Source: Clostridia bacterium (GTDB lineage Bacteria; Bacillota; Clostridia; UMGS1810). Taken from it: a DNA stretch of 64,000 bases. The stretch covers positions 62,001 to 126,000 of the forward strand of contig JAFVUE010000009.1 of assembly GCA_017502845.1 (NCBI GenBank). Reading direction: 5' to 3'. Positions 1 through 64,000 of the stretch are shown here, piece after piece. Position 1 is the stretch's first letter, and each line of letters starts with the position of its first letter. The position numbers were made by a program, and so were the translations under genes. A model generated the notes under the pieces. The model saw nothing but the letters and a program-made list of their open reading frames with translations. It did not search any database and was not told the origin of the DNA.

Positions 1-2187
1 CGTGGTTATGTTCACCGTATAAGCGAAACGGCTGATAAACTTCCAGACAAAGGTGAAATACTCATCACAATCGGCAGTATCTCCAAGGGTTTTGAATACC
101 CCACAACTTCCACCGTTGTTATAAGCGACGGTGAGATTGTCCGAGCAGTCAGGAAACGTAAAAACCGCCCCTCCAATTCACGGAAAGCAATCAAGAGTTT
201 TGATGAACTTTCCGCAGGGGATTATGTAGTCCATCAGACACACGGTATCGGTCAGTACGTTGGGATAGAGCAACTTACCGTTGATAAGGTTATCAAAGAC
301 TATATCAAGATAAAATATAAAAACAGCGATATTCTTTATGTTCCTACAGGACAACTTGAGAGTATCCATAAATATATCGGTTCCGAGGCAAAGAGCGTAA
401 AACTCAACTCTCTTGGCGGTACAGACTGGCAACGTACAACAGGCAGGGTAAAGCAAAGCGTTGAGGAACTTGCAGAGGATTTAATACGTCTTTATGCAGA
501 ACGCAGCAGTATTCAGGGACATATTTACCCACCCGATACACCGTGGCAGAGAGAGTTCGAGGACGGATTCCCATATGAAGAAACTGCGGACCAGACAAAA
601 TCCATCGCCGAGGTCAAGGCAGATATGGAGCAGGGTAAGAGTATGGACCGACTTCTCTGCGGAGATGTTGGCTACGGCAAAACGGAAGTTGCTATGCGCG
701 CTGCATTCAAGTGCGTTATGGATTCAATGCAGGTGGCATATCTTGTGCCAACCACAATCCTTGCACAGCAGCATTATAATAACTTTTGTATGCGAATGAA
801 AGATTTCCCCATAAAGATTGAGATGATGTCCCGCTTCAGAACGAAGAAAGAACTCGCCGATATTGCGAAGAGAGTCTCCGAGGGACAGGTTGATATCGTT
901 ATCGGAACTCACAGAATCTTGCAGAAAGACGTTAATTTCAAAAATCTCGGTCTTCTTATCATTGACGAAGAACAGCGTTTCGGAGTGGGGGATAAGGAAC
1001 GCCTTAAAGAAATGAAAACAAATGTGGATGTGCTGACTTTGAGCGCAACTCCTATTCCGCGTACACTCCATATGGCAATGGTGGGCATACGTGATCTGAG
1101 TGTGCTCACAGAACCGCCACAGGACAGATACCCTGTGCAGACTTTCGTTCTTGAACGTAATGATGCGATACTTCAGAATGCCGTTGAGAGGGAACTTGCC
1201 CGAAGAGGACAGGTATATTATCTCTATAACAGGGTAGAGGGTATCGAGAGAAAAGCCGCTGAACTTAAAGAAAAATTCCCTGACGCCAATATAGCGGTTG
1301 CCCACGGTAAGATGAATGAAACCCAACTTGAGAAGATAATGATGTCTCTTATGGAGGGGGAAATTGATATTCTCGTCTGCACCACTATTATCGAAACGGG
1401 ACTTGACGTGTCCAATGTAAATACTATCATAATCGAAAATGCCGACCGCCTCGGACTTTCCCAACTTTATCAACTCCGTGGACGTGTGGGCAGGTCAAAC
1501 CGCCTTGCCTATGCTTATCTCACTTATGAGCGCAGTAAGATTTTAGATCCCGTTGCCCAGAAACGGCTTCAGGCGATACGTGAATTCACAGAATTCGGTT
1601 CGGGCTTCAAGATTGCAATGCGCGACCTTGAGATTCGCGGAGCAGGTAATCTGCTTGGAAAACAACAGCACGGCAATATGAACCTTGTGGGTTATGATAT
1701 GTACTGTATGCTTTTAGAACAGGCAGTAAATAATATCAAAGGTATCGAATCAAATCCAAAAACAGAGGTGCTTGTTGAGATTCAGACGGATGCATATATC
1801 CCCAAGGAATATATTGAGTATGAATGGCAACGCGTTGAGATGTATAAGAAGATTTCTGCCATTGAAAGTGAAGAGGATTATTATGATGTAACGGATGAAT
1901 TCATCGACCGTTACGGAGACATTCCCCAACCCGTCCTCAATCTCCTTGAGGTGGGTTATATTAAATTCCTTGCCCGAAGATGCGGTGTGGATGAGATCGT
2001 GCAGAAAGGGGAATATGTAGATTTCATATCCCGTGGCGGAGTTTCTGCGGATAAAGCGGTAAATCTTATTAATGAATACCGTGGTAAGGTTCGTCTTGGC
2101 ACAGGGGAAATATCATCCATGCGCTACAGGTATGAACAACCACTGCTTGACAATATTAAGATTATATTACAAAAGTTGTCCGAGTAA
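1..2187 (+). CDS. mfd: Transcription-repair coupling factor Mfd, 3' part (728 residues; 5' end outside window)
   Basis: An SF2 DNA translocase that removes stalled RNA polymerase from lesions and recruits UvrA. The reading frame is open from base 1, so the UvrB-like N-terminal region is missing (family length about 1150 aa). In fragment numbering, the RNA-polymerase-interaction (RID/CarD-like) domain lies at about 70-150 (DYVVHQTHGIGQYVGIE). Helicase motif I is GDVGYGKT at 221-228, the DEEQ box is at about 322-325, SATPIPRT follows, and QLRGRVGRSNR is motif VI. The translocation region GSGFKIAMRDLEIRGAGNLLG starts near 533, and a D7-like C-terminus ends at a clean TAA. Next gene downstream is a PpiC-type foldase, a common clostridial neighbour. 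No disruption is visible. Identity is very secure. Confidence 0.97.
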   Translation, partial: RGYVHRISETADKLPDKGEILITIGSISKGFEYPTTSTVVISDGEIVRAVRKRKNRPSNSRKAIKSFDELSAGDYVVHQTHGIGQYVGIEQLTVDKVIKDYIKIKYKNSDILYVPTGQLESIHKYIGSEAKSVKLNSLGGTDWQRTTGRVKQSVEELAEDLIRLYAERSSIQGHIYPPDTPWQREFEDGFPYEETADQTKSIAEVKADMEQGKSMDRLLCGDVGYGKTEVAMRAAFKCVMDSMQVAYLVPTTILAQQHYNNFCMRMKDFPIKIEMMSRFRTKKELADIAKRVSEGQVDIVIGTHRILQKDVNFKNLGLLIIDEEQRFGVGDKERLKEMKTNVDVLTLSATPIPRTLHMAMVGIRDLSVLTEPPQDRYPVQTFVLERNDAILQNAVERELARRGQVYYLYNRVEGIERKAAELKEKFPDANIAVAHGKMNETQLEKIMMSLMEGEIDILVCTTIIETGLDVSNVNTIIIENADRLGLSQLYQLRGRVGRSNRLAYAYLTYERSKILDPVAQKRLQAIREFTEFGSGFKIAMRDLEIRGAGNLLGKQQHGNMNLVGYDMYCMLLEQAVNNIKGIESNPKTEVLVEIQTDAYIPKEYIEYEWQRVEMYKKISAIESEEDYYDVTDEFIDRYGDIPQPVLNLLEVGYIKFLARRCGVDEIVQKGEYVDFISRGGVSADKAVNLINEYRGKVRLGTGEISSMRYRYEQPLLDNIKIILQKLSE

Positions 2188-2269
2188 TCACACATAGACG
2201 ATTTAATGGTATAATTTATCCGTATAATTGTGTCTAGTTATGTATAACACAGAGAAAGGATGATATAAA

Positions 2270-3325
2270 ATGAGTAACTACAAAAGCAAGAAAAAGATAA
2301 TAATAGCAACTGTAGCTATACTTCTTGTTATCGCTGGTGTTGTAACGGCTGTTGTGATGCTTGGCAATAAAGACGTTGTTGCTACAGTAAATGGCGAGAA
2401 GATTACAAAAGAAGATTATGCTATGTATCTTTTTAACTTTGAATACAGCGTAATATCTCAGGTAGGTATTTCCAGTCAGGAAGAAGCAAATGCATTCTGG
2501 ACAACAACTGAGATAGAGGGCAAGAGTGCCGGGGATATTGCCAAGGAACGTGCTATGGAACAGGCAGTAAATACTACAATTATCTGCCAGAAGGCAAAGG
2601 AAATGGGCATCTCTCTTACAGAGGAAGAGAAGGCGCAGATCAATCAGCAGATAGAGATGAGCATAACCAATATGGGTGGCAGAGAGAAATTCGAAGAGCA
2701 TCTTAAAGATATTGGTACTGATATGGATGCATACAAAAAGTATATTGAATATGAAGCCCTTGCAGGAAAATTCGTTGAGACAATGGCTGCTATGCCCGAG
2801 TATACTGTTACAGAAGATCAGGCAAGAGAACACATAAGAACTACATACATCAAGGCAAAACATATCCTGATCTCCACAATGGATGAATTCCAGCAACCTT
2901 ATTCTGAAGAAGAGAAAGCAGCTGCAAAGGCACAGGCAGATGAGATATACCAGCAGATTATGAATGGTGCGGATTTTGATGCATTGATGAATCAGTATTC
3001 TCAGGACCCCGGTCTTTTAACATCGCCTGATGGTTATATCTTTGGTAAAGGACGTATGATTGCCGAATTTGAAGATGCAGCGTATACTCTGCAGGTGGGT
3101 CAGGTAAGTGCACCTGTTGAGACATCTTACGGTTATCATATTATCAAAAGAGAAGAAGTAGTTATCACAGATGAACTTATAGAAGAAAATCTTGCATGGG
3201 AGATGCAGTATCTTCCCATCCGTAAGCAAGAAGAAGCATTCGAACAGTGGAAAGCAGCTTCCAATATTCAGATTGATCAGAATAAAATTGCAACAATTAC
3301 TCTTTCAACTTTGAAAGTAAAGTAA
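2270..3325 (+). CDS. Membrane-anchored PpiC-type peptidyl-prolyl isomerase (PrsA/SurA-like foldase)
   Basis: A predicted extracytoplasmic foldase that helps secreted proteins fold after export. It has 351 residues. A basic N-terminus (YKSKKK) is followed by one hydrophobic segment at about 9-31. That segment has no lipobox Cys, so this looks like a signal anchor rather than a PrsA lipoprotein. A SurA-N-like helical region (about 36-165, starting VVATVNGEKITKEDY) precedes a parvulin domain starting at KAKHILI (about 195) and ending around GYHIIKREE. AGAAAGGA lies upstream of the ATG. A TATAAT at 2210-2215 has no convincing -35 box, so it may be co-transcribed with mfd. Function follows from the domain; its client proteins are unknown. 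Confidence 0.88.
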   Translation: MSNYKSKKKIIIATVAILLVIAGVVTAVVMLGNKDVVATVNGEKITKEDYAMYLFNFEYSVISQVGISSQEEANAFWTTTEIEGKSAGDIAKERAMEQAVNTTIICQKAKEMGISLTEEEKAQINQQIEMSITNMGGREKFEEHLKDIGTDMDAYKKYIEYEALAGKFVETMAAMPEYTVTEDQAREHIRTTYIKAKHILISTMDEFQQPYSEEEKAAAKAQADEIYQQIMNGADFDALMNQYSQDPGLLTSPDGYIFGKGRMIAEFEDAAYTLQVGQVSAPVETSYGYHIIKREEVVITDELIEENLAWEMQYLPIRKQEEAFEQWKAASNIQIDQNKIATITLSTLKVK

Positions 3326-3368
3326 TTAAGAAATACTTTTTAAGCAGGATTATCAGGGAGGACTACAA

Positions 3369-3914
3369 ATGAGTGCGGCAAGTATACCAAACATAATTAC
3401 CTCATTACGAATAGCAGGTACGTTTGGTCTTATATTCACACCGGAATTTGATGTGTGGTTTTATGTACTGTATATATTTACAGGCATCACAGATATACTT
3501 GACGGTTTTGTTGCGAGGAAACTGAAAGTTACCAGTGAGTTTGGTGCCCGACTTGACAGTGTGTCTGATTTGTTTTTCTATGTAACTATACTGTGTAAGA
3601 TCTTCAGGAAGTTACAGGAGATTTTACATCCGGCTATATGGGTTGGAGCAGGTGCATATCTTGTTCTCAGAGTAATATCCTATATTATCGCCGCAGTGAA
3701 ATTCCACAAACTTGCATCACTTCACACATATCTTAATAAGATAGGAGTATTTCTGGTATTCTTGGTTCCCCTTCTTATTCATACGGAGGTTATCGAGTGG
3801 CTTTGCGCTATCATCGCAATTGTAGGCATCATTGCTACGATTGAGGAGATAATGATCCATATCCGCCGTAAGGAGTATGCGACAGATATTAAGGATATAA
3901 AATCTGATCAGTAA
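3369..3914 (+). CDS. CDP-alcohol phosphatidyltransferase (PgsA-like)
   Basis: An integral membrane enzyme that transfers a phosphatidyl group from CDP-diacylglycerol to an alcohol such as glycerol-3-phosphate. It has 181 residues and several hydrophobic segments. The family signature DG-x2-AR-x8-G-x3-D-x3-D is intact from D45 to D67 (DGFVARK...GARLDSVSD), which supports catalysis. The acceptor cannot be fixed from the motif alone; glycerol-3-phosphate (PgsA), inositol and others share it. GGGAGG lies before the ATG. The gene closes the mfd-side transcription unit, with a terminator 10 bases after its stop. Confidence 0.88.
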   Translation: MSAASIPNIITSLRIAGTFGLIFTPEFDVWFYVLYIFTGITDILDGFVARKLKVTSEFGARLDSVSDLFFYVTILCKIFRKLQEILHPAIWVGAGAYLVLRVISYIIAAVKFHKLASLHTYLNKIGVFLVFLVPLLIHTEVIEWLCAIIAIVGIIATIEEIMIHIRRKEYATDIKDIKSDQ

Positions 3915-3923
3915 AAGATTATA

Positions 3924-3957
3924 AAAACCGAAGAAAGCAAATTTTCTTCGGTTTTTT
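3924..3957 (+). terminator. Rho-independent terminator after the CDP-alcohol phosphatidyltransferase
   Basis: The 9-bp stem CCGAAGAAA / TTTCTTCGG (3928-3936 with 3943-3951) has a 6-base loop and is followed by a T-rich run. Confidence 0.9.
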
Positions 3958-3983
3958 CATTTCTTCTTTATAAGTCCGTTTTA

Positions 3984-4011
3984 TTGTACAGCGTGTTTTG
4001 TAGAATATGAT
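3984..4011 (+). promoter_or_regulatory. Possible promoter for the 63-aa ORF
   Basis: TTGTAC (3984-3989), a 16-base spacer, then TATGAT (4006-4011). It lies between a terminator and a small ORF with a very strong ribosome binding site. The match is moderate. Confidence 0.5.
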
Positions 4012-4074
4012 TAAAGATAAGGACGGCACATTGACAAAACCAAACAATAAATGGCTTAAAAGGAGGAAAGAATC

Positions 4075-4266
4075 ATGTTAGGTATTTTAGGTATGTTGGT
4101 CATGATTGCGGTTTATTTTGCTTACAGAGAGGAAGAAGATAAGCGTCAGGAGAACAGTAAAGTCTCCAATATAGATAACGCCCGTCTTGCTTATGATATG
4201 CATTGTGGGGTAAGTTTTGCAGAGCGTAAGAGACGTCTTTCCGCAGGTTATTATGCCAAGATGTAG
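4075..4266 (+). CDS. Small single-pass membrane protein of unknown function (63 aa)
   Basis: I do not recognise a family. The AAAAGGAGGAAAG ribosome binding site is near ideal, and the ORF sits between its own candidate promoter and a terminator, so it is probably translated. Residues 2-16 are hydrophobic (LGILGMLVMIAVYFA). A charged stretch follows (REEEDKRQEN), then a short soluble tail with one Cys and a basic ERKRRLS segment. The layout is an N-terminal membrane anchor with a roughly 45-residue cytoplasmic tail. It stands alone; no functional link to neighbours is evident. Confidence 0.65.
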   Translation: MLGILGMLVMIAVYFAYREEEDKRQENSKVSNIDNARLAYDMHCGVSFAERKRRLSAGYYAKM

Positions 4267-4340
4267 TATTCATCGAATATTTCCGTTGTGAAATTTGTTT
4301 TTATTTTTCCCTATCTCTTTTCGTTTAGAACCCCTTAACA

Positions 4341-4378
4341 AGAAAAACTCCCACAGCAAATACTGTGGGAGTTTTTCT
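4341..4378. terminator. Bidirectional terminator between convergent genes
   Basis: The inverted repeat AAAAACTCCCACAG / CTGTGGGAGTTTTT has a short AAATA loop. It has T-runs in both directions and lies between the plus-strand 63-aa ORF and the minus-strand DUF4430 gene. Confidence 0.9.
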
Positions 4379-4407
4379 TAATTATCAGTTGGCCTTGAGA
4401 GGAATGT

Positions 4408-4941
4408 TTATTGAAACAATTTGCTGAAATCACAGGTGTATGTGAATTCTATTACATCGCCGGATTGAACCTGTATGTCAGAGCAACCCACGGTGGGAGA
4501 CTGACCGTTTATGTAAAATCCCCAACCGGACATAGGACCGCAATCCTGTTCATAGATATTTCCGATTCCTTTAATGTATACACCGGGTGATGCAGTAAAA
4601 TCAAGGTGTATGCCTTTTTCTTGTGCAACACGTTTTAGTATGTCAAACACCGTTTCCCCGGGTGTGAATGTAATATCTGTCGGTTCAAGTATAAAACCGT
4701 CTTCTGGGATAAGTTCCGCCTTGTCGGGATTAAGAGTTGACCTATTGGCAAGTATGTCGTCGCATCGGATTGATATCCTGCACATATTTTCGTTTGTGTC
4801 AATGGGTTCGGATACGTTTATGCTGATGTTGTTTACGACCGTTGTGTTGCCGCTGAATATGTACGCCAACGCAAGAATTGCGAGAACAATAACCGCAAAT
4901 ATTATAATCCGTTTATTATTTGTGAAAAACCCTTTCATCAT
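4408..4941 (-). CDS. Membrane-anchored DUF4430 (transcobalamin C-terminal-like) protein
   Basis: 177 residues. A basic N-terminus and a hydrophobic segment at about 11-30 (IIIFAVIVLAILALAYIF) anchor it, with the rest outside the cell. The C-terminal half (about 80-175) matches the DUF4430 fold, with the typical pattern of TPGETVFDILKRV, a GIG-x-IYE-x-DCGPMSGWGFYING segment and a closing SGDVIEFTYT strand. DUF4430 domains occur in surface and cobalamin-binding-like proteins, but no cobalamin role can be claimed here. Its ATG overlaps the stop of the upstream phosphodiester-glycosidase-like gene by 4 bases (ATGA), so the two are translationally coupled and probably act together at the cell surface. 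Confidence 0.8.
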   Translation of the reverse strand: MMKGFFTNNKRIIIFAVIVLAILALAYIFSGNTTVVNNISINVSEPIDTNENMCRISIRCDDILANRSTLNPDKAELIPEDGFILEPTDITFTPGETVFDILKRVAQEKGIHLDFTASPGVYIKGIGNIYEQDCGPMSGWGFYINGQSPTVGCSDIQVQSGDVIEFTYTCDFSKLFQ

Positions 4942-7229
4942 CTGGCTCCTTCAAATATTTTGATTTTCTCGCACTTAAATGAATCATTGTATACGGATAT
5001 GCTGTAATAATATGCATCCTCCGCTGCAGTTTTCGCGCTTCCTATTGATTCCATACCGGGAACGGGGATGTGTGTGATACCGCTGTCTTTAAGTATCTTG
5101 CCGTCGCCATGAGAGATAACGTATACATTGGTGTTGCCAAGATATTTTTCCACATAATCTGTAAGTGCTTCCTCGGTGTACGCCTTGTCATCGTTTATAC
5201 CTTCTGTGAGGATGATGAAGAGATTGTCTCCGCTGTATTCTTTTGCTTCGCGGAAAAGCTTATCCCAATGCGCGAAGTCCATAGAATCCAATGTAATAAA
5301 CGTGCTTCCTTTATATTCCGAAACGGAATAATCGGTTGTTTTGATCACATCGGTTTTAATTCCCTTTGGAGTATCAAGTGTATCTCCTGCAAATACTGCC
5401 AGATCATAATCGCTGTCGTTTAGCATACGTCCGTACGTAAAGAGTACAAGGCGTTCCGTAAGAGTGTTTTTTTCTACCGTATTTCCGAATACCGCGAATT
5501 TCAGTATCTTTGATTCATCGTCGGGGAAGTTCATTTCTTTCTCTGTTGTAATGTCAGCGGGAATACTTTTCTTCTCTGTATCTCCGCCAACTCTTATGAG
5601 AACAGAAGTCTGCACATCTCCGATATTAAATGTGGCAAGTGCAGTTCCTTTTTTCTTTCCAATGATGGAATTACCCTCTACCTCAAGTATTGCAGAGGAG
5701 AGCGTAATTTCCGTATCGCTTAAGTTGATATACGCTTTGTAACCCTTTTCGTCTTCGCCCATAAGCGATATATATGCTTCTTTGCCTGTGTCAATCTTGT
5801 ATTCTTTAAGTCCGGCATAGATTTTAACGGGCTCGTCAAGTACTGTAAATTCCTTTGTGGCGGACATTCCTTTGTATGTAACGGTAACCTTGTGTTTGCC
5901 CGAACGGTGGGGAGTGTAGAAACCGTCTTTTACGCTTCCGCCTTCCGCCTTCCATTTAAGTTCGTGTGCATCTATGAAGTTGCCGTGGCTGTCGTGAACT
6001 TTTACATTGAGAAAGATTGATGTGTCTTTGAATACATAATTGCTGTCCGTCTCTATTGTTATGAAGCCGTCTTTGTCAGCCGCCTCAAGAGGAACTATGC
6101 CTATGCCGTTTGCTACGGAACGGAGATATCCGTCAACGGTGTTGTTCATAACCGTCTGTACCCCTGTGTAAGGGCTTTTTGCTACGAGTGTGGTAGAACC
6201 ACCACCGTCAAGGTTTGCGGCATCATCGGCACCGATTTCTGCCATAATTTCAGATAGCATATCAAGTGTAACACCCTTTGAATCTGCACGTCTTCCGTCA
6301 ACCGTTACTAGATAGAGTTTTTCTCCGTCTTTGTCAACGCCTATTGCAGTTCTTGGGTGGTAACCTGCCACATCGTTTATTATCTCTGTTTTTTCGCCGT
6401 CTTTCAAGAGGAGAGTACCTGCACCAACGGCAAACTTAATGTCGTCAAATTCAGGGGTATAATTTACCGTAAGCGCAACTTCTTCTCCAACTGCGAATTT
6501 CTCTGTGTATTCGGGATAAAGATCTCGCAGGAATGCTATTATGTATCCATTTTCGGGGAATTCCACAGGTCCCTGGTCGTAATTGACCGCAACAACCTTG
6601 CCGTCTTCAACTACGATCTCCGAGAGAGTTCCTGCCGAACCAACAGATAAGGGGCTCCATTCCTTTGTGTATATAATTGGGTATGTCAGGTCATCATATT
6701 TATTGATGTGCTCCACGTCAATTGTGAATCCGTCTGATGTGGTAACCTGAATATTACAGTCTATGTAGTCGAATATAAACTCTCCCTCTTCGTTCTGCGC
6801 TACTGTTGCAAAATTCCAGGGTGCCGTAACAGATGTTTTAAGCACACCATCTATCACAACACCGCCAACGGCAGAGCCCTTTGTTTTCTCATCGCTTTTC
6901 CATGAGAAGAAATCCCCATTGATAGCCGCCAGGGTAGAATGTTCCTGTGCAAGGGTTTTCACATTGTTGAGAACCGATATATCCTCCGTGTCCGTAAGCG
7001 TTTTAACACCGTATCTTCCGTCGGAAATATCCGCCTCAATAATGTTGATGTTCTGCCATCCCTTTGATGTGAGGCGCTTTATATTTTTTCTCACAATGCC
7101 CGTAGCGATTGTGGTTTCTTCTGTCAGTTCGTATATGCTGTCAGCTGCCAATGCGGGAGTTGCCGATAAAATAAGGGTAGTTGCCGCAATAACAGCAGTT
7201 ATTTTTCTGTGTATTCTCAATTTGATCAC
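4938..7229 (-). CDS. Secreted phosphodiester glycosidase (NAGPA) domain protein with Ig-like and phosphatase-like regions
   Basis: A 763-residue exported protein. The signal peptide ends near APALAADS (about residue 29). The NAGPA/phosphodiester glycosidase domain covers about 90-385 and carries AINGDFFSWKS (about 100-110), GVVIDGVLKTS, HPRTAIGVDKDG and the hallmark DGGGSTT at 341-347. Members cleave GlcNAc-phosphodiester linkages or act in exopolysaccharide metabolism. One or two Ig-like beta domains follow (about 390-550). The last 190 residues (from about 570) read like a calcineurin-type phosphoesterase scaffold (AVFGNT, YDLAVFAGDTLD, STFITLD) but lack the expected metal-binding histidines. 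It probably acts on cell-wall or capsule glycans; the substrate is not visible. Confidence 0.85.
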   Translation of the reverse strand: MIKLRIHRKITAVIAATTLILSATPALAADSIYELTEETTIATGIVRKNIKRLTSKGWQNINIIEADISDGRYGVKTLTDTEDISVLNNVKTLAQEHSTLAAINGDFFSWKSDEKTKGSAVGGVVIDGVLKTSVTAPWNFATVAQNEEGEFIFDYIDCNIQVTTSDGFTIDVEHINKYDDLTYPIIYTKEWSPLSVGSAGTLSEIVVEDGKVVAVNYDQGPVEFPENGYIIAFLRDLYPEYTEKFAVGEEVALTVNYTPEFDDIKFAVGAGTLLLKDGEKTEIINDVAGYHPRTAIGVDKDGEKLYLVTVDGRRADSKGVTLDMLSEIMAEIGADDAANLDGGGSTTLVAKSPYTGVQTVMNNTVDGYLRSVANGIGIVPLEAADKDGFITIETDSNYVFKDTSIFLNVKVHDSHGNFIDAHELKWKAEGGSVKDGFYTPHRSGKHKVTVTYKGMSATKEFTVLDEPVKIYAGLKEYKIDTGKEAYISLMGEDEKGYKAYINLSDTEITLSSAILEVEGNSIIGKKKGTALATFNIGDVQTSVLIRVGGDTEKKSIPADITTEKEMNFPDDESKILKFAVFGNTVEKNTLTERLVLFTYGRMLNDSDYDLAVFAGDTLDTPKGIKTDVIKTTDYSVSEYKGSTFITLDSMDFAHWDKLFREAKEYSGDNLFIILTEGINDDKAYTEEALTDYVEKYLGNTNVYVISHGDGKILKDSGITHIPVPGMESIGSAKTAAEDAYYYSISVYNDSFKCEKIKIFEGAR

Positions 7230-7257
7230 TCCTTTTCATAAAATTCTGTACTTAACA

Positions 7258-7286
7258 AGTATAACAAATAACAATATAATTGACAA
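7258..7286 (-). promoter_or_regulatory. Promoter of the NAGPA/DUF4430 operon
   Basis: Read on the minus strand: TTGTCA (7286-7281), a 17-base spacer, TATACT (7263-7258). Its -35 box occupies the same bases as the -35 box of the divergent nadE promoter. Confidence 0.75.
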
Positions 7287-7309
7287 GGTTAAAAGCAATA
7301 TGGTAAAAT
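7280..7309 (+). promoter_or_regulatory. Promoter of nadE
   Basis: TTGACA (7280-7285), an 18-base spacer, TAAAAT (7304-7309). The -35 box is shared with the opposing promoter at 7258-7286. Confidence 0.7.
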
Positions 7310-7338
7310 TATCGTAACGTAAAATTAACATTTTAAGA

Positions 7339-8082
7339 ATGGTGAATTATATGAGAGACTGGAAAAAGGAAACTGAAGATAGAGTAGAGTTTATCCGTAA
7401 TCTTGTTGCAAAGACAGGAGTTAAAGGCATTGTTTACGGAAACAGCGGTGGTAAGGATTGCGCACTGGTAGGTATACTTTGCAAAATGGCTTGTGATAAT
7501 ACAATCGGTGTTATTATGCCCTGTTGCTCGGAGCGTAATTACGGGGAAGATGCTGACCACGGCAATCTGGTTGCAGAGCAGTTTAAGATAGAAACAAGAA
7601 CGGTTGACCTGACAGATGTGAAGAATGCACTTCTCGCATCTTTGGAGGGTAAGACGGAGATAAATAACAGCGCAGATATTAATATTGCACCACGCCTTCG
7701 TATGACAACTCTCTATGCCATCGGTGCATCCGAGGGACTGCTCGTCGCAGGAACAGGCAACAGAAGTGAACGCTATATGGGTTACTTTACAAAATGGGGC
7801 GACGGTGCCTGTGATTTTGACCCTATTGCAGACCTTACTGCAGGTGAAGTATTTGATTTTCTCCGTTATCTCGGTGCCCCCGATGAGATTATAAATAAAG
7901 CACCCTCTGCAGGTCTTTATGAGGGACAGACAGATGAGGCGGATATGGGAGTAACCTATGCCACTATTGACGAATATATACTCAACGGTAATGCTCATTC
8001 TGCAGATGCGGAGATTATAAGGCGTTACCATAATGGAAGCGAACATAAACGGAGAATGCCCTTGTTTTACGGTGAGGAATGA
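7339..8082 (+). CDS. nadE: NAD+ synthetase (ammonia-dependent type)
   Basis: Catalyses ATP-dependent amidation of deamido-NAD+ to NAD+, the last step of NAD biosynthesis, in the cytosol. The protein is a single synthetase domain of about 247 residues with no N-terminal glutaminase domain, as in NH3-dependent enzymes. The PP-loop is SGGKDC (36-41), with Cys where many have Ser. TGNRSER, FTKWGDGACDFDPIADL and the C-terminal PSAGLYEGQTDEADMG loop are classic NadE motifs. A second in-frame ATG at 7351 has a GGTG six bases upstream and may be the true start; the first ATG has only a weak Shine-Dalgarno sequence. Transcribed divergently from the NAGPA operon and followed by rnz. Confidence 0.95.
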   Translation: MVNYMRDWKKETEDRVEFIRNLVAKTGVKGIVYGNSGGKDCALVGILCKMACDNTIGVIMPCCSERNYGEDADHGNLVAEQFKIETRTVDLTDVKNALLASLEGKTEINNSADINIAPRLRMTTLYAIGASEGLLVAGTGNRSERYMGYFTKWGDGACDFDPIADLTAGEVFDFLRYLGAPDEIINKAPSAGLYEGQTDEADMGVTYATIDEYILNGNAHSADAEIIRRYHNGSEHKRRMPLFYGEE

Positions 8083-8121
8083 TATATTGAACATTATAAC
8101 AGGAGAGGAGGTACTTGTAAT

Positions 8122-9036
8122 ATGATGGATGTATGCTTAGCAGGAACAGGCGGAATGTTGCCCCTTGTCCGCAGATACCTGACCTGTTGCTGGGTAGAGG
8201 TTATGGGCAAAGCGATTTTAATTGATTGCGGAGAAGGTACACAGGTTGCGCTTTCTGCAGCTGATTGCCATGTGAACAGAATGGAATGTCTGCTTATCAC
8301 CCATTTTCACGCAGATCACATTTCAGGACTTCCCGGCCTTATGCTTACTCTTGGAAATCATGGTAAGACAACTCCGCTTGTTATTGCAGGTCCTTCCGGT
8401 ATCGGCAGGATAGTTAATTCTCTCCTTGTGATAGCGCGTCAGCTTCCCTTTGAGATTATAATAAAGGAATTAAACCCCAAAGAATGTGAATCATTTGATA
8501 TAGCAGGACTTCAGGTAGATACACTTCCACTTAATCATAAAGTTCCCTGCTTGGGTTATAGTATAACCTATCACAGAAAACCCGTTTTCAATCCCGAAAA
8601 GGCAGCGTCTCTCGGTATCCCCGTTACATACTATAAGTATCTCCATAAAGGAGAAAACGTAGAGGTTGACGGAAATGTGTATACCCCCGATATGGTTCTC
8701 GACGGAGAACGTAATCCAATTAAGGTAACCTACTGTACGGATACACAACCTATCGAAACTATGGTTGATTTCGCCCGTGGTTCTGATCTCTTTATATGTG
8801 AGGGAATGTATTTCGATGAGGAAATGCGTGATAAGATGGACGAGAAACACCATATGCTCTTTTCTGATGCGGCAGATATCGCATCAAGGGCGGAAGTGCC
8901 TGAATTGTGGCTTACTCATTATAGCCCGGCACTTGTTAATCCTTATGAATATAAAGATGAAATATGCAAAGTCTTTCCAAATACCATTGTTCCTAAAGAC
9001 GGATATAAGAAAACTATTGTTCCTGCGGATAAATAA
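8122..9036 (+). CDS. rnz: Ribonuclease Z (tRNA 3'-processing endonuclease)
   Basis: A metallo-beta-lactamase-fold nuclease that cuts the 3' trailer of tRNA precursors. 304 residues, the short RNase Z length. The Zn motif HFHADH is at 61-66 followed by ISGLPGL. The remaining conserved elements are NHKVPCLGY, TYCTDTQP, ICEGMYF and a C-terminal LTHYSP. All three tRNA genes in this window lack an encoded CCA, so they are the expected kind of substrate for RNase Z followed by CCA addition. GAGAGGAGGT precedes two adjacent ATGs (8122 and 8125); either could be used. Confidence 0.93.
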   Translation: MMDVCLAGTGGMLPLVRRYLTCCWVEVMGKAILIDCGEGTQVALSAADCHVNRMECLLITHFHADHISGLPGLMLTLGNHGKTTPLVIAGPSGIGRIVNSLLVIARQLPFEIIIKELNPKECESFDIAGLQVDTLPLNHKVPCLGYSITYHRKPVFNPEKAASLGIPVTYYKYLHKGENVEVDGNVYTPDMVLDGERNPIKVTYCTDTQPIETMVDFARGSDLFICEGMYFDEEMRDKMDEKHHMLFSDAADIASRAEVPELWLTHYSPALVNPYEYKDEICKVFPNTIVPKDGYKKTIVPADK

Positions 9037-9050
9037 AAGGAGAATTGTCT

Positions 9051-9872
9051 ATGAAAATTTATCAATTAACAAACTATACCCATGTGCAGATGATGTGCTA
9101 TGTTATTGTAACAGACGGCGGTAAAGTAATTGCTGTTGATGGCGGTTGGCATGGGCAATCACACGAACTTTACAGAATACTCAAAATGGTTGGCGGCAGA
9201 GTTGATATGTGGTTTATGACTCATCCTCACGGCGACCATTACGGCTCGATAGTTGAAATGTTTAAGATACATAATGATATTGAAGTCGGCGGTTTCTGGC
9301 ACAGTTCCATGATGATGGATAAAGATGTTATGACAGAAGATGAATATAATGATGCGAAAAAATGGTATGATTTCATCAAAAAAACTTATGTTCCTATCCG
9401 TGAACTTGCAATAGGCGATCAGTTTAAGTTGGACGAGATTACGATCGATATTTTAGGTATTGCAAATCACGAGATAACAAAAAATATCATAAATAACCAA
9501 TCAGTAGTGTTTAAGGTTTCAGACGACGATTTTTCCATGATGTTTTTAGGCGATCTTGGTGTTGAGGGCGGTGAAAAACTGCTTAATATGTATGGCGATA
9601 AACTGAAAAGCGACGCTGTTCAGATGGCATACCACGGTCAGGGGGGCGTGGAGAGAGATGTTTATGAGCATATCGCTCCTGCCTATGCATTCTGGCCCAC
9701 ACCCGATTGGCTTTGGGAAAACAGAACCGAGCGTGATACCGTTCCCAATACCCGCAATTTCAAAACTCCCGAGGTTATAAAATGGATGGAGGAACTTGGT
9801 GCAATAAACATCACAAATTTCTACGAAACCAAAGTTTTTGATACTAAAACAAAAGAGATTACAATTGTATAA
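9051..9872 (+). CDS. MBL-fold metallohydrolase of unknown substrate
   Basis: A cytosolic metallo-beta-lactamase-fold enzyme of 273 residues. The metal-binding motif is HPHGDH at 58-63. Further features are a central FLGDLGVEGGEKLL segment carrying a likely metal-ligand Asp and a later MAYHGQGG His. The overall layout is nearer to ComEC/Rec2-type or general MBL hydrolases than to RNase Z, so it is not a duplicate of rnz. AAAGGAG at 9036-9042 fits the ATG at 9051; an in-frame TTG at 9045 is too close to it. It follows rnz by 14 bases and ends before a strong terminator. The substrate cannot be inferred. Confidence 0.85.
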   Translation: MKIYQLTNYTHVQMMCYVIVTDGGKVIAVDGGWHGQSHELYRILKMVGGRVDMWFMTHPHGDHYGSIVEMFKIHNDIEVGGFWHSSMMMDKDVMTEDEYNDAKKWYDFIKKTYVPIRELAIGDQFKLDEITIDILGIANHEITKNIINNQSVVFKVSDDDFSMMFLGDLGVEGGEKLLNMYGDKLKSDAVQMAYHGQGGVERDVYEHIAPAYAFWPTPDWLWENRTERDTVPNTRNFKTPEVIKWMEELGAINITNFYETKVFDTKTKEITIV

Positions 9873-9927
9873 TGTAACCAGATATAAAAAACCCGTTGGA
9901 TATGCAGCGTAATCTTAAGGACAGTTT

Positions 9928-9959
9928 AAAACCCGAAACAAAATTTTGTTTCGGGTTTT
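9928..9959. terminator. Perfect 32-base palindromic terminator
   Basis: AAAACCCGAAACAAAA and its exact reverse complement meet with no spacer, giving A-run/GC-stem/T-run on both strands. It separates the nadE-rnz-MBL genes from the minus-strand AraC gene about 80 bases further on. Confidence 0.88.
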
Positions 9960-10041
9960 GTTGTATAAGGTCTTAGGATAATCCTAAAGCTGCGGAAGAT
10001 GGTACACACCTTCCCTGCTTGTTACAGCAACCGGACACAAA

Positions 10042-10842
10042 TCATATATGGGCTGCTCTGTATTCACGAGGAGACATTCCGGTATGTTTTTTAAAGCAAT
10101 GGCTAAAACTGTAAATATCACAAAATCCACATTGCAGAGCAATATTTGATATGTTTTTTGATGTGTATAATAATAAAACTTCTGCTTTATTTATACGAAT
10201 CTTCTGCAAATAAGTGTAAGGAGTTTGATTATATATATAGAAAAAAATTCGCCTGAAATGTTTTTCACTCATATATACTCTATCTGCCAGATCACTTATT
10301 TTTAATTCAGGAGAATTATAGTGTTTGTTCAAATATTGAATTCCGGCTTCTATCCGTTGTATTTTTGCGTATTTTGCAACATCGGTATTATACTCATTAT
10401 ACAAATAACCTATTATTTGCATAACAAGACCATTACATATTGTGATATATCCCGGAGTTTTCAAAGTATAATGATTTAATACATCTTTAAATAACTTTTC
10501 ATAATTATAGACAATCCCCTTAGAACTAAGTGTTTTAAACGGAAGTGTTTTTGTAGGGGAATAAATTCCTTTATCGAACGAAAAGTTAACAGCTATATAC
10601 GAAACCGCATCGCATAAATATGCCGAGCTTTTATCTGATGAACCTCTTGAAATGTATCCAACCTGACCTGTCTCAATAACCTCTTTTATATCACCATTTT
10701 CATATAACAATGTTCCTTTTGTAACAAAGAAAATACTTTCATGGTTTCTTGGCGTTTGTGCAACATAAGGGGAATCATTTTTTAAGGTATCTGCAAAAAC
10801 AACCATATCATCTGTTAGAATATAATTAAAAACATCATCCAT
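10042..10842 (-). CDS. AraC-family transcriptional regulator, probable controller of the glycyl radical enzyme operon
   Basis: 266 residues. The N-terminal half looks like a cupin-type sensing domain (YVAQTPRNHESIFFVTKGTL, then GQVGYISRGSSDK). The C-terminal 100 residues form the double helix-turn-helix of the AraC/XylS family (ISDLADRVYMSEKHFRRIF, then ISNIALQCGFCDIYSFSHCF and a closing TGMSPREYR). The gene is divergent from the SDR-GRE-activase operon with a 144-base gap, the usual arrangement for a local activator. AAAGGAGGAAAGG precedes the ATG. The effector is unknown; the cupin suggests a sugar or small polyol (inference). Confidence 0.9.
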   Translation of the reverse strand: MDDVFNYILTDDMVVFADTLKNDSPYVAQTPRNHESIFFVTKGTLLYENGDIKEVIETGQVGYISRGSSDKSSAYLCDAVSYIAVNFSFDKGIYSPTKTLPFKTLSSKGIVYNYEKLFKDVLNHYTLKTPGYITICNGLVMQIIGYLYNEYNTDVAKYAKIQRIEAGIQYLNKHYNSPELKISDLADRVYMSEKHFRRIFFYIYNQTPYTYLQKIRINKAEVLLLYTSKNISNIALQCGFCDIYSFSHCFKKHTGMSPREYRAAHI

Positions 10843-10862
10843 TACCTTTCCTCCTTTGCCTT

Positions 10863-10986
10863 AAATTATATCAAAAATTAAAAGAAAGTCAATATAAAAT
10901 GTCCTTTTTGAACAAATAAACGACATTAAAAACATTCTATTCTATGTCTGAATTCGTTATAATGAAAAAGAAAGGGGCGTGTTAGT
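10863..10986 (+). promoter_or_regulatory. AT-rich divergent control region with SDR/GRE promoter
   Basis: A consensus TATAAT at 10958-10963 lies 23 bases before the SDR start codon, with an AAAGGGGCG ribosome binding site between. No good -35 box is found 17 bases upstream. This is typical of activator-dependent promoters and fits control by the adjacent AraC protein (inference). Confidence 0.55.
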
Positions 10987-11727
10987 ATGTTAAAAGGAAA
11001 TAAAGCCATTGTTACTGGCGCAAGCAGAGGAATAGGCTTTGCTATCGCTAATGAGCTTGCAAAAAACGGATGCAGTGTTGTAATTACAGGAAGAAACATT
11101 GAAACTCTAAAACAAGCAGCAACAAAGATGGACGGAAGCGTCGTTCCAATGGTTTGGGATGCTTCACAAATTGAATTGGCAGACAGTAAGATCAACGAAG
11201 CTGCAACGCTTATCGGTGGTCTTGATATTGTTGTTAATAACGCAGGCATATTCGCTCAATGCAATGAATGGAACAAAAATACACTTTTAGAAACCAGTGT
11301 TAATGAGTGGGAATCTGTTATGAAGACAAACACAAGCTCTATATTTTTCACAATGCAGTCAGCAGTAAAATATATGCTCGAAAATAATATAAAAGGAAAT
11401 ATTCTGAACATAACCTCTGTAGCGGGTAACGAACCTGTTTACGGTGCCTACGGTGCATCAAAAACTGCCGCTACAGAACTTACAAGAGGTTGGGGTAAAA
11501 TGTTCGCCAGCGATGGAATTACAATAAACGGAATTGCACCAGGACCTGTTGCAACCGAAATGAACAACTGGCATGAGGGAGATCCAATGGAGCACAACTG
11601 TATCCCCTTTGGAAGATTTGCAACAATTAAAGAGATTGCAAATCTTGCGATGTACCTTTTGAGCAAAGAAGCAGAAATGGTTTGCGGAGAAACAGTAATT
11701 TTAGATGGTGCGTATGCTATACGTTGA
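10987..11727 (+). CDS. Short-chain dehydrogenase/reductase (SDR)
   Basis: An NAD(P)-dependent oxidoreductase of the classical SDR type, 246 residues. The nucleotide-binding GASRGIG is at 11-17, NNAG at 84-87, catalytic Ser144 in ITSVAG and Tyr155-x3-Lys159 (YGASK). The C-terminus IAPGPVATEMN...GETVILDGAY is typical of FabG/gluconate-5-dehydrogenase-like members. It is the first gene of the operon; the GRE start follows its stop by 14 bases. In this context it probably oxidises or reduces the substrate or product of the glycyl radical enzyme, for example interconverting a ketone and a secondary alcohol (inference). FabG in fatty-acid synthesis is less likely, because no fab genes are near. Confidence 0.88.
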   Translation: MLKGNKAIVTGASRGIGFAIANELAKNGCSVVITGRNIETLKQAATKMDGSVVPMVWDASQIELADSKINEAATLIGGLDIVVNNAGIFAQCNEWNKNTLLETSVNEWESVMKTNTSSIFFTMQSAVKYMLENNIKGNILNITSVAGNEPVYGAYGASKTAATELTRGWGKMFASDGITINGIAPGPVATEMNNWHEGDPMEHNCIPFGRFATIKEIANLAMYLLSKEAEMVCGETVILDGAYAIR

Positions 11728-11741
11728 CAGAGGTGTATATT

Positions 11742-13871
11742 ATGAATGAGAGAATACAGTTTCTAACAAAAAAGACCGTTGCAGGCGAGATGTGGGTTGA
11801 GCCTGTAAAAACAGAATATGACAGAACAGATTTATTTTTATCGCCGGTAAAAATGTCAGGCAAAAGGGTTTGCGAATATATAGCAAATCAGGAGATAATG
11901 ATTTTGGAAGAATCCTGTTTTACGGGGCTTATGGGGTTTGATGACAGTGTGGAGGGAGACATATTTCATAGACGTGGGCACAAAAATTTTCAGACCGCTA
12001 TTCAGAACTTTTACAATAAACCTGTTGACAATCTATTGACTTTTGAATGGCAACATTCGGTTGGTGATTTTGAAAAAATTATAAAACACGGACTTGTCTG
12101 GGTAAAACAAGAGATAGAAAAATCAAAAGCATCTCACAAAGAGGATGAAACAGCTTTAGAGTTTTTACAAACACAAACCGATTTGTGTAATGCCATTGTA
12201 GAACGAGCAAAAAAAGGTTCACAAAAGGCATTGGAAAAAGCTAAAGAAACCGTTAATCCTGAGTACAGAGATAATCTTGAAAAATTATCAAAAGGCTTAA
12301 ACAGGGTTCCGGAGAATCCCGCCGATGATTTTTATGAAGCTGTTCTCTGTCTGTATTTTTGCTACCCTTTTATTCCGGACAGCATAGGTCTTATTGACAG
12401 ATACTTATATCCATACTACAAAAACGATGTTGAAAGCGGAACTTTAAGCCCGGAGAAGGCGAAAGAATATCTGCAGGAACTCTTTTTAATGCTTCAGGCA
12501 AGAATCCATATATCATCTGATCGCTTTTACCGTGGAGGAGAATCGCACTTTTGTATCGGAGGATATACAGAAGATGGTGATGACGGATTCAACGAACTTT
12601 CAAGACTAATTGTAGATGCTCTTATGGAACTTCCTACATGGATTCCGCAGATTTCTCTGCGATGGACCAAGAAAACTCCAACCGAGGTACTCAGGTATAT
12701 GTTGGAGTGCGAAAGAAAAGACGCAAATAAACGAATTGCTTTTGTCAATGATGAACCAAGATTGAAGGGACTTATGGAGCACGCCGGTCTTTCCTATAAA
12801 GAAGCGGCAAACTACACAATGATGGGATGCAACGAGCTTGCCTTACCCGGAGGTATGGTTTTTGGTTTTGACCCGATGAATATTGTGCGTTCTGTGGAAA
12901 ACACATTTTATAACAGATGCGATGACATTTTATCAGCAAATGATTTTGATGATTTTTACAAAATATACGAAGAAGAACTGTTTAAGGATTTGTGGGAAGT
13001 CGAAAAAATCAGCAAAGGCTTTCAGGATATAAGGAGCAGAGATTGTAACATAGTGAGTAATATTTTCCTTGAGGGTTGTATTGAAAATGCAAAAAGCTGT
13101 ACTCAGGGCGGACTTACAAGATATATTGCTGTTGGATTGCCGATAGGACTATCTAATGTAATAGATTCTCTTTCTATCACAAAGCAATTTGTTTATGATG
13201 AAAAAATAATTACTATGTTGGAGCTTATTGATGCTCTCAAAAACAACTGGAATGGCTATGAAGGATTAAGAAATCTTATTTTGAAAAAAGGTAATTTCTT
13301 CGGTAATGACGACGACTGCTCAAACGAAATTGCAAAGAGATTATTTAAAAGCATAGGAAAATGGAACAATACCGAAAATTATCTTAAGAAAAAATGGCTT
13401 TTTGGCAATCTTGTCGGATACAATGAGCATCATAAATTTTTCGGTGATGCCACAAAGGCAACTCCCGACGGAAGATTTTCAGGCGATATGATCAGCTTCG
13501 GCATTGGTCAAAGCGAAGGGAAGGACAGAGAAGGCCTGACAGCACTTTTAAATTCTATTTCAAAGTGTGATCTTGATGCAGTATTGACAGGTCCAAGCGT
13601 TACCAATGTTTTAATTGACGAGCAATTGATAAAAAATAACGATAACTTCAATAAGCTTGTATATTTATTTGAAACCTATTTTAAAAATGGTGGCACGCAT
13701 TTCCAACTTACATATGTTTCAAAAGAGGATTTGATTGCAGCACAGAAAACACCTGATAATTACAAAAACTTAAGAGTAAGGGTTTCTGGTTTTTCAGACT
13801 ACTTTGTCTTTTTGAATGAAGGATTACAGAATGAAATTATTTCCAGAACAAAACACTCTTCATGGAGGTAA
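11742..13871 (+). CDS. Glycyl radical enzyme of unassigned substrate (PFL-like family)
   Basis: An oxygen-sensitive radical enzyme of 709 residues. The thiyl cysteine is Cys363 in YTMMGCNELALPGG. The glycyl radical site is Gly683 in RVRVSGFSDYF, 26 residues before the end, as expected for the family. The motif C-x-E (Cys363, Glu365) fits the eliminase/dehydratase branch, where the Glu acts as a base, rather than pyruvate formate-lyase, which has adjacent cysteines. The usual C-V-E-P of glycerol/propanediol and choline enzymes is replaced by C-N-E-L, so the substrate is not predictable. The protein is somewhat short for this branch (often 750-850 aa). The start was chosen at the ATG after AGAGGTG. 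It sits in an operon between an SDR and its activase. Confidence 0.9.
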   Translation: MNERIQFLTKKTVAGEMWVEPVKTEYDRTDLFLSPVKMSGKRVCEYIANQEIMILEESCFTGLMGFDDSVEGDIFHRRGHKNFQTAIQNFYNKPVDNLLTFEWQHSVGDFEKIIKHGLVWVKQEIEKSKASHKEDETALEFLQTQTDLCNAIVERAKKGSQKALEKAKETVNPEYRDNLEKLSKGLNRVPENPADDFYEAVLCLYFCYPFIPDSIGLIDRYLYPYYKNDVESGTLSPEKAKEYLQELFLMLQARIHISSDRFYRGGESHFCIGGYTEDGDDGFNELSRLIVDALMELPTWIPQISLRWTKKTPTEVLRYMLECERKDANKRIAFVNDEPRLKGLMEHAGLSYKEAANYTMMGCNELALPGGMVFGFDPMNIVRSVENTFYNRCDDILSANDFDDFYKIYEEELFKDLWEVEKISKGFQDIRSRDCNIVSNIFLEGCIENAKSCTQGGLTRYIAVGLPIGLSNVIDSLSITKQFVYDEKIITMLELIDALKNNWNGYEGLRNLILKKGNFFGNDDDCSNEIAKRLFKSIGKWNNTENYLKKKWLFGNLVGYNEHHKFFGDATKATPDGRFSGDMISFGIGQSEGKDREGLTALLNSISKCDLDAVLTGPSVTNVLIDEQLIKNNDNFNKLVYLFETYFKNGGTHFQLTYVSKEDLIAAQKTPDNYKNLRVRVSGFSDYFVFLNEGLQNEIISRTKHSSWR

Positions 13872-13872
13872 A

Positions 13873-14679
13873 ATGAGGACAACAATATTTGATATACAAA
13901 GATGTTCTTTTGTCGATGGTCCCGGAATACGCACAACTGTGTTCTTTAAAGGATGTAATTTAAAATGTAAATGGTGTCATAATCCAGAAAGTCAATCCTT
14001 TGGAAAGCAAATAATGTCTTATCAAAGTAAATGTACCGATTGCGGAAAATGTAGGGATTTAACAGCAGAGGATGAAAATTTTATATGCTTTAATAATGCA
14101 AAAAAAATCTGTGGACAAGAATATAGTGTTGAAAATATTTTAAAAGAAGTCTTAAAGGATAAATCATTTTACCAAACCTCCGGCGGCGGTGTTACATTCT
14201 CTGGTGGTGAATGTATGTTACATATTGATTTCTTAAAAGAAATTTTGCAAAAATGTAAAGAAAATGATATTCATACCGCGGTTGATACAGCCGGTAATGT
14301 GCCGTGGCATTATTTTGAAAAGATAATGTCCTGTACCGATTTGTTCCTTTACGATGTAAAGTGTTTTTCAGAACAATTGCATAAAACAGGAACGGGGATT
14401 ACAAATGAGCTTATTTTAGAAAATCTGAAAAAACTTTCGGATAAATTTAAAGGTGACATTATAATAAGAATACCGGTGGTAACAGGGTTTAATGATGATA
14501 TTGAGGAAATAATAAAAATATCCGAATTTCTAAAGGATATCCACTACAGTTACATTGAAATTTTACCCTATCATAAAATGGGAGAGCATAAATATGAAGC
14601 ACTTGGTATTAAACGCTTTGAATATGCAATCCCCAAAAAAGAAAATATAGAAAAATACAAAAAAATATTAAATATATAA
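13873..14679 (+). CDS. Glycyl radical enzyme activating protein (radical SAM)
   Basis: Installs the glycyl radical on the upstream enzyme using S-adenosylmethionine and a [4Fe-4S] cluster. 268 residues. The radical SAM motif is C28-x3-C32-x2-C35 (CNLKCKWC), followed by HNPES. A short ferredoxin-like insert holds Cys54, Cys57, Cys60, Cys72 and Cys80 but lacks the two full CxxCxxCxxxCP repeats seen in many dehydratase activases, so it has at most one normal auxiliary site. TSGGGVTFSGGE (102-113) is the SAM-binding glycine-rich element, and YDVK follows. The start was chosen at the ATG just after the upstream TAA, with GGAGG inside the end of the GRE gene. The gene is strongly AT-rich (14 G/C in the 60 bases from 14101). 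Confidence 0.92.
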   Translation: MRTTIFDIQRCSFVDGPGIRTTVFFKGCNLKCKWCHNPESQSFGKQIMSYQSKCTDCGKCRDLTAEDENFICFNNAKKICGQEYSVENILKEVLKDKSFYQTSGGGVTFSGGECMLHIDFLKEILQKCKENDIHTAVDTAGNVPWHYFEKIMSCTDLFLYDVKCFSEQLHKTGTGITNELILENLKKLSDKFKGDIIIRIPVVTGFNDDIEEIIKISEFLKDIHYSYIEILPYHKMGEHKYEALGIKRFEYAIPKKENIEKYKKILNI

Positions 14680-14684
14680 TTAAG

Positions 14685-14715
14685 AAAGGCTATGCATTTT
14701 TGCATAGCCTTTAAA
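14685..14715 (+). terminator. Terminator of the SDR-GRE-activase operon
   Basis: AAAGGCTATGCA / TGCATAGCCTTT with a TTTT loop, 6 bases after the activase stop. It may serve both directions, since glyQS converges on it. Confidence 0.85.
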
Positions 14716-14770
14716 ACTGTCCTTACGAACACGCCTCATAACCAACGGGTTTTTGTTCTGAAAATTTGTT

Positions 14771-16162
14771 TTAGAATTCGAGTTTGCTTTCGATGTAGGG
14801 GATGAGCTCGTCGATCTTGAGAGTGATCTGTTCCATTGTGTCGCGATCACGAACTGTAACAGTGCCATTTTCCTCTGAATCGAAGTCGTATGTTACACAG
14901 AAAGGAGTACCAATCTCGTCCTGTCTGCGGTAACGCTTACCGATACTACCTGATTCATCATATTCGCACATGAATTTAGAAGCGAGTTTCTCGTAGAGTT
15001 TCTTTGCGTTGTCCCCAAGTTTTTTAGAGAGGGGAAGAACTGCAACCTTGATAGGTGCGAGGGCTGGGTGCAAACGCATAACAATACGTTTGTCGCCTTC
15101 GCCAACTTCTTCCTCATCGTATGCTTCAACAAGGAAAGCAAGAGCAACACGGTCAGCACCGAGTGATGGTTCTACACAGTAGGGAACGTATTTTTCGTTT
15201 GTGATAGGATCTGTGTATTCCATATTTTCGCCTGAATGATTCATATGCTGCTTAAGGTCAAAATCTGTTCTGTCTGCAATACCCCAGAGTTCGCCCCAAC
15301 CGAATGGGAACATAAATTCGATATCAGTTGTAGCATTGCTGTAGTGAGAGAGTTCTTCAGGGCTGTGATCACGGAGCTTGAGGTTCTCTTCTTTGATACC
15401 GAGAGAGAGCAACCAGTTTTTGCAGAAATCTTTCCAGTAAGCGAACCATTCGAGGTCTGTACCGGGAGCACAGAAGAATTCAAGCTCCATCTGTTCAAAT
15501 TCTCTTGTACGGAAGATGAAGTTACCGGGAGTGATTTCGTTTCTGAAAGATTTACCGATCTGACCGATACCGAAAGGAACTTTCTTACGTGTTGTACGCT
15601 GAACGCTTTTGAAGTTTACGAAAATACCCTGAGCAGTTTCGGGACGGAGATAAATCTCAGATGTAGAATCCTCTGTAACACCCTGGAATGTTTTGAACAT
15701 CAGGTTGAACTTACGGATGTCTGTATAGTTGAGTTTGCCGCACTTGGGGCATACAACATTGTTTTCTTTGATGAATTCGAGCATCTTTTCGTTGCTCCAG
15801 CCGTCTGCAGTAACTGTTTCGCCTTTTTCGTGGAAATAATCTTCGATAAGTTTGTCTGCACGGTGTCTGCTCTTGCACTCTTTGCAGTCAAGGAGAGGAT
15901 CGGAGAAACCGCCAACATGACCTGAAGCCACCCAAACCTGAGGATTCATAAGGATAGCAGCATCCTGACCTACGTTGTAGGGGGATTCCTGAATGAATTT
16001 TTTCCACCAGGCCTTTTTAACATTGTTTTTGAATTCAACACCCAAAGGGCCGTAATCCCATGAGTTAGCAAGACCGCCGTAAATCTCAGAACCGGGGTAT
16101 ACGAATCCACGGCCTTTGCACAGGGCAACAACCTGCTCCATGGTTTTTTCTGTGTTTAACAT
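14771..16162 (-). CDS. glyQS: Glycine--tRNA ligase, alpha2 (eukaryotic-like) type
   Basis: Charges tRNA-Gly with glycine in the cytosol. 463 residues, the length of the homodimeric single-chain enzyme rather than the alpha2beta2 GlyQ/GlyS form. Class II motifs are visible: motif 2 within [20 protein letters not shown] and motif 3 near [25 protein letters not shown] and the N-terminal [14 protein letters not shown] are family signatures. A CxxC pair (CKEC) and later CPKC lie in the insertion. The ATG at 16162 follows TTGGAGG; an upstream in-frame TTG would add five residues but lacks a ribosome binding site. A consensus promoter lies only about 45 bases upstream, so there is no room for a T-box leader. 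Confidence 0.96.
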
Positions 16163-16208
16163 GATATATGCCTCCAATATATAATATATATTTTATTGAC
16201 TATATATA

Positions 16209-16237
16209 ATTGTAAATAAGTAAATTGTTTTTGTCAA
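16209..16237 (-). promoter_or_regulatory. Consensus promoter of glyQS
   Basis: On the minus strand: TTGACA (16237-16232), 17-base spacer, TACAAT (16214-16209). The leader to the ATG is only about 40 bases. Confidence 0.85.
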
Positions 16238-16287
16238 GGAATATTTGTTTTTTTGTAGCAATAATCATATCCTGAGGGGGTTCGGTT

Positions 16288-17331
16288 ATGAAAAGTGTGG
16301 ATTTTCACAATGCGTTCCGTATATTTATGTGTTATGTAGGCGCCGTTATTGGTGCAGGTTTTGCATCGGGACAGGAGATAATGAGCTTCTTTTCGGGGTG
16401 CGGAACGTATGGAATGTGGGGTATAATAATAAGCGGGATTCTGTTTTTTCTGTATGGGTGGATAGCACTTTCCAAAATCCGCAACCATAATATAGAATCG
16501 TTTTCAGGATATTTTGAAGGTATTGCAGGTAAAAAAATAGCATTATTAATTCAATACATCGCCTACGGGTTTATGTTTGCATCCTTTTGTGTAATGATTT
16601 CGGGAAGCGGAGCCGTTGCAGAGGAACTTTTTGGTGTCAATACAGTTGGCATCCTCTTTATGGCAATCCTATGCTTTGTTGTGTTTTTGAAAGGTGTAGA
16701 CGGGATGGTTGCAGTAAATGCTGTTATGACACCTCTTATAATAATCGGTATAGTGCTTATTTCTGTTCTTTCACTTTCGGGTAGAAGTGCAGATGTATTT
16801 AAGATTTTCGGAAAAGATTCCCTTACGGATAATTTTGTAGTCTCCGCCATTGTGTATGTGAGCTATAATACAGTTACCCTTATAGGTGTATTTCTGCCGC
16901 TTAAACCGTTTATAACTTCACGGAAAGTGTCATTTACCGCACCGCTTTTAAGTGGATGCGTCCTTGCCACGATGGGATGTCTTATCTGGTTTTTAATCAA
17001 TCTTTTTGGAGATAAACTTTCAGGCGCAGATGTACCTATGTTGACTATTGCAGGAGAGACAGGGAATATTATAAAATATCTCTATGCAGCAGTTCTTTAT
17101 ATGGCGATGATAACTACTGCCGTTTCATCGGGCTTTGCCCTTATAGAATTCTTAAAATCAAAAACACATCTCGGTAATGCTTCTATCTCCGCAACACTTT
17201 GCACTCTTTCAATCCCACTTGCGTATGTTGGCTTTTCAAATCTTGTGGATAAACTCTATAGATTTTTTGGTTTTGTAGGTGCGTTTGTCCTCTTTGCAGT
17301 ATTGCTTGACGGTGTGAGGTGGAGAAGATGA
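16288..17331 (+). CDS. YkvI-family membrane transporter-like protein
   Basis: 347 residues with about ten hydrophobic segments. The N-terminal YVGAVIGAGFASGQEI is the signature of the YkvI-type branch of the APC/NSS superfamily, which resembles branched-chain amino-acid and other Na+-coupled carriers. The unwound-helix glycine motif GAGFASGQE is where relatives bind substrate and ion. The substrate is not known for the family. GAGGGGG lies a little far upstream of the ATG. The gene stands alone between glyQS (divergent) and a convergent unknown gene. Confidence 0.85.
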   Translation: MKSVDFHNAFRIFMCYVGAVIGAGFASGQEIMSFFSGCGTYGMWGIIISGILFFLYGWIALSKIRNHNIESFSGYFEGIAGKKIALLIQYIAYGFMFASFCVMISGSGAVAEELFGVNTVGILFMAILCFVVFLKGVDGMVAVNAVMTPLIIIGIVLISVLSLSGRSADVFKIFGKDSLTDNFVVSAIVYVSYNTVTLIGVFLPLKPFITSRKVSFTAPLLSGCVLATMGCLIWFLINLFGDKLSGADVPMLTIAGETGNIIKYLYAAVLYMAMITTAVSSGFALIEFLKSKTHLGNASISATLCTLSIPLAYVGFSNLVDKLYRFFGFVGAFVLFAVLLDGVRWRR

Positions 17332-17392
17332 CAAGCATTTTTCCTATACGCTCACGCCTTCTTAAGGTTCAAGCCGTAAAGTTTGCAAAAGA

Positions 17393-17426
17393 AAAAAGTT
17401 CTGCTTAATGAATTGCAGAACCTTTT
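17393..17426 (-). terminator. Terminator for the convergent 17444-18178 gene (probably bidirectional)
   Basis: GTTCTGC and GCAGAAC pair around a 10-base AT loop. The T-run is strongest on the minus strand (GCAGAACTTTTTTC). A shorter T-run exists on the plus strand for the YkvI gene. Confidence 0.8.
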
Positions 17427-17443
17427 AGTACTTAACAAATTTA

Positions 17444-18178
17444 CTAAATTATAGTATCTATAGCTATAGTTATTAAAACTGCTATTTTCTCTTTCTCTAA
17501 ATCGTCATATTGTATAGTGAATTTATCTGTATATTCATGTGAAAATTTGAAATCGGAAGGATACATTTTTGCAACAAGGTTTTTATCATGAAAAATTTCG
17601 AATCCCTTTTTGTGGATAGGCGTAATCCCAATATCTCCGTTTTTGGATTTAATTATAATATTGCCATCAGATTCGTATTTTTCAAGAATACACAGTTCTT
17701 CTGATCCTAATTTAACTGTGCATTTTTTCAAATCTTTCTTAAAGTCAAGGGAAAAAATGTTTTTAACTCCCTCCATTAACTCTGAATGTACATTTATTTC
17801 ACCTATCTTTTGATTTTTTGCATCATATATACTGATTGTGTCTCTAGAAAGTCCCGAAAGAGATGAGGTGGTTTCTTGTGATCGATATTTCAATGTGTTG
17901 TTTTTGTCATAAACGAGTCTTTCGGTAGGATTCATAATTGTTTCATCATATTTATCGGTAACCATTTTTAGAGCATCATTGACGGAGATTGAAGCACCTC
18001 TAACAATCAGGTAATTTTCTTTCGTGTCTTCAATGCGGATATGTTTTGTTGTTTTGTTGTCGAGTTCATATAATTTATTTATGACAATATTCGCGATTTC
18101 ATCAGTTTTGTTTGAATTTGTTACTTTATCAGCGATTTTCGAAATCATAAATTTTGCCATTTTTCCTTTAATACCCAT
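17444..18178 (-). CDS. Unrecognised cytosolic protein, possible LURP-one/tubby-like fold (244 aa)
   Basis: No confident family. AAAGGAGATACACT precedes the ATG at 18178; the longer open frame upstream runs through the tRNA-Pro gene and is not coding. The first 60 residues are basic and helical (MGIKGKMAKFMISKIADKV). The rest is a series of short beta strands with turns such as YDAKNQKIGEI, KNGDIGI and HDKNLVAKMYP, ending in a hydrophobic IAVLITIAIDTII. That strand pattern plus a terminal hydrophobic helix resembles LURP-one/phospholipid-scramblase (tubby-like) proteins, but this is a shape argument only. It is AT-rich with many AAA/ATA codons and has no operon partner. Confidence 0.7.
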   Translation of the reverse strand: MGIKGKMAKFMISKIADKVTNSNKTDEIANIVINKLYELDNKTTKHIRIEDTKENYLIVRGASISVNDALKMVTDKYDETIMNPTERLVYDKNNTLKYRSQETTSSLSGLSRDTISIYDAKNQKIGEINVHSELMEGVKNIFSLDFKKDLKKCTVKLGSEELCILEKYESDGNIIIKSKNGDIGITPIHKKGFEIFHDKNLVAKMYPSDFKFSHEYTDKFTIQYDDLEKEKIAVLITIAIDTII

Positions 18179-18246
18179 AGTGTATCTCCTTTGCACTGAT
18201 AACTTAAAAGATTTTATATACGAGTTTTGAAAAGAATTATGATAAT

Positions 18247-18284
18247 AAAAAAGGCACGGATTCTGTAAGGAAATCAGTGCCTTT
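18247..18284 (-). terminator. Terminator of the tRNA-Pro transcript
   Basis: On the minus strand AAAGGCAC-x-GATT pairs with AATC-x-GTGCCTTT and is followed by a T-run, directly downstream of tRNA-Pro. Confidence 0.85.
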
Positions 18285-18291
18285 AACTTTA

Positions 18292-18364
18292 TCGAGGTGA
18301 CAGGGCTCGAACCTGCGGCCTCATGGTCCCAAACCACGCGCGCTACCAGCTGCGCCACACCTCG
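18292..18364 (-). tRNA. tRNA-Pro (anticodon UGG)
   Basis: A 73-base cloverleaf on the minus strand. The acceptor stem is CGAGGTG/CACCTCG with discriminator A, the anticodon loop is TTTGGGA, and the T-loop is TTCGAGC. CCA is not encoded. It has its own consensus promoter and terminator. Confidence 0.97.
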
Positions 18365-18378
18365 AAAACACATTGACT

Positions 18379-18407
18379 ATTGTAATATATTATGACAGTT
18401 TTGTCAA
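18379..18407 (-). promoter_or_regulatory. Promoter of tRNA-Pro
   Basis: On the minus strand: TTGACA (18407-18402), 17-base spacer, TACAAT (18384-18379). Confidence 0.88.
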
Positions 18408-18454
18408 GAGAATAAATGAATTCAAAAAAAAATTAAAAATTTTCAAAAAAGTTC

Positions 18455-18483
18455 TTGACTTTGTAAAAAGTATGTGATATTAT
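18455..18483 (+). promoter_or_regulatory. Promoter of the tRNA-Thr/tRNA-Tyr unit
   Basis: TTGACT (18455-18460), 17-base spacer, TATTAT (18478-18483), 14 bases before the tRNA-Thr 5' end. Confidence 0.85.
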
Positions 18484-18496
18484 AGTTCATGGATTT

Positions 18497-18569
18497 GCTG
18501 GTGTAGCTCAATCGGTAGAGCAGCTGATTTGTAATCAGCAGGTTACAGGTTCAAGTCCTGCCACCAGCT
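18497..18569 (+). tRNA. tRNA-Thr (anticodon UGU)
   Basis: A 73-base cloverleaf with acceptor GCTGGTG/CACCAGC and discriminator T. The anticodon stem GCTGA/TCAGC encloses TTTGTAA. The first T-stem pair (18545 with 18561) is an A-C mismatch. CCA is not encoded. Confidence 0.97.
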
Positions 18570-18597
18570 TGTAAATCCTTTTTTTATTTATAGACCT

Positions 18598-18679
18598 GGG
18601 AGGGTTCCCGAGTGGCCAAAGGGGGCAGACTGTAAATCTGTTGTCTCTGACTTCGATGGTTCGAATCCATCTCCTCCCA
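18598..18679 (+). tRNA. tRNA-Tyr (anticodon GUA)
   Basis: An 82-base class II tRNA with a long variable arm (TTGTCTCTGACTTC region). The acceptor is GGGAGGG/TCCTCCC (one G-T pair) with discriminator A, and the anticodon loop is CTGTAAA. CCA is not encoded. Co-transcribed with tRNA-Thr. Confidence 0.97.
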
Positions 18680-18682
18680 CTT

Positions 18683-18720
18683 AAAAAAAGACATTATTCA
18701 TTTGAATAATGTCTTTTTTT
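18683..18720 (+). terminator. Terminator of the tRNA-Thr/tRNA-Tyr unit
   Basis: AAAAAAGACATTATTCA pairs with TGAATAATGTCTTTTTT over a two-base loop, 4 bases after tRNA-Tyr. Confidence 0.92.
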
Positions 18721-18786
18721 ATTAAATCCGTCTTACGACGGAATAAATTTGATTTGCAGAAATATAAATCATTGCACAAAAAAGTG

Positions 18787-18815
18787 TGTACACATTAAGA
18801 TATATGCGGTATAAT
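18787..18815 (+). promoter_or_regulatory. Probable promoter of the first GHL6-like gene
   Basis: TGTACA (18787-18792), 17-base spacer, consensus TATAAT (18810-18815), followed by AAAGGAG before the ATG at 18847. Confidence 0.6.
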
Positions 18816-18846
18816 TAGATGTATAGGATGAAAGGAGATTATACAT

Positions 18847-20829
18847 ATGAGATACAGACAGTTGCAACTTGAATTTCAGATGGATGAAAAATATGAACAT
18901 CTTGCAAAGAATTTCACAAAAGAAAAATTCAGACAAGCACTTATAGATTGTCATGCAGATCATATCAACCTTATGGCAAAGTGCCATCACGGTTGGTCAT
19001 ATTTCCCCACAGAAGTGGGCGGTATGCACCCTAACCTTGATTTTGACCTGCTCAAAGAAGAACTTGAAGTGGCTCACGAACTTGGTCTTAAAGCACCTGT
19101 CTATGTTTCTTGCGGTCTTGACGAGAGAATATCACAGATGCACCACGACTGGCATGCCCGTACAAAAGACGGGGAAGTTCAGGGTGGAACTCTTGATAAG
19201 AGATACTCCCACGTGCTTTGTATAAATTCCGATTATTTTGATTTTTATCTCGCTCACGTAGAGGAGATATGTACTAAATACGATGTAGACGGACTTTTTG
19301 CAGATATAATCAGCGTTCGCCCCTGTTATTGTGATAATTGCCGACGAGGTATGGCGGAGATGGGGCTCGATGTTGAGAACGAATCCGATGTTGTTGCTTA
19401 TGCGGAGAGCGTTTATGTAAGATGCGCAAAAAAGCTCCGTGAAACTCTCGATAAGTGTCGACCCGGTCTTTCTCTTTTCTTAAACGGCGGTCATGTAAGA
19501 CGAGGCAGAGGAGACCTTGCAAAGCTCAATACACACCTTGAACTAGAGAGTTTGCCCACAGGTAAGTGGGGTTATGACCATTTTCCACTTTCGGCATCTT
19601 ATGCCCGTACACTTGGTATGGATGTTGCAGGTATGACTGCAATGTATCATCTTTCCTGGTCTGATGTTGGTGGATATAAGCATCCCGACGCAATGCGCTA
19701 CGAAGTTTTCCTTTCTGCTGCTTGTGGTGCGGGAAGCAGCATTGGTTGCGGTATGGGCGGAAACGGTGTGATTGACAATGCCACCTGTAAACTTATCGGT
19801 AAGGCATATGCAGAACTGGAAAAAGCAGAGCCCTGGCTCAAAGACAGTAAACATCTTGCAGATGTGGGTGTGTTCGGTGCTGAGATAAGCCAGAACTATT
19901 ATGGTACCTCCAGAACATTCTCTATTTCACAGGGTGGAGAGAATAAAGGAGATTGCGATGCGGGTTGCGTGAGAATGTTGCTTGAAGGACATTATTTGTT
20001 TGACTCCGTTGATGCAGACAGCGACCTTTCAAAATACAAAGTAATAATTCTCCCCGACGAAATCCGCCTTGATGAGCGACTTGAAAAGAAATTCAATGAT
20101 TACGTTGCAGACGGCGGTAAGATTCTTGCATCGGGCAGGTCGGGACTTTGCCACGGCGAGGATAAATTTGCACTTGATTTCGGCGTTGAATATGCAGGAG
20201 CACCTAAGTATCCCGAAGATTATATTCTTCCCGATTTTGAAATCCGTGATTTTGAGAATGCTGCATTTGTTATGTATGCAGGAGGAACACGCATCAAAGA
20301 AAATGGCGGCGAGATTATGGCGAAACGCTTGAATCCATGCTTTAAGAATGAATGGATTCACTTTGGATCACAGGGACACGCAGGTCCTGATTATAATGAT
20401 GCTGAACCCGGTATTGCAAAAGGCAATGCAGGTATCTATATTGGCTGGAATATATTTGAAGAGTATGCGACAAGCGGATCAACAATTGCAAAACGAATTG
20501 TTTGCCATCTTCTTGATGAACTTCTTGGGGATAATAAGACTATCTCAACAAATCTTCCTGCACAGGGCGTTGTTGCGGTAGCAGATCAGAATGATCGCCG
20601 CATAGTTCATCTTCTTTATGCCGCACCCGTTAAACGCGGAAACGGCGTTCAGGTAATCGAGGATGTTCTGCCGATTTACGGTACAGATGTAACTCTCGAG
20701 GTTGATAAGGAAATCAGCAAGGTAACACTCGTACCTCAAGGCGAGGATATTCCATTTGAACAGATCGGAAACCATATTAATTTTCTCGTTCCGAAATTCA
20801 CCTGCCATCAGTTGGTGTGCGTAGAATAA
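18847..20829 (+). CDS. Putative glycoside hydrolase, GHL6-like barrel with beta-galactosidase trimerisation-like domain (660 aa)
   Basis: No signal peptide, so it is cytosolic. The N-terminal 380 residues form a TIM-barrel-like region with CHHGWSYFPTEVGG, YVSCGLDERIS, DVDGLFADIISVRPCYCDNC (a C-x-C-x2-C element common in such proteins) and a LSWSDVGG loop. From about 390 an alpha/beta segment (YKVIILPDEIRLDERLEKK, then YVADGGKILASG) matches the glutamine-amidotransferase-like trimerisation domain of GH42 enzymes. A small beta domain ends the protein. Databases often label such proteins alpha-amylase-family or hypothetical glycosyl hydrolase 6. The substrate is unknown; an exo-acting role on oligosaccharides imported into the cell is an inference. 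It shares its architecture with the gene at 32325. Confidence 0.8.
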   Translation: MRYRQLQLEFQMDEKYEHLAKNFTKEKFRQALIDCHADHINLMAKCHHGWSYFPTEVGGMHPNLDFDLLKEELEVAHELGLKAPVYVSCGLDERISQMHHDWHARTKDGEVQGGTLDKRYSHVLCINSDYFDFYLAHVEEICTKYDVDGLFADIISVRPCYCDNCRRGMAEMGLDVENESDVVAYAESVYVRCAKKLRETLDKCRPGLSLFLNGGHVRRGRGDLAKLNTHLELESLPTGKWGYDHFPLSASYARTLGMDVAGMTAMYHLSWSDVGGYKHPDAMRYEVFLSAACGAGSSIGCGMGGNGVIDNATCKLIGKAYAELEKAEPWLKDSKHLADVGVFGAEISQNYYGTSRTFSISQGGENKGDCDAGCVRMLLEGHYLFDSVDADSDLSKYKVIILPDEIRLDERLEKKFNDYVADGGKILASGRSGLCHGEDKFALDFGVEYAGAPKYPEDYILPDFEIRDFENAAFVMYAGGTRIKENGGEIMAKRLNPCFKNEWIHFGSQGHAGPDYNDAEPGIAKGNAGIYIGWNIFEEYATSGSTIAKRIVCHLLDELLGDNKTISTNLPAQGVVAVADQNDRRIVHLLYAAPVKRGNGVQVIEDVLPIYGTDVTLEVDKEISKVTLVPQGEDIPFEQIGNHINFLVPKFTCHQLVCVE

Positions 20830-20830
20830 C

Positions 20831-20866
20831 AAAAAGGCATCGAAATGATTTTCGATGCCTTTTTTC
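20831..20866 (+). terminator. Terminator after the first GHL6-like gene
   Basis: AAAAAGGCATCGAAA / TTTCGATGCCTTTTTT hairpin with a short TGAT-type loop. It isolates the glycosidase from the PHP-AGCS operon. Confidence 0.92.
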
Positions 20867-20895
20867 TTTACAAATTACGTATAAAATGGTAAAAT
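20867..20895 (+). promoter_or_regulatory. Promoter of the PHP-AGCS operon
   Basis: TTTACA (20867-20872), 17-base spacer, TAAAAT (20890-20895), starting inside the T-run of the preceding terminator. Confidence 0.65.
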
Positions 20896-20930
20896 TAATA
20901 TGTATTTTTTTGATATAAGGTGGGATAATT

Positions 20931-21989
20931 ATGAAACCTACAGAAAACGATATTGCCCTGATAGACAATCTCTATAAAGGAAGAAAACCTTTTTACGGCG
21001 AACTTCACGACCATTCCGATTCGGGCGGCACAAGCGATGGTAAGTGCACCCTTTCCGAATGGCGAAAGGTGATGGTCGAGCTTGGTCTTGACTTTGCAGC
21101 AATCCTTGACCACCGACAGGTCAGACATATGTATCTCCCCGAGTGGGAAGACGGCGTTTTTATTGGTGGAACAGAGCCGGGCATACGCCTTACAAACAGC
21201 AGGGCAGAGCTTGGCGAAATTCATTACAATATCCTTACTGAAGGCCCGGGTCAACTTGAAGAATTGCTTTCACGGTTTCCCGAATATGAATTTGAGGGCG
21301 GACCTGACGGCCATTTCGTTTATCCCGATTACAGCGTTGAAAGAATGGGCGAACTCATTGACAATGTGAAAGAACTTGGGGGATTTTATGTTCACCCCCA
21401 TCCGAAGCAGATAATGCGTTCCGATGACCCCAATGATTACTGCTTCCGTGATGAAACGGGTATAGAGGTTTTCTACGAAGATTTACGTTGCGAGAAAACT
21501 GCACTTAACTATGACCTGTGGCTTGGCATTCTTAAGGCAGGGAGACATATATGGGCTTGTGCAGGAGGCGACGGTCATTCAACTCCGTCTGATAAAGCAA
21601 TCACAACCATCTATGCCGAAGAAAAGTCAAATAAATCATACCTGAAGCATTTGAGAGTAGGGGACTTCGTGTGTGGCGGAGTGGGAATCCGTATGTGTAT
21701 GGGCGATACTCTTATGGGCGGTAAATGCGATTTTACGGGAAAACGACTTGTTGTTTCCGTCAGCGATATTCATAAGAGCGTATTTTGTGATGACCATAAA
21801 TATCGTATTGATATTATAAACGATAAAGGAACAGTATCAAGTGCTTCCGTTAACCTTAACGGAACAAATTATTTTGCAATTGATGCCGAAAACTGCAAAT
21901 TCTATCGTACAGAGATTTTTGATGAAACAGAAAATCTGCGTATTGCAGTAGGCAACCCAATATGGAATATTAAAGGAGATACATTATGA
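20931..21989 (+). CDS. PHP-domain metal-dependent hydrolase (352 aa)
   Basis: The PHP fold is shown by HDHSD at 26-30 (metal ligands), DFAAILDHRQ, a central YVHPHPKQ and a late GGDGHS. PHP proteins hydrolyse phosphoesters such as histidinol phosphate, nucleotides or short oligonucleotides using two or three metal ions. The protein is longer than a minimal PHP phosphatase: the last 100 residues form an extra beta-rich region (VVSVSDIHKSVFCDDHKYR...) that may bind substrate. It is translationally coupled (4-base ATGA overlap) to an AGCS Na+ symporter, which suggests that the hydrolase releases, or acts on, an amino-acid-like compound taken up by that carrier (inference). It is not a HisK or polymerase PHP domain by context. 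Confidence 0.82.
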   Translation: MKPTENDIALIDNLYKGRKPFYGELHDHSDSGGTSDGKCTLSEWRKVMVELGLDFAAILDHRQVRHMYLPEWEDGVFIGGTEPGIRLTNSRAELGEIHYNILTEGPGQLEELLSRFPEYEFEGGPDGHFVYPDYSVERMGELIDNVKELGGFYVHPHPKQIMRSDDPNDYCFRDETGIEVFYEDLRCEKTALNYDLWLGILKAGRHIWACAGGDGHSTPSDKAITTIYAEEKSNKSYLKHLRVGDFVCGGVGIRMCMGDTLMGGKCDFTGKRLVVSVSDIHKSVFCDDHKYRIDIINDKGTVSSASVNLNGTNYFAIDAENCKFYRTEIFDETENLRIAVGNPIWNIKGDTL

Positions 21990-23410
21990 ATTTTGAAGCA
22001 ATTATAAATGCCGTAACTTATGGCGTTGGAAAAGTCAATGATGTTATGAGCTACATTCTTGTCGTAGTGCTCATTATTGGTGGAGTATATTTCACACTTT
22101 CAACGAAGTGTGTGCAGTTCCGCAGATTTAAGCAACAACTTAAATACATTATGGAAAAGCCGACTGATGGTAAAGGTGTTTCGTCTTTTCAGGCGCTTAT
22201 AGTATCTACTGCATCACGTGTTGGTACAGGCAATATTATCGGTGTATCCACCGCAATTTGCCTTGGGGGATACGGTTCTGTTTTCTGGATGTGGCTTATT
22301 GCGATTATAGGCAGTGCATCTGCTTTTGCGGAAAGTACTCTTGCACAGATTTATAAGAAAAAAGGCAAAGACGGTTGCTATGGCGGTCCTGCTTATTACA
22401 TAGAGGCGGCACTTAAAAGCAGACCTCTTGCAGTAGTCTTTACAATATTCCTTATGCTTACATACGGATTCGGATTCAATATGTTGGCGTCTTATAATCT
22501 TCAGTCAACTTTCTCGTCTTACTCTTTCTATAATGAACAGTACACTCCCTGGATAATAGGTCTTATCCTTGCGGTACTCGTTGGCTATTGTATGATGGGC
22601 GGCGGTAAACGTATAATCAAAGTAACAGAATTTCTCGTTCCTTTTATGGGGATTATCTACATAGGCGTTGCAATTGTAGTCGTAATAATCAACTACAAAG
22701 TAATCCCTGGTATTATGAGCAAGATTTTTGAGGATGCATTTGATTTCAAAGCAATTTTTGGTGGTATCAGCGGTTCGTGTATGATGTACGGCATTAAACG
22801 CGGTCTTTTCAGTAACGAAGCGGGTGTCGGCTCTGCGCCTAACGCTTCTGCGGCGGCAGAAGTAAGCCATCCTGCAAAACAGGGACTTGTTCAGGTACTC
22901 TCCGTATTTATAGATACACTTCTCGTATGCAGCGCAACTGCATTTCTGTGTCTTTGTTCAGGAATTGAACCTACAGCGGCAATCTCCGGTGCGCCTTACG
23001 TTCAGCAATCAATGGGTGAAACACTTGGTGCTTTCGGTCCTGTGTTTTTGACGGTTGCAATGATTCTCTTTGCATTTACAACACTTCTCGGCAACCTTTA
23101 TTATGTAGATAAGTCTTATAACTATCTTCTCCGAAGAGAGCCGAGCAAGAAATTTATGAATATAGCACACATTATATCTGCGGTAATTGTATTCATTGGT
23201 GCAGGACTTAATGCCGATCTGCTCTGGGGTATTGCTGATATAACAATGGGTGGTATGACTCTTATAAATATTCCTGTTATACTCGTCTTAAGTAAATATG
23301 TGAGCCGTACACTTAACGATTATGATATTCAGCTGAAATCAGGGAAGAATCCCACATTTGTAAGTAAATCAATCGGAATTAAAAACGACCTTGATTATTG
23401 GAAACAATAA
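21986..23410 (+). CDS. AGCS-family sodium:alanine/glycine symporter
   Basis: Imports small neutral amino acids with Na+ across the cytoplasmic membrane. 474 residues with about eleven hydrophobic segments. The AGCS signature region is SRVGTGNIIGVSTAICLGG followed by WMWLIAIIGSASAFAESTLAQ. GLFSNEAGVGSAPNASAAA, a segment conserved in this family, is also present. The first ATG overlaps the PHP gene stop by 4 bases. An Na+ gradient for it could come from the Rnf complex encoded 4 kb downstream. The exact amino acid cannot be read from the sequence. Confidence 0.93.
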   Translation: MNFEAIINAVTYGVGKVNDVMSYILVVVLIIGGVYFTLSTKCVQFRRFKQQLKYIMEKPTDGKGVSSFQALIVSTASRVGTGNIIGVSTAICLGGYGSVFWMWLIAIIGSASAFAESTLAQIYKKKGKDGCYGGPAYYIEAALKSRPLAVVFTIFLMLTYGFGFNMLASYNLQSTFSSYSFYNEQYTPWIIGLILAVLVGYCMMGGGKRIIKVTEFLVPFMGIIYIGVAIVVVIINYKVIPGIMSKIFEDAFDFKAIFGGISGSCMMYGIKRGLFSNEAGVGSAPNASAAAEVSHPAKQGLVQVLSVFIDTLLVCSATAFLCLCSGIEPTAAISGAPYVQQSMGETLGAFGPVFLTVAMILFAFTTLLGNLYYVDKSYNYLLRREPSKKFMNIAHIISAVIVFIGAGLNADLLWGIADITMGGMTLINIPVILVLSKYVSRTLNDYDIQLKSGKNPTFVSKSIGIKNDLDYWKQ

Positions 23411-23414
23411 AAAC

Positions 23415-23445
23415 AAAGCGGAAGGCATCGCCTTCCGCTTTTTAT
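23415..23445. terminator. Terminator between AGCS and recR (convergent)
   Basis: AAAGCGGAAGGC / GCCTTCCGCTTTTT with a three-base loop, four bases after the AGCS stop. Confidence 0.9.
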
Positions 23446-23447
23446 AC

Positions 23448-24044
23448 TTATATTTCTGTTCTGCCTTCCAATGCTTTTGCAAGAGTTATCTGGTCAGCAT
23501 ATTCCAAGTCCCCTCCAACAGGCAACCCGTATGCAATCCGTGTAACTTTCACATCATACGGTTTCATCATACGCGAAATATACATAGCCGTTGCTTCCCC
23601 GTCAATGCTTGGATTGTTTGCCATGATGACTTCACTCACACCGCCTTCTTTCACGCGGTTTATAAGCTCGTCAATGGTCAGGTCATCGGGGCTGATGCCG
23701 TCAACGGGAGATATTGCGCCGTGGAGAACGTGGTAAGTTCCTCTGAATTCTCCGGTCTTTTCCATAGCAATAACATCTCTCGGTCTTTCCACTACACATA
23801 TAATGGATTTGTCTCTGTTTATATCGGAACAAATTTCACAGATGTCATCTTCAGTAATGTTTTTGCATATGGGACAGTAATGAGTTTTTGCTTTTACGGA
23901 TTTGAGTGTCTCTGCGATATAGTCCACCTGTTCATCGGAAAGGGATAGAATGTGGTAAGCCATCCTTACTGCGGATTTCTGACCAACTCCGGGCAGAGAA
24001 CGAAATATATCTATGAGCTTGGAAAAAGCGGTACTGTATACCAT
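23448..24044 (-). CDS. recR: Recombination mediator RecR
   Basis: Works with RecF and RecO to load RecA on gapped DNA. 198 residues, the normal length. The N-terminal helix-hairpin-helix (FRSLPGVGQKSAVRMAY), the zinc finger Cys57-x2-Cys60 ... Cys69-x2-Cys72, and the Toprim domain (VVERPRDVIAMEKTGEFRG, then LHGAISPVDGISPDDL) are all intact. GTAGAAAGGATTT precedes the ATG. In many Firmicutes recR follows dnaX and ybaB/yaaK; here Veg lies upstream instead. Confidence 0.97.
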   Translation of the reverse strand: MVYSTAFSKLIDIFRSLPGVGQKSAVRMAYHILSLSDEQVDYIAETLKSVKAKTHYCPICKNITEDDICEICSDINRDKSIICVVERPRDVIAMEKTGEFRGTYHVLHGAISPVDGISPDDLTIDELINRVKEGGVSEVIMANNPSIDGEATAMYISRMMKPYDVKVTRIAYGLPVGGDLEYADQITLAKALEGRTEI

Positions 24045-24064
24045 AATAAATCCTTTCTACAAAT

Positions 24065-24092
24065 AAAGTACATCACGTATGATGTACTTTTG
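24065..24092 (-). terminator. Hairpin between veg and recR
   Basis: AAAGTACATCA and TGATGTACTTT form an 11-bp stem with a four-base loop. The minus-strand trailer is AAAGTACATCATACGTGATG then TACTTTATTTG, a moderate terminator that may limit read-through from the strong veg promoter into recR. Confidence 0.65.
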
Positions 24093-24099
24093 TTTTAAG

Positions 24100-24357
24100 T
24101 TATTCGTTATTTTTGAAAACCACGAGTTCTACTGTTCGTGTGAGAATGTCGGCATAGCTGAACGAAACTCTGCGCTGACTTTCCTCGTCGCTTTTTTTGT
24201 CGAGTAGAACAACAAAGATGTTGGGATATGTATGCTCCAGCACACCGCGACGTGCAAATCTCATCTTTCTTCCTTTTTTAACGGTTACATGTACACGTCT
24301 GCCTACGTAACCCGCGACAGTTTCTTTTATTTCGTCTATCTTGTTTTTCGCGTCCAT
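24100..24357 (-). CDS. veg: Veg-family protein (biofilm-stimulating, DUF1021)
   Basis: An 85-residue protein resembling Bacillus subtilis Veg, a small, very highly expressed protein linked to biofilm matrix gene derepression. Its start is MDAKNKIDEIKETVAGYVGR, followed by a strand-rich basic core (RVHVTVKKGRKMRFARRG) and the conserved VLEHTYPNIFVV, then SFSYADILTRTVEL. The start at 24357 was chosen by family alignment; the longer upstream open frame has no ribosome binding site. Its promoter is one of the best consensus matches in the window, as in B. subtilis, where veg has a famously strong promoter. Confidence 0.92.
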   Translation of the reverse strand: MDAKNKIDEIKETVAGYVGRRVHVTVKKGRKMRFARRGVLEHTYPNIFVVLLDKKSDEESQRRVSFSYADILTRTVELVVFKNNE

Positions 24358-24418
24358 AAATCCACGCTCCGTTTTTTGAGAGTATAAAACAAGCTGATTA
24401 TCATGTTGGCTAATAAAA

Positions 24419-24447
24419 AGTATAGCACGATTTGAAATATTTGTCAA
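24419..24447 (-). promoter_or_regulatory. Strong promoter of veg
   Basis: On the minus strand: TTGACA (24447-24442), 17-base spacer, TATACT (24424-24419). Confidence 0.9.
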
Positions 24448-24533
24448 GAGATGTGGAAATATGATGGGGCAAACCATAAAATTAATCCCATATTAAGAGG
24501 AGGTTGTTAAATAATTAACTTTTGGTTTATGTA

Positions 24534-24562
24534 TTGTAATAAAGCACAAAATGTTATATAAT
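24534..24562 (+). promoter_or_regulatory. Promoter of the metal-exporter-like gene
   Basis: TTGTAA (24534-24539), 17-base spacer, TATAAT (24557-24562). The short leader shows no manganese (yybP-ykoY) riboswitch. Confidence 0.65.
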
Positions 24563-24593
24563 TAAGTGATAAGATATAATGGGAGGAATGTAA

Positions 24594-25433
24594 ATGCACG
24601 AAATATGGCACCACGTACAACATGCTTTTTCGCATAGTGTAGGTACAGTCCCTTTTTTATTTTTGGCATATTTTGTAATAGAATATATTGAGAAGCGCTC
24701 ATCGGATAAGATGCAGCGGACCATGACGCGTCTTGGCAGATTCGGTCCATTTGGCGGTGCTGTTCTCGGTTGTGTGCCCCAATGCGGTTTTTCTGCGTCT
24801 GCGGCGAATTTTTATTCTAACAGGGTAGTAACACTAGGCACATTGGTTGCTGTGTTTATATCAACTTCCGATGAAGCAATCCCGATGCTTCTTTCCAATT
24901 CTGCTCATGCAGGTACTGTTCTGAAACTTCTGGGTGCTAAGGTTGTTATTGGTGCGTTGGCTGGTTTTGTTGTTGATATGCTTTTTAAGACATCGTCGGC
25001 AGCCCATGATGAAATCCATCATAAACACGGCCATTGCTGTAAGGATGAAGAGGGCTTCGGAAGTATGCTCTTTGCGGCGGCAAAGCACACCTTGAGCACA
25101 TACGCTTTTATATTCATCGTGTCATTTATACTGTGTGCGGCTGTGGAGAAATTTGGCAGTGAAAGGGTGGGTGCACTCTTTATGTCGGATACTGTGTTTC
25201 AGCCATTTATTGCGGCACTTATCGGCTTTATACCTAACTGTGCATCATCTGTTTTGCTGACTCAACTCTATATTGAGGGAACACTTTCTTTTGGTTCCGC
25301 CGTTGCGGGACTTTGCACAGGTGCGGGTGTTGGACTTGCAGTTCTTTTTAAGGAAAACCGACCGATGAAAGATAATTTTAAGATTATGGCAATTCTGTAT
25401 GCCGTATCGGTTATAGCAGGACTTTTACTGTAA
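24594..25433 (+). CDS. Putative heavy-metal/manganese exporter (ArsP_2-like, 279 aa)
   Basis: An integral membrane protein with about eight to ten hydrophobic segments. GAVLGCVPQCGFSASAANFYS (about 53-73) and its inverted counterpart GFIPNCASSVLLTQLYIEG (about 213-231) mark a two-fold internal repeat, each half with Cys in a Pro-Asn/Gln-Cys turn. This matches the family described as putative 10TM heavy-metal exporters or putative manganese transporters. A His/Cys-rich cytosolic loop between the halves (HDEIHHKHGHCCKDE) looks like a metal-sensing or metal-delivery element. GGGAGG precedes the ATG. The transported ion is uncertain. Confidence 0.82.
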   Translation: MHEIWHHVQHAFSHSVGTVPFLFLAYFVIEYIEKRSSDKMQRTMTRLGRFGPFGGAVLGCVPQCGFSASAANFYSNRVVTLGTLVAVFISTSDEAIPMLLSNSAHAGTVLKLLGAKVVIGALAGFVVDMLFKTSSAAHDEIHHKHGHCCKDEEGFGSMLFAAAKHTLSTYAFIFIVSFILCAAVEKFGSERVGALFMSDTVFQPFIAALIGFIPNCASSVLLTQLYIEGTLSFGSAVAGLCTGAGVGLAVLFKENRPMKDNFKIMAILYAVSVIAGLLL

Positions 25434-25470
25434 TAAACTTATATGAACAAAGTTTAAGGATGTGAATTTT

Positions 25471-27072
25471 TTGAAAGAAAATAAAAATCAGGCGTTTCTT
25501 AAAGGTGCGCTTATACTTATTATAGCCAATCTTCTTGTCAAAGTTATCGGCGCCGGATTTAAGATTCCTCTTACTTATATAATTCATGAGGAGGGGATGG
25601 GACTCTTTTCTTCTGCATATAACATATATGCCTGGATGTTTGTGGTGGCTACTGCAGGTTTTCCTGTTGCGATATCGAGAATGGTTTCGGAGAGCCGTGC
25701 CAAGGGTAATCACTCGGAAGTCAAGAAGATTCTCCGCAGTGCATTGCTTTTGATGACGGTTATCGGTGCAATCGGTACTGCGGCACTTTATTTCGGTGCA
25801 GGTCCTATAACCTCTTATATGGCAAACCCTGATGCAAAAGCAGGTATAGAAGCGGTTGCACCTGCTATTTTGTTTGTTTCTATAATGAGCGTATTCCGCG
25901 GATATTTTCAGGGAAAACAGGATATGATACCAACCGCAATGAGTGAGGTAGTAGAAGCGTGTGGAAAACTTGTTGCAGGTTTTTGCCTTGCATGGATGCT
26001 TCTGCCAATGGGGTTGTCTTTTGCTTCGGCAGGTGCCGTTATGGGCGTTACCGTAGGTGCACTTTTCGGTATGCTGATGATTATAATTATTTTCTTTTTC
26101 AAAAACAGAAAAGAGAGTAAAATCAACTCCCGTACAGATTTCGGCACATCCCGCAGTACAGGCAGGATAATCGCCGACCTTACAAAAATTGCAATTCCTA
26201 TTACAATTGGTGCGTCAGTATTCAGTTTGACAAGCGTAATTGACGGTATTATGATTATGCGCCGTCTGCAGATGAGCGCAGGTTTTTCATATGAACAGGC
26301 GAATGCTCTCTGGGGCAGCTATTCGGGATATGCCCATCCTGTGTTTAATATGCCACCATCTATCATTACACCAATTGGCGTCAGCATAGTTCCTGCTATT
26401 GCTGCAGCGATGGCAAGTGGGGATAAAAGATTTGCACGGAAAACGGCAGAGACGGCTGTAAGAATTACTACTTTGTTTGCTCTTCCATGTGCGGTGGGTG
26501 TTTCCGTACTTGCGGGACCTATACTCCTTTTCCTGTTCCAGAATAAATCTGCCGAACAGTCCCTTACACTACTTGCACTTGTTATAGTTTTTGTTTCCCT
26601 CGTTATGGTTACAAATGCTACACTCCAGGCAATCGGTAAGGAAAACATCCCTGTCCGCAATATGATAATCGGCGGTGCCATCAAAATAATTGTAAACTAT
26701 ATTCTCGTTGGTATGCCCTCTGTTAATATAAACGGGGCACCAATCGGCTCAATGCTGTGCTATATAGTGATTCTTATGCTCAATATTTACTCTATCAAGA
26801 AAGAAATCGGTGTTGAGTTTGGTATTGTGCAGACTATAGTTAAACCTGTGCTGTCTGTACTGACTATGTCAATAGTGGCAATAGTGGCTTATAACTATAC
26901 TGCATTCCTCGGCAACCGTATAGCGGTTGTTATAGCAATTGGCGGTGCGGGTGTTGTATACTTCGGAATGCTCTTTATACTTGGTGCAATAACACGTGGA
27001 GATGTGGAGATGCTCCCGAAATCCGAGAAGATATTGCCCATAATGGAAAAATTAAAACTTGTGAGGAAATAA
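25471..27072 (+). CDS. MVF/MATE-type polysaccharide flippase (YabM/SpoVB-like)
   Basis: 533 residues with about fourteen membrane segments, typical of the oligosaccharidyl-lipid flippase superfamily that moves lipid-linked wall or polysaccharide precursors outward. N-terminal GAGFKIPLTYIIHEEGMGLFS, FPVAISRMVSE and FRGYFQG are typical of the SpoVB/YabM/YtgP branch. The start is probably TTG at 25471: AAGGA lies 10 bases upstream of it, while the GTG at 25462 is too close. It is followed after 3 bases by the RqcP gene, an order also seen in B. subtilis (yabM ... yabO), so YabM is the best analogue. No sporulation role is implied. Confidence 0.9.
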   Translation: MKENKNQAFLKGALILIIANLLVKVIGAGFKIPLTYIIHEEGMGLFSSAYNIYAWMFVVATAGFPVAISRMVSESRAKGNHSEVKKILRSALLLMTVIGAIGTAALYFGAGPITSYMANPDAKAGIEAVAPAILFVSIMSVFRGYFQGKQDMIPTAMSEVVEACGKLVAGFCLAWMLLPMGLSFASAGAVMGVTVGALFGMLMIIIIFFFKNRKESKINSRTDFGTSRSTGRIIADLTKIAIPITIGASVFSLTSVIDGIMIMRRLQMSAGFSYEQANALWGSYSGYAHPVFNMPPSIITPIGVSIVPAIAAAMASGDKRFARKTAETAVRITTLFALPCAVGVSVLAGPILLFLFQNKSAEQSLTLLALVIVFVSLVMVTNATLQAIGKENIPVRNMIIGGAIKIIVNYILVGMPSVNINGAPIGSMLCYIVILMLNIYSIKKEIGVEFGIVQTIVKPVLSVLTMSIVAIVAYNYTAFLGNRIAVVIAIGGAGVVYFGMLFILGAITRGDVEMLPKSEKILPIMEKLKLVRK

Positions 27073-27075
27073 AAT

Positions 27076-27318
27076 ATGCGACTTGATAAATACCTTAAGG
27101 TTTCACGCCTTATAAAACGCAGAACCGTTGCCAATGAGGCATGTGAAAACGGAAAGATTGCCCTTAACGGCAGAGTGGCAAAACCTGCTGCCGATGTGAA
27201 AGAGGGAGATATTATAGAACTCACTTTAGGCGATAAAGTCATAAGAGTAAGAGTTGTGAAGATAACCGAGCACGTTATGAAAAGTGATGCGGTTGATATG
27301 TACGAAGTAATTAACTGA
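27076..27318 (+). CDS. rqcP: S4-domain ribosome-quality-control protein RqcP (YabO)
   Basis: An 80-residue RNA-binding protein consisting of one S4 domain: MRLDKYLKVSRLIKRRTVA, then NGKIALNGRVAKPAADVKEGD. RqcP binds the stalled 50S subunit and, with RqcH, supports poly-alanine tailing of blocked nascent chains. The family includes Hsp15. It follows the flippase with only 3 bases between, so it is in the same operon. In B. subtilis the equivalent locus continues with yabP, yabQ and divIC; here the rnf genes follow. Confidence 0.9.
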   Translation: MRLDKYLKVSRLIKRRTVANEACENGKIALNGRVAKPAADVKEGDIIELTLGDKVIRVRVVKITEHVMKSDAVDMYEVIN

Positions 27319-27340
27319 AGTAAGTAAGGGGGTAGGAAAG

Positions 27341-28666
27341 TTGAAGTATACATTCAAAGGCGGTATTCATCCGAACGACGGAAAGAAATCCACGGAGAAT
27401 AAGCCGATAGTTCAGCTCAATGCACCTGAGGAAATGGTGTTTCCGATGGTTCAGCATATTGGTGCACCGTGTACACCTTGTGTTGCAGTGGGCGATGATG
27501 TTGCCGTTGGACAGAAGATAGGCGACAGCGATGCTTTTGTGAGCGCACCTGTTCATTCAAGTGTTTCCGGCAAAGTTAAGGCAATAGAGCCAAGACGTCA
27601 TCCAAATGGCAATATGGTACAGTGTGTAATCATCGAAAATGACGGGTTGAATACAGTACATCCCGATATACATCCTTATACAGATGCAGACGGACTTTCT
27701 GTCAGTGATATGATAAAACTTGTCCGTGAAGCAGGTATAGTGGGTATGGGCGGTGCTGCATTCCCGACTCATATAAAACTCAGCCCACCAGAGGATAAGA
27801 AGATTGATTTGTGTATAGTAAACGGTGCAGAGTGTGAGCCGTATCTCACATCTGACCACCGTGTTATGATAGAAACTCCCGAATATGTGTGCAAGGGTAT
27901 TACTCTTATAATGAAAATACTCGGTGTGAATAAAGCATACATAGGTATTGAAGAAAACAAACCCGAAGCAATCTCTGCTATGAAGGCGTGTGCCAAGGCA
28001 TATGATGGCGTTGAGGTTAAGGTGCTTAAGACCAAGTACCCACAGGGTAGTGAGAAGCACCTTATAAAAGCACTTACAGGCAGGGAAGTTCCGTCAGGCA
28101 AACTTCCTGCTGATGTGGGTGTTGTAGTTAATAATATAGACACCTGCACAGCGGTATATAATGCAATTGCATTCCGCAGACCGCTTATAAGCAGGATTGT
28201 AACTGTTTCAGGTTCCGGTATCAAGGAACCCACGAACTTCCGTGTTCCTGTTGGTACACCGTTCCAGTATGTAATAGATAGTGCAGGTGGATTTAATGAC
28301 GGTGTAGAGAAAGTTATTATGGGCGGTCCTATGATGGGTGTTGCGCAGTTTGATATGAGCGTTCCTGTAGTAAAGGGAACGTCGGGAATACTTGCATTTA
28401 CATCAAAGGAAATCACTCCAAAGAAAAACGCACCCTGTATCAGTTGCGGTAAATGTGTGAGCAATTGTCCCATGAATCTTATGCCTCTTTATATAAATGC
28501 ATATGCACAGATGGGCGATGTAGACAAGTGCCTTGAATACAATATTATGGATTGTATCAGTTGCGGAATCTGTACATACACTTGCCAGAGTGAGCAGCTT
28601 CCCAGCCAGAATATCAAACGTATAAAAGACGAGATTGTAAAACGCAGCAGAAAGCAGGTGAAATAA
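27341..28666 (+). CDS. rnfC: Rnf complex subunit RnfC
   Basis: The peripheral NADH-side subunit of the ferredoxin:NAD+ oxidoreductase. 441 residues. The flavin/NADH-binding region includes GMGGAAFPTHIKL and NGAECEPYLTSDHR. Two [4Fe-4S] motifs are near the C-terminus, CISCGKCVSNCP and CISCGICTYTCQ; the second has CQ in place of the usual CP. The start is TTG after TAAGGGGG. It opens the six-gene rnfCDGEAB operon and may be read through from rqcP, as no separate promoter is evident. Confidence 0.96.
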   Translation: MKYTFKGGIHPNDGKKSTENKPIVQLNAPEEMVFPMVQHIGAPCTPCVAVGDDVAVGQKIGDSDAFVSAPVHSSVSGKVKAIEPRRHPNGNMVQCVIIENDGLNTVHPDIHPYTDADGLSVSDMIKLVREAGIVGMGGAAFPTHIKLSPPEDKKIDLCIVNGAECEPYLTSDHRVMIETPEYVCKGITLIMKILGVNKAYIGIEENKPEAISAMKACAKAYDGVEVKVLKTKYPQGSEKHLIKALTGREVPSGKLPADVGVVVNNIDTCTAVYNAIAFRRPLISRIVTVSGSGIKEPTNFRVPVGTPFQYVIDSAGGFNDGVEKVIMGGPMMGVAQFDMSVPVVKGTSGILAFTSKEITPKKNAPCISCGKCVSNCPMNLMPLYINAYAQMGDVDKCLEYNIMDCISCGICTYTCQSEQLPSQNIKRIKDEIVKRSRKQVK

Positions 28667-28670
28667 CCGG

Positions 28671-29645
28671 ATGAATAATAAACTTACAGTTTCCTTTTCT
28701 CCTCATGTGAGAGGAGAGGATAGCGTAACATCAACAATGCTTGATGTTATTATTGCACTTCTTCCTGCACTTGTAGGCGGTGTTTATTACTTCGGCATCC
28801 GCGCTCTTGCGGTATGCCTGGTAACGGTTGCCTCCTGTGTGTTTTCCGAGTTTATATGGGACAAGGCGACAGGCAAAGAGAACACCATAGGCGATTTGAG
28901 TGCTGTTGTAACAGGTATGCTTCTGTCTTTTACACTTCCTGTTACTATTCCATACTATATGGCGGCGGTAGGGGGCATCTTTGCAATTATAGTAGTTAAG
29001 ATGTTCTTCGGTGGCCTTGGTCAGAATTTCGTAAACCCTGCACTTGCGGCACGAGGTTTCTTACTCGCAAGTTGGCCCGTTGCGATGACAACTTTTGTAG
29101 CACCTATGACTAAACTCAATCTTTTCTCATCCAATGCGGATGCTGTATCTTCCGCAACTCCTCTTGCTTATGTCAAGGGGATAGAGGGTGCTCAGGCAGC
29201 ATCTTACGGAGATTTGTTCTTCGGTAATGTGGGCGGATGTATCGGCGAGGTTTCTGCGCTGTTTCTTATTATCGGAGGATTGTACCTTATACTCCGTAAT
29301 GTTATAAGCCCCGTGATTCCTTTTACATATATTGTTACCGTAGGCCTTTTCGGATATCTTTTTGATGGCGGATTTATGAACGGAGATTTCCTCTACCATA
29401 TTTTAAGTGGTGGTGTAATCCTTGCAGGTTTCTTTATGGCAACGGATTATGTTACAAGTCCCACAACTACAAAGGGCTCGTTCATATATGCCCTTGGTGC
29501 AGGTATCATAACAGGCGTTATCCGTCTTTTTGGCGGTTATCCCGAAGGTGTTACATATGCAATACTAATTATGAATATAGTTACACCCATTATAGATAAA
29601 TATGTCCGTCCCAGGGTGTTCGGCACAGGAAGGGGTGTGGCATAA
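28671..29645 (+). CDS. rnfD: Rnf complex subunit RnfD
   Basis: An integral membrane subunit (324 aa) homologous to NqrB. It carries the covalent-FMN site SSATPLAYVKG, where the Thr binds FMN by a phosphodiester link. Strongly hydrophobic segments flank it, and FGGLGQNFVNPALAARGFL is the family-conserved stretch. It provides part of the ion-translocation and electron path. It begins 4 bases after rnfC and its stop overlaps the rnfG start by one base. The ApbE transferase needed to attach FMN is not in this window. Confidence 0.96.
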   Translation: MNNKLTVSFSPHVRGEDSVTSTMLDVIIALLPALVGGVYYFGIRALAVCLVTVASCVFSEFIWDKATGKENTIGDLSAVVTGMLLSFTLPVTIPYYMAAVGGIFAIIVVKMFFGGLGQNFVNPALAARGFLLASWPVAMTTFVAPMTKLNLFSSNADAVSSATPLAYVKGIEGAQAASYGDLFFGNVGGCIGEVSALFLIIGGLYLILRNVISPVIPFTYIVTVGLFGYLFDGGFMNGDFLYHILSGGVILAGFFMATDYVTSPTTTKGSFIYALGAGIITGVIRLFGGYPEGVTYAILIMNIVTPIIDKYVRPRVFGTGRGVA

Positions 29646-30205
29646 TGAAAGAGAACATCCGTTCCATTATAAAAACAGGTGCCATACTTCTTGCCATCGG
29701 TTTTATATGTACATTGATTCTGTCTTTGTGCAATTATATGACCAAGGATAAGATTGCCGCTCTTGCTCTTGAAACAGAGGAGGCGGCTATGAAGGAAGTA
29801 ATTCCTGAAGCGAAGTACTTCGTTAAACTCGAGGAAGGCGCAGAAGGTATTGTTACAGACGTTTATGTAGGTAAAGATACCAATATGATAGTCGTTGGCT
29901 ATTGCGTAAAAGTTAAGCCCGTCGGCTATGGTGGAGAGATTTCCATGATTGTCGGTGTTGATACCGATGGTGTAGTAACAGGTGTTAAAATAACCGAAAT
30001 GAGCGAAACACCAGGTCTTGGTGCCAAAGCCAATGATGACGGTTTCACAGAAGCATATAAAGGTAAAACAGGCGGAATAAAAGTTCGCAAATCAGGCACA
30101 CCGGGTTCAGACGAGATTTCCGCAATATCAGGTGCAACAGTTACTTCCAAGGCGGTTACAGAGGGCGTCAATGCTGCTGTTGAAACCGTTAATGGCTTAC
30201 AGTAA
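29645..30205 (+). CDS. rnfG: Rnf complex subunit RnfG
   Basis: A single-span subunit of 186 aa with a periplasm-facing (here extracellular-face) FMN-binding domain. The N-terminal anchor is at about 10-30. The FMN attachment motif is SGATVTS near residue 160, preceded by ETPGLGAKAND. It relays electrons between RnfD and the Fe-S centres. ATG overlaps the rnfD stop. Confidence 0.96.
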   Translation: MKENIRSIIKTGAILLAIGFICTLILSLCNYMTKDKIAALALETEEAAMKEVIPEAKYFVKLEEGAEGIVTDVYVGKDTNMIVVGYCVKVKPVGYGGEISMIVGVDTDGVVTGVKITEMSETPGLGAKANDDGFTEAYKGKTGGIKVRKSGTPGSDEISAISGATVTSKAVTEGVNAAVETVNGLQ

Positions 30206-30216
30206 GGAGGGATGAT

Positions 30217-30828
30217 ATGAAATACAGAGATATTTTCAAAAACGGTATCATATCCGAAAACCCCACCTTTGTTCAGCTTCTCGGTATGTGTCCCACACTT
30301 GCAGTAACCACATCCGTAAGTAACTCTATCGGTATGGGTTTGTCTGCTACATTCGTTCTTATGTGCTCCAACTTTGTTATTTCACTTGTCCGTAAAGTTA
30401 TCCCCAATAAGATAAGAATTGCCGCATACATAGTTATAATTGCCACATTCGTATCTGTTGTTGAGATGCTCCTCAAAGCATATCTCCCTGCACTTTCCGT
30501 ATCGCTTGGTATGTTTATCCCTCTTATAGTGGTAAACTGTATCATCCTTGCCCGTGCAGAGAGTTTTGCGGCGAAGAATTCGCCAATCCCCAGCGCTCTT
30601 GACGGTATTTCAATGGGCCTCGGATTTACCGGTGCACTCACAATAATCGGCTCTGTCCGTGAACTTTTGGGTAACGGAACATGGCTTGGTATTTCCGTAT
30701 TCGGCGCAGGTTATAATCCTGCACTTATATTCATACTCCCGCCGGGAGCATTCCTTGTTTTGGGAATTCTGATTGCAGTTATCAATATGATAACAGATAA
30801 AAAAGGTGCAAAGGAGGAAAACAAATGA
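30217..30828 (+). CDS. rnfE: Rnf complex subunit RnfE
   Basis: A six-helix membrane subunit (203 aa), homologous to NqrD and to RnfA. Cys25 (LGMCPTLAV) and Cys108 (VVNCIIL) sit in the two inverted half-repeats; together with the matching pair in RnfA they can hold the intramembrane [2Fe-2S] cluster known from Rnf/Nqr structures. GGAGGGATGAT precedes the ATG. It overlaps rnfA by 4 bases. Confidence 0.96.
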   Translation: MKYRDIFKNGIISENPTFVQLLGMCPTLAVTTSVSNSIGMGLSATFVLMCSNFVISLVRKVIPNKIRIAAYIVIIATFVSVVEMLLKAYLPALSVSLGMFIPLIVVNCIILARAESFAAKNSPIPSALDGISMGLGFTGALTIIGSVRELLGNGTWLGISVFGAGYNPALIFILPPGAFLVLGILIAVINMITDKKGAKEENK

Positions 30829-31406
30829 GTATAATAAAAGATTTCCTCGTTCTTGCAATCACAGCAATGTTGGTTGAGAACTTTGTCCTCGTTAAGTTTA
30901 TGGGAATATGTCCTTTCCTCGGTGTTTCCAAGAAAATAGAAACTGCAACAGGTATGGGTATTGCCGTTACATTCGTAATGGTTGCCGCATCGGCACTTAC
31001 CTGGCTCGTAAACGAATACATAATTGCCAATGCACCATATCTGCAGACAATCGCATTTATCCTGGTTATTGCGGCACTTGTTCAGTTTATCGAAATGTTT
31101 GTCCGTAAGGCAGTACCATCTCTTTATTCGGCATTGGGTATATACTTGCCACTTATCACAACAAACTGTGCAGTTCTCGGCGTTACTATGATAAACGTAC
31201 AGAGAGATTATTCATTTGGTATGTCCCTCTGGTATTCCTTTGCAGCGGCACTTGGCTTTATGCTTGCAATTGTGCTTTTCGCAGGTGTCCGTGAACGCCT
31301 TGAAACATCGAAGATACCCAAGTATCTCAAAGGTTTCCCCATAGCCCTTATATCAGCAGGACTTTTGTCTATAGCATTTCTGGGCTTTCAGGGATTATCA
31401 TTTTAA
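30825..31406 (+). CDS. rnfA: Rnf complex subunit RnfA
   Basis: A six-helix membrane subunit (193 aa), paralogue of RnfE and homologous to NqrE. Cys29 (MGICPFLGV) and Cys115 (TTNCAVL) mirror Cys25 and Cys108 of RnfE. Start overlaps rnfE by ATGA, consistent with 1:1 synthesis of the pair. Confidence 0.96.
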   Translation: MSIIKDFLVLAITAMLVENFVLVKFMGICPFLGVSKKIETATGMGIAVTFVMVAASALTWLVNEYIIANAPYLQTIAFILVIAALVQFIEMFVRKAVPSLYSALGIYLPLITTNCAVLGVTMINVQRDYSFGMSLWYSFAAALGFMLAIVLFAGVRERLETSKIPKYLKGFPIALISAGLLSIAFLGFQGLSF

Positions 31407-31418
31407 GGGGGCGATCAC

Positions 31419-32207
31419 ATGATAGAAATATTAGTTCCCGCCCTTTCGGTAGGCGGTATCGCTTTGGTTCTCGGTGCACTTCTTGCATTTGCCTCTGTTG
31501 TTTTCAAAGTTGATGTAGACGAAAGAGAAGAGAAGATTGCTGAGATCCTCCCCGGAGCAAACTGTGGCGGTTGCGGATATGCAGGATGCTCTGCATTTGC
31601 AAGTGCAATAGTTAATGAGGGCGCAGAGATTACAAAGTGCAACCTTATGACAGACGAAAAACTTAGTGCCATTGCATCCATTATGGGTGTAGAGGCGGGT
31701 AAAAAGATCAAAAAGGTTGCCCGTGTTGCGTGTAACGGTACGTGCAGTGTTGCAAAGGAAAAGTACGAATATTACGGTCTTGATGACTGTGCAACTGCCG
31801 CACAACTCGGCGGTGGAGCAAAGGCGTGTGCTTACGGTTGCCTCGGCCTTGGTTCCTGTGCTGTAAAATGCCCCTTTGGTGCTATCAGTATCGTTGATGG
31901 CATTGCCACAGTTGATGAGAATAAATGTGTGGGCTGCAGTGCCTGTGCAAATATTTGTCCCAAAGGACTTATAACCGTTGCAGAAGTTAAGCCCACAGCA
32001 TTCGTCAACTGCGCGTCAAAAGATAAGGGCGCAGTGGTTAATAATGTTTGTGAAGCAGGTTGTATCGGCTGTAAGATTTGCGAGAAAAAATGCGAATTTG
32101 ATGCAATTCATGTAACCGATAACCTTGCAAAGGTTGACTCAGATAAATGTACCGGCTGTGGCTTGTGTGCCGAAGCGTGTCCCAAGAAAATAATCGAAAT
32201 ATTATGA
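31419..32207 (+). CDS. rnfB: Rnf complex subunit RnfB
   Basis: The ferredoxin-accepting iron-sulfur subunit, 262 aa. An N-terminal membrane anchor (5-25) is followed by the four-Cys motif CGGCGYAGC...C. The ferredoxin-like part includes CAYGCLGLGSCAVKCP, CVGCSACANICP, CIGCKICEKKC and CTGCGLCAEACP, giving several [4Fe-4S] sites. It is the last gene of the operon, followed immediately by a terminator. With PFOR encoded 2 kb downstream, it links pyruvate oxidation to ion pumping. Confidence 0.96.
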   Translation: MIEILVPALSVGGIALVLGALLAFASVVFKVDVDEREEKIAEILPGANCGGCGYAGCSAFASAIVNEGAEITKCNLMTDEKLSAIASIMGVEAGKKIKKVARVACNGTCSVAKEKYEYYGLDDCATAAQLGGGAKACAYGCLGLGSCAVKCPFGAISIVDGIATVDENKCVGCSACANICPKGLITVAEVKPTAFVNCASKDKGAVVNNVCEAGCIGCKICEKKCEFDAIHVTDNLAKVDSDKCTGCGLCAEACPKKIIEIL

Positions 32208-32211
32208 TGAT

Positions 32212-32241
32212 AAAAACACCTGTTTCCGACAGGTGTTTTTT
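32212..32241 (+). terminator. Terminator of the rnf operon
   Basis: AAAAACACCTG / CAGGTGTTTTTT with a 7-base loop, five bases after rnfB. Confidence 0.93.
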
Positions 32242-32256
32242 GTGCCCGGTTTTGTA

Positions 32257-32285
32257 TTGAAAAATTATTTTCCATGTTGTATGAT
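32257..32285 (+). promoter_or_regulatory. Promoter of the second GHL6-like gene
   Basis: TTGAAA (32257-32262), 17-base spacer, TATGAT (32280-32285). Confidence 0.75.
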
Positions 32286-32324
32286 ATAATATGACAGATA
32301 AACTCGCACGGAGGGGTGTGCAAG

Positions 32325-34286
32325 ATGAGAAACAATAAAGAAAGAGCAGGAGCATATTTCGGTCTGCATTTTGATTTCCATGCAGGGAAATATGCCAAAG
32401 ATATAGGCGCATTTACCAAGGCGGAAACAATAGGCAAATATCTGGACGAGGTCAAGCCTGATTATATCCAGTTGGATACTAAAGGTCATCCCGGCTATGT
32501 TTCATATTTTTCCGAGTATGGCGATGTGGCGCCCGGACTTACTGTTGATCATATAAAAATAATCCGTGAGGAAACGGAAAAACGCAATATCTCTCTTATT
32601 GCCCATCATTCTTCTTTGTGGGATGAAGTTGTGTGTAAGGAACACGCCGAATGGGCGATAGTCAATGCAGACGGAAGCCCAAGCGATAAGTTCGTTGATT
32701 GCACATCAGAGTATGTTGATAAGAAATATATCCCCATGCTGAAAGAACTCTGTGAGAAATACGGTTTTGACGGCGCTTGGATAGACGGCGATTGCTGGTG
32801 TGTTCAGGAGAATTATCGCAAAGAGTTTGTAGATAAATTCCTTGCAAAAAGCGGATATGACAGTATTGATACAGAGAACCTGTCTTCCGAATCTCATCTT
32901 GCGTTCCGCAGATTCTGTCGTGAAGAGTATGAGAAATTTGCTAAGTATTCCGTTGGCGAGGTTAATAAGGAATATCCCGGATTTGAGATGATTCTCAATA
33001 ATATTTTCGCAAGTCATTATCCCATGAAGCCCTATGACTATGTAAACACTCTTTCTCAGGATGTGTTTGATATGAAGCTCCGTGTTGTCACGAGAACATT
33101 CGCATCTCACGATAAGCCATGGGATGTTATGGCGTGGGGACATCCTCGTTTTATGAGAGTTGCCAATGCGTCATTTTCGGGGATGGGTGCTCAGGGATGT
33201 GTTCATCATCCTGACAGAGTGCGCCGTTTTGCATCGCAGGTAATATCTCATGGCGGTGGTTTTCAGGTTATCGGTTCAATGACCGAGCAGGGTGAAATTC
33301 TTACATACGATCTTGATAATATGAAAAATATTGCAGAGTTTATGAATGAACGAAAACAGTTCAATTATAAATCAACTCCCGTAAACAATGCCGCTGTGTG
33401 GTTCTCCGAGGAAGACCTTGAAAGAACTATCACAAGCGGAGATGTGTTTGAACCGTCGGAGATGTGCTACGCTCTCTGTGACATATTCGTAGATTGCGGC
33501 AGACCGATTGATGTGATATGCGATTATCATATTGACGACGATATGATTTCCGATAGAAAAACTATCATAATTCCCGAAACAGTTTATATTGATGACCGCC
33601 ATAAAGAAAAACTTCTTGCATTTGCAAAAGACGGCGGAAACCTTATTGTGATTGGTGTTCACAGTTGTAAAGTGTTTGGCGAAGCTCTCGGCGGCGGAGT
33701 TTCTGATTTTGATGGAAAAGTGCTCTATGCCGAAAAAGGCGGTGCTCCATACTTTGCAGGCACACAGAAAGCCGTTCTGTTTGACGGTTTCAATGGCAGA
33801 GAAATCGTGAAATGCTTTGCCGATAAACTTGATTCCGAAGAAAATCCCGTAACTGCCACAGCACTTGTTGATTACGGTAAGGGCAAGGTTGCTTTTGTGG
33901 GTTGGGATATTGTAGCCGATTATTATAAACCACATTACTTTGCTTTCGCGGATATAATGAGAGTTATTATGGATGCAGTTGATACAGAACCTGTGACATA
34001 CCTTAAATCAGGCACAAACAGAGTTGAACTCATCCCCGCCACGAAGGACGGCAAACTCCTTGTTAATGTTATTAACACCACGGAATATTATCACGATATC
34101 TTCACTACCTCTTATGGCGATATACCGCCAATCTGCGATATTGAGATTGCGGTGAAGTGCGATAAGGAACCCACTTCAATTATGCTTGAGCCTGAGCATA
34201 AAAAAGCAGAATTTACCTACGATGGTAAGTACGCTTATGTGAAGATCGACAAGCTCCATATCCATACGATTATTACTGTTGAATAA
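32325..34286 (+). CDS. Putative glycoside hydrolase, GHL6-like with trimerisation-like domain (653 aa)
   Basis: A cytosolic protein with the same three-part architecture as the 18847 gene but low local identity. The barrel begins YFGLHFDFHAGKYAKDIG, where LHFDFH is typical of the GHL6/GH-like group, and contains YIQLDTKGHPGY, LIAHHSSLWDE and GFDGAWIDGDCWCVQE with acidic residues that could be catalytic. From about 370 an amidotransferase-like domain (DRKTIIIPETVYIDDRHKEK, then FAKDGGNLIVIG) precedes a beta-rich tail. The start was set at the ATG 8 bases after GAGGGG; an in-frame GTG 9 bases earlier overlaps that ribosome binding site. It is flanked by terminators, so monocistronic. The substrate is unknown. 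Confidence 0.8.
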   Translation: MRNNKERAGAYFGLHFDFHAGKYAKDIGAFTKAETIGKYLDEVKPDYIQLDTKGHPGYVSYFSEYGDVAPGLTVDHIKIIREETEKRNISLIAHHSSLWDEVVCKEHAEWAIVNADGSPSDKFVDCTSEYVDKKYIPMLKELCEKYGFDGAWIDGDCWCVQENYRKEFVDKFLAKSGYDSIDTENLSSESHLAFRRFCREEYEKFAKYSVGEVNKEYPGFEMILNNIFASHYPMKPYDYVNTLSQDVFDMKLRVVTRTFASHDKPWDVMAWGHPRFMRVANASFSGMGAQGCVHHPDRVRRFASQVISHGGGFQVIGSMTEQGEILTYDLDNMKNIAEFMNERKQFNYKSTPVNNAAVWFSEEDLERTITSGDVFEPSEMCYALCDIFVDCGRPIDVICDYHIDDDMISDRKTIIIPETVYIDDRHKEKLLAFAKDGGNLIVIGVHSCKVFGEALGGGVSDFDGKVLYAEKGGAPYFAGTQKAVLFDGFNGREIVKCFADKLDSEENPVTATALVDYGKGKVAFVGWDIVADYYKPHYFAFADIMRVIMDAVDTEPVTYLKSGTNRVELIPATKDGKLLVNVINTTEYYHDIFTTSYGDIPPICDIEIAVKCDKEPTSIMLEPEHKKAEFTYDGKYAYVKIDKLHIHTIITVE

Positions 34287-34287
34287 C

Positions 34288-34320
34288 GAAAGCAGTCCAC
34301 CGGAGTGGGCTGCTTTTTTG
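34288..34320 (+). terminator. Terminator after the second GHL6-like gene
   Basis: AAAGCAGTCCAC / GTGGGCTGCTTTTTT hairpin with a CGGA loop. Confidence 0.9.
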
Positions 34321-34357
34321 CTGATTTGAGATAAATTAAAAAAATATAAAAAAGTAT

Positions 34358-34386
34358 TTGAAAAATGAAAAACTTTGTGATATAAT
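34358..34386 (+). promoter_or_regulatory. Promoter of the PFOR gene
   Basis: TTGAAA (34358-34363), 17-base spacer, TATAAT (34381-34386). The leader to the ATG is about 60 bases. Confidence 0.85.
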
Positions 34387-34451
34387 TAGTCTGTATGTTT
34401 ATATACAATTTATTTTACTATATACAAATGTGATAGGAGGCAAAAAAAATC

Positions 34452-37400
34452 ATGGCTAAAACATTTAAGACCATGGACGGTAACTGTGCTGCCGCACATT
34501 GCGCATATGCGTTTACAGAAGTTGCAGCAATTTACCCCATTACTCCTTCATCAACAATGGCTGAATATGTTGATGAGTGGAGTGCAAAAGGACTGAAGAA
34601 CATCTACGGCGAGACTGTAGAAGTTGTAGAGATGCAGTCCGAGGCAGGTGCAGCAGGTGCTGTACACGGCTCTTTGCAGGCAGGTGCTATGACAACAACT
34701 TTCACAGCATCACAGGGTCTGCTCCTTATGATCCCCAATATGTACAAAATCGCAGGTGAACTTCTGCCTACAGTATTCCATGTAAGTGCACGTGCACTGG
34801 CTGCTCACGCACTTAACATCTTCGGCGACCATCAGGACGTTATGGCTTGCCGTCAGACAGGTTTCGCTATGCTCGCTTCAGGCAGCGTACAGGAAACAAT
34901 GGACCTCGGCGGTGTTGCTCACCTTGCTTCTATTAAAGGCAGAGTACCTTTCCTCCACTTCTTCGACGGTTTCCGTACATCACACGAAATCCAGAAGATC
35001 GAAGTTATGGACTACGAAGACCTTAAGAAACTCGTTGACTGGGATGCTCTCAAATCTTTCAAAGACAGAGCACTCAATCCTGAGCACCCTGTACTCCGTG
35101 GTACAGCTCAGAATGGCGATATCTACTTCCAGGGCAGAGAGGCATGTAACAAATTCTACGATGCTATCCCCGATATCGTTGCCGACTACATGAAAGAAAT
35201 CACAAAGATCACAGGCCGTGAGTACAAGCCCTTTAACTACTACGGTGCTGCTGATGCCAAGAAAGTTATTGTTGCTATGGGTAGTGTTTGCCAGGCATTG
35301 GAAGAAACTGTTGACTACCTCAATGCAAAAGGCGAGAAAGTCGGCGTACTCGAAGTACACCTTTACAGACCTTTCTCTGCAAAATACTTCTTCGATGTAA
35401 TGCCCAAGACAGTTGAGAAGATCGCTGTTCTTGACAGAACAAAAGAACCCGGTTCACTGGGCGAACCCCTCTATCTTGATGTATGCAACCTCTACAAAGA
35501 TTGCGCTAATGCTCCCAAGATTGTTGGCGGTAGATTCGGTCTCGGTTCTAAAGATACAACTCCCACACAGCTCGTTGCTGTATTTAATAACCTTGATGCT
35601 GCTGAACCCAAGAACGGTTTCACAATCGGTATCAACGATGACGTTACAAACCTTTCACTCGAACTCGGCGAGAGAGTAAACGCTGCTCCTGCAGGTGCTA
35701 CACGTTGTAAGTTCTGGGGCTTCGGTTCTGACGGTACAGTTGGTGCTAACAAAGACGCTATCAAGATTATCGGTGATAACACAGATCTCTACGCTCAGGC
35801 ATATTTTGATTATGACTCCAAGAAGTCCGGTGGTGTTACCATGTCTCACTTGAGATTTGGTAAAACTCCTATCAAGTCAACATACCTCCTGGACGAAGCA
35901 GACTATATCGCTTGTCATAAACCTGCATACGTATATCAGTACGATGTACTCGAAGGTCTCAAAAAAGGCGGTACATTCCTGCTTAACTGCGTATGGACAC
36001 CTGAAGAACTCAATGACCGTCTCCCTGCAAATGTAAAACGTTATATCGCAGAGAACGAAATCAACTTCTACACAATCAACGCTGTTGATGTTGCTGTAAA
36101 GGTTGGCCTTGGTTCTACAAGAATCAACATGGTTACACAGAGTGCGTTCTTCAAACTCGCAAACGTTATTCCTTTCGACGAAGCAGTAGTTCTTATCAAA
36201 GAAGCAATCAAGAAGACTTACGGCAAGAAGGGCGACGAGATTGTAAACATGAACTGTGCTGCAGTTGACGGTGCTGTTGATGCTCTCGTTAAGATTGATG
36301 TACCCGCAGACTGGAAAGATGCTAAGGACGATATTAAAGTTGATACAAACCGCCCCGAATTCATCACAAAGGTTGTTGATCCCGTAAACGGTCAGCGTGG
36401 TAATAAACTGCCCGTAAGCACATTCCTCGGTCGTGAAGACGGTACTTTTGAAACAGGTACTTCAAGATACGAGAAACGTGGTGTAGCCGTATTGGTTCCC
36501 GATTGGCAGAAAGACACATGTATCCAGTGTAACCAGTGTTCACTCGTTTGTCCTCACGCTGCTATCCGTCCCGTACTCGTTGACGAAGCAGAGAAGGCAG
36601 CAGCACCTGCTAACTTCGATACACTCAAAGCAATCGGTAAGGACTTTGCAGGTCTCGAATTCAGAATGCAGGTATCTCCCCTTGACTGTCTTGGCTGTGG
36701 CGTATGTGCTAACGTATGTCCTGCTCCCAAGGGTAAGGCACTCGTTATGAAACCCATCGACGAAGTATCTGAAGTTCAGGCAGAAAACTGGACATACGGT
36801 ATCGAGAAAGTTGCTAATAAAGCACACCTCGTTGACAAATCTTCAAATATCAAGAATTCACAGTTTGCACAGCCCTACCTTGAATTTTCCGGCGCTTGTG
36901 CAGGTTGTGGTGAAACACCTTATATCAAACTCATCACACAGCTCTTTGGCGATAGAATGATGGTTGCAAACGCTACAGGTTGTACATCAATCTGGGGTGG
37001 TTCTGCTCCTTCAATGCCTTACTGCAAAGACGAGAACGGCAGAGGTCCTGCATGGGCTAACTCCCTCTTCGAGGACAACGCTGAGTTCGGTCTTGGTATG
37101 GCAATCGCTAATAAGAAAGTAAGAAACACTCTCGTTGCAAGAATGAACGAAGCAATGGATGCTGTATCTCCTGAACTTGCTGCTGCATTCAAAGAGTGGA
37201 TCGACGCAAAAGATTGCGCTAAGGGCTCTAAAGAAGCGGCTGATAAGATCGAAGCACTTATCAAAGATGCAGATATGAGCAACGCTGCTGTTAAAGAGAT
37301 CGCTGACAGATGCGACTATCTCGTTAAGAAATCACAGTGGATCTTCGGTGGCGACGGTTGGGCATACGATATCGGTTACGGCGGTCTTGACCATGTAATC

Positions 37401-37982
37401 GCTTCCGGCGAAGACGTAAATATCTTTGTTGTAGATACCGAAGTTTACTCCAACACAGGCGGTCAGTCTTCAAAGGCAACACCTACAGCTGCTATCGCTA
37501 AGTTTGCAGCAGCAGGTAAGAAAGTTAAGAAGAAAGACCTTGGTATGATCGGTACAACATACGGATACGTATACGTTGCACAGATCGCACTTGGTGCAGA
37601 TATGGCTCAGGCACTTAAAGCAATCAAAGAAGCTGAAGCATATCCCGGACCTTCACTCATCATTGCTTATGCTCCCTGTATCAACCACGGTATCAAAGCA
37701 AAAGGCGGTATGGGTAACTCAATCGCAGAAGAGAAGAAAGCTGTTGAAACAGGTTACTGGCATCTCTGGAGATACAATCCTCTCCTTAAAGAAGAAGGTA
37801 AGAACCCCTTCATTCTGGATTCTAAAGAACCTACAGGCAACGTAAAAGACTTCCTCGAGGGCGAGAACAGATACCTCATGCTCAAGAAAGCATTCCCTGC
37901 AGAAGCAGAGATGCTCTTCGATAAGGCAGAGAAAGACCTTGCAGAAAGATACGAAACTTACAAAAGACAAGCTCGTGATTGA
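34452..37982 (+). CDS. nifJ: Pyruvate:ferredoxin (flavodoxin) oxidoreductase, single-chain
   Basis: Oxidatively decarboxylates pyruvate with CoA to acetyl-CoA and CO2, reducing ferredoxin. 1176 residues, full length for the fused homodimeric enzyme. Domain order: pyrimidine-binding domain I (AAHCAYAFTEVAAIYPITPSS), domain II and the gamma domain (FWGFGSDGTVGANKDA), two [4Fe-4S] ferredoxin motifs (CIQCNQCSLVCP and CLGCGVCANVCP), the cluster-binding CAGCGE, and the TPP/Mg site (GDGWAYDIGYGG, then DTEVYSNTGGQSSKATPT). Codon choice is strongly biased to AAC, ATC and TAC, unlike most genes nearby, which suggests very high expression. Its own promoter and two hairpins downstream make it monocistronic. 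It supplies ferredoxin electrons to Rnf. Confidence 0.98.
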   Translation: MAKTFKTMDGNCAAAHCAYAFTEVAAIYPITPSSTMAEYVDEWSAKGLKNIYGETVEVVEMQSEAGAAGAVHGSLQAGAMTTTFTASQGLLLMIPNMYKIAGELLPTVFHVSARALAAHALNIFGDHQDVMACRQTGFAMLASGSVQETMDLGGVAHLASIKGRVPFLHFFDGFRTSHEIQKIEVMDYEDLKKLVDWDALKSFKDRALNPEHPVLRGTAQNGDIYFQGREACNKFYDAIPDIVADYMKEITKITGREYKPFNYYGAADAKKVIVAMGSVCQALEETVDYLNAKGEKVGVLEVHLYRPFSAKYFFDVMPKTVEKIAVLDRTKEPGSLGEPLYLDVCNLYKDCANAPKIVGGRFGLGSKDTTPTQLVAVFNNLDAAEPKNGFTIGINDDVTNLSLELGERVNAAPAGATRCKFWGFGSDGTVGANKDAIKIIGDNTDLYAQAYFDYDSKKSGGVTMSHLRFGKTPIKSTYLLDEADYIACHKPAYVYQYDVLEGLKKGGTFLLNCVWTPEELNDRLPANVKRYIAENEINFYTINAVDVAVKVGLGSTRINMVTQSAFFKLANVIPFDEAVVLIKEAIKKTYGKKGDEIVNMNCAAVDGAVDALVKIDVPADWKDAKDDIKVDTNRPEFITKVVDPVNGQRGNKLPVSTFLGREDGTFETGTSRYEKRGVAVLVPDWQKDTCIQCNQCSLVCPHAAIRPVLVDEAEKAAAPANFDTLKAIGKDFAGLEFRMQVSPLDCLGCGVCANVCPAPKGKALVMKPIDEVSEVQAENWTYGIEKVANKAHLVDKSSNIKNSQFAQPYLEFSGACAGCGETPYIKLITQLFGDRMMVANATGCTSIWGGSAPSMPYCKDENGRGPAWANSLFEDNAEFGLGMAIANKKVRNTLVARMNEAMDAVSPELAAAFKEWIDAKDCAKGSKEAADKIEALIKDADMSNAAVKEIADRCDYLVKKSQWIFGGDGWAYDIGYGGLDHVIASGEDVNIFVVDTEVYSNTGGQSSKATPTAAIAKFAAAGKKVKKKDLGMIGTTYGYVYVAQIALGADMAQALKAIKEAEAYPGPSLIIAYAPCINHGIKAKGGMGNSIAEEKKAVETGYWHLWRYNPLLKEEGKNPFILDSKEPTGNVKDFLEGENRYLMLKKAFPAEAEMLFDKAEKDLAERYETYKRQARD

Positions 37983-38013
37983 TTTTAATCTTTAATGAGT
38001 ACTTTGTAGTTTT

Positions 38014-38049
38014 AGAGCGAGAGTACTTCGATACTCTCGCTCTTTTTTC
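38014..38049 (+). terminator. Terminator of PFOR
   Basis: AGAGCGAGAGTA / TACTCTCGCTCTTTTTT with a CTTCGA loop. Confidence 0.93.
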
Positions 38050-38080
38050 AAAAGGGATAATAATCGTTGTCCCTTTTGAA
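38047..38080. repeat. Second inverted repeat after PFOR
   Basis: TTCAAAAGGGA (38047-38057) and TCCCTTTTGAA (38070-38080) are an exact 11-bp inverted repeat with a 12-base spacer, directly after the PFOR terminator and upstream of the VanW gene. It could be a back-up terminator, an operator or an RNA stem. Confidence 0.7.
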
Positions 38081-38143
38081 AAAAGTTTAATAAATTTTAT
38101 CTACATATATTATATAGATAAAAACACTCGTGGAGGCAGTTCA

Positions 38144-39850
38144 ATGAAAGATATGAAACTTCGTACAAAGATAATTATCGCATCTGTCGCAGTATTGCTT
38201 GTGGCAGTTATCACTTTCCTTGCGATAATAACTTTGGATAATAATATTTATAAAGGAGTATCCGTAGCTGGGATCGATCTGAGCGGTATGAGTATTGATG
38301 CGGCGGAAGCAAAACTTTCCTCCGAAATTAAAGCTGATAAACTTCCTGCCTTTGTTTGCAACGGAAGGGAATTTGAAATTTCTCCCTCGGATATTTCGCT
38401 GAGATGCGATGGTGCACTTTCTGCACAGTCAGCTTATAATTACGGCAGATCAGCAAACTATTTTACCCGTATGGGCAATATATTCTATACTATGTCTCAT
38501 CCTGTTAATCTCCCGTTGATTGTTGCTTATGATGAGGCGGCATTGAATAGCGAATTTGATAAATACATCAGTGATCTCCGTGTTCCATCGGTTGAGCCCA
38601 CATTCCGTCTGGAGGGGGATAAACTGTATATTAAAAACGGTGCTCTCGGCGTTGATGTAAATAGAGAAAAATTAAATAACGATCTTGCTAATGTGGTTAT
38701 GGGCAGTACCGATAAGATACAGCTTGTTATAGATGAGGTTGCCCCCACACCCATTTCAGCACAGTCAATTCATGATGCTTATGCAAGACCTGCAGTAAAT
38801 GCCGAGTATACTATATCAAATCAGCATATAACATATACTGAAAGTCAGACCGGTATAGATTTTGATATGGCGGAAGCTGAGCAGATTATAGCCGATAATA
38901 TCAATAATACCGAGGAATACTTCATTCCTCTTACGGTTGTTGAACCCGAGATAACTACCGAGCAGCTTGATGCGTCAATGTTCGGAGATTTGCTTGGTAC
39001 ATATACTACAACATATAACCCTAGCGAAATAGGCAGAACAAAGAATGTAACCCTTGCATCAAACAGCATTCACAACGTGGTTCTCGCTCCCGGAGAAGAA
39101 TTTTCGTATAACAATATTGTAGGTGAACGTACAGTTGAGAGGGGATTTGCAGGAGCAAAGGTATATTCCATGGGCGAGGTTGTAAGTGGCCTTGGTGGTG
39201 GTATATGCCAGGTTTCCTCAACTCTTTATAATACGGTGCTTTACGCAGGCCTCGAAATTGTGAGCCGCACGGAGCACTCCCTCCCCGTTACTTATGTTCC
39301 TCTCGGAAGGGATGCAACAGTCGCTTACGGAGCCATAGATTTCGTGTTCAAAAATCCGTATCCCGATGCTGTTAAAATCACGTCTGTAATCGGTGGCGGT
39401 AAATTAACCATATCTGTGTATGGTAAGAAAACCAGCGATAAAAAAATTGAGATAATTACCGAAAGAGTCAGCACAAGTTATTTTTCTGTAGTGGAGAAAG
39501 GCGACGAAAGCGTAGCGGTTGGTTCTTCACGTGTTCAGCAGTCAGGTTCAAATGGTGCTGTTGTAAACACCTATTTGAAAATCACCGAAAACGGAAATAC
39601 CACCACAAAATTTCTCCATACAAGTTACTACAGTCCTATAAACAAAGTGGTTCTTGTTAATCCTTCCACACTTGCTCCTGCCGAGACAGCTCCGGAAGGC
39701 GAATCTCCTGCAGAGGAAAACACGTCCGGTGGTTCAACGCCGGATGCTGCAACACCGGAACAACCCACCGCAGGGGAAATGCCCGAATCTTCTGAGGTAA
39801 CAGAGGTAACAGCACCGACTGCGGAAGAAAGCAATACAGAAATCCAATAA
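38144..39850 (+). CDS. VanW-family cell-surface protein with PG-binding-4-like repeats (568 aa)
   Basis: A membrane-anchored extracellular protein. The N-terminal anchor is at about 8-30 (IIIASVAVLLVAVITFLAII). Next come peptidoglycan-binding-4-like domains (GVSVAGIDLSGMSIDAAEAKL; second copy from about 205). The VanW domain (about 285-420) has FSYNNIVGERTVERGF, GGGICQVSSTLYN and VPLGRDATVAYG. The last 60 residues are rich in Pro, Glu, Thr and Ser, a flexible tail. VanW proteins are linked to the cell wall and to some glycopeptide-resistance clusters, but their chemistry is not settled and no van genes are here. GGAGG precedes the ATG at 38144; the longer open frame upstream crosses the PFOR terminator. 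Confidence 0.88.
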   Translation: MKDMKLRTKIIIASVAVLLVAVITFLAIITLDNNIYKGVSVAGIDLSGMSIDAAEAKLSSEIKADKLPAFVCNGREFEISPSDISLRCDGALSAQSAYNYGRSANYFTRMGNIFYTMSHPVNLPLIVAYDEAALNSEFDKYISDLRVPSVEPTFRLEGDKLYIKNGALGVDVNREKLNNDLANVVMGSTDKIQLVIDEVAPTPISAQSIHDAYARPAVNAEYTISNQHITYTESQTGIDFDMAEAEQIIADNINNTEEYFIPLTVVEPEITTEQLDASMFGDLLGTYTTTYNPSEIGRTKNVTLASNSIHNVVLAPGEEFSYNNIVGERTVERGFAGAKVYSMGEVVSGLGGGICQVSSTLYNTVLYAGLEIVSRTEHSLPVTYVPLGRDATVAYGAIDFVFKNPYPDAVKITSVIGGGKLTISVYGKKTSDKKIEIITERVSTSYFSVVEKGDESVAVGSSRVQQSGSNGAVVNTYLKITENGNTTTKFLHTSYYSPINKVVLVNPSTLAPAETAPEGESPAEENTSGGSTPDAATPEQPTAGEMPESSEVTEVTAPTAEESNTEIQ

Positions 39851-39857
39851 TATTGAT

Positions 39858-39900
39858 CATCAAAAGGCGTCTTTATTTGCATAAAGGCGTCTTTTTTGAT
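39858..39900 (+). terminator. Terminator after VanW
   Basis: The unit AAAGGCGTCTTT occurs twice and pairs with itself through two G-T pairs; ATCA/TGAT extends the stem, which ends in a T-run. Confidence 0.85.
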
Positions 39901-39972
39901 GTAAAACTCCCCATTTTTGTCCTCTTGCAACAAAAAAATCTACAATTTTTGTGTAAAATTCACTTTTTATCC

Positions 39973-40001
39973 TTGCAATATTGACAAAAAAATAGTATGA
40001 T
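39973..40001 (+). promoter_or_regulatory. Promoter of the regulator-ftsEX-M23 operon
   Basis: TTGCAA (39973-39978), 17-base spacer, TATGAT (39996-40001). Confidence 0.7.
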
Positions 40002-40038
40002 ATATGTTAGAGGTGTAAAATTAAAATGAGGTGATGTT

Positions 40039-41127
40039 TTGAATATACGTTATTTTCAGCAGATTACACAGCAGTTCAGAGATGCAATGGGCAGAGATGT
40101 AGGCGTTGTTTTAGATAATGGTACAGTTATCTCAAGTTCCAATGTGCAGATATCCGAACCAGACCTTGAGTGTGTGCTTAATTTTGCCAATGACAATCTT
40201 GACACATTCGCGTATAATGGTTATACATACAGATCCGTTCAGGATATGGGCAAGGTTGATTTCATTGCGTTTGTCCGTGGAGATGATGCTCTTGCCAGAA
40301 GTTATGCCGAGATACTCAAGATCAATTTCACATCTGTTAAATCTCTTTATGACGATAAGTACAACCATATAAATTTCATCAAGAACTTCCTTCTTGATAA
40401 TATTCTCCCCGGTGATGTACTGGCGAAGGCGGCAGAATTGCATCTTCCCATAGAAGCCAAGAGAGCAGTGTTCCTTATTCGTACAGAGAATGTTGGCGAT
40501 TTTTCTGTTCTTGAAATTCTTGAGAATATGTTCCCCAACAAGCAGAATGATTATGTGGTAAGTATTGATGAGAAGGATATCGCTCTAGTCAAGGAATTCC
40601 CTAATGATATTGAACTCAAGGAACTCCAGACACTTGCTACCGAGATAGTTGATAATATCACTGCGGAAGCACTTGTTAAAAAAGTAAATGTTGGTATTGG
40701 TACAGTTATCTCCAATATCAAGGAGATTGCCGCATCATATAAAGAAGCGCAGGTTGCTCTTGAGGTTGGTAAGGTGTTTGAGGATGAGAAGAATATCATC
40801 AGCTACGAAGACCTCGGTATTGGTCGCCTTATCTATCAGCTTCCCACAACCCTCTGTCAGCTTTTCTTGAGCGAAGTGTTCAAGAAGGGTTCTATTAACG
40901 AACTTGACGGCGAGATTATAGAGACTATTAAGAAATTTTTTGAAAATAACCTTAATGTGTCTGAGACATCCAGACAGCTTTATGTTCACAGGAATACCCT
41001 GGTTTACCGTCTTGACAAAATCCAGAAGATTACAGGTCTTGATTTGAGAATATTTGACGAAGCCATTATCTTCAAAGTGGCAATGATGGTTAATAAGTAT
41101 CTCAAGACCACATCATTAAAAATCTGA
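40039..41127 (+). CDS. PucR/CdaR-type transcriptional regulator upstream of ftsEX
   Basis: 362 residues. The C-terminal 55 residues form the PucR-type helix-turn-helix (FFENNLNVSETSRQLYVHRNTLVYRLDKIQKITGLDL; split, the core is ETSRQLYVHRNTLVYRLD). The central GGDEF-like/CdaR region is around 190-270, and the N-terminal 120 residues form a sensing region (MGRDVGVVLDNGTVISSS). The start is TTG with GAGGTGATG just upstream. Only 8 bases separate it from ftsE, so it is probably co-transcribed and may control this cell-division/wall operon (inference). The signal is unknown. Confidence 0.8.
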   Translation: MNIRYFQQITQQFRDAMGRDVGVVLDNGTVISSSNVQISEPDLECVLNFANDNLDTFAYNGYTYRSVQDMGKVDFIAFVRGDDALARSYAEILKINFTSVKSLYDDKYNHINFIKNFLLDNILPGDVLAKAAELHLPIEAKRAVFLIRTENVGDFSVLEILENMFPNKQNDYVVSIDEKDIALVKEFPNDIELKELQTLATEIVDNITAEALVKKVNVGIGTVISNIKEIAASYKEAQVALEVGKVFEDEKNIISYEDLGIGRLIYQLPTTLCQLFLSEVFKKGSINELDGEIIETIKKFFENNLNVSETSRQLYVHRNTLVYRLDKIQKITGLDLRIFDEAIIFKVAMMVNKYLKTTSLKI

Positions 41128-41135
41128 GGTGTTTT

Positions 41136-41822
41136 ATGATATTATTTGAAAACGTGTCCAAGACCTATGAAAACGGTGTTGTGGCATTGCACGATGTAGA
41201 TTTGTTTATTGATAAGGGAGAATTTGTATTTCTCGTAGGTTCATCGGCTGCAGGTAAGTCAACCATGATCAGACTTATGATGAAAGAGATAGAACCCACT
41301 TCCGGAAATATTGTTATAAACGGAGTTGATGTTTGCTCTCTTTCCCGTAGGGAGATACCGTTTTTCAGACGTACAATAGGCGTAGTGTTCCAGGATTATC
41401 GTCTTCTTCCCAATAAGACAGCTTATGATAATATAGCGTATGCTATGGAAATAGTAGGTGCATCCCGCAGAGAGATTCGTCGTCAGGTACCCAACGTATT
41501 GAGTATGGTTGGCCTTACACATAAGGCAAATATGTATCCCAACGAACTTTCCGGTGGCGAACAGCAGAGAGTTTCAATTGCACGTGCAATTGTTAATAAT
41601 CCTGCTGTACTTATTGCGGACGAGCCCACAGGTAACCTTGATCCAGAGACAGCGAAGGGTATAATGGAGCTTATGGACGACATCAACCGCCGTGGCACAA
41701 CTATAATAATGGCCACACATGCTGAAAATATAGTAAATACTATGCAGAAGCGTGTTATCAGGGTAGAGAGCGGTGCTATTTCCCGGGACGATAAAAAAGG
41801 TGGGTACAGTTATGCCAATTAG
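41136..41822 (+). CDS. ftsE: Cell division ATP-binding protein FtsE
   Basis: The ATPase of the FtsEX complex, which drives extracellular peptidoglycan hydrolases during division or elongation. 228 residues. Walker A GSSAAGKST (35-43), signature LSGGEQQRVSIARAI, Walker B VLIADEPTGNLDP and the H-loop MATHA are intact. It overlaps ftsX by 11 bases. Partner hydrolase activator is encoded after ftsX. Confidence 0.96.
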   Translation: MILFENVSKTYENGVVALHDVDLFIDKGEFVFLVGSSAAGKSTMIRLMMKEIEPTSGNIVINGVDVCSLSRREIPFFRRTIGVVFQDYRLLPNKTAYDNIAYAMEIVGASRREIRRQVPNVLSMVGLTHKANMYPNELSGGEQQRVSIARAIVNNPAVLIADEPTGNLDPETAKGIMELMDDINRRGTTIIMATHAENIVNTMQKRVIRVESGAISRDDKKGGYSYAN

Positions 41823-42708
41823 AAATTTTAAGCGTTTCGTTTCTGAAGCGGTAAGCAATATATTCAAAAACGGACTTATGAGTATTGCATCGTTGTTTAT
41901 TACCGTGGCGTGTCTGTTTATCCTCGGTGTGTTTCTTGTTGTTACCATAAATCTTAACTACATAAGTAAGCAGGTTGCGGACCAGTGTCAGATACAGGTT
42001 TATATTACCCGTGAGGCAAGTAATACCGGACAGATACAGAATATAAGTAATCAGATAAAAACCATTGAAGGTATAAGCGATATTGAATTCAAACGCGGCG
42101 AAGACACTTTTGCCGAGTTCAAAGCAGGTCTTTCCGAGGAGGAACGTGCATCATACAATGGTTTGCCCGATAATGTAATAGACGATTCTTTCAAAATAAC
42201 GCTTCATGATATTTCGGAAGCGGGTGCTATTTCCGAGAGGATTTCCACCATTTCCGGTGTCAGCCGTGTGGAAAACAGACAGGATATGATAAATATCGTA
42301 TACTCAATAACTAATGCGGTACGTCATGTGTCTGTGTGGATTATTCTCATATTTATGTTTATCAGTGTGTTTATTATTTCAAACACCATTAAACTTGCTC
42401 TTTATGCAAGACGCAAAGAGATTAATATTATGAAGTATGTAGGTGCTACAGATTCATTTATAAGATGGCCCTTTATGATAGAGGGTATGCTTGTAGGTAT
42501 CGCAGGTGCCATTATAGCATATTTCATAGTGCAGTCTTGTTACAGCGCAGGAGTTGCTGCCCTTAATTCAACCCCCACAATGTCGCTTCTCACATTGAGA
42601 GCGTTTGGCGAGATATGGCATATGATACTTATCCCCTTTGTGTTGGTGGGTGTGCTTATTGGCGCAATAGGAAGTGCGCTTTCTATACGCAAATATCTTA
42701 AAGTATGA
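41812..42708 (+). CDS. ftsX: Cell division membrane protein FtsX
   Basis: The four-helix membrane partner of FtsE, 298 residues. It has a helix at about 22-45 (LMSIASLFITVACLFILGVF) and a large extracellular loop (about 50-165) that contacts the hydrolase activator. Three further helices follow in the FtsX/MacB-like C-terminal half (IILIFMFISVFIISNTIKLA and onward). The ATG at 41812 was chosen because AAAAAGGTGGG precedes it and it begins the conserved MPIRNFKRFVSEA; the longer frame starts inside ftsE without a ribosome binding site. Confidence 0.95.
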   Translation: MPIRNFKRFVSEAVSNIFKNGLMSIASLFITVACLFILGVFLVVTINLNYISKQVADQCQIQVYITREASNTGQIQNISNQIKTIEGISDIEFKRGEDTFAEFKAGLSEEERASYNGLPDNVIDDSFKITLHDISEAGAISERISTISGVSRVENRQDMINIVYSITNAVRHVSVWIILIFMFISVFIISNTIKLALYARRKEINIMKYVGATDSFIRWPFMIEGMLVGIAGAIIAYFIVQSCYSAGVAALNSTPTMSLLTLRAFGEIWHMILIPFVLVGVLIGAIGSALSIRKYLKV

Positions 42709-42754
42709 TTTTCGGATCCGCTTGAATTGTGTACCTTCTTAAAGGAGAAAGTAT

Positions 42755-43903
42755 ATGCAGAGGAAAAAATTTGTTAAAGTTTTTACATGGTTAGTGTTAA
42801 TAATATTTGTTCTCGTTACAATTCTTTCTGTTATGCCTGTCGGCACAAGTGCAGAAACAGCACAGGAACGCCTGAACAGAGCGCGGAAAGAGCAGGAAGA
42901 GCTTCAGAGAGAACTTGATGCCAATCAGGAAAAGCGTAACGATGAGCAGAGAAAGAAAGACCTTATAGATGCGGATGTAGCAGAGATTGAGGCAGAGATA
43001 GCAGTTCTCGATGCGGAAATCGAAGTTATAAATGACAGAATAGAAGAAAAAGATGCAGAACTTGCTGCAGCGCATGAACTCAGCAGTATGCAGTATGAGT
43101 CTTATAAAGAGAGAGTTAAACTCATAGTGGAGAAAGGCCCTCTTACATATCTTGAGGTCGTTATGAACGCCAATTCCATAGAAGATTTCTTTGTTCGTAT
43201 GGATGTTGTAGAGCAGATTGCGGAATACGACAATGCTTTGTTGGCCGAACTCCGTGCAAGTGAGCAGCGCATAGAGCAGCTTAAGGCAGAGATTGAAGCA
43301 GAACGCGCTGTAGTAATGGAAAAGATGGAAGAGAGCCAGGCGTTAAAGAGAGAACTGGTTTCAAGGCAACAGGCGAGTCAGCAGATTCTTGATGAACTTG
43401 CTGCCAGTGACAGAGAGATTACAGCCGAAATGAAACAGGCAAAACAGGCTGAGCAGGAAGCGCAGAGAGAGATTGCACGTTTGGTTTCTGGAGACAGCAG
43501 CCGCTATGTAGGAGGTAAATTCCTCTGGCCTTCAAGAAATTATTACACCATTACATCTCCCTACAGTATGCGAGTTCATCCCACATTGGGTGTGTATAAA
43601 CAGCATACAGGTATCGATATCGGTGCTGCACACGGAACAGATGTACTTGCTGCGGCAGATGGAACAGTTATCATAGCCGGATGGAATAATGCATACGGAA
43701 ATTATGTAGTTATCAACCATGGTGGCGGAGTAACCACGCTATATGGACATAACAGCAGTCTTTGCGTAAGCAAGGGACAGAAAGTATCACAGGGCCAGGT
43801 TATAGCTAAGGTTGGTTCAACAGGTTATTCCACAGGTCCTCATATTCACTTTGAAGTTCAGGTTAACGGAAGCCCCGTAAACCCCATGTCATATTTGCAA
43901 TAA
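42755..43903 (+). CDS. Exported M23 (LytM) peptidase / EnvC-like hydrolase with coiled coil
   Basis: 382 residues with a signal peptide ending near PVGTSAETA (about 33). A long charged coiled coil (about 35-245, rich in Glu, Gln, Arg and Lys) corresponds to the FtsX-binding part of EnvC/PcsB-type proteins. The C-terminal LytM domain starts near 255. Zn ligands appear complete: H284-x3-D288 (HTGIDI) and H363-I-H365, so it may be an active endopeptidase rather than a degenerate activator such as E. coli EnvC. Located directly after ftsEX, it is the expected extracellular target of the FtsEX switch. Confidence 0.92.
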   Translation: MQRKKFVKVFTWLVLIIFVLVTILSVMPVGTSAETAQERLNRARKEQEELQRELDANQEKRNDEQRKKDLIDADVAEIEAEIAVLDAEIEVINDRIEEKDAELAAAHELSSMQYESYKERVKLIVEKGPLTYLEVVMNANSIEDFFVRMDVVEQIAEYDNALLAELRASEQRIEQLKAEIEAERAVVMEKMEESQALKRELVSRQQASQQILDELAASDREITAEMKQAKQAEQEAQREIARLVSGDSSRYVGGKFLWPSRNYYTITSPYSMRVHPTLGVYKQHTGIDIGAAHGTDVLAAADGTVIIAGWNNAYGNYVVINHGGGVTTLYGHNSSLCVSKGQKVSQGQVIAKVGSTGYSTGPHIHFEVQVNGSPVNPMSYLQ

Positions 43904-43915
43904 TATATTTTGGGA

Positions 43916-43947
43916 CAGAACACTTCAAAAAAGGTGTTCTGTTCTTA
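43916..43947 (+). terminator. Weak terminator/attenuator between M23 and CtpA genes
   Basis: ACAGAACAC and GTGTTCTGT pair over a 10-base loop followed by TCTTATCTT. The T-run is imperfect, so partial read-through to ctpA is likely. Confidence 0.65.
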
Positions 43948-43987
43948 TCTTATAACGACTAAAATATATTCAGGGAGGCGCTATATA

Positions 43988-45160
43988 ATGAAGAGTAAGA
44001 AACCAATTTTTTTAACAGCCCTGGTTACTTTTTTGGTTACCGCGGTTATTCTGTCTGTAATTTTTTTACTTACAGTAGTCAGAATAGTAACCATGTACAG
44101 ACAACCTGCATATAAACTTGAGCAGGTTCAGGCATTGGTTGATGAATACTTTATATATGATTATGATAAAGATAAACTAATCGAAGCAGCAGCGGCAGGT
44201 TATGCCGATGCTCTGAATGATCCCTATACAGAGTATCTTGATAAGGAAGAAATGGCTGCCATGCAGGAATCTTACAGCGGTGATTATGTAGGTATCGGCG
44301 TAGAGGTTTTCATAGATGACGATGAACTCATCACAGTTATCTCTCCGTTTGAGGGTTCCCCTGCGGCAAAAGCCGATATACGCCCCGGCGATAAGATTGT
44401 TGGTGTTGAAGGTACCAATGTAAATGTTTATAATTATAATGAAGCCATCAGTATGATTAAAGGTGAAGCTGGTAAATCGGTAAAACTTACAATCAAACGT
44501 GGAGAAGCTGTATTTGACGTTACTGTTGAGAGACAGCCCATAGTTGCCGCTACAGTAAAATATGAAATGCTCGAAGGCAACATCGGTTATATCCATATGT
44601 CGCAATTCGGAGAGCACACTCCCGAAGAATTCAAAAATGCTATTGAAACCTTAAAAGAGCAGGGTGCCACATCGCTTATTGTAGATTTAAGAAATAACCC
44701 CGGCGGAATGCTTGAAACTCTTGTTGAGGTAGCGGACTATGTTCTTCCTGAGGGCGATATTATTACTGTCCGTGATAAGCAGGGCAAGGAGGAACGTCAT
44801 AAATCTGATGCACAGTATGAAGATATGCCTATGTGCGTACTCATCAACAGAAACAGTGCAAGTGCATCTGAGGCCTTTGCAGGTGCTATAGCGGATCACG
44901 GCAGAGGAACGCTTATAGGCGAGAAGAGTTTTGGTAAAGGTGTTGTACAGACCGTATTCGAACTTGGCGATGGCACAGCTCTTAAACTCACCGTTGCAAA
45001 ATACTATACACCAAATGATGTATGTATAGATCAGATAGGTATCACACCCCATATAGAGGTTGCGCTTGATGAGGAAATGCAGAATATGATAGTAAGTAAT
45101 ATCCCTTATGAAAAGGATTATCAGTTGCAAAAGGCAGTAGAAGTATTAAAAAACAAATAA
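43988..45160 (+). CDS. S41-family C-terminal processing protease (CtpA/CtpB-like)
   Basis: An extracellular membrane-anchored serine protease, 390 residues. The anchor is at about 10-35. A PDZ domain (about 90-175) contains YVGIGVEV and RPGDKIVGVEG. The protease core has LRNNPGGML and the catalytic dyad Ser292 (SASASE, middle Ser) with Lys317 (SFGKG); the 25-residue spacing matches the Tsp/CtpA pattern. GGGAGGCG precedes the ATG at 43988, and the open frame upstream crosses the hairpin at 43916. In this position it probably processes wall enzymes such as the M23 protein (inference). A CtpB sporulation role is possible in relatives but not supported here. Confidence 0.93.
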   Translation: MKSKKPIFLTALVTFLVTAVILSVIFLLTVVRIVTMYRQPAYKLEQVQALVDEYFIYDYDKDKLIEAAAAGYADALNDPYTEYLDKEEMAAMQESYSGDYVGIGVEVFIDDDELITVISPFEGSPAAKADIRPGDKIVGVEGTNVNVYNYNEAISMIKGEAGKSVKLTIKRGEAVFDVTVERQPIVAATVKYEMLEGNIGYIHMSQFGEHTPEEFKNAIETLKEQGATSLIVDLRNNPGGMLETLVEVADYVLPEGDIITVRDKQGKEERHKSDAQYEDMPMCVLINRNSASASEAFAGAIADHGRGTLIGEKSFGKGVVQTVFELGDGTALKLTVAKYYTPNDVCIDQIGITPHIEVALDEEMQNMIVSNIPYEKDYQLQKAVEVLKNK

Positions 45161-45173
45161 TTTCAAAAAATAC

Positions 45174-45202
45174 TTGCATTTTCCATAAAGGTGTGGTAAA
45201 AT
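45174..45202 (+). promoter_or_regulatory. Promoter of rpsB-tsf
   Basis: TTGCAT (45174-45179), 17-base spacer, TAAAAT (45197-45202). Confidence 0.8.
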
Positions 45203-45208
45203 ATCAAA

Positions 45209-45315
45209 GGTAAAAATACACACGTATGTCGACGCGCCGTTTGTTGCCTTGATTTATCAGGGTTTTCTGTGCGGATGAGATGTGCGGAGGTATAAAAAAC
45301 AAGGAGGGCATTAAA
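45209..45315 (+). promoter_or_regulatory. 5' leader of rpsB, possibly structured
   Basis: About 105 bases between the predicted transcription start and the rpsB ATG. It holds a small stem CCTTGA/TCAGGG around 45250-45265 and a repeated TGTGCGGA (about 45268 and 45281) just before the AAGGAGGG ribosome binding site. Ribosomal-protein leaders often mediate feedback, but I cannot match this to a named S2 leader. Confidence 0.4.
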
Positions 45316-46059
45316 ATGTCAGTAATTTCAATGAAACAGCTTTTAGAAGCAGGTGTTCACTTCGGACACCAGACAAGAAGATGGAACCCCAAAATGGCAG
45401 AGTACATCTTCACAGAGAGAAACGGTATCTACATCATCAACCTGCAGAAAACCGTTAAGAAAGTAATCGAAGCGTACAACTTCATCAAAGAAGTTGCAGA
45501 GAGCGGCGAGGAAATCCTTTTCGTAGGTACAAAGAAACAGGCACAGGATTCTATCAAAGAAGAAGCTGAGAGAGTAGGCATGTACTATGTAAATGCAAGA
45601 TGGCTCGGCGGTATGCTTACAAACTTCAAGACAATCCGTAAAAGAATCGACCGTATCAACCAGCTTGAGAAGATGGAAGCAGACGGCACATTTGATCTTC
45701 TTCCCAAGAAAGAAGTTATCAAACTGAAGCTCGAAGCAGAGAAACTCCAGAAATACCTTGGCGGTATCAAAGAGATGAAGAAACTCCCCGGTGCTATGTT
45801 CGTAGTAGACCCCAAGAAAGAGAAGATCGCTATCGCAGAAGCACACAAACTCGGTATCCCCGTAGTTGCTATTGTTGATACAAACTGCGATCCTGACGAA
45901 GTTGATTATGTAATCCCCGGTAACGATGATGCTATCCGTGCCGTAAAACTTATCGCTTCCACAATGGGTAATGCTATTATCGAAGGCAGACAGGGCGAAC
46001 AGATGGGCGCTGCTGCTGAAGATGATGCAGCTGAAGAAATCGAAGCTACAGAAGAATAA
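45316..46059 (+). CDS. rpsB: Small ribosomal subunit protein uS2
   Basis: Ribosomal protein S2, which binds the back of the 30S head late in assembly. 247 residues. [20 protein letters not shown] is the family signature, and the conserved [19 protein letters not shown] and [13 protein letters not shown] follow. The tail is acidic ([15 protein letters not shown]). The ATG at 45316 follows AAGGAGGG. Paired with tsf, as in most bacteria. Confidence 0.98.
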
Positions 46060-46087
46060 TTCCATTTAATATAGGAGGAGTAATCCC

Positions 46088-46984
46088 ATGTTTACAGCAA
46101 AAGACGTAAAAGAACTCAGAGAGAGAACCGGTTGCGGTATGATGGATTGCAAAAAGGCACTCACAGAGACAAACGGCGATTTTGATAAAGCCGTTGACTT
46201 CCTCCGTGAGAAAGGTCTTGCTACTGCTGCTAAGAAAGCAAGTAGAATCGCATCCGAAGGTCTTGTTGATATCCTCGTAGACGGCAATGTTGGTGCTATG
46301 GTTGAGATCAACTCCGAGACAGACTTCGTTGCAAAGAACGATGAATTCAAAGAGTTTGTTAAGAATGTTGCAAGACAGGTTATCGCAACAAACCCTGCAG
46401 ATGTTGATGCACTTTTGGAATCAAAATTCATCGACGATGCTTCTATGACAGTTAAGGATCTTCTCACAGAGAAGATTGCAAAAATCGGCGAGAATATGAA
46501 TATTCGTCGTTTCGCAAGATATGAGGGTGCAGTAGTTGGTTATGTTCACGCTGCAGGTCGTATCGGTGTTATGGTTAAGGTTGAGGGCGATGTAGCAAAT
46601 GAAGAAGTTGCTGCAGCAGCTAAAGACTGCGCTATGCAGATTGCAGCTATCAATCCTCTTTACAAAGACAGAGACAGCGTACCTGCTGAAGATGTTGAGA
46701 AAGAGAAAGCAATCATCACAGCACAGATCAAAGAAGATCCCAAGAATGCTAACAAACCCGATAATATCATCGAGAAGATGCTCGGCGGTAAGATCAATAA
46801 GTTCTATGAGACAAACTGCCTTATCGAACAGGCATTCGTTAAGGATGACAGCATGAGCGTAGGTAAATACCTTGAATCCAAGGGTGTTAAACTCGTAGAC
46901 TATGTTCGCTTCGAAAAAGGTGAAGGCCTCGAAAAGAAAGAAGAAAACTTTGCTGACGAAGTAGCAAGTATGATGAATAAATAA
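46088..46984 (+). CDS. tsf: Elongation factor Ts
   Basis: The guanine-nucleotide exchange factor of EF-Tu. 298 residues, normal length. The N-terminal UBA-like helices carry VKELRERTGCGMMDCKKAL. The core contains the signature INSETDFVAKN and later GRIGVMVKVEGD. AGGAGGAG precedes the ATG; spacing to rpsB is 28 bases. It is the last gene of the unit. Confidence 0.98.
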   Translation: MFTAKDVKELRERTGCGMMDCKKALTETNGDFDKAVDFLREKGLATAAKKASRIASEGLVDILVDGNVGAMVEINSETDFVAKNDEFKEFVKNVARQVIATNPADVDALLESKFIDDASMTVKDLLTEKIAKIGENMNIRRFARYEGAVVGYVHAAGRIGVMVKVEGDVANEEVAAAAKDCAMQIAAINPLYKDRDSVPAEDVEKEKAIITAQIKEDPKNANKPDNIIEKMLGGKINKFYETNCLIEQAFVKDDSMSVGKYLESKGVKLVDYVRFEKGEGLEKKEENFADEVASMMNK

Positions 46985-46998
46985 TTAACGCTAAAATT

Positions 46999-47033
46999 CA
47001 AAAGTCGCAGTGATTTTCACTGCGACTTTTTTT
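46999..47033 (+). terminator. Terminator of rpsB-tsf
   Basis: AAAAGTCGCAGTGA / TCACTGCGACTTTTTTT hairpin with a short TTT loop. Confidence 0.93.
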
Positions 47034-47060
47034 CTTTTCTGTGCCTTTAAGCGTTGTATC

Positions 47061-47205
47061 GTAGGGGACGATGCCCACATTGTCCCGCCTTATCTTAAAC
47101 CAACGATGATCGTAGGGACCGGCTTCCCCGACGGTCCGTTTATCTTAAACAAGTCAGTACTTGTATGGGGCGATTCATCGAGTGCCCTTAGGGTATGAAT
47201 CGCCC
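47061..47205. repeat. Three tandem, diverged hairpin units with 51-base period
   Basis: Units start at 47061 (GTAGGGG), 47112 (GTAGGG) and 47163 (GTATGGGG), exactly 51 bases apart. Each holds a different hairpin: GGGACGATG/CATTGTCCC (9 bp with one G-T), GGACCG/CGGTCC (6 bp) and GGGCGATTCAT/ATGAATCGCCC (11 bp). The first two are followed by the same TATCTTAAAC. No ORF is supported here. Confidence 0.8.
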
Positions 47206-47227
47206 GTTACATGCATCTTACATCAAC

Positions 47228-47500
47228 TTATCTGAATTTTGGTGGATTGCATTTTTTACACGGTTCATATCCATTATCTATTGCATCTGATAAAGAAATA
47301 CCTATGCAACTTTTTAGGTAGAAACAGTCAACAGTGTGATATTTTTCTCCTGTTTTCGTAATATATACAAAACTATCGTCTACTTCGTTCGCAGTTAAAT
47401 TTTGTATTTCTAATTCATTTGTATCAATGTGAGATTGACATCCTGTGATGAATAGAGGAATAACACATAACAATATCATAAATTTCAATAATTTTCTCAT
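47228..47500 (-). CDS. Small lipoprotein with a Cys/His zinc-like module (90 aa)
   Basis: The signal sequence has a clear lipobox, FITGC, so Cys21 is the predicted lipidated residue. After a 30-residue linker the C-terminal module reads VYITKTGEKYHTVDCFYL, SCIGISLSDAIDNGY and PCKKCNPP, giving Y-H-x3-C ... C ... C-x2-C. This pattern is widespread as a small metal-binding-like module, often fused to secreted nucleases or lipoproteins. Its function is not known. It is divergent from an XRE regulator, with GGGATAA half-sites between the two, and AGGTGAAC precedes the ATG. Confidence 0.78.
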   Translation of the reverse strand: MRKLLKFMILLCVIPLFITGCQSHIDTNELEIQNLTANEVDDSFVYITKTGEKYHTVDCFYLKSCIGISLSDAIDNGYEPCKKCNPPKFR

Positions 47501-47513
47501 AGTTCACCTCGCC

Positions 47514-47558
47514 ATTATCCCGAAATGGGATAAATTTATTATACCATTATGGGATAAT
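47514..47558. promoter_or_regulatory. Divergent operator region with three GGGATAA half-sites
   Basis: ATTATCCC (47514-47521) and GGGATAAA (47527-47534) form an inverted pair with a 5-base spacer; GGGATAAT (47551-47558) is a third copy and overlaps the likely -10 region of the XRE gene. The layout suggests autoregulation by the XRE protein. Confidence 0.6.
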
Positions 47559-47577
47559 ATTATCAAGAGGTGATTTG

Positions 47578-47790
47578 ATGCGTTTGAAAGAATTGCGGAA
47601 GCAGAGAAAACTTTCCCAACAGAAACTTGCTATGGATCTGGATATGAGTCAGAATAGCATAAGCCGATATGAAACCGGTGCACATGAGGCGGATTATGCC
47701 ACATTGATAAAAATTGCTGATTATTTCGGCGTATCAATCGACTATCTTTTGGAGAGAACAGATAATCCTGAAATTGCTCATAATGATTAA
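47578..47790 (+). CDS. XRE-family helix-turn-helix regulator (70 aa)
   Basis: A minimal Cro/C1-type DNA-binding protein: LKELRKQRKLSQQKLAMDLD, SQNSISRYETGAHEADYATL, then IADYFGVSIDYLLERTDNP. There is no additional domain. AAGAGGTG lies before the ATG at 47578. The operator-like repeats upstream suggest it represses itself and the divergent lipoprotein gene. It has no phage genes around it, so a stand-alone regulator or a toxin-antitoxin remnant are both possible; the former is simpler. Confidence 0.88.
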   Translation: MRLKELRKQRKLSQQKLAMDLDMSQNSISRYETGAHEADYATLIKIADYFGVSIDYLLERTDNPEIAHND

Positions 47791-47824
47791 CCCTACCATT
47801 GAATTGATGGCAGGGTTATTTTTA
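47789..47824 (+). terminator. Terminator of the XRE gene
   Basis: AACCCT-x-CCAT and ATGG-x-AGGGTT pair across TGAATTG and are followed by ATTTTTAT. Confidence 0.75.
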
Positions 47825-47874
47825 TATTGTGTCAACCCACATAATCTCACATAATATAATACAGAGGTGGTATT

Positions 47875-48033
47875 ATGAATTCCTGTGAACTCACGGCAAC
47901 GATTACCGTTCTGGCAAATGCCCTTTCTTGCAGATTAACTACAGATGAACTCAATATTCTTGGCACTGTGCTTACTCAACTTGCCGATACGCTGTTCACT
48001 ATTTCTGCAACACGTGGTATATGCGAAGAATAA
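47875..48033 (+). CDS. Small DUF6774-like protein (52 aa)
   Basis: A short ORF with a good ribosome binding site (AGAGGTGG, 5 bases before the ATG). The protein begins MNSCELTATITVLANALSC and continues TTDELNILGTVLTQLADTL, ending ISATRGICEE. I recall this pattern (NSCELTAxITALANAIAC..., an L-LGTVF-QLGDTL core and a final IC) as the DUF6774 family of small clostridial proteins. Three Cys (positions 4, 19 and 50) are present. It is probably helical, and the function is unknown. It lies alone between the XRE gene terminator and the galK promoter. Confidence 0.75.
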   Translation: MNSCELTATITVLANALSCRLTTDELNILGTVLTQLADTLFTISATRGICEE

Positions 48034-48048
48034 AGTACTTACTAAATA

Positions 48049-48077
48049 TTGACTATTTGGCTTAAAAAGTATATAAT
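48049..48077 (+). promoter_or_regulatory. Promoter of galK-rdgB-mutS2
   Basis: TTGACT (48049-48054), 17-base spacer, TATAAT (48072-48077). Confidence 0.88.
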
Positions 48078-48116
48078 GAAATGCAGATATTTCTATATAC
48101 GATAGGAGAAAATATT

Positions 48117-49304
48117 ATGGAAATCAGAGAAATGAAACAAATGTTTTTTGAATATTTCGGTGGCGAAGATAAAAACATCCGTTTTTTTGCATCCCCCGGC
48201 CGTGTTAATCTTATTGGCGAACATACTGACTATAACGGTGGCTTCGTGTTCCCCGGTGCACTTAAAATGAAAACTACTATTATGTGCCGTGTAAGGGATG
48301 ATAAGAAAATCCGTCTTATGGCGACAGATCTTAAAATAATGGTTGAGGCAGATATTGATAACCTTGCAAACTACAAGGATCTCAAATGGGGCGATTATCA
48401 GCTCGGTACAATTTACGAGATGATGTGCAACGGTTATGAAGTAATGGGTATGGATATGCTTTATGACGATACTGTTCCCCACGGAAGCGGACTTTCGTCT
48501 TCTGCGGCAATTGAGGTTTCAACGGCACTTTGCGTTGCTACTCTTTCCAATGAGAAAAAAGGAATCACAACTCCTGTTGATATGATTGAAATGGCAAAAC
48601 TGAGCCAGATGGCAGAGCATAACTATATTGGTGTAAAATGCGGTATTATGGATCAGTTCTCATCTGCAATGGGAAAAGAGGGACATGCTATATTCCTCGA
48701 TTGTAAGGACCTTTCATATAAATACGTAAAACTCAATCTTGACGGCAAGAAAATCGTTATTGCAAATACGAATAAGAAACACTCCCTCGGCAACTCTGCA
48801 TACAATCAGCGCAGAATGGAATGTGAAAAGGGCTTGGAAATCCTTAAAACTGCTATGCCCGAGAAAACTTGCCTTGGCGAAATCAGTTTGGCAGAGTTTG
48901 ATATGCACAAGCATCTTATCGACGATGAAATTGTACTCAAGAGAGTAGAGCACGTTATCAGCGAAGATGACAGAGTTCTCAAATCCGTTGAAGCACTTGG
49001 TATTGGCGATGTGAAAGAATTCGGGCGCCTTATGAATGCATCCCACGATTCGCTCCGTGATCTTTATGAGGTAACCTGCCTTGAACTTGATACTATTGTA
49101 GACGAAGCACGTAAGATTAAAGGTACTCTTGGTGCCCGTATGACAGGTGCAGGTTTCGGCGGTTCAACTGTAAGTATCGTTGAAGCAGATTACGTAGACG
49201 AATTTATCGAAAAAGTAGGTAAGGCATACACAGAGATTACAGGTCTCACAGCCGATTTTTACGTAACGGAACTTGGCGATGGCGGTAGAGAAATTTTGGC
49301 ATAA
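48117..49304 (+). CDS. galK: Galactokinase
   Basis: Phosphorylates alpha-D-galactose to galactose-1-phosphate with ATP, the entry step of the Leloir pathway. 395 residues. The GHMP-kinase hallmarks are present: the galactokinase signature GRVNLIGEHTDYNGGFVFP near the N-terminus, the ATP loop PHGSGLSSSAAIE, and motif 3 GARMTGAGFGGSTVS near the C-terminus. KCGIMDQFSSAMG contains the catalytic-base Asp region. The ATG at 48117 follows AGGAG; the open frame further upstream runs into the promoter. No galT, galE or transporter is nearby, so the rest of the pathway is elsewhere. Confidence 0.96.
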   Translation: MEIREMKQMFFEYFGGEDKNIRFFASPGRVNLIGEHTDYNGGFVFPGALKMKTTIMCRVRDDKKIRLMATDLKIMVEADIDNLANYKDLKWGDYQLGTIYEMMCNGYEVMGMDMLYDDTVPHGSGLSSSAAIEVSTALCVATLSNEKKGITTPVDMIEMAKLSQMAEHNYIGVKCGIMDQFSSAMGKEGHAIFLDCKDLSYKYVKLNLDGKKIVIANTNKKHSLGNSAYNQRRMECEKGLEILKTAMPEKTCLGEISLAEFDMHKHLIDDEIVLKRVEHVISEDDRVLKSVEALGIGDVKEFGRLMNASHDSLRDLYEVTCLELDTIVDEARKIKGTLGARMTGAGFGGSTVSIVEADYVDEFIEKVGKAYTEITGLTADFYVTELGDGGREILA

Positions 49305-49316
49305 GGAAAAAATAAT

Positions 49317-49889
49317 ATGGATATAATTGTAGCAACAAAAAACAAAGGCAAGATAAAGGAAATCAAGAAGATTCTTGGTGACCATAATGTTATGAGTCAG
49401 GCGGAGATTGGCGTTAATATTGACGTTGAGGAAAACGGATCAACCTTTGCGGAGAACGCTATGATAAAGGCAGAGGCAGTTTCAAAGTATACTGATTGTG
49501 CCGTTATTGCTGACGATTCGGGTATAGAGGTTGATGCACTTGATGGTGCACCGGGTATATACAGCGCCCGCTATTGCGGAGAGGAAGCAACCGACGAAGA
49601 CAGAGTAGTAAAACTTCTTGAAGAAGTTGAGAATGCCGACAACCGTGGCGCACAGTTCAATTGTGCCATAGCACTTATCCTCTCCAATGGAGAGAAACAC
49701 ACATTCAGCGGTATTGTCCGTGGTACACTTGATTTTGAACCAAAGGGTGCAAACGGATTCGGCTATGATCCGATTTTTATTCCCGACGGCTACGACAGAA
49801 CATTTGGCGAACTTGACAGCAGTATTAAGGACGATATAAGCCACAGAGCAAAGGCGCTTAAAGCACTTGCAGAATTTTTGAATAAGTAA
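49317..49889 (+). CDS. rdgB: XTP/dITP diphosphatase (RdgB/HAM1 family)
   Basis: Hydrolyses non-canonical purine nucleotides (XTP, dITP, ITP) to monophosphates, keeping them out of DNA and RNA. 190 residues. Visible motifs: the N-terminal ATKNKGKIKEIKKIL, SFAENA-type TFAENAMIKA, the catalytic DDSGIEVDALDGAPGIYSAR, FGYDPIF and the C-terminal SHRAKAL. It lies 12 bases after galK and 15 before mutS2, so it is an operon member. Confidence 0.96.
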   Translation: MDIIVATKNKGKIKEIKKILGDHNVMSQAEIGVNIDVEENGSTFAENAMIKAEAVSKYTDCAVIADDSGIEVDALDGAPGIYSARYCGEEATDEDRVVKLLEEVENADNRGAQFNCAIALILSNGEKHTFSGIVRGTLDFEPKGANGFGYDPIFIPDGYDRTFGELDSSIKDDISHRAKALKALAEFLNK

Positions 49890-49904
49890 TACAAGGGTGG
49901 TCAG

Positions 49905-52250
49905 ATGAACGCGAAAGCATATACAACATTGGAATTCAATAAGATTCGTTCTATGCTCAGCGAGTTTGCAGTAATCGAACTCGCTCGTACCCGTGCGCTC
50001 AAATTGGAGCCGTCAACCGATATCCGTGAAGTAAATGAGATGCAGGAGCAGACTGCCTGTGCAATGAACCTTATGGTTAAGAAAGGCAATCCGCCTATCC
50101 ATTGTAAGGCAGATATCAGAGGTGCTGTAAAACGTGCCGATATGGGCGGTGTTCTTACCCCTGCAGATATTTTAGATGTAGGTAAGGTTCTCAAAACATC
50201 ACGGAGTATGAAAGCATACCCCGACGATGTTCCCTGTGAAGCCATTGAAGAATATATAGAAGCACTTTTTGAAGATAAGAAACTTGAGAGCAGGATTTTC
50301 GATTGTATAGCAGATGAGGAAACAGTTGCCGATACAGCAAGTGCAGAACTTGCATCTATCCGCAGGAAGATTCGCTCAACCGAGGGTAAGATTAAGGAGA
50401 TTCTTCATAATATTATCTCAAAAAATTCCAAGTATCTTCAGGATGCGATTATCACTATGCGTTCCGACAGATACGTTGTACCTGTTAAGGCAGAGCATAA
50501 AGGCAGTATCCGCGGTATCGTTCACGACACTTCTGCAAGTGGTATAACACTTTTTATTGAGCCCGAAGCCGTTGTTGAGGCGGGTAATGAAATCCGTATG
50601 CTCAAGTCAAAAGAGGCAGACGAGATAGAGCGAATACTTCGTGAACTTTCAGGAGAGATTGGCGGATACAGTCAACTTCTTGAAATGACATATAACTGCA
50701 TTGCAGACCTTGACCTTATATTTGCAAAGGGTAAATTTGCATTGAAACACGATGCATTCCGTCCTGTTTTGAACGACGACGGATATATCAATCTTGTGAA
50801 AGCACGTCATCCCTTGCTTGATCCGAAAAAAGTTGTTCCGACAAATATTTATCTCGGTAAGGATTTTGATACACTTGTTATCACAGGACCTAACACAGGC
50901 GGTAAGACAGTTGTTCTTAAAACCCTTGGTATTATGACACTTATGGCACAGTCGGGTATGCATATCACAGCCAATGAGGGGTCTGTAATTTCCGTATTCG
51001 ACAATGTCTTTGCGGATATCGGCGATGAACAGAGTATTGAACAGAGTTTGAGTACATTCTCATCCCATATGGTAAATATCGTTAATATCTTAAACGAAGC
51101 CACTTATAAATCACTCTGCTTATTTGACGAACTTGGCGCAGGAACAGATCCTGTAGAGGGTGCGGCACTTGCCGTAAGTATATTGGAAAATATTCGTCTC
51201 CGCGGTGCAAAGTCAGCGGCTACAACTCACTATAGCGAACTTAAATCCTATGCTCTTTCAACGGACAGGGTAGAGAACGCGTCCTGTGAGTTTGATGTGG
51301 AAACACTTGCTCCCACATATAAACTTCTTATCGGTATCCCCGGTAAGAGTAACGCATTTGCCATATCCCAGAAACTTGGCATAAGCGAAGATATTATAAA
51401 CGATGCAAAATCCCGTATAGCGGGAGATAATATAAAATTTGAAGATGTTATCACAAATCTCGAAAGTGCCCGTAAGGATGCTGAACGGGAGAGAGATAAT
51501 GCCCTTGTTTATAAGCAGGAGATAGAACTCTTAAAGGACAGAATTGCCCATAAGAATAAATCTCTTGAGAATAAGACAGATAAGATAATAGAGGCGGCTC
51601 ATAAAGAGGCGCAGAAGATTATTGAGGAAGCACGGGCAGAGAGTGAACTTGCTCTTGCTGATATCCGTGCAGCAATGAAGAAGAGGGACCTTAAAGAGGC
51701 GAATAAAGCCGTTGAGCAGGTTCGTCAGCAGGTTATTGGCAGCAGTAAGAAACATAAGGTTACAAACACTCCCAAGACACAGGCGGGCACAGCACCCAAA
51801 ACCGTTAAACTCGGTCAGGAGGTGGATATTCCACATCTCAATCAGCGTGGAACGGTTGTAACACTTCCCGATGCCAAGGGTTCACTTATGGTCAATGTGG
51901 GAATTATGAAGATGAAAGTCAATATTTCCGATCTCCGTACAGTTGCGGAGAAACCTGTCAAGAACAAAAGCGGCGGCAAGGCAGATGTTGGTATCAAGTC
52001 AATGACTGTAAGTCCCGAACTTGATATCCGTGGCGAAGATGTTGAGAGCGCTACTATCCTGGTTGAGAAATTCATCGACGATGCAATCCTCTCATCACTC
52101 CACGAAATCCGTATCATCCATGGTAAGGGAACGGGAGTTCTTCGTGCAGGAATACACTCTTTCCTTAAGAAGCACAAAAGTGTAAAATCATTCCGTCTCG
52201 GTGGCTTCGGAGAGGGCGACGCAGGTGTAACAATTGCCGAACTGAAATAG
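49905..52250 (+). CDS. mutS2: Endonuclease/ribosome-splitting factor MutS2 (RqcU)
   Basis: A MutS-like ATPase with a C-terminal Smr nuclease domain, 781 residues. The core and clamp come first (about 1-300), then Walker A GPNTGGKT at 328-335, the signature near DIGDEQSIEQSLSTFSSHM and Walker B LCLFDELGAGTDP. A coiled-coil KOW-like linker spans about 520-700, and the Smr domain (LDIRGEDVES, then IHGKGTGVLR) ends at 781. In B. subtilis MutS2 splits collided ribosomes and feeds the RQC pathway; RqcP of that pathway is encoded at 27076. A role in suppressing recombination is also described for the family. Confidence 0.96.
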   Translation: MNAKAYTTLEFNKIRSMLSEFAVIELARTRALKLEPSTDIREVNEMQEQTACAMNLMVKKGNPPIHCKADIRGAVKRADMGGVLTPADILDVGKVLKTSRSMKAYPDDVPCEAIEEYIEALFEDKKLESRIFDCIADEETVADTASAELASIRRKIRSTEGKIKEILHNIISKNSKYLQDAIITMRSDRYVVPVKAEHKGSIRGIVHDTSASGITLFIEPEAVVEAGNEIRMLKSKEADEIERILRELSGEIGGYSQLLEMTYNCIADLDLIFAKGKFALKHDAFRPVLNDDGYINLVKARHPLLDPKKVVPTNIYLGKDFDTLVITGPNTGGKTVVLKTLGIMTLMAQSGMHITANEGSVISVFDNVFADIGDEQSIEQSLSTFSSHMVNIVNILNEATYKSLCLFDELGAGTDPVEGAALAVSILENIRLRGAKSAATTHYSELKSYALSTDRVENASCEFDVETLAPTYKLLIGIPGKSNAFAISQKLGISEDIINDAKSRIAGDNIKFEDVITNLESARKDAERERDNALVYKQEIELLKDRIAHKNKSLENKTDKIIEAAHKEAQKIIEEARAESELALADIRAAMKKRDLKEANKAVEQVRQQVIGSSKKHKVTNTPKTQAGTAPKTVKLGQEVDIPHLNQRGTVVTLPDAKGSLMVNVGIMKMKVNISDLRTVAEKPVKNKSGGKADVGIKSMTVSPELDIRGEDVESATILVEKFIDDAILSSLHEIRIIHGKGTGVLRAGIHSFLKKHKSVKSFRLGGFGEGDAGVTIAELK

Positions 52251-52308
52251 TATTTTACTGAAAAATTATGTATAATGACAATTTTTTAACAAAACAGTAA
52301 AAATATAC

Positions 52309-52337
52309 TTGCAAAATATACACAATTGGGGTAAAAT
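52309..52337 (+). promoter_or_regulatory. Promoter of pgk-tpiA
   Basis: TTGCAA (52309-52314), 17-base spacer, TAAAAT (52332-52337). The 156-base gap otherwise shows only AT-rich leader sequence. Confidence 0.8.
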
Positions 52338-52406
52338 AATTGTGTATGAAAAATTTAGTTTATAAAAAATTACGCATATATTTTATGCGGGAATGGAGAT
52401 AATGTT

Positions 52407-53591
52407 ATGAACAAAAAAACTATCGAAGATATTGCCGTAACCGGCAAAAAAGTTCTGGTTCGTTGCGACTTCAACGTGCCCCTGAACGACGAGAAGAAAA
52501 TCACAGATGAGAACCGTCTCATCGGTGCACTTCCCACAATTAAGTATCTTGTTGCACAGGGTGCAAAGGTTATCCTTTGCTCACACCTCGGCAGACCTAA
52601 GGGCGAATTCAATGAGAAATACAGTTTGAAGCCCGTTGCTGCACGTCTTTCTGAACTTCTTGGTCAGGAAGTTAAGATGGCAGAGGATGTTATCGGCGAG
52701 AGCGCTGCTAAATGTGTAGCAGACCTTAAAGACGGCGAGATAGTTCTTCTCGAAAACGTTCGTTATCATAAAGAAGAAGAAAAGAACGATCCCGAGTTCT
52801 CCAAGAAACTTGCTGACTTTGCTGATATCTATGTAAACGATGCATTCGGTACAGCACACCGTGCACACGCATCTACTGCAGGTGTTGCAGCATATATCCC
52901 CGCAGTATGCGGTTACCTTATCCAGAAAGAGATCGAAATCATGGGTAAGGCACTTTCTAACCCCGAGAGACCTTTCGTTGCAATCCTCGGCGGTGCAAAA
53001 GTTTCTGATAAAATCGGCGTTATCGAGAACCTTCTTGAGAAAGTTGATTCTCTCATTATCGGTGGCGGTATGGCTTACACATTCCTCGCTGCAAAAGGTT
53101 ACGGCGTAGGTACATCTATCTGCGAAGTAGAGAAGATTGAACTTGCAAAGAACCTTATGGAAAAAGCAGCTGCTAAAGGCGTAAACCTCCTTCTCCCCGT
53201 TGAGAACGTAGTTGCAGCAGAGTTTGCTGCAGATGCAGAGAGCAAAATTGTTCCCTCAAACGAAATCCCCGACGATTTCATGGGTATGGATATCGGTCCC
53301 AAGACAGTTGAACTCTTCTCTGATGTTATCAAGAATGCGAAGACAGTTATCTGGAATGGTCCTATGGGCGTATTTGAGATGCCTGCATTTGCTAACGGTA
53401 CAAAAGCAATCGCTAAGGCAGTTGCAGAGGCAGATGCTACAACAATCATCGGCGGTGGCGACAGTGCTGCTGCAGTTGAACAGCTCGGCTTTGCTGATAA
53501 GATGACACACATCTCTACAGGTGGCGGTGCATCTCTCGAATTCCTCGAGGGTATCGAACTCCCCGGTATCGCTGCACTTAACGATAAATAA
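52407..53591 (+). CDS. pgk: Phosphoglycerate kinase
   Basis: Transfers the acyl phosphate of 1,3-bisphosphoglycerate to ADP, the first ATP-yielding step of glycolysis. 394 residues, normal length. The N-terminal [14 protein letters not shown] substrate loop, [21 protein letters not shown] and [14 protein letters not shown] are all present. The C-domain has [13 protein letters not shown], the [11 protein letters not shown] segment and the nucleotide loop GGGDSAAA. The codon usage is of the highly expressed type. A gap gene does not precede it; the promoter is directly upstream. Confidence 0.98.
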
Positions 53592-53606
53592 TTTTGACAT
53601 TACGAG

Positions 53607-53635
53607 ATTTGCCCTTTCTGATTGAAAGGGCAAAT
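53607..53635 (+). terminator. Intercistronic hairpin between pgk and tpiA
   Basis: ATTTGCCCTTTC pairs perfectly with GAAAGGGCAAAT over a TGATT loop. Only TTTG follows, so it may be an RNA-stability or processing stem rather than a terminator. Confidence 0.6.
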
Positions 53636-53668
53636 TTTGAGAATTAACAATTTGAAAGGACGATTAAA

Positions 53669-54415
53669 ATGAGAAAAATCACAGTTGCAGGTAACTGGAA
53701 AATGAACAAAACTCCTGCTGAAACAGTTAAACTTATTAACGAACTTAAACCCCTGGTTGCAGATGCAAAGAACGATTGTGTTATCTGCGTACCTTTTACA
53801 TCCTTGAGCGAAGCAGTTAAAGCATGTGAGGGTTCCAATATCAAAGTTGGTGCACAGAATATGTACTTTGAAGAGAGCGGTGCTTTCACAGGCGAGATTG
53901 CTCCCTCAATGCTGGTTGAACTCGGTGTTAAATATGTTATCATCGGTCATAGCGAACGCAGACAGTACTTTGCAGAAACAGATGAAACTGTAAACCTCAA
54001 AGTTAAGAAAGCATTCGAGCACGACCTTATCCCGATCGTATGTGTAGGCGAGAGCTTGGAGCAGAGAGAACAGGGTATCACAAACGACCTGGTTTCTATG
54101 CAGACAAAGATTGCACTTCTCGGTCTTACAGCAGAGCAGGTTAAGAAAGTTATTATTGCTTACGAACCCATCTGGGCTATCGGTACAGGCAAAACTGCTA
54201 CAAGCGATCAGGCACAGGAAGTATGTGCAAAGATCCGTGCAACAGTTGCAGAAGTATTTGGCGCAGATGCAGCAGATGCCGTTACAGTACAGTATGGCGG
54301 CAGCGTAAATGCAAAGAACTCTGCAGAACTCTTTGCTAAAGAAGACATCGACGGCGGTCTCGTTGGCGGTGCAAGTTTGAAAGCAGAGGACTTCAGCATT
54401 ATCGTAAACAGCTGA
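53669..54415 (+). CDS. tpiA: Triose-phosphate isomerase
   Basis: Interconverts dihydroxyacetone phosphate and glyceraldehyde-3-phosphate. 248 residues. Active-site elements are complete: AGNWKMN (Asn and catalytic Lys), GHSERRQ (electrophilic His), [12 protein letters not shown] (catalytic Glu and loop 6) and [11 protein letters not shown] with GGLVGGASL for phosphate binding. GAAAGGACG precedes the ATG. Confidence 0.98.
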
Positions 54416-54433
54416 TTGGATAGAGATTAATGT

Positions 54434-54544
54434 GCGTTCCCGATTCAGACAGAGTACAAAATATTGTAGGGTACGGATAAATCCGTACCGCGGAATGCAT
54501 TAATGCATTCCCTACGGTATTTCTTCCTGATGAAATGGGAACGC
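54434..54544. repeat. Nested inverted-repeat element between tpiA and gpmI
   Basis: An outer pair GCGTTCCC (54434-54441) / GGGAACGC (54537-54544) encloses a 50-base core bounded by GTAGGG (54466) and CCCTAC (54515). The core is two perfect adjacent hairpins, GTACGGAT/ATCCGTAC and GGAATGCAT/ATGCATTCC, each with a two-base centre. It shares the GTAGGG edge with the units at 47061. Confidence 0.8.
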
Positions 54545-54573
54545 TAATCATATATAAGAAAGGCAGATTTATT

Positions 54574-56103
54574 ATGAGCAAAAGACCTATCGTACTTGCT
54601 ATCCTTGACGGTTACGGCAAAAGCGATTTAGAAAAGGGTAATGCGGTACTTGCTGCAAAAACACCCAATCTTGATAAACTCACAGCAGAGAACCCCGCAA
54701 CAATCATTCACGCAAGTGGTATGGATGTAGGACTTCCCGACGGACAGATGGGTAACTCCGAGGTTGGCCACACCAATATCGGCGCAGGCAGAATCGTTTA
54801 TCAGGAACTTACAAGAATCACAAAGTCAATTTCAGACGGCGATTTCTTCAATAATGCCGCATTCAATGAGGCGTGTGAAAACTGCAAGAAGAACGGAAGC
54901 GCACTCCATATTATGGGCCTTCTCTCTGACGGCGGTGTTCATAGCCATAATGAGCATATGTACGCTCTCGTCAAACTTGCAAAGGATAAAGGACTCGATA
55001 AGGTTTATATCCATTGTTTCTTGGACGGAAGAGACGTTTCTCCTACAAGCGGTGTTGATTTTGCAAAAGCACTTGTTAATAAAATCCGTGAAATCGGCGC
55101 AGGTGAGATTGCAACCGTAATGGGCAGATACTACGCTATGGACCGTGATAACCGTTGGGAAAGAGTTGTTAAGGCATACGATGCAATGGTTAAAGGCGAG
55201 GGCGAATACTGTGATTCAGCAGTTACAGCTATCGAAACATCTTATAATAAAGATGTAACAGACGAATTCGTAGTTCCTACTGTTATTACAAAAGACGGTA
55301 CTCCCACAGGTAAGATTTCAAATGGCGATTCTGTTATTTTCTATAACTTCCGTCCCGACCGTGCCCGTGAGATTACAAGAACACTTGTTGATCCCGACTT
55401 TTCTGGTTTTGATAGAGAAATGCTTGACCTCTACTTTGTATGTATGACACAGTACGACGCGTCAATGCCCAATGTAAATGTTGCATTCAAACCCGAATCA
55501 CTGGAGAACACATTCGGCGAATATATCAGTGGTCTTGGTATGAAACAGCTCCGTATCGCTGAAACAGAGAAGTATGCTCACGTAACATTCTTCTTCAACG
55601 GCGGTGTTGAAAAGACTTATGAGGGCGAGGACAGAATCCTGGTTGCATCTCCTAAAGTTGCGACATATGATATGCAGCCCGAAATGAGCGCATATGAAGT
55701 TACAGAAAAACTTCTTGAAGCACTCGATACTGATAAATACGATGTAGTTATCTTGAACTACGCAAACTGCGATATGGTAGGCCATACGGGTGTTATGGAA
55801 GCCGCAGTTGCAGCCGTTGAGGCGGTTGATACCTGCGTTGGCAAGATTGCCGATAAGGTTGCTTCAATGGGTGGTGTAATGCTTATCACAGCCGACCACG
55901 GTAATGCAGAGCAGATGCTCGATCCCGAAACAGGCGATGTGTTCACAGCGCATAGCACAAATGTAGTTCCCCTTATCATAACAGGTCTTGGGGATATCAA
56001 ACTCAAAAAAGGTCGCCTTGCAGACCTTGCTCCCACAATGCTCGATATTATGGGCGTTGAAAAACCTGCCCAGATGACAGGCGAGAGCGTAATAGAGAAA
56101 TAA
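54574..56103 (+). CDS. gpmI: 2,3-bisphosphoglycerate-independent phosphoglycerate mutase
   Basis: Interconverts 3- and 2-phosphoglycerate through a phosphoserine intermediate using Mn2+. 509 residues, an alkaline-phosphatase-superfamily enzyme. LAILDGYGKSDLEKGNAV holds the first metal-ligand Asp, and MGNSEVGHTNIGAGR contains the catalytic Ser. FLDGRDVSPTSG, GRYYAMDRDNRWER, NYANCDMVGHTG and ADHGNAEQM provide the remaining ligands. AAGAAAGG precedes the ATG at 54574; the frame further up overlaps the intergenic repeat and lacks a ribosome binding site. Confidence 0.98.
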   Translation: MSKRPIVLAILDGYGKSDLEKGNAVLAAKTPNLDKLTAENPATIIHASGMDVGLPDGQMGNSEVGHTNIGAGRIVYQELTRITKSISDGDFFNNAAFNEACENCKKNGSALHIMGLLSDGGVHSHNEHMYALVKLAKDKGLDKVYIHCFLDGRDVSPTSGVDFAKALVNKIREIGAGEIATVMGRYYAMDRDNRWERVVKAYDAMVKGEGEYCDSAVTAIETSYNKDVTDEFVVPTVITKDGTPTGKISNGDSVIFYNFRPDRAREITRTLVDPDFSGFDREMLDLYFVCMTQYDASMPNVNVAFKPESLENTFGEYISGLGMKQLRIAETEKYAHVTFFFNGGVEKTYEGEDRILVASPKVATYDMQPEMSAYEVTEKLLEALDTDKYDVVILNYANCDMVGHTGVMEAAVAAVEAVDTCVGKIADKVASMGGVMLITADHGNAEQMLDPETGDVFTAHSTNVVPLIITGLGDIKLKKGRLADLAPTMLDIMGVEKPAQMTGESVIEK

Positions 56104-56106
56104 AAA

Positions 56107-56141
56107 CAAGCGTTGACTTTTATAGTCAACGCTTATTTTTA
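56107..56141 (+). terminator. Terminator of gpmI
   Basis: AAGCGTTGACT / AGTCAACGCTT with a TTTAT-type loop followed by ATTTTTATT. Confidence 0.88.
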
Positions 56142-56184
56142 TTGGTTTGGCGACAATTCGGATATGTAAACTTTTTTGAGCAAT

Positions 56185-56345
56185 AAAAAAGTGCGTGGCA
56201 GAGCCACGCACGAAAAACACATGACTCCGAATGCAACCACGCAACTCATAAACACAATACTCAGTTATGCTTAAAAAGCCATGTATTTTTGCCAAAAGGA
56301 CATAAAAATACACAACCGAATATTATATTATTAAGTTACGTGGTT
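56185..56345 (-). ncRNA. Orphan structured small RNA, about 161 nt, 6S-like architecture
   Basis: On the minus strand a consensus promoter (56352-56380) places the start at about 56345, exactly where a 12-bp closing stem begins: AACCACGTAACT with AGTTGCGTGGTT. Inside are a symmetric 9/9 internal loop, then an 11-bp stem AATATTCGGTT/AACTGAGTATT. Next is a 1/15 asymmetric region whose 3' side holds the mini-hairpin GCTT-TTT-AAGC, and then a 9-bp apical stem TGTATTTTT/AAAAATACA with a 13-base loop. A terminator GTGCGTGGC-TCT-GCCACGCAC plus six T follows at 56211-56185. The three non-Watson-Crick positions are all G-U on this strand, and would be A-C on the other. No credible ORF lies within it. 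Closing stem, central bubble and apical stem resemble 6S RNA, but family membership is not proven. Confidence 0.75.
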
Positions 56346-56351
56346 AAAGTT

Positions 56352-56380
56352 ATTGTAACATAGCATATAATATTTGTCAA
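56352..56380 (-). promoter_or_regulatory. Promoter of the orphan small RNA
   Basis: On the minus strand: TTGACA (56380-56375), 17-base spacer, TACAAT (56357-56352). Confidence 0.88.
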
Positions 56381-56442
56381 TAAATCTTTCGCATTGAGAA
56401 AATTATAAATCCTCGCAATTCAATATAAATTACGAGGATTTT

Positions 56443-56949
56443 TTACTTTTCATTTATTATTCTGCAAGGACTTCCAACAGCGGTAGCACCGTCGGGGATG
56501 TCCATATTGATGAGCGAACACGCACCTATAACGGCGGATTCGCCTATGATGATTCCTTCTCTTTCTTTGTCGCGGTTTTTGCTGATTATGCTTGTCCGCA
56601 TACCGATATATGCATTATCTTTTATAGTTATGGGCAAGTGTTTTTGGTTGCGGCCATGACAGGCAAAGAATACGCCATATGATATTATTACATTGTTTCC
56701 GATTGTTATGTAATCATAACACAAATCATCCAGATAGCATCTCATTCCGATAAAGCATTTCTTTCCGATTTTGAATCCGCAACACCTGTATAAGAAAATC
56801 CTGATAGTATTAAAGGGACAATTTGCTGCAATGACATTGGTGATGTACTTCCTTATAGGTTTGCATATCAGTTTCAATATGCTGTATTTCAGGTAATACG
56901 GCGGTTCCTTGCGTGAGAACAGTCTGTATACGCGTTCAGGTAATGTCAT
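56443..56949 (-). CDS. Left-handed beta-helix acyltransferase (hexapeptide repeat, 168 aa)
   Basis: An O- or N-acyltransferase of the LbH family, using acetyl- or acyl-CoA. 168 residues with an N-terminal helical extension (1-50). Imperfect hexapeptide repeats follow (IGKKCFIGMRCYLDD, ITIGNNVIISYGV, ITIKDNAYIGMRTSII, IIIGESAVIGACSLIN), with a loop His in FACHGRNQKH and the closing DIPDGATAVGSPCRII. This layout is usual for serine, maltose or polysaccharide acetyltransferases. It stands alone with no glycan cluster around it, so the acceptor is unknown. An AAATCCTCG/CGAGGATTT stem at about 56407-56442 follows its stop. Confidence 0.87.
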   Translation of the reverse strand: MTLPERVYRLFSRKEPPYYLKYSILKLICKPIRKYITNVIAANCPFNTIRIFLYRCCGFKIGKKCFIGMRCYLDDLCYDYITIGNNVIISYGVFFACHGRNQKHLPITIKDNAYIGMRTSIISKNRDKEREGIIIGESAVIGACSLINMDIPDGATAVGSPCRIINEK

Positions 56950-57074
56950 TGATATCCTCCTTAAAAAAACTGTTACTTTATTTTAGTATAAATTTTTAGT
57001 AAAGTCAATAGACAAATGCGCTGTAGGTTGTGTATGTGTATTAATCAGAGGTTTTGCTTCCCTTACTTTTAGTG

Positions 57075-57103
57075 TAGACAAAGGTTCGTATTTGGTGTAT
57101 AAT
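57075..57103 (+). promoter_or_regulatory. Promoter of the pyrC-FHA-FtsW operon
   Basis: TAGACA (57075-57080), 17-base spacer, TATAAT (57098-57103). Confidence 0.8.
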
Positions 57104-57142
57104 ATTATGTAGAATACAAACCCCATAGAGGAGTTGATTTAT

Positions 57143-58420
57143 ATGAAAATTATTATAAAAGGTGGCAGGGTAATTGATCCTGCAAACGGTGTTGACCGTG
57201 TAGCGGATGTCCTTGCAGAAGACGGCGTGATTGTTAATATCGGCGAGAATATTTCTGCAGACGGCGCAGAGGTTATAGATGCATCGGGGAATATTGTGGT
57301 TCCAGGACTTATTGATATGCATTGCCACCTCCGTGAACCGGGATTTGAATATAAAGAAGACATCATAAACGGCAGTAAGAGTGCTCTTGCGGGAGGGTTC
57401 ACTTCCATTGCCTGTATGCCTAATACAAAACCGGCGTCAGACAGTAAAGAAACTGTTTCCTATATAGCAAACCGCGGTAAAGAAGCCAATATGGCAAATG
57501 TTTTCCCCATCGGTGCTATCACAAAAGGTCTTGGCGGAGTGGAACTTACTGATATTGCTGAACTCAAAAACGCAGGTGCAATAGCAGTATCCGATGATGG
57601 CAGACCTGTCGAGAATTCGGCAATGATGCTCTCTGCTATGAAAACTGCAAAAGATCTTGGCGTTTCGGTTATTTCTCATTGTGAAGATATTTCTCTCGGC
57701 AAAGGTGCTATGAATGAGGGTGCACTTGCCGATGAACTTGGTTTTGAGGGAATCTCTCCATGTTCCGAGGAAGTTATGGTTGCCCGTGATGCAATCCTTT
57801 CCGAACAGTATAAACTCCCTATGCATATTGCTCACGTGAGCACACGCCGTTCTGTTGATTTTGTCCGCAGAGCAAAGGCAAATGGTGCTCCAATCACTTG
57901 CGAAACCTGTCCCCATTATTTCTCACTTACAGAGGATGCGGTAAAACGCTACGGCTCCAATGCCAAGATGAATCCTCCTCTCCGTGGTGCAGACGATATG
58001 TCGGCAATTATTGAGGGACTCAAAGACGGAACTATTGATGTTATTGCCACTGACCATGCTCCTCACAGTGCGGAGGAGAAGAGTGGCGAATTCGGTAAAA
58101 CTCCTAACGGCATAGTCGGTTTTGAAACTGCATTTGCAGTTGGCTACACATACCTTGTGGAAAAGGGATATCTCACTCTTTCCGAACTTATCGGCAAGAT
58201 GACCTGTGCTCCGTCGGATATACTGAATATCGGCAGAGGCAATCTCGGTATTGGCGCACCTGCAGACATTGCGATTTTCAATATTGATGATAAATACACA
58301 GTAGACGTAGCGAAATTCTACTCCAAAAGTAAGAACTCTCCCTACGATGGCTTTGAATTAAAAGGAAAACTCGTCTGCTCCGTAGTAGGCGGTAAAACTG
58401 TTTTTTGTCCCGAGAGGTGA
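57143..58420 (+). CDS. pyrC: Dihydroorotase
   Basis: Cyclises carbamoyl-aspartate to dihydroorotate in pyrimidine synthesis. 425 residues, class I length. DMHCHLREPGFEYKEDI holds the HxH zinc ligands and the substrate Arg. HCED and HIAHVSTRRS provide further His ligands, and ATDHAPHS the catalytic Asp. The last 70 residues form the usual beta-sandwich ending GKTVFCPER. AGAGGAG precedes the ATG at 57143. No other pyr gene is adjacent; the downstream genes concern the cell envelope. Confidence 0.95.
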   Translation: MKIIIKGGRVIDPANGVDRVADVLAEDGVIVNIGENISADGAEVIDASGNIVVPGLIDMHCHLREPGFEYKEDIINGSKSALAGGFTSIACMPNTKPASDSKETVSYIANRGKEANMANVFPIGAITKGLGGVELTDIAELKNAGAIAVSDDGRPVENSAMMLSAMKTAKDLGVSVISHCEDISLGKGAMNEGALADELGFEGISPCSEEVMVARDAILSEQYKLPMHIAHVSTRRSVDFVRRAKANGAPITCETCPHYFSLTEDAVKRYGSNAKMNPPLRGADDMSAIIEGLKDGTIDVIATDHAPHSAEEKSGEFGKTPNGIVGFETAFAVGYTYLVEKGYLTLSELIGKMTCAPSDILNIGRGNLGIGAPADIAIFNIDDKYTVDVAKFYSKSKNSPYDGFELKGKLVCSVVGGKTVFCPER

Positions 58421-58424
58421 TTAA

Positions 58425-58877
58425 ATGTATAATCTGATAGCGGATATACTCAAGTACGGACTTGTGCTTGTTGTGTATATGTTTATATACAGTGTTATCA
58501 AGCTTATTTATCTTGATATCACCGACACTCGCAGGATGGAGAATTCCCTTGTGGGCGCTATCGCATACCTCAAAACCATAACCATTGGAAAAAATCTCAA
58601 GTACAAACTATTTGACAGTTACGGTATAAGAGAGAATTCGGTTGTAGGCAGCAGTAAAAAGTGCGATGTGTATATCAAGGATCCCTATATGTCCAAGGAG
58701 AATACGAGTATATTCTTGAAAGACGGAGCTTTTTATATTCAGGACTTAAACAGTACAAACGGCACATATGTCAATGACAAGAAATTGACTGCTGCACCAA
58801 AGCGATTGAAAGATGGAGATAAGATCAAAATGGGCGAACTGAACTTTGTGTTTGTGGACCCCTATGAAATGGCATAA
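58425..58877 (+). CDS. Membrane-anchored FHA-domain protein (150 aa)
   Basis: The N-terminal membrane segment is at about 10-30 (YGLVLVVYMFIYSVIKLIYL). A cytosolic FHA domain spans about 65-145: NSVVGSSKKCDVYIKDPYMS and LNSTNGTYVNDKKL, with the phosphothreonine-binding GS-x-S/N-x-NGT elements. FHA domains read phosphothreonine from Ser/Thr kinases, but no kinase or phosphatase gene is in the window. It is 4 bases after pyrC and 11 before the FtsW/RodA gene, an order (FHA, FtsW/RodA, usually then a PBP) common in Firmicutes and Actinobacteria. Confidence 0.9.
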   Translation: MYNLIADILKYGLVLVVYMFIYSVIKLIYLDITDTRRMENSLVGAIAYLKTITIGKNLKYKLFDSYGIRENSVVGSSKKCDVYIKDPYMSKENTSIFLKDGAFYIQDLNSTNGTYVNDKKLTAAPKRLKDGDKIKMGELNFVFVDPYEMA

Positions 58878-58888
58878 GGAGATATGAT

Positions 58889-60124
58889 ATGGGTAGATTA
58901 AAGATGCGCCCTGTACTGTATCTCCTGCTCTTGAATCTTATCGGCTTTCTTCTTCTTTTTATGTATAAGGAGCCGAAAGATATCAATATCCTCTATGCGG
59001 GACTTGCGGTACTTGCTATAAATATAGGTGTATATGCTCTTATGCGTCTTCTTAATATGGGTGATGTGTACCTGTTTCTTATGGTTTCCATCCTTGTAAG
59101 TATTGGTATAATTATGCTTATACGTCTTGACACGGGTTTCGGCTATAATCAGGTGTTTTGGTTTGGGGCAGGAGTTGTGGTGTTTCTTGTGAGTTATCTT
59201 GCTTTCAGATTGTTTAAGTATTGGGATAAACTACTGCTTCTGTATATAATCGTATCATTTGCCCTGTTTGCAATAACACTTATTTTCGGTGTTTCCCGTG
59301 GCGGTTCACGGAACTGGATTGCAATCGGCGGAAAAACCGTTCAGCCATCGGAATTTATTAAGATATCCTATGTGTTTGCACTTGCCTGTTTCTTTTCAGC
59401 GAAGAAGAAAAAAAGCGGACCTATGGCAGGAGAACTGCTTGGAATACCAAAGAAATTTATTGCCGCCAATATATTTGTCTATATGTGCCTCGGCTTTCTG
59501 CTTTTGCAGAAAGAATGGGGAACTGCGGTGGTATTTTTCCTCACATTCTATGCAATGATGTTCCTCTACGACGCACCGAAACGTTTGATGCTCATTAATG
59601 CTCTTATGCTTGTTGTGGGACTTATCGGCGGATATTTTTTAACCGACCATATCTATTCACGAGTTGCAACCTGGATGGATCCTTGGGCTGATGCTACAGG
59701 CAAAGGGTATCAGATAACACAATCACTTTTTGCCATAACATCGGGCGGATATTTCGGCACGGGAATCGGTAACGGTCAACCCCACTTTATCCCCGAGGTT
59801 CATTCCGACTTCATATTCTCCGCAATCTGCGAGGAAATGGGCGTTTTCACGGGTATAGCGATTATTATGATATACTTTATCTACTCATACCGTGGATTCA
59901 AGATTGGCCTTAAGGCGAAAAGCGAATTTTTGAAAGCACTTACTTTCGGTCTTGTATTAAGCTTTGCGTTCCAGACATTTATAATAGTGGGCGGAGTAAT
60001 AAAACTCATCCCCCTAACAGGTATTACAATGCCCTTTGTAAGCTACGGCGGAAGCTCGATGGTTTCCTGTTGTATTATGACGGGAATATTGACCGCCGTA
60101 TCATATCTTGAACGAAAAAGATAA
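58889..60124 (+). CDS. FtsW/RodA/SpoVE-family peptidoglycan glycosyltransferase (SEDS)
   Basis: An integral membrane enzyme that polymerises lipid II, normally paired with a class B penicillin-binding protein. 411 residues and about ten helices. SEDS signatures: GGSRNWIAIGGKTVQPSEF, then KEWGTAVVFFLTF, SDFIFSAICEEMG and the C-terminal ITMPFVSYGGSSM. AAGGAG lies before the ATG. The PBP gene that usually follows is missing; a terminator comes directly after, so its partner must be encoded elsewhere. Division (FtsW) and elongation (RodA) roles cannot be separated here. Confidence 0.94.
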   Translation: MGRLKMRPVLYLLLLNLIGFLLLFMYKEPKDINILYAGLAVLAINIGVYALMRLLNMGDVYLFLMVSILVSIGIIMLIRLDTGFGYNQVFWFGAGVVVFLVSYLAFRLFKYWDKLLLLYIIVSFALFAITLIFGVSRGGSRNWIAIGGKTVQPSEFIKISYVFALACFFSAKKKKSGPMAGELLGIPKKFIAANIFVYMCLGFLLLQKEWGTAVVFFLTFYAMMFLYDAPKRLMLINALMLVVGLIGGYFLTDHIYSRVATWMDPWADATGKGYQITQSLFAITSGGYFGTGIGNGQPHFIPEVHSDFIFSAICEEMGVFTGIAIIMIYFIYSYRGFKIGLKAKSEFLKALTFGLVLSFAFQTFIIVGGVIKLIPLTGITMPFVSYGGSSMVSCCIMTGILTAVSYLERKR

Positions 60125-60150
60125 AGGATTATTCCTTTATCTTTTTTTAT
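60116..60150 (+). terminator. Terminator of the pyrC-FHA-FtsW operon
   Basis: AAAAAGATAAAGGA / TCCTTTATCTTTTTTT hairpin overlapping the stop codon of the SEDS gene. Confidence 0.9.
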
Positions 60151-60159
60151 GCAAAACTA

Positions 60160-60188
60160 TTGCATAACCGTATATTTTCGTGTATAAT
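60160..60188 (+). promoter_or_regulatory. Promoter of nadK-argR-recN
   Basis: TTGCAT (60160-60165), 17-base spacer, TATAAT (60183-60188). Confidence 0.85.
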
Positions 60189-60194
60189 AAAATG

Positions 60195-60303
60195 GTATTA
60201 TTGTGGGTAATTGTACCTAAGCAGTCGCGTAAAAAACCTATGCCCAAAACGGGTTCGGATATTAGCGCATCTGCTTACAGAAAAACGAAAGGAATGGTGC
60301 AGC
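60195..60303 (+). promoter_or_regulatory. Structured leader of nadK
   Basis: A leader of about 108 bases. TAAGCAG (60218-60224) pairs perfectly with CTGCTTA (60271-60277), enclosing a GCG/CGC extension and an A-rich loop with a CCC/GGG mini-stem. A smaller GGTA/TACC hairpin precedes it, and GAAAGGA follows. It does not match a riboswitch class that I can recall in detail. Confidence 0.5.
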
Positions 60304-61119
60304 ATGACGGTTGCCGTATATACCAATATGCGTAAGGATACAGACCTTGCCGTAACAGAGCGGGTTGTAAAGTATTTAGACGGCAAATGCAATATGATAT
60401 TCCGTAAAGATTTTGAATCTTTCGGGGATATGTGTGCATCCTGCGATGCTCTTGTTATTCTTGGCGGCGATGGCACTATTCTAAATGCCGCCCGAGTTGC
60501 ATGCGATTATGATAAACCGATCCTCGGCATTAATCTCGGTACGGTAGGTTTTCTTGCAGAGGTAGAGGTTGATAAGATAGAGACGTGTCTCGACCGTTTC
60601 CTTGCAGGGGAATACGAGATAGAAGAAAGATTTATGATAAAAGCGGAGATAATCCGAAACGGCGAAGTAATTGCTACATATAAAGCACTCAATGATGTTG
60701 TGGTGTCTGCCGCATCCTTTAAGAAAGTTGTTTCTACAGATATTTTGGTAGATGATGATTATATTGCATCCTATGATGCAGACGGTGTTGTAATTGCAAC
60801 TCCAACAGGTTCTACTGCATATTCGCTTTCCGCAGGTGGACCTATAACTGATAATACTATGAAACTCATATTGGTTACTCCAATATGTGCCCACACCCTT
60901 TCGTCAAGACCGCTTATACTTCCACCCGAGAAGAAAGTAACCGTTGAACTTACCAGGGACAGGGAAGCGGCGTCGTTTTTAACTGTTGACGGTAACGACG
61001 GCGAAAAACTTCTTCAGGGAGATAAGGTTGTTATCAGCGCATCGGAACATACGACAAAACTTATCCGTGTGAACGGTATGAATTTCTATGAAATACTCCG
61101 TAGGAAAATCGGAAATTAA
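60304..61119 (+). CDS. nadK: NAD kinase
   Basis: Phosphorylates NAD+ to NADP+ with ATP. 271 residues. The hallmark GGDGT (in VILGGDGTILNAAR), LGINLGTVGFLAEV, the LNDVVVS strand and the nucleotide loop TPTGSTAYSLSAGGP are all present. The ATG at 60304 follows GAAAGGA; upstream in-frame sequence belongs to the structured leader. It is first of nadK-argR-recN, an order conserved across Clostridia and Bacilli. Confidence 0.97.
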   Translation: MTVAVYTNMRKDTDLAVTERVVKYLDGKCNMIFRKDFESFGDMCASCDALVILGGDGTILNAARVACDYDKPILGINLGTVGFLAEVEVDKIETCLDRFLAGEYEIEERFMIKAEIIRNGEVIATYKALNDVVVSAASFKKVVSTDILVDDDYIASYDADGVVIATPTGSTAYSLSAGGPITDNTMKLILVTPICAHTLSSRPLILPPEKKVTVELTRDREAASFLTVDGNDGEKLLQGDKVVISASEHTTKLIRVNGMNFYEILRRKIGN

Positions 61120-61130
61120 AAGGTGATTAT

Positions 61131-61583
61131 ATGTCTAAACTTGAAAGACACGAAAGAATACTTAATCTTATAACCCATAACGATATATCAACACAGACAG
61201 AACTTACGGAGCGACTTGTTGCCGCAGGTTATAATATCACACAGGCAACTGTATCCCGTGATTTGCAGGAACTCCGTATTGTCAAGGCGGTCAGCGACAG
61301 AGGTGTTTACAGGTACGAAGCACCGAAAGAAGACACCAAGGCGGCAGATGACCGTCATGAGGCGGTTTTGAGGCAATGCCTTGTAAGTGTGGATTACGCC
61401 GTTAATATCGTAGTGCTCAAAACCTTAACAGGTGCGGCACAGGCGGTTGGCTATGCCCTTGACAGATATGTTATGGAAGATGTTCTCGGCACTATCGCAG
61501 GAGATGATACCATTATGATGGTTGTCCGTGATGAAAAGAGTGCCAGAAGCATCTGCGTAGACCTTAAGCATTTTCTTGTCTGA
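61131..61583 (+). CDS. argR: Arginine repressor ArgR/AhrC
   Basis: An arginine-responsive hexameric regulator, 150 residues. The N-terminal winged helix (SKLERHERILNLITHNDIST, then ATVSRDLQELRIVK) is followed by a linker from about 70. The C-terminal arginine-binding/oligomerisation domain contains LTGAAQAVGYALDR and the GTIAGDDTIMMVVRD segment with the conserved Asp pair. It begins 11 bases after nadK. Confidence 0.95.
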   Translation: MSKLERHERILNLITHNDISTQTELTERLVAAGYNITQATVSRDLQELRIVKAVSDRGVYRYEAPKEDTKAADDRHEAVLRQCLVSVDYAVNIVVLKTLTGAAQAVGYALDRYVMEDVLGTIAGDDTIMMVVRDEKSARSICVDLKHFLV

Positions 61584-61615
61584 TGTGTTAATGGATTTTT
61601 TGGAGGTGAATGGTT

Positions 61616-63319
61616 TTGCTGAACAGATTGTTTATAAAAAATATTGCTGTTATCGAAAGCGCAGAAATAGAATTCCGCAACGGCTTCAACATCTTAACCG
61701 GCGAAACCGGTGCAGGTAAATCCATTATTATAGATTCAGTTAATATATTAAAAGGCGAGAGAGCCAGTAAAGACCTTATCCGTTCAGGAGAACAGAAAGC
61801 AAGAGTAGACGGTGTTTTTACAATAGATGTTGACACACAGAGATTTTTAAGTGATGAATACGGTATAGAGGCAGAGGACGGGCAGATTCTTATCTCCCGT
61901 GAGATAACAGCCGACGGTAAGAATAATATCCGAATCAACGGTATGCCCACAATCGGCTCTGTCTTAAAAGAAGTTGGCGCTAATCTTGTAACTATCCACG
62001 GTCAGCACGATAATACTTCACTCCTTGCAAAGAAAACCCATCTTGCACTTTTAGACGGCGCCGCAGGAGACGATGTAGCAAATACTCTATTAGAGTATAA
62101 AACCGTTTATGATGAGATAAAGAAAAAAGAAACGGAACTTGATTCTATCGAAACGGACGAGCAGGAGAAAACACGCCGTCTTGATATGCTTTCCTTCCAG
62201 ATTGATGAGATAGAGGGCGCGATGCTCGAAGTTGGCGAAGATGACGAACTCTTTGAGCGTAAGGCATTCCTTGAAAACGCAGGAAAGATAGCCGAGAACA
62301 CACAGGAAGCGTATGCGTTTCTATACGACGGCGACCAGTCGGGCAAATCTGCCAACGATATGCTCTGGGACGGTATTAACGCTCTCGGTCAGGTTGCGGA
62401 GTATGATGCAGAACTTAAGAAGATATATGACGAACTTTCCGACCTCGGCTATGAAATATCCGATAAATTCCGCAACTTACGTAAATACATAGACGGACTT
62501 ACCTACGAGCCACACGAACTTGAAGAGGTGGAGGATCGCCTTGATCTTATATATAACCTTAAACGTAAATACGGCTCAACTATAGAACTCATCCTTAAAT
62601 ACCTTGCAGATGCAAAGGTTGAGAGTGAAAATATCATCCGTTCCGACGAAAGAGTTCACGAACTCAAAGAAGAGATTGAAAAACTCTGTAAGAAGCGTGA
62701 TGACATTGCGGATAAACTTACATCACTCCGTAAATCTGCAGGAGAGAAACTCTCTTTTGATATAGAAACACAACTTGCCGACCTTAATATGGCGAAAGTT
62801 AAGTTTACCGTTAAGATTGAAGAGGGTGAATACACCGCAAAAGGCAAAGACGATGTTGAGTTTATGATTTGCACAAACGTAGGCGAGGATTTCAAACCGC
62901 TTACGAAGATTGCTTCAGGCGGAGAACTTTCAAGAATAATGCTTGCAATCAAGAGCGTACTTACCGCAGGAGAGAATGCATCAACTCTGGTGTTTGATGA
63001 AATAGATGCAGGAGTCAGCGGAAGTGCGGCACAGAAGATAGGCGAGAAACTCCGTGCCATATCTTTAGAAAATCAGGTTATATGCATAACTCACTTACCG
63101 CAGATAGCGGCTTTGGCGGATATCCATTTCCTTATAGAGAAAAACGTGGTAAACGACAGAACTCTCACAACGGTCAAATCGTTGGAGGGCGAAGACAGAG
63201 TTAGAGAACTTGCCCGTACACTGGGCGGTGCTACAGTAACGGAGGTTACTATGGCAAACGCAAGAGAACTTTTGAATCAGGCAAAACAGGGGGATAAAAG
63301 GAATGAACAGAACAGATAA
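61616..63319 (+). CDS. recN: DNA repair protein RecN
   Basis: An SMC-like ATPase acting early in double-strand break repair, 567 residues. N-terminal LNRLFIKNIAVIESAEIEF and Walker A GETGAGKS come first, then two coiled-coil arms (about 155-375) flanking a hinge-like centre. FKPLTKIASGGELSRIMLAIK is the ABC signature and TLVFDEIDAGVSG is Walker B. The start is most likely TTG at 61616: GGAGG lies 9 bases upstream, whereas the ATG at 61610 is too close to it. Its 3' end overlaps the next gene by 17 bases. Confidence 0.96.
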   Translation: MLNRLFIKNIAVIESAEIEFRNGFNILTGETGAGKSIIIDSVNILKGERASKDLIRSGEQKARVDGVFTIDVDTQRFLSDEYGIEAEDGQILISREITADGKNNIRINGMPTIGSVLKEVGANLVTIHGQHDNTSLLAKKTHLALLDGAAGDDVANTLLEYKTVYDEIKKKETELDSIETDEQEKTRRLDMLSFQIDEIEGAMLEVGEDDELFERKAFLENAGKIAENTQEAYAFLYDGDQSGKSANDMLWDGINALGQVAEYDAELKKIYDELSDLGYEISDKFRNLRKYIDGLTYEPHELEEVEDRLDLIYNLKRKYGSTIELILKYLADAKVESENIIRSDERVHELKEEIEKLCKKRDDIADKLTSLRKSAGEKLSFDIETQLADLNMAKVKFTVKIEEGEYTAKGKDDVEFMICTNVGEDFKPLTKIASGGELSRIMLAIKSVLTAGENASTLVFDEIDAGVSGSAAQKIGEKLRAISLENQVICITHLPQIAALADIHFLIEKNVVNDRTLTTVKSLEGEDRVRELARTLGGATVTEVTMANARELLNQAKQGDKRNEQNR

Positions 63320-63794
63320 GCACAATTACTATCTTGATATTGCAGAGACAGTAGCGGAGAGAGGCACTTGCCTTCGCAGAAACTACGGTTCTATCATCGT
63401 CAATAATGACGAGATAGTATCCACAGGTTATACAGGCGCTCCCAGAGCGAGAAAGAACTGTATTGACCTTGGTGAATGTATCAGAGTAAAACTCAATGTT
63501 GCAAGAGGAGAGAGATACGAACTTTGCAGAAGTGTTCATTCCGAGGCAAATGCAATCATTTCTGCATCGAGAAAGGAAATGCTTGGCGGAACACTTTACC
63601 TTGTTGGTAAGGAAAAATCCACAGGCGAACTTGTACCCGATGCGTCATCTTGTGCAATGTGCAAACGCCTTATTATAAATGCAGGTATTGCAAAGGTTAT
63701 TGTCCGCAATACACCTACAGAATTTACTATTATAAATGTCCGTGAGGATTGGATTGAAAAAGACGAATCCCTTATCGGACAGATGGGTTACTGA
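63303..63794 (+). CDS. dCMP/cytidine deaminase-family protein (ComEB-like, 163 aa)
   Basis: A zinc-dependent deaminase of the dCMP deaminase type, which makes dUMP from dCMP for dTTP synthesis. The zinc and catalytic residues are HSEANAI (His, Glu) and the C-x2-C of SSCAMCKR. The N-terminal RGTCLRRNYGSIIVNNDEIVSTGYTG is the conserved fold entry. It is longer than the minimal domain, with a C-terminal DWIEKDESLIGQ tail. It overlaps recN by 17 bases and precedes hisS. In spore formers spoIVB and spo0A usually occupy this spot. Confidence 0.9.
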   Translation: MNRTDKHNYYLDIAETVAERGTCLRRNYGSIIVNNDEIVSTGYTGAPRARKNCIDLGECIRVKLNVARGERYELCRSVHSEANAIISASRKEMLGGTLYLVGKEKSTGELVPDASSCAMCKRLIINAGIAKVIVRNTPTEFTIINVREDWIEKDESLIGQMGY

Positions 63795-63830
63795 TAATAT
63801 ATTGCTTTACCATTTGAAAGGAAGAATACG

Positions 63831-64000
63831 ATGATAACAAACGCACCTAAAGGAACAGCAGACGTACTGCCATCACAGTCATATAAGTGGCAGTATATTG
63901 AGAATGAAATAAGAAAGATTTGTGACGAATTCTGTGTTAAGGAAATTCGCACACCTGTTTTTGAGCATACAGAACTTTTTGAACGTGGCGTAGGCGAGAC
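63831..64000 (+). CDS. hisS: Histidine--tRNA ligase, 5' part
   Basis: 56 codons before the window ends. The N-terminus reads [13 protein letters not shown], then [11 protein letters not shown] and [19 protein letters not shown]; the last segment is class II motif 1 of HisRS (PxFEHTELF). GAAAGGAAG lies 7 bases before the ATG. No T-box is seen in the 36-base gap. Confidence 0.93.

Follow-up and report, generated by a model that had tools for sequence, protein, structure and literature searches.

The window analyzed here, that is, the whole 64,000-nucleotide stretch of contig JAFVUE010000009.1 from a Clostridia bacterium (assembly GCA_017502845.1), contains on its minus strand a structured RNA lying between an acyltransferase ORF, which ends upstream at 56443, and a convergent downstream neighbour, which we take, from reading the translations, to be the gpmI gene of a pgk-tpi-gpmI cluster. 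The parts of this locus are the following.

56375-56380, minus strand: -35 box TTGACA, from the sequence and from promoter-like boxes found family-wide.
56352-56357, minus strand: -10 box TACAAT, on the same grounds.
56185-56345, minus strand: leader/attenuator RNA, the full short transcript; folding z = -8.07, and a match to covariance model R1 at E = 1.0e-23, the window copy being one of the 18 training sequences of R1.
56332-56345, minus strand: 5' arm of P1, the address helix, AACCACGUAACUUA, from pairing and covariation.
56235-56248, minus strand: 3' arm of P1, UGAGUUGCGUGGUU, from pairing and covariation.
56313-56329, minus strand: 5' strand of P2, variable in sequence and paired, from the MFE fold.
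56251-56268, minus strand: 3' strand of P2, with approximate limits, from the MFE fold.
56304-56312, minus strand: segment 0, UGUAUUUUU, the apical-hairpin partner of segment 1, 92% paired and in the MFE fold.
56277-56290, minus strand: segment 1, AAAAAUACAUGGCU, whose partner is segment 0 or segment 2, from alignments.
56213-56228, minus strand: segment 2, GGAGUCAUGUGUUUUU, whose partner is segment 1 (pseudoknot) or segment 3 (antiterminator), from alignments.
56199-56212, minus strand: segment 3, the 5' arm of terminator 1 and the antiterminator target, from the 2:3 pairing.
56185-56211, minus strand: terminator 1, GUGCGUGGCUCUGCCACGCAC-U6, from sequence, fold and alignments.
56141-56166, minus strand: anti-tail CAUAUCCGAAUUGUCGCCAAACCAAU, antisense to the tails of the copies at C3:105174 and C3:98063 in the same genome.
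56102-56134, minus strand: terminator 2, AAGCGUUGACU-AUAAA-AGUCAACGCUU-GUUUUU, an inverted repeat.

The promoter (TTGACA at 56380-56375, a 17-nt spacer, and TACAAT at 56357-56352) places the predicted start at about 56345 on the minus strand, which is the first base of the closing stem, exactly as the first-pass annotation of this DNA had proposed, and the GC-rich intrinsic terminator with which it ended the RNA was located at 56211-56185 on the same strand. The MFE of the RNA is -64 kcal/mol versus -33.3 +/- 3.8 kcal/mol for dinucleotide shuffles (z = -8.07, 0/200). Its closing stem is present, with 14 bp instead of the 12 bp originally described, but the symmetric 9/9 bubble that was thought to follow does not occur in the MFE fold, where a 2x2 internal loop leads into a long and mostly paired stem. 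Since the acyltransferase ORF has its own hairpin at about 56441-56408, read-through from that gene is not the sole possible source of the RNA, a possibility that had been raised against its independence. Three features had gone unnoticed: the pseudoknot of AAAAAUACAUGGCU with GGAGUCAUGUGUUUUU, the antiterminator that overlaps the 5' arm of the terminator, and the antisense segment at 56166-56141 with a second terminator after it. The inverted repeat of terminator 2 is also found immediately after the gpmI stop codon on the plus strand, and terminator 2 of the window copy doubles as the gpmI terminator. Elsewhere in the window, three tRNA genes are clustered on both strands (18292-18679).

The identity first suggested for the RNA was 6S RNA, with which it agrees in approximate length, in the long hairpin with a closing stem, and in the apical stem. 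We consider this identity to have next to no probability. The search with the Rfam 6S covariance model, which the first-pass annotation had recommended, found no match to RF00013 at E <= 10 in the region or in the rest of its own genome, while relatives carry 6S genes at separate loci (10 of the 16 genomes of the window's taxonomic family, including the same-genus genomes G001 and G002). Furthermore, unlike 6S RNA, the RNA belongs to a family that is multicopy, pseudoknotted and gene-leading, and the central bubble expected of 6S is missing from its MFE fold. With Rfam 15, no family reached its gathering score in the region of the RNA, and at E <= 10 all matches were to unrelated families at chance level, with 6S not among them; E-value scans of homologous loci (14 + 20) had no match on the element. 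One candidate, MIR2646 (E = 0.004, 23 bits versus a gathering score of 245), was rejected as a chance match to the long hairpin. A sub-threshold match to Gut-1 RNA (RF01706; 33.4 bits versus a gathering score of 50) was seen upstream of a family member, at L074:1864-1932 on the minus strand.

BLASTN searches of relatives returned full-length homologs of the window RNA, often several per genome. The covariance model R1, built from an alignment of 18 sequences, matched 15 of the 16 genomes of the window's taxonomic family, finding as many as 14 copies in a single genome, and 77 of 291 genomes in the class. In the phylum sample of 199 genomes the only match was the window's own genome, so that none was found in the approximately 193 sampled genomes of other classes. 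The genomes surveyed are incomplete MAGs, and that of the window is 72% complete. A strict tail pattern occurred in at least 120 stretches of named genomes, and the titles among the matches listed were those of Clostridia-type gut MAGs (Oscillospiraceae, Ruminococcaceae, "Clostridia bacterium" and similar). Apart from one gut phage scaffold, matches in the plasmid and phage collections did not exceed chance level. The window RNA is a copy of a large multicopy family of gut Clostridia without an Rfam match; its description as a structured orphan that has a promoter and a terminator of its own, perhaps of an unnamed class, was right, whereas a simple single-copy sRNA it is not, being one copy of an attenuator family that mostly precedes genes. 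A search of the open-access literature found neither a description of the family nor one of such a chromosomal network in nature; the family may still figure among the unnamed candidates reported by large screens, for example PMC8040213. Two members lie on contigs classed as viral, L042 (MT835845.1), upstream of a lipoprotein-like ORF, and L216 (IMG/VR UViG 3300011008_000947), and tRNA genes are located near several other copies (L004, L009, L075-L077). Tandem promoter-leader-terminator units, two or three in a row, were observed in G280 on C2, C11 and C35 (L304, L303, L298), at G012:C138:35007-35588, and in L004, L095 and L123; these units, several of them with one ORF after the last, are serial attenuators.

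Alignment with relatives and a test for covariation, which had been proposed as a check on this RNA, supported four helices. In P1, 98% of cells were paired in the 18 sequences and 10 of 13 pairs covaried with two-sided changes; among 77 distinct sequences aligned to R1 the values were 98.5% and 9 of 13. The pseudoknot pairing 1:2, which spans from the interior of the hairpin to the region past it, was intact in 99% and 93% of cells in its two halves (99% and 91% in the 77 sequences), the antiterminator 2:3 in 98% (95%), and the terminator 3:4 in 95% (18 sequences). R1 itself contained neither the 1:2 nor the 2:3 pairs. Because segment 2 is the partner of both segment 1 and segment 3, these two helices share some of the covariation. 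On every measure the observed value was reached in 0/500 shuffles, a control that carries no model of relatedness, and values dropped sharply when the segments were slid. The antiterminator excludes both the pseudoknot and the terminator, and terminator and overlapping antiterminator are both conserved. In addition, 200 of 227 copies had a correctly placed promoter-like TTGnnn-N15-19-TAnnnT (approximately 8 in shuffles), and unpaired bases were conserved in a GGU/GGC apical loop, a GCUCU bulge and a GACAA linker. On the strength of these alignments, the family is read as transcription attenuators with alternative helices. In predicted folding of the free tail, the antiterminator was the outcome for 134 of 227 copies; with the linker and GGAG blocked, as an anti-tail or the pseudoknot would do, the terminator formed in 226 of 227. 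The window's own tail took the terminator fold even when free, which may mean that this copy is off by default.

A ribosome site and an ORF start lay within 45 nt past the terminator in 119 of 189 copies (63%), compared with 8 of 189 on the opposite side; the window copy is not among the 119. The family copies are thus leader RNAs. This makes it very improbable that the family acts only as a trans-acting sRNA, with the terminated RNA of 160 nt as its functional form and the leaders as derivatives of it: the window copy and many copies of family f1 are gene-less, as that explanation expects, but it does not account for an ORF directly behind 63% of copies. The downstream products were mostly surface, secreted or small proteins, and signal-peptide-like starts, by a crude rule, were present in 50 of 81 outside the window's family and in 10 of 44 within it. 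The 77 downstream genes included those for BspA-type leucine-rich repeat proteins (11), SLH proteins (5), dockerin proteins (3) and HTH regulators (3), and others encoded single enzymes (a CoA ligase, a radical SAM enzyme), lipoproteins, and many small uncharacterised proteins. Among the copies of a single genome, a Cys-rich "DVTGIxLTPGN" family was encountered six times. A link of the downstream genes to defence was rejected, the PADLOC matches being weak and mostly HTH-type or single. There is no common pathway that would indicate a metabolite.

Small Cys-rich proteins of the form DVTGIxLTPGNxGKDCLGNGxHxDENGxxIECCCxEC were seen behind leaders L051, L034, L238, L241 and L270-L274, with several copies per genome and a family leader before each; the one member scanned had no Pfam or PHROG match. 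In genome G009, five paralogous genes (MNKxxKI...PVRxI) each have their own leader (L231, L232, L234, L235, L236), and the address helix differs from copy to copy among these five.

A conventional cis attenuator or orphan riboswitch, in which the P1-P3 domain would bind a metabolite or protein and so set 1:2 against 2:3, is consistent with the leader position, the promoter, the expression platform and the conserved unpaired bases. We nevertheless consider it unlikely, since no pathway is common to LRR/BspA, SLH, dockerin, HTH, CoA ligase, radical SAM and small uncharacterised proteins, and since the sequence of P1 should be free under this explanation, yet is semi-conserved by type. It would also treat the antisense segments described below as incidental or minor and the gene-less copies as decayed leaders, which leaves the anti-tails, the second terminators and the matching within genomes unexplained.

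In many gene-less copies, terminator 1 is followed at a distance of no more than about 100 nt by sequence antisense to a family tail, and a second terminator was present in 20 of 25 copies with such an anti-tail versus 9 of 121 copies with an ORF. The complementarity covers the P1 3' arm, the linker and GGAG of family tails, the matches are roughly 12-40 nt long, and the anti-tails are encoded at loci other than the leader that they match. That they are antisense to their own tail was rejected, because the mean score against it (18) was near background, compared with 27 for the best sibling; that they are copies of the P1 5' arm was rejected because the complement of linker and GGAG is also covered. 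The summed best same-genome score was 1157, against 1072 +/- 26 with genome labels permuted (0/2000). When the 43 gene-less copies, whose independence is incomplete, were compared with matched numbers of tails from other genomes, Fisher P was 4e-7, and at the same cut-off 16/43 matched in the antisense orientation and 0/43 in the sense-strand control. Leader-complementary sequence is thus encoded in the same genome as the leaders. More than half of the gene-less copies had no clear same-genome match, and several anti-tails matched modestly. The best same-genome match of the anti-tail of G005:C9:48358 was the leader of a 105-aa gene, that of G001:C11:627 matched 55479 at 21 of 22 positions in an alignment with a single gap, and that of L036 matched G006:C139 best; several targets carry ORFs. 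In another family of the class, the anti-tails of G190:C4:23912 and G190:C50:1623 (L278, L281) span nearly all of segment 2.

The permutation tests are compatible with some of the signal coming from recent or decayed inverted duplicates of sibling copies, and recent inverted duplicates would likewise match same-genome siblings. This bears on the explanation that the family is a mobile or repeat element, such as a promoter-leader cassette or a MITE-like element, with the anti-tail as the remnant of an inverted neighbour copy. The many copies per genome, the tandem copies, the mixed contexts and the copy on a phage scaffold would fit such an element. We judge it improbable, however, because the tail-like block is antisense, lies between terminators 1 and 2 and usually comprises only a P1 arm, the linker and segment 2, because it matches its own copy at near-background level (18 versus 27 for the best sibling), because four helices show compensatory changes, and because the gpmI locus is conserved between species. 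Unsystematic inspection brought no transposase link to notice.

The window copy is gene-less past its terminator, where the anti-tail and then terminator 2 follow. Its anti-tail covers the complement of P1 3' arm, linker and GGAG of the copies at C3:105174 and C3:98063. With up to 3 mismatches, the target sequence TGGTTTGGCGACAATTCGGA occurs at only two other sites in the 72% complete genome, which are these two family tails (reversed control, 0). The predicted duplex of the anti-tail is -42.2 kcal/mol with C3:105174 and -26.5 kcal/mol with its own tail, energies that include pairing beyond the address. Both targets are also gene-less and carry other candidate anti-tails, for which no targets were found in the 72% complete genome. 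In a sister species of the same genus, an orthologous copy (L002) located beside gpmI keeps P1, segments 0-3 and the terminator, and this position kept in two species argues for vertical inheritance at the locus. The anti-tail of L002 differs from that of the window and matches G001:C7:52521, in its own genome, at 21 of 22 bases. A test for paired change between the window's targets and those of the sister species yielded no protein matches between the contigs concerned.

Taken together, we lean, with a modest margin of confidence, towards a chromosomal attenuator family in which gene-less, antisense-carrying copies would terminate transcription at the leaders they address. We infer that the copies are transcribed and read through, that anti-tails pair in trans, and in which direction they act. 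Each copy comprises a promoter, a long hairpin closed by the address helix P1, and, as its tail, the linker and GGAG...UUUUU. Pairing of the tail with the apical strand of the hairpin would form the pseudoknot and leave the terminator free, while pairing with the 5' arm of the terminator would form the antiterminator, and polymerase would then reach the downstream gene. Since the window copy has an anti-tail and a second terminator past terminator 1, its read-through would give a longer RNA able to pair with the tails of C3:105174 and C3:98063. In the simplest model, the anti-tail RNA would probably enter at the single-stranded linker and GGAG and displace P1; the target leader, deprived of its antiterminator, would stop transcription early. 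Disruption of the pseudoknot may instead give the opposite effect. A ligand or protein acting on the apical domain may also feed into the read-through decision; among candidate inputs, the evidence favours an RNA partner.

That gene-less copies are complementary to same-genome copies suggests that genes are wired by RNA alone. More tentatively, and with slightly less than an even chance in our estimation, the family could constitute a natural chromosomal RNA-only wiring, with one core, own addresses, gene-less relays, and cascades rewired between sister species. The gated read-through RNA of a relay would bear the address of another member, and other leaders, and sometimes protein genes, would thereby come under the control of leaders. 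Neither Rfam nor the searchable literature appears to contain this RNA family, which is present in about a quarter of the sampled genomes of the class. If the anti-tails do what their complementarity suggests, antisense attenuator cascades, so far only built synthetically, operate in natural bacteria; the address code would make targets predictable from sequence alone, and there would also be a handle on the regulation of BspA-type and SLH surface proteins in uncultured gut bacteria.

The family resembles riboswitches and orphan candidates in having a 5' leader with a terminator/antiterminator expression platform, and differs from them in that it has no common downstream pathway and no ligand hypothesis. 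In plasmid attenuation systems, a single leader is met by a complementary antisense RNA encoded at the same site on the other strand. In pIP501, the antisense RNAIII induces premature termination at the repR leader, which has alternative helices (PMC4981023). The family is like pIP501 RNAIII/repR and pT181 in its alternative-helix leader, and blocking of its tail is predicted to free the terminator. In contrast to pIP501 and pT181, its antisense segments are located at other chromosomal loci and are not fully complementary opposite-strand RNAs, there are many leaders per genome, and leaders of the same kind would gate the antisense RNAs. The open-access literature searched yielded no natural chromosomal counterpart of the synthetic attenuator cascades. 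One report on engineered antisense attenuators describes orthogonal sets and RNA-to-RNA cascades (PMC3753616); the synthetic families, engineered unlike the window family, share with it a common switching core and exchangeable recognition parts.
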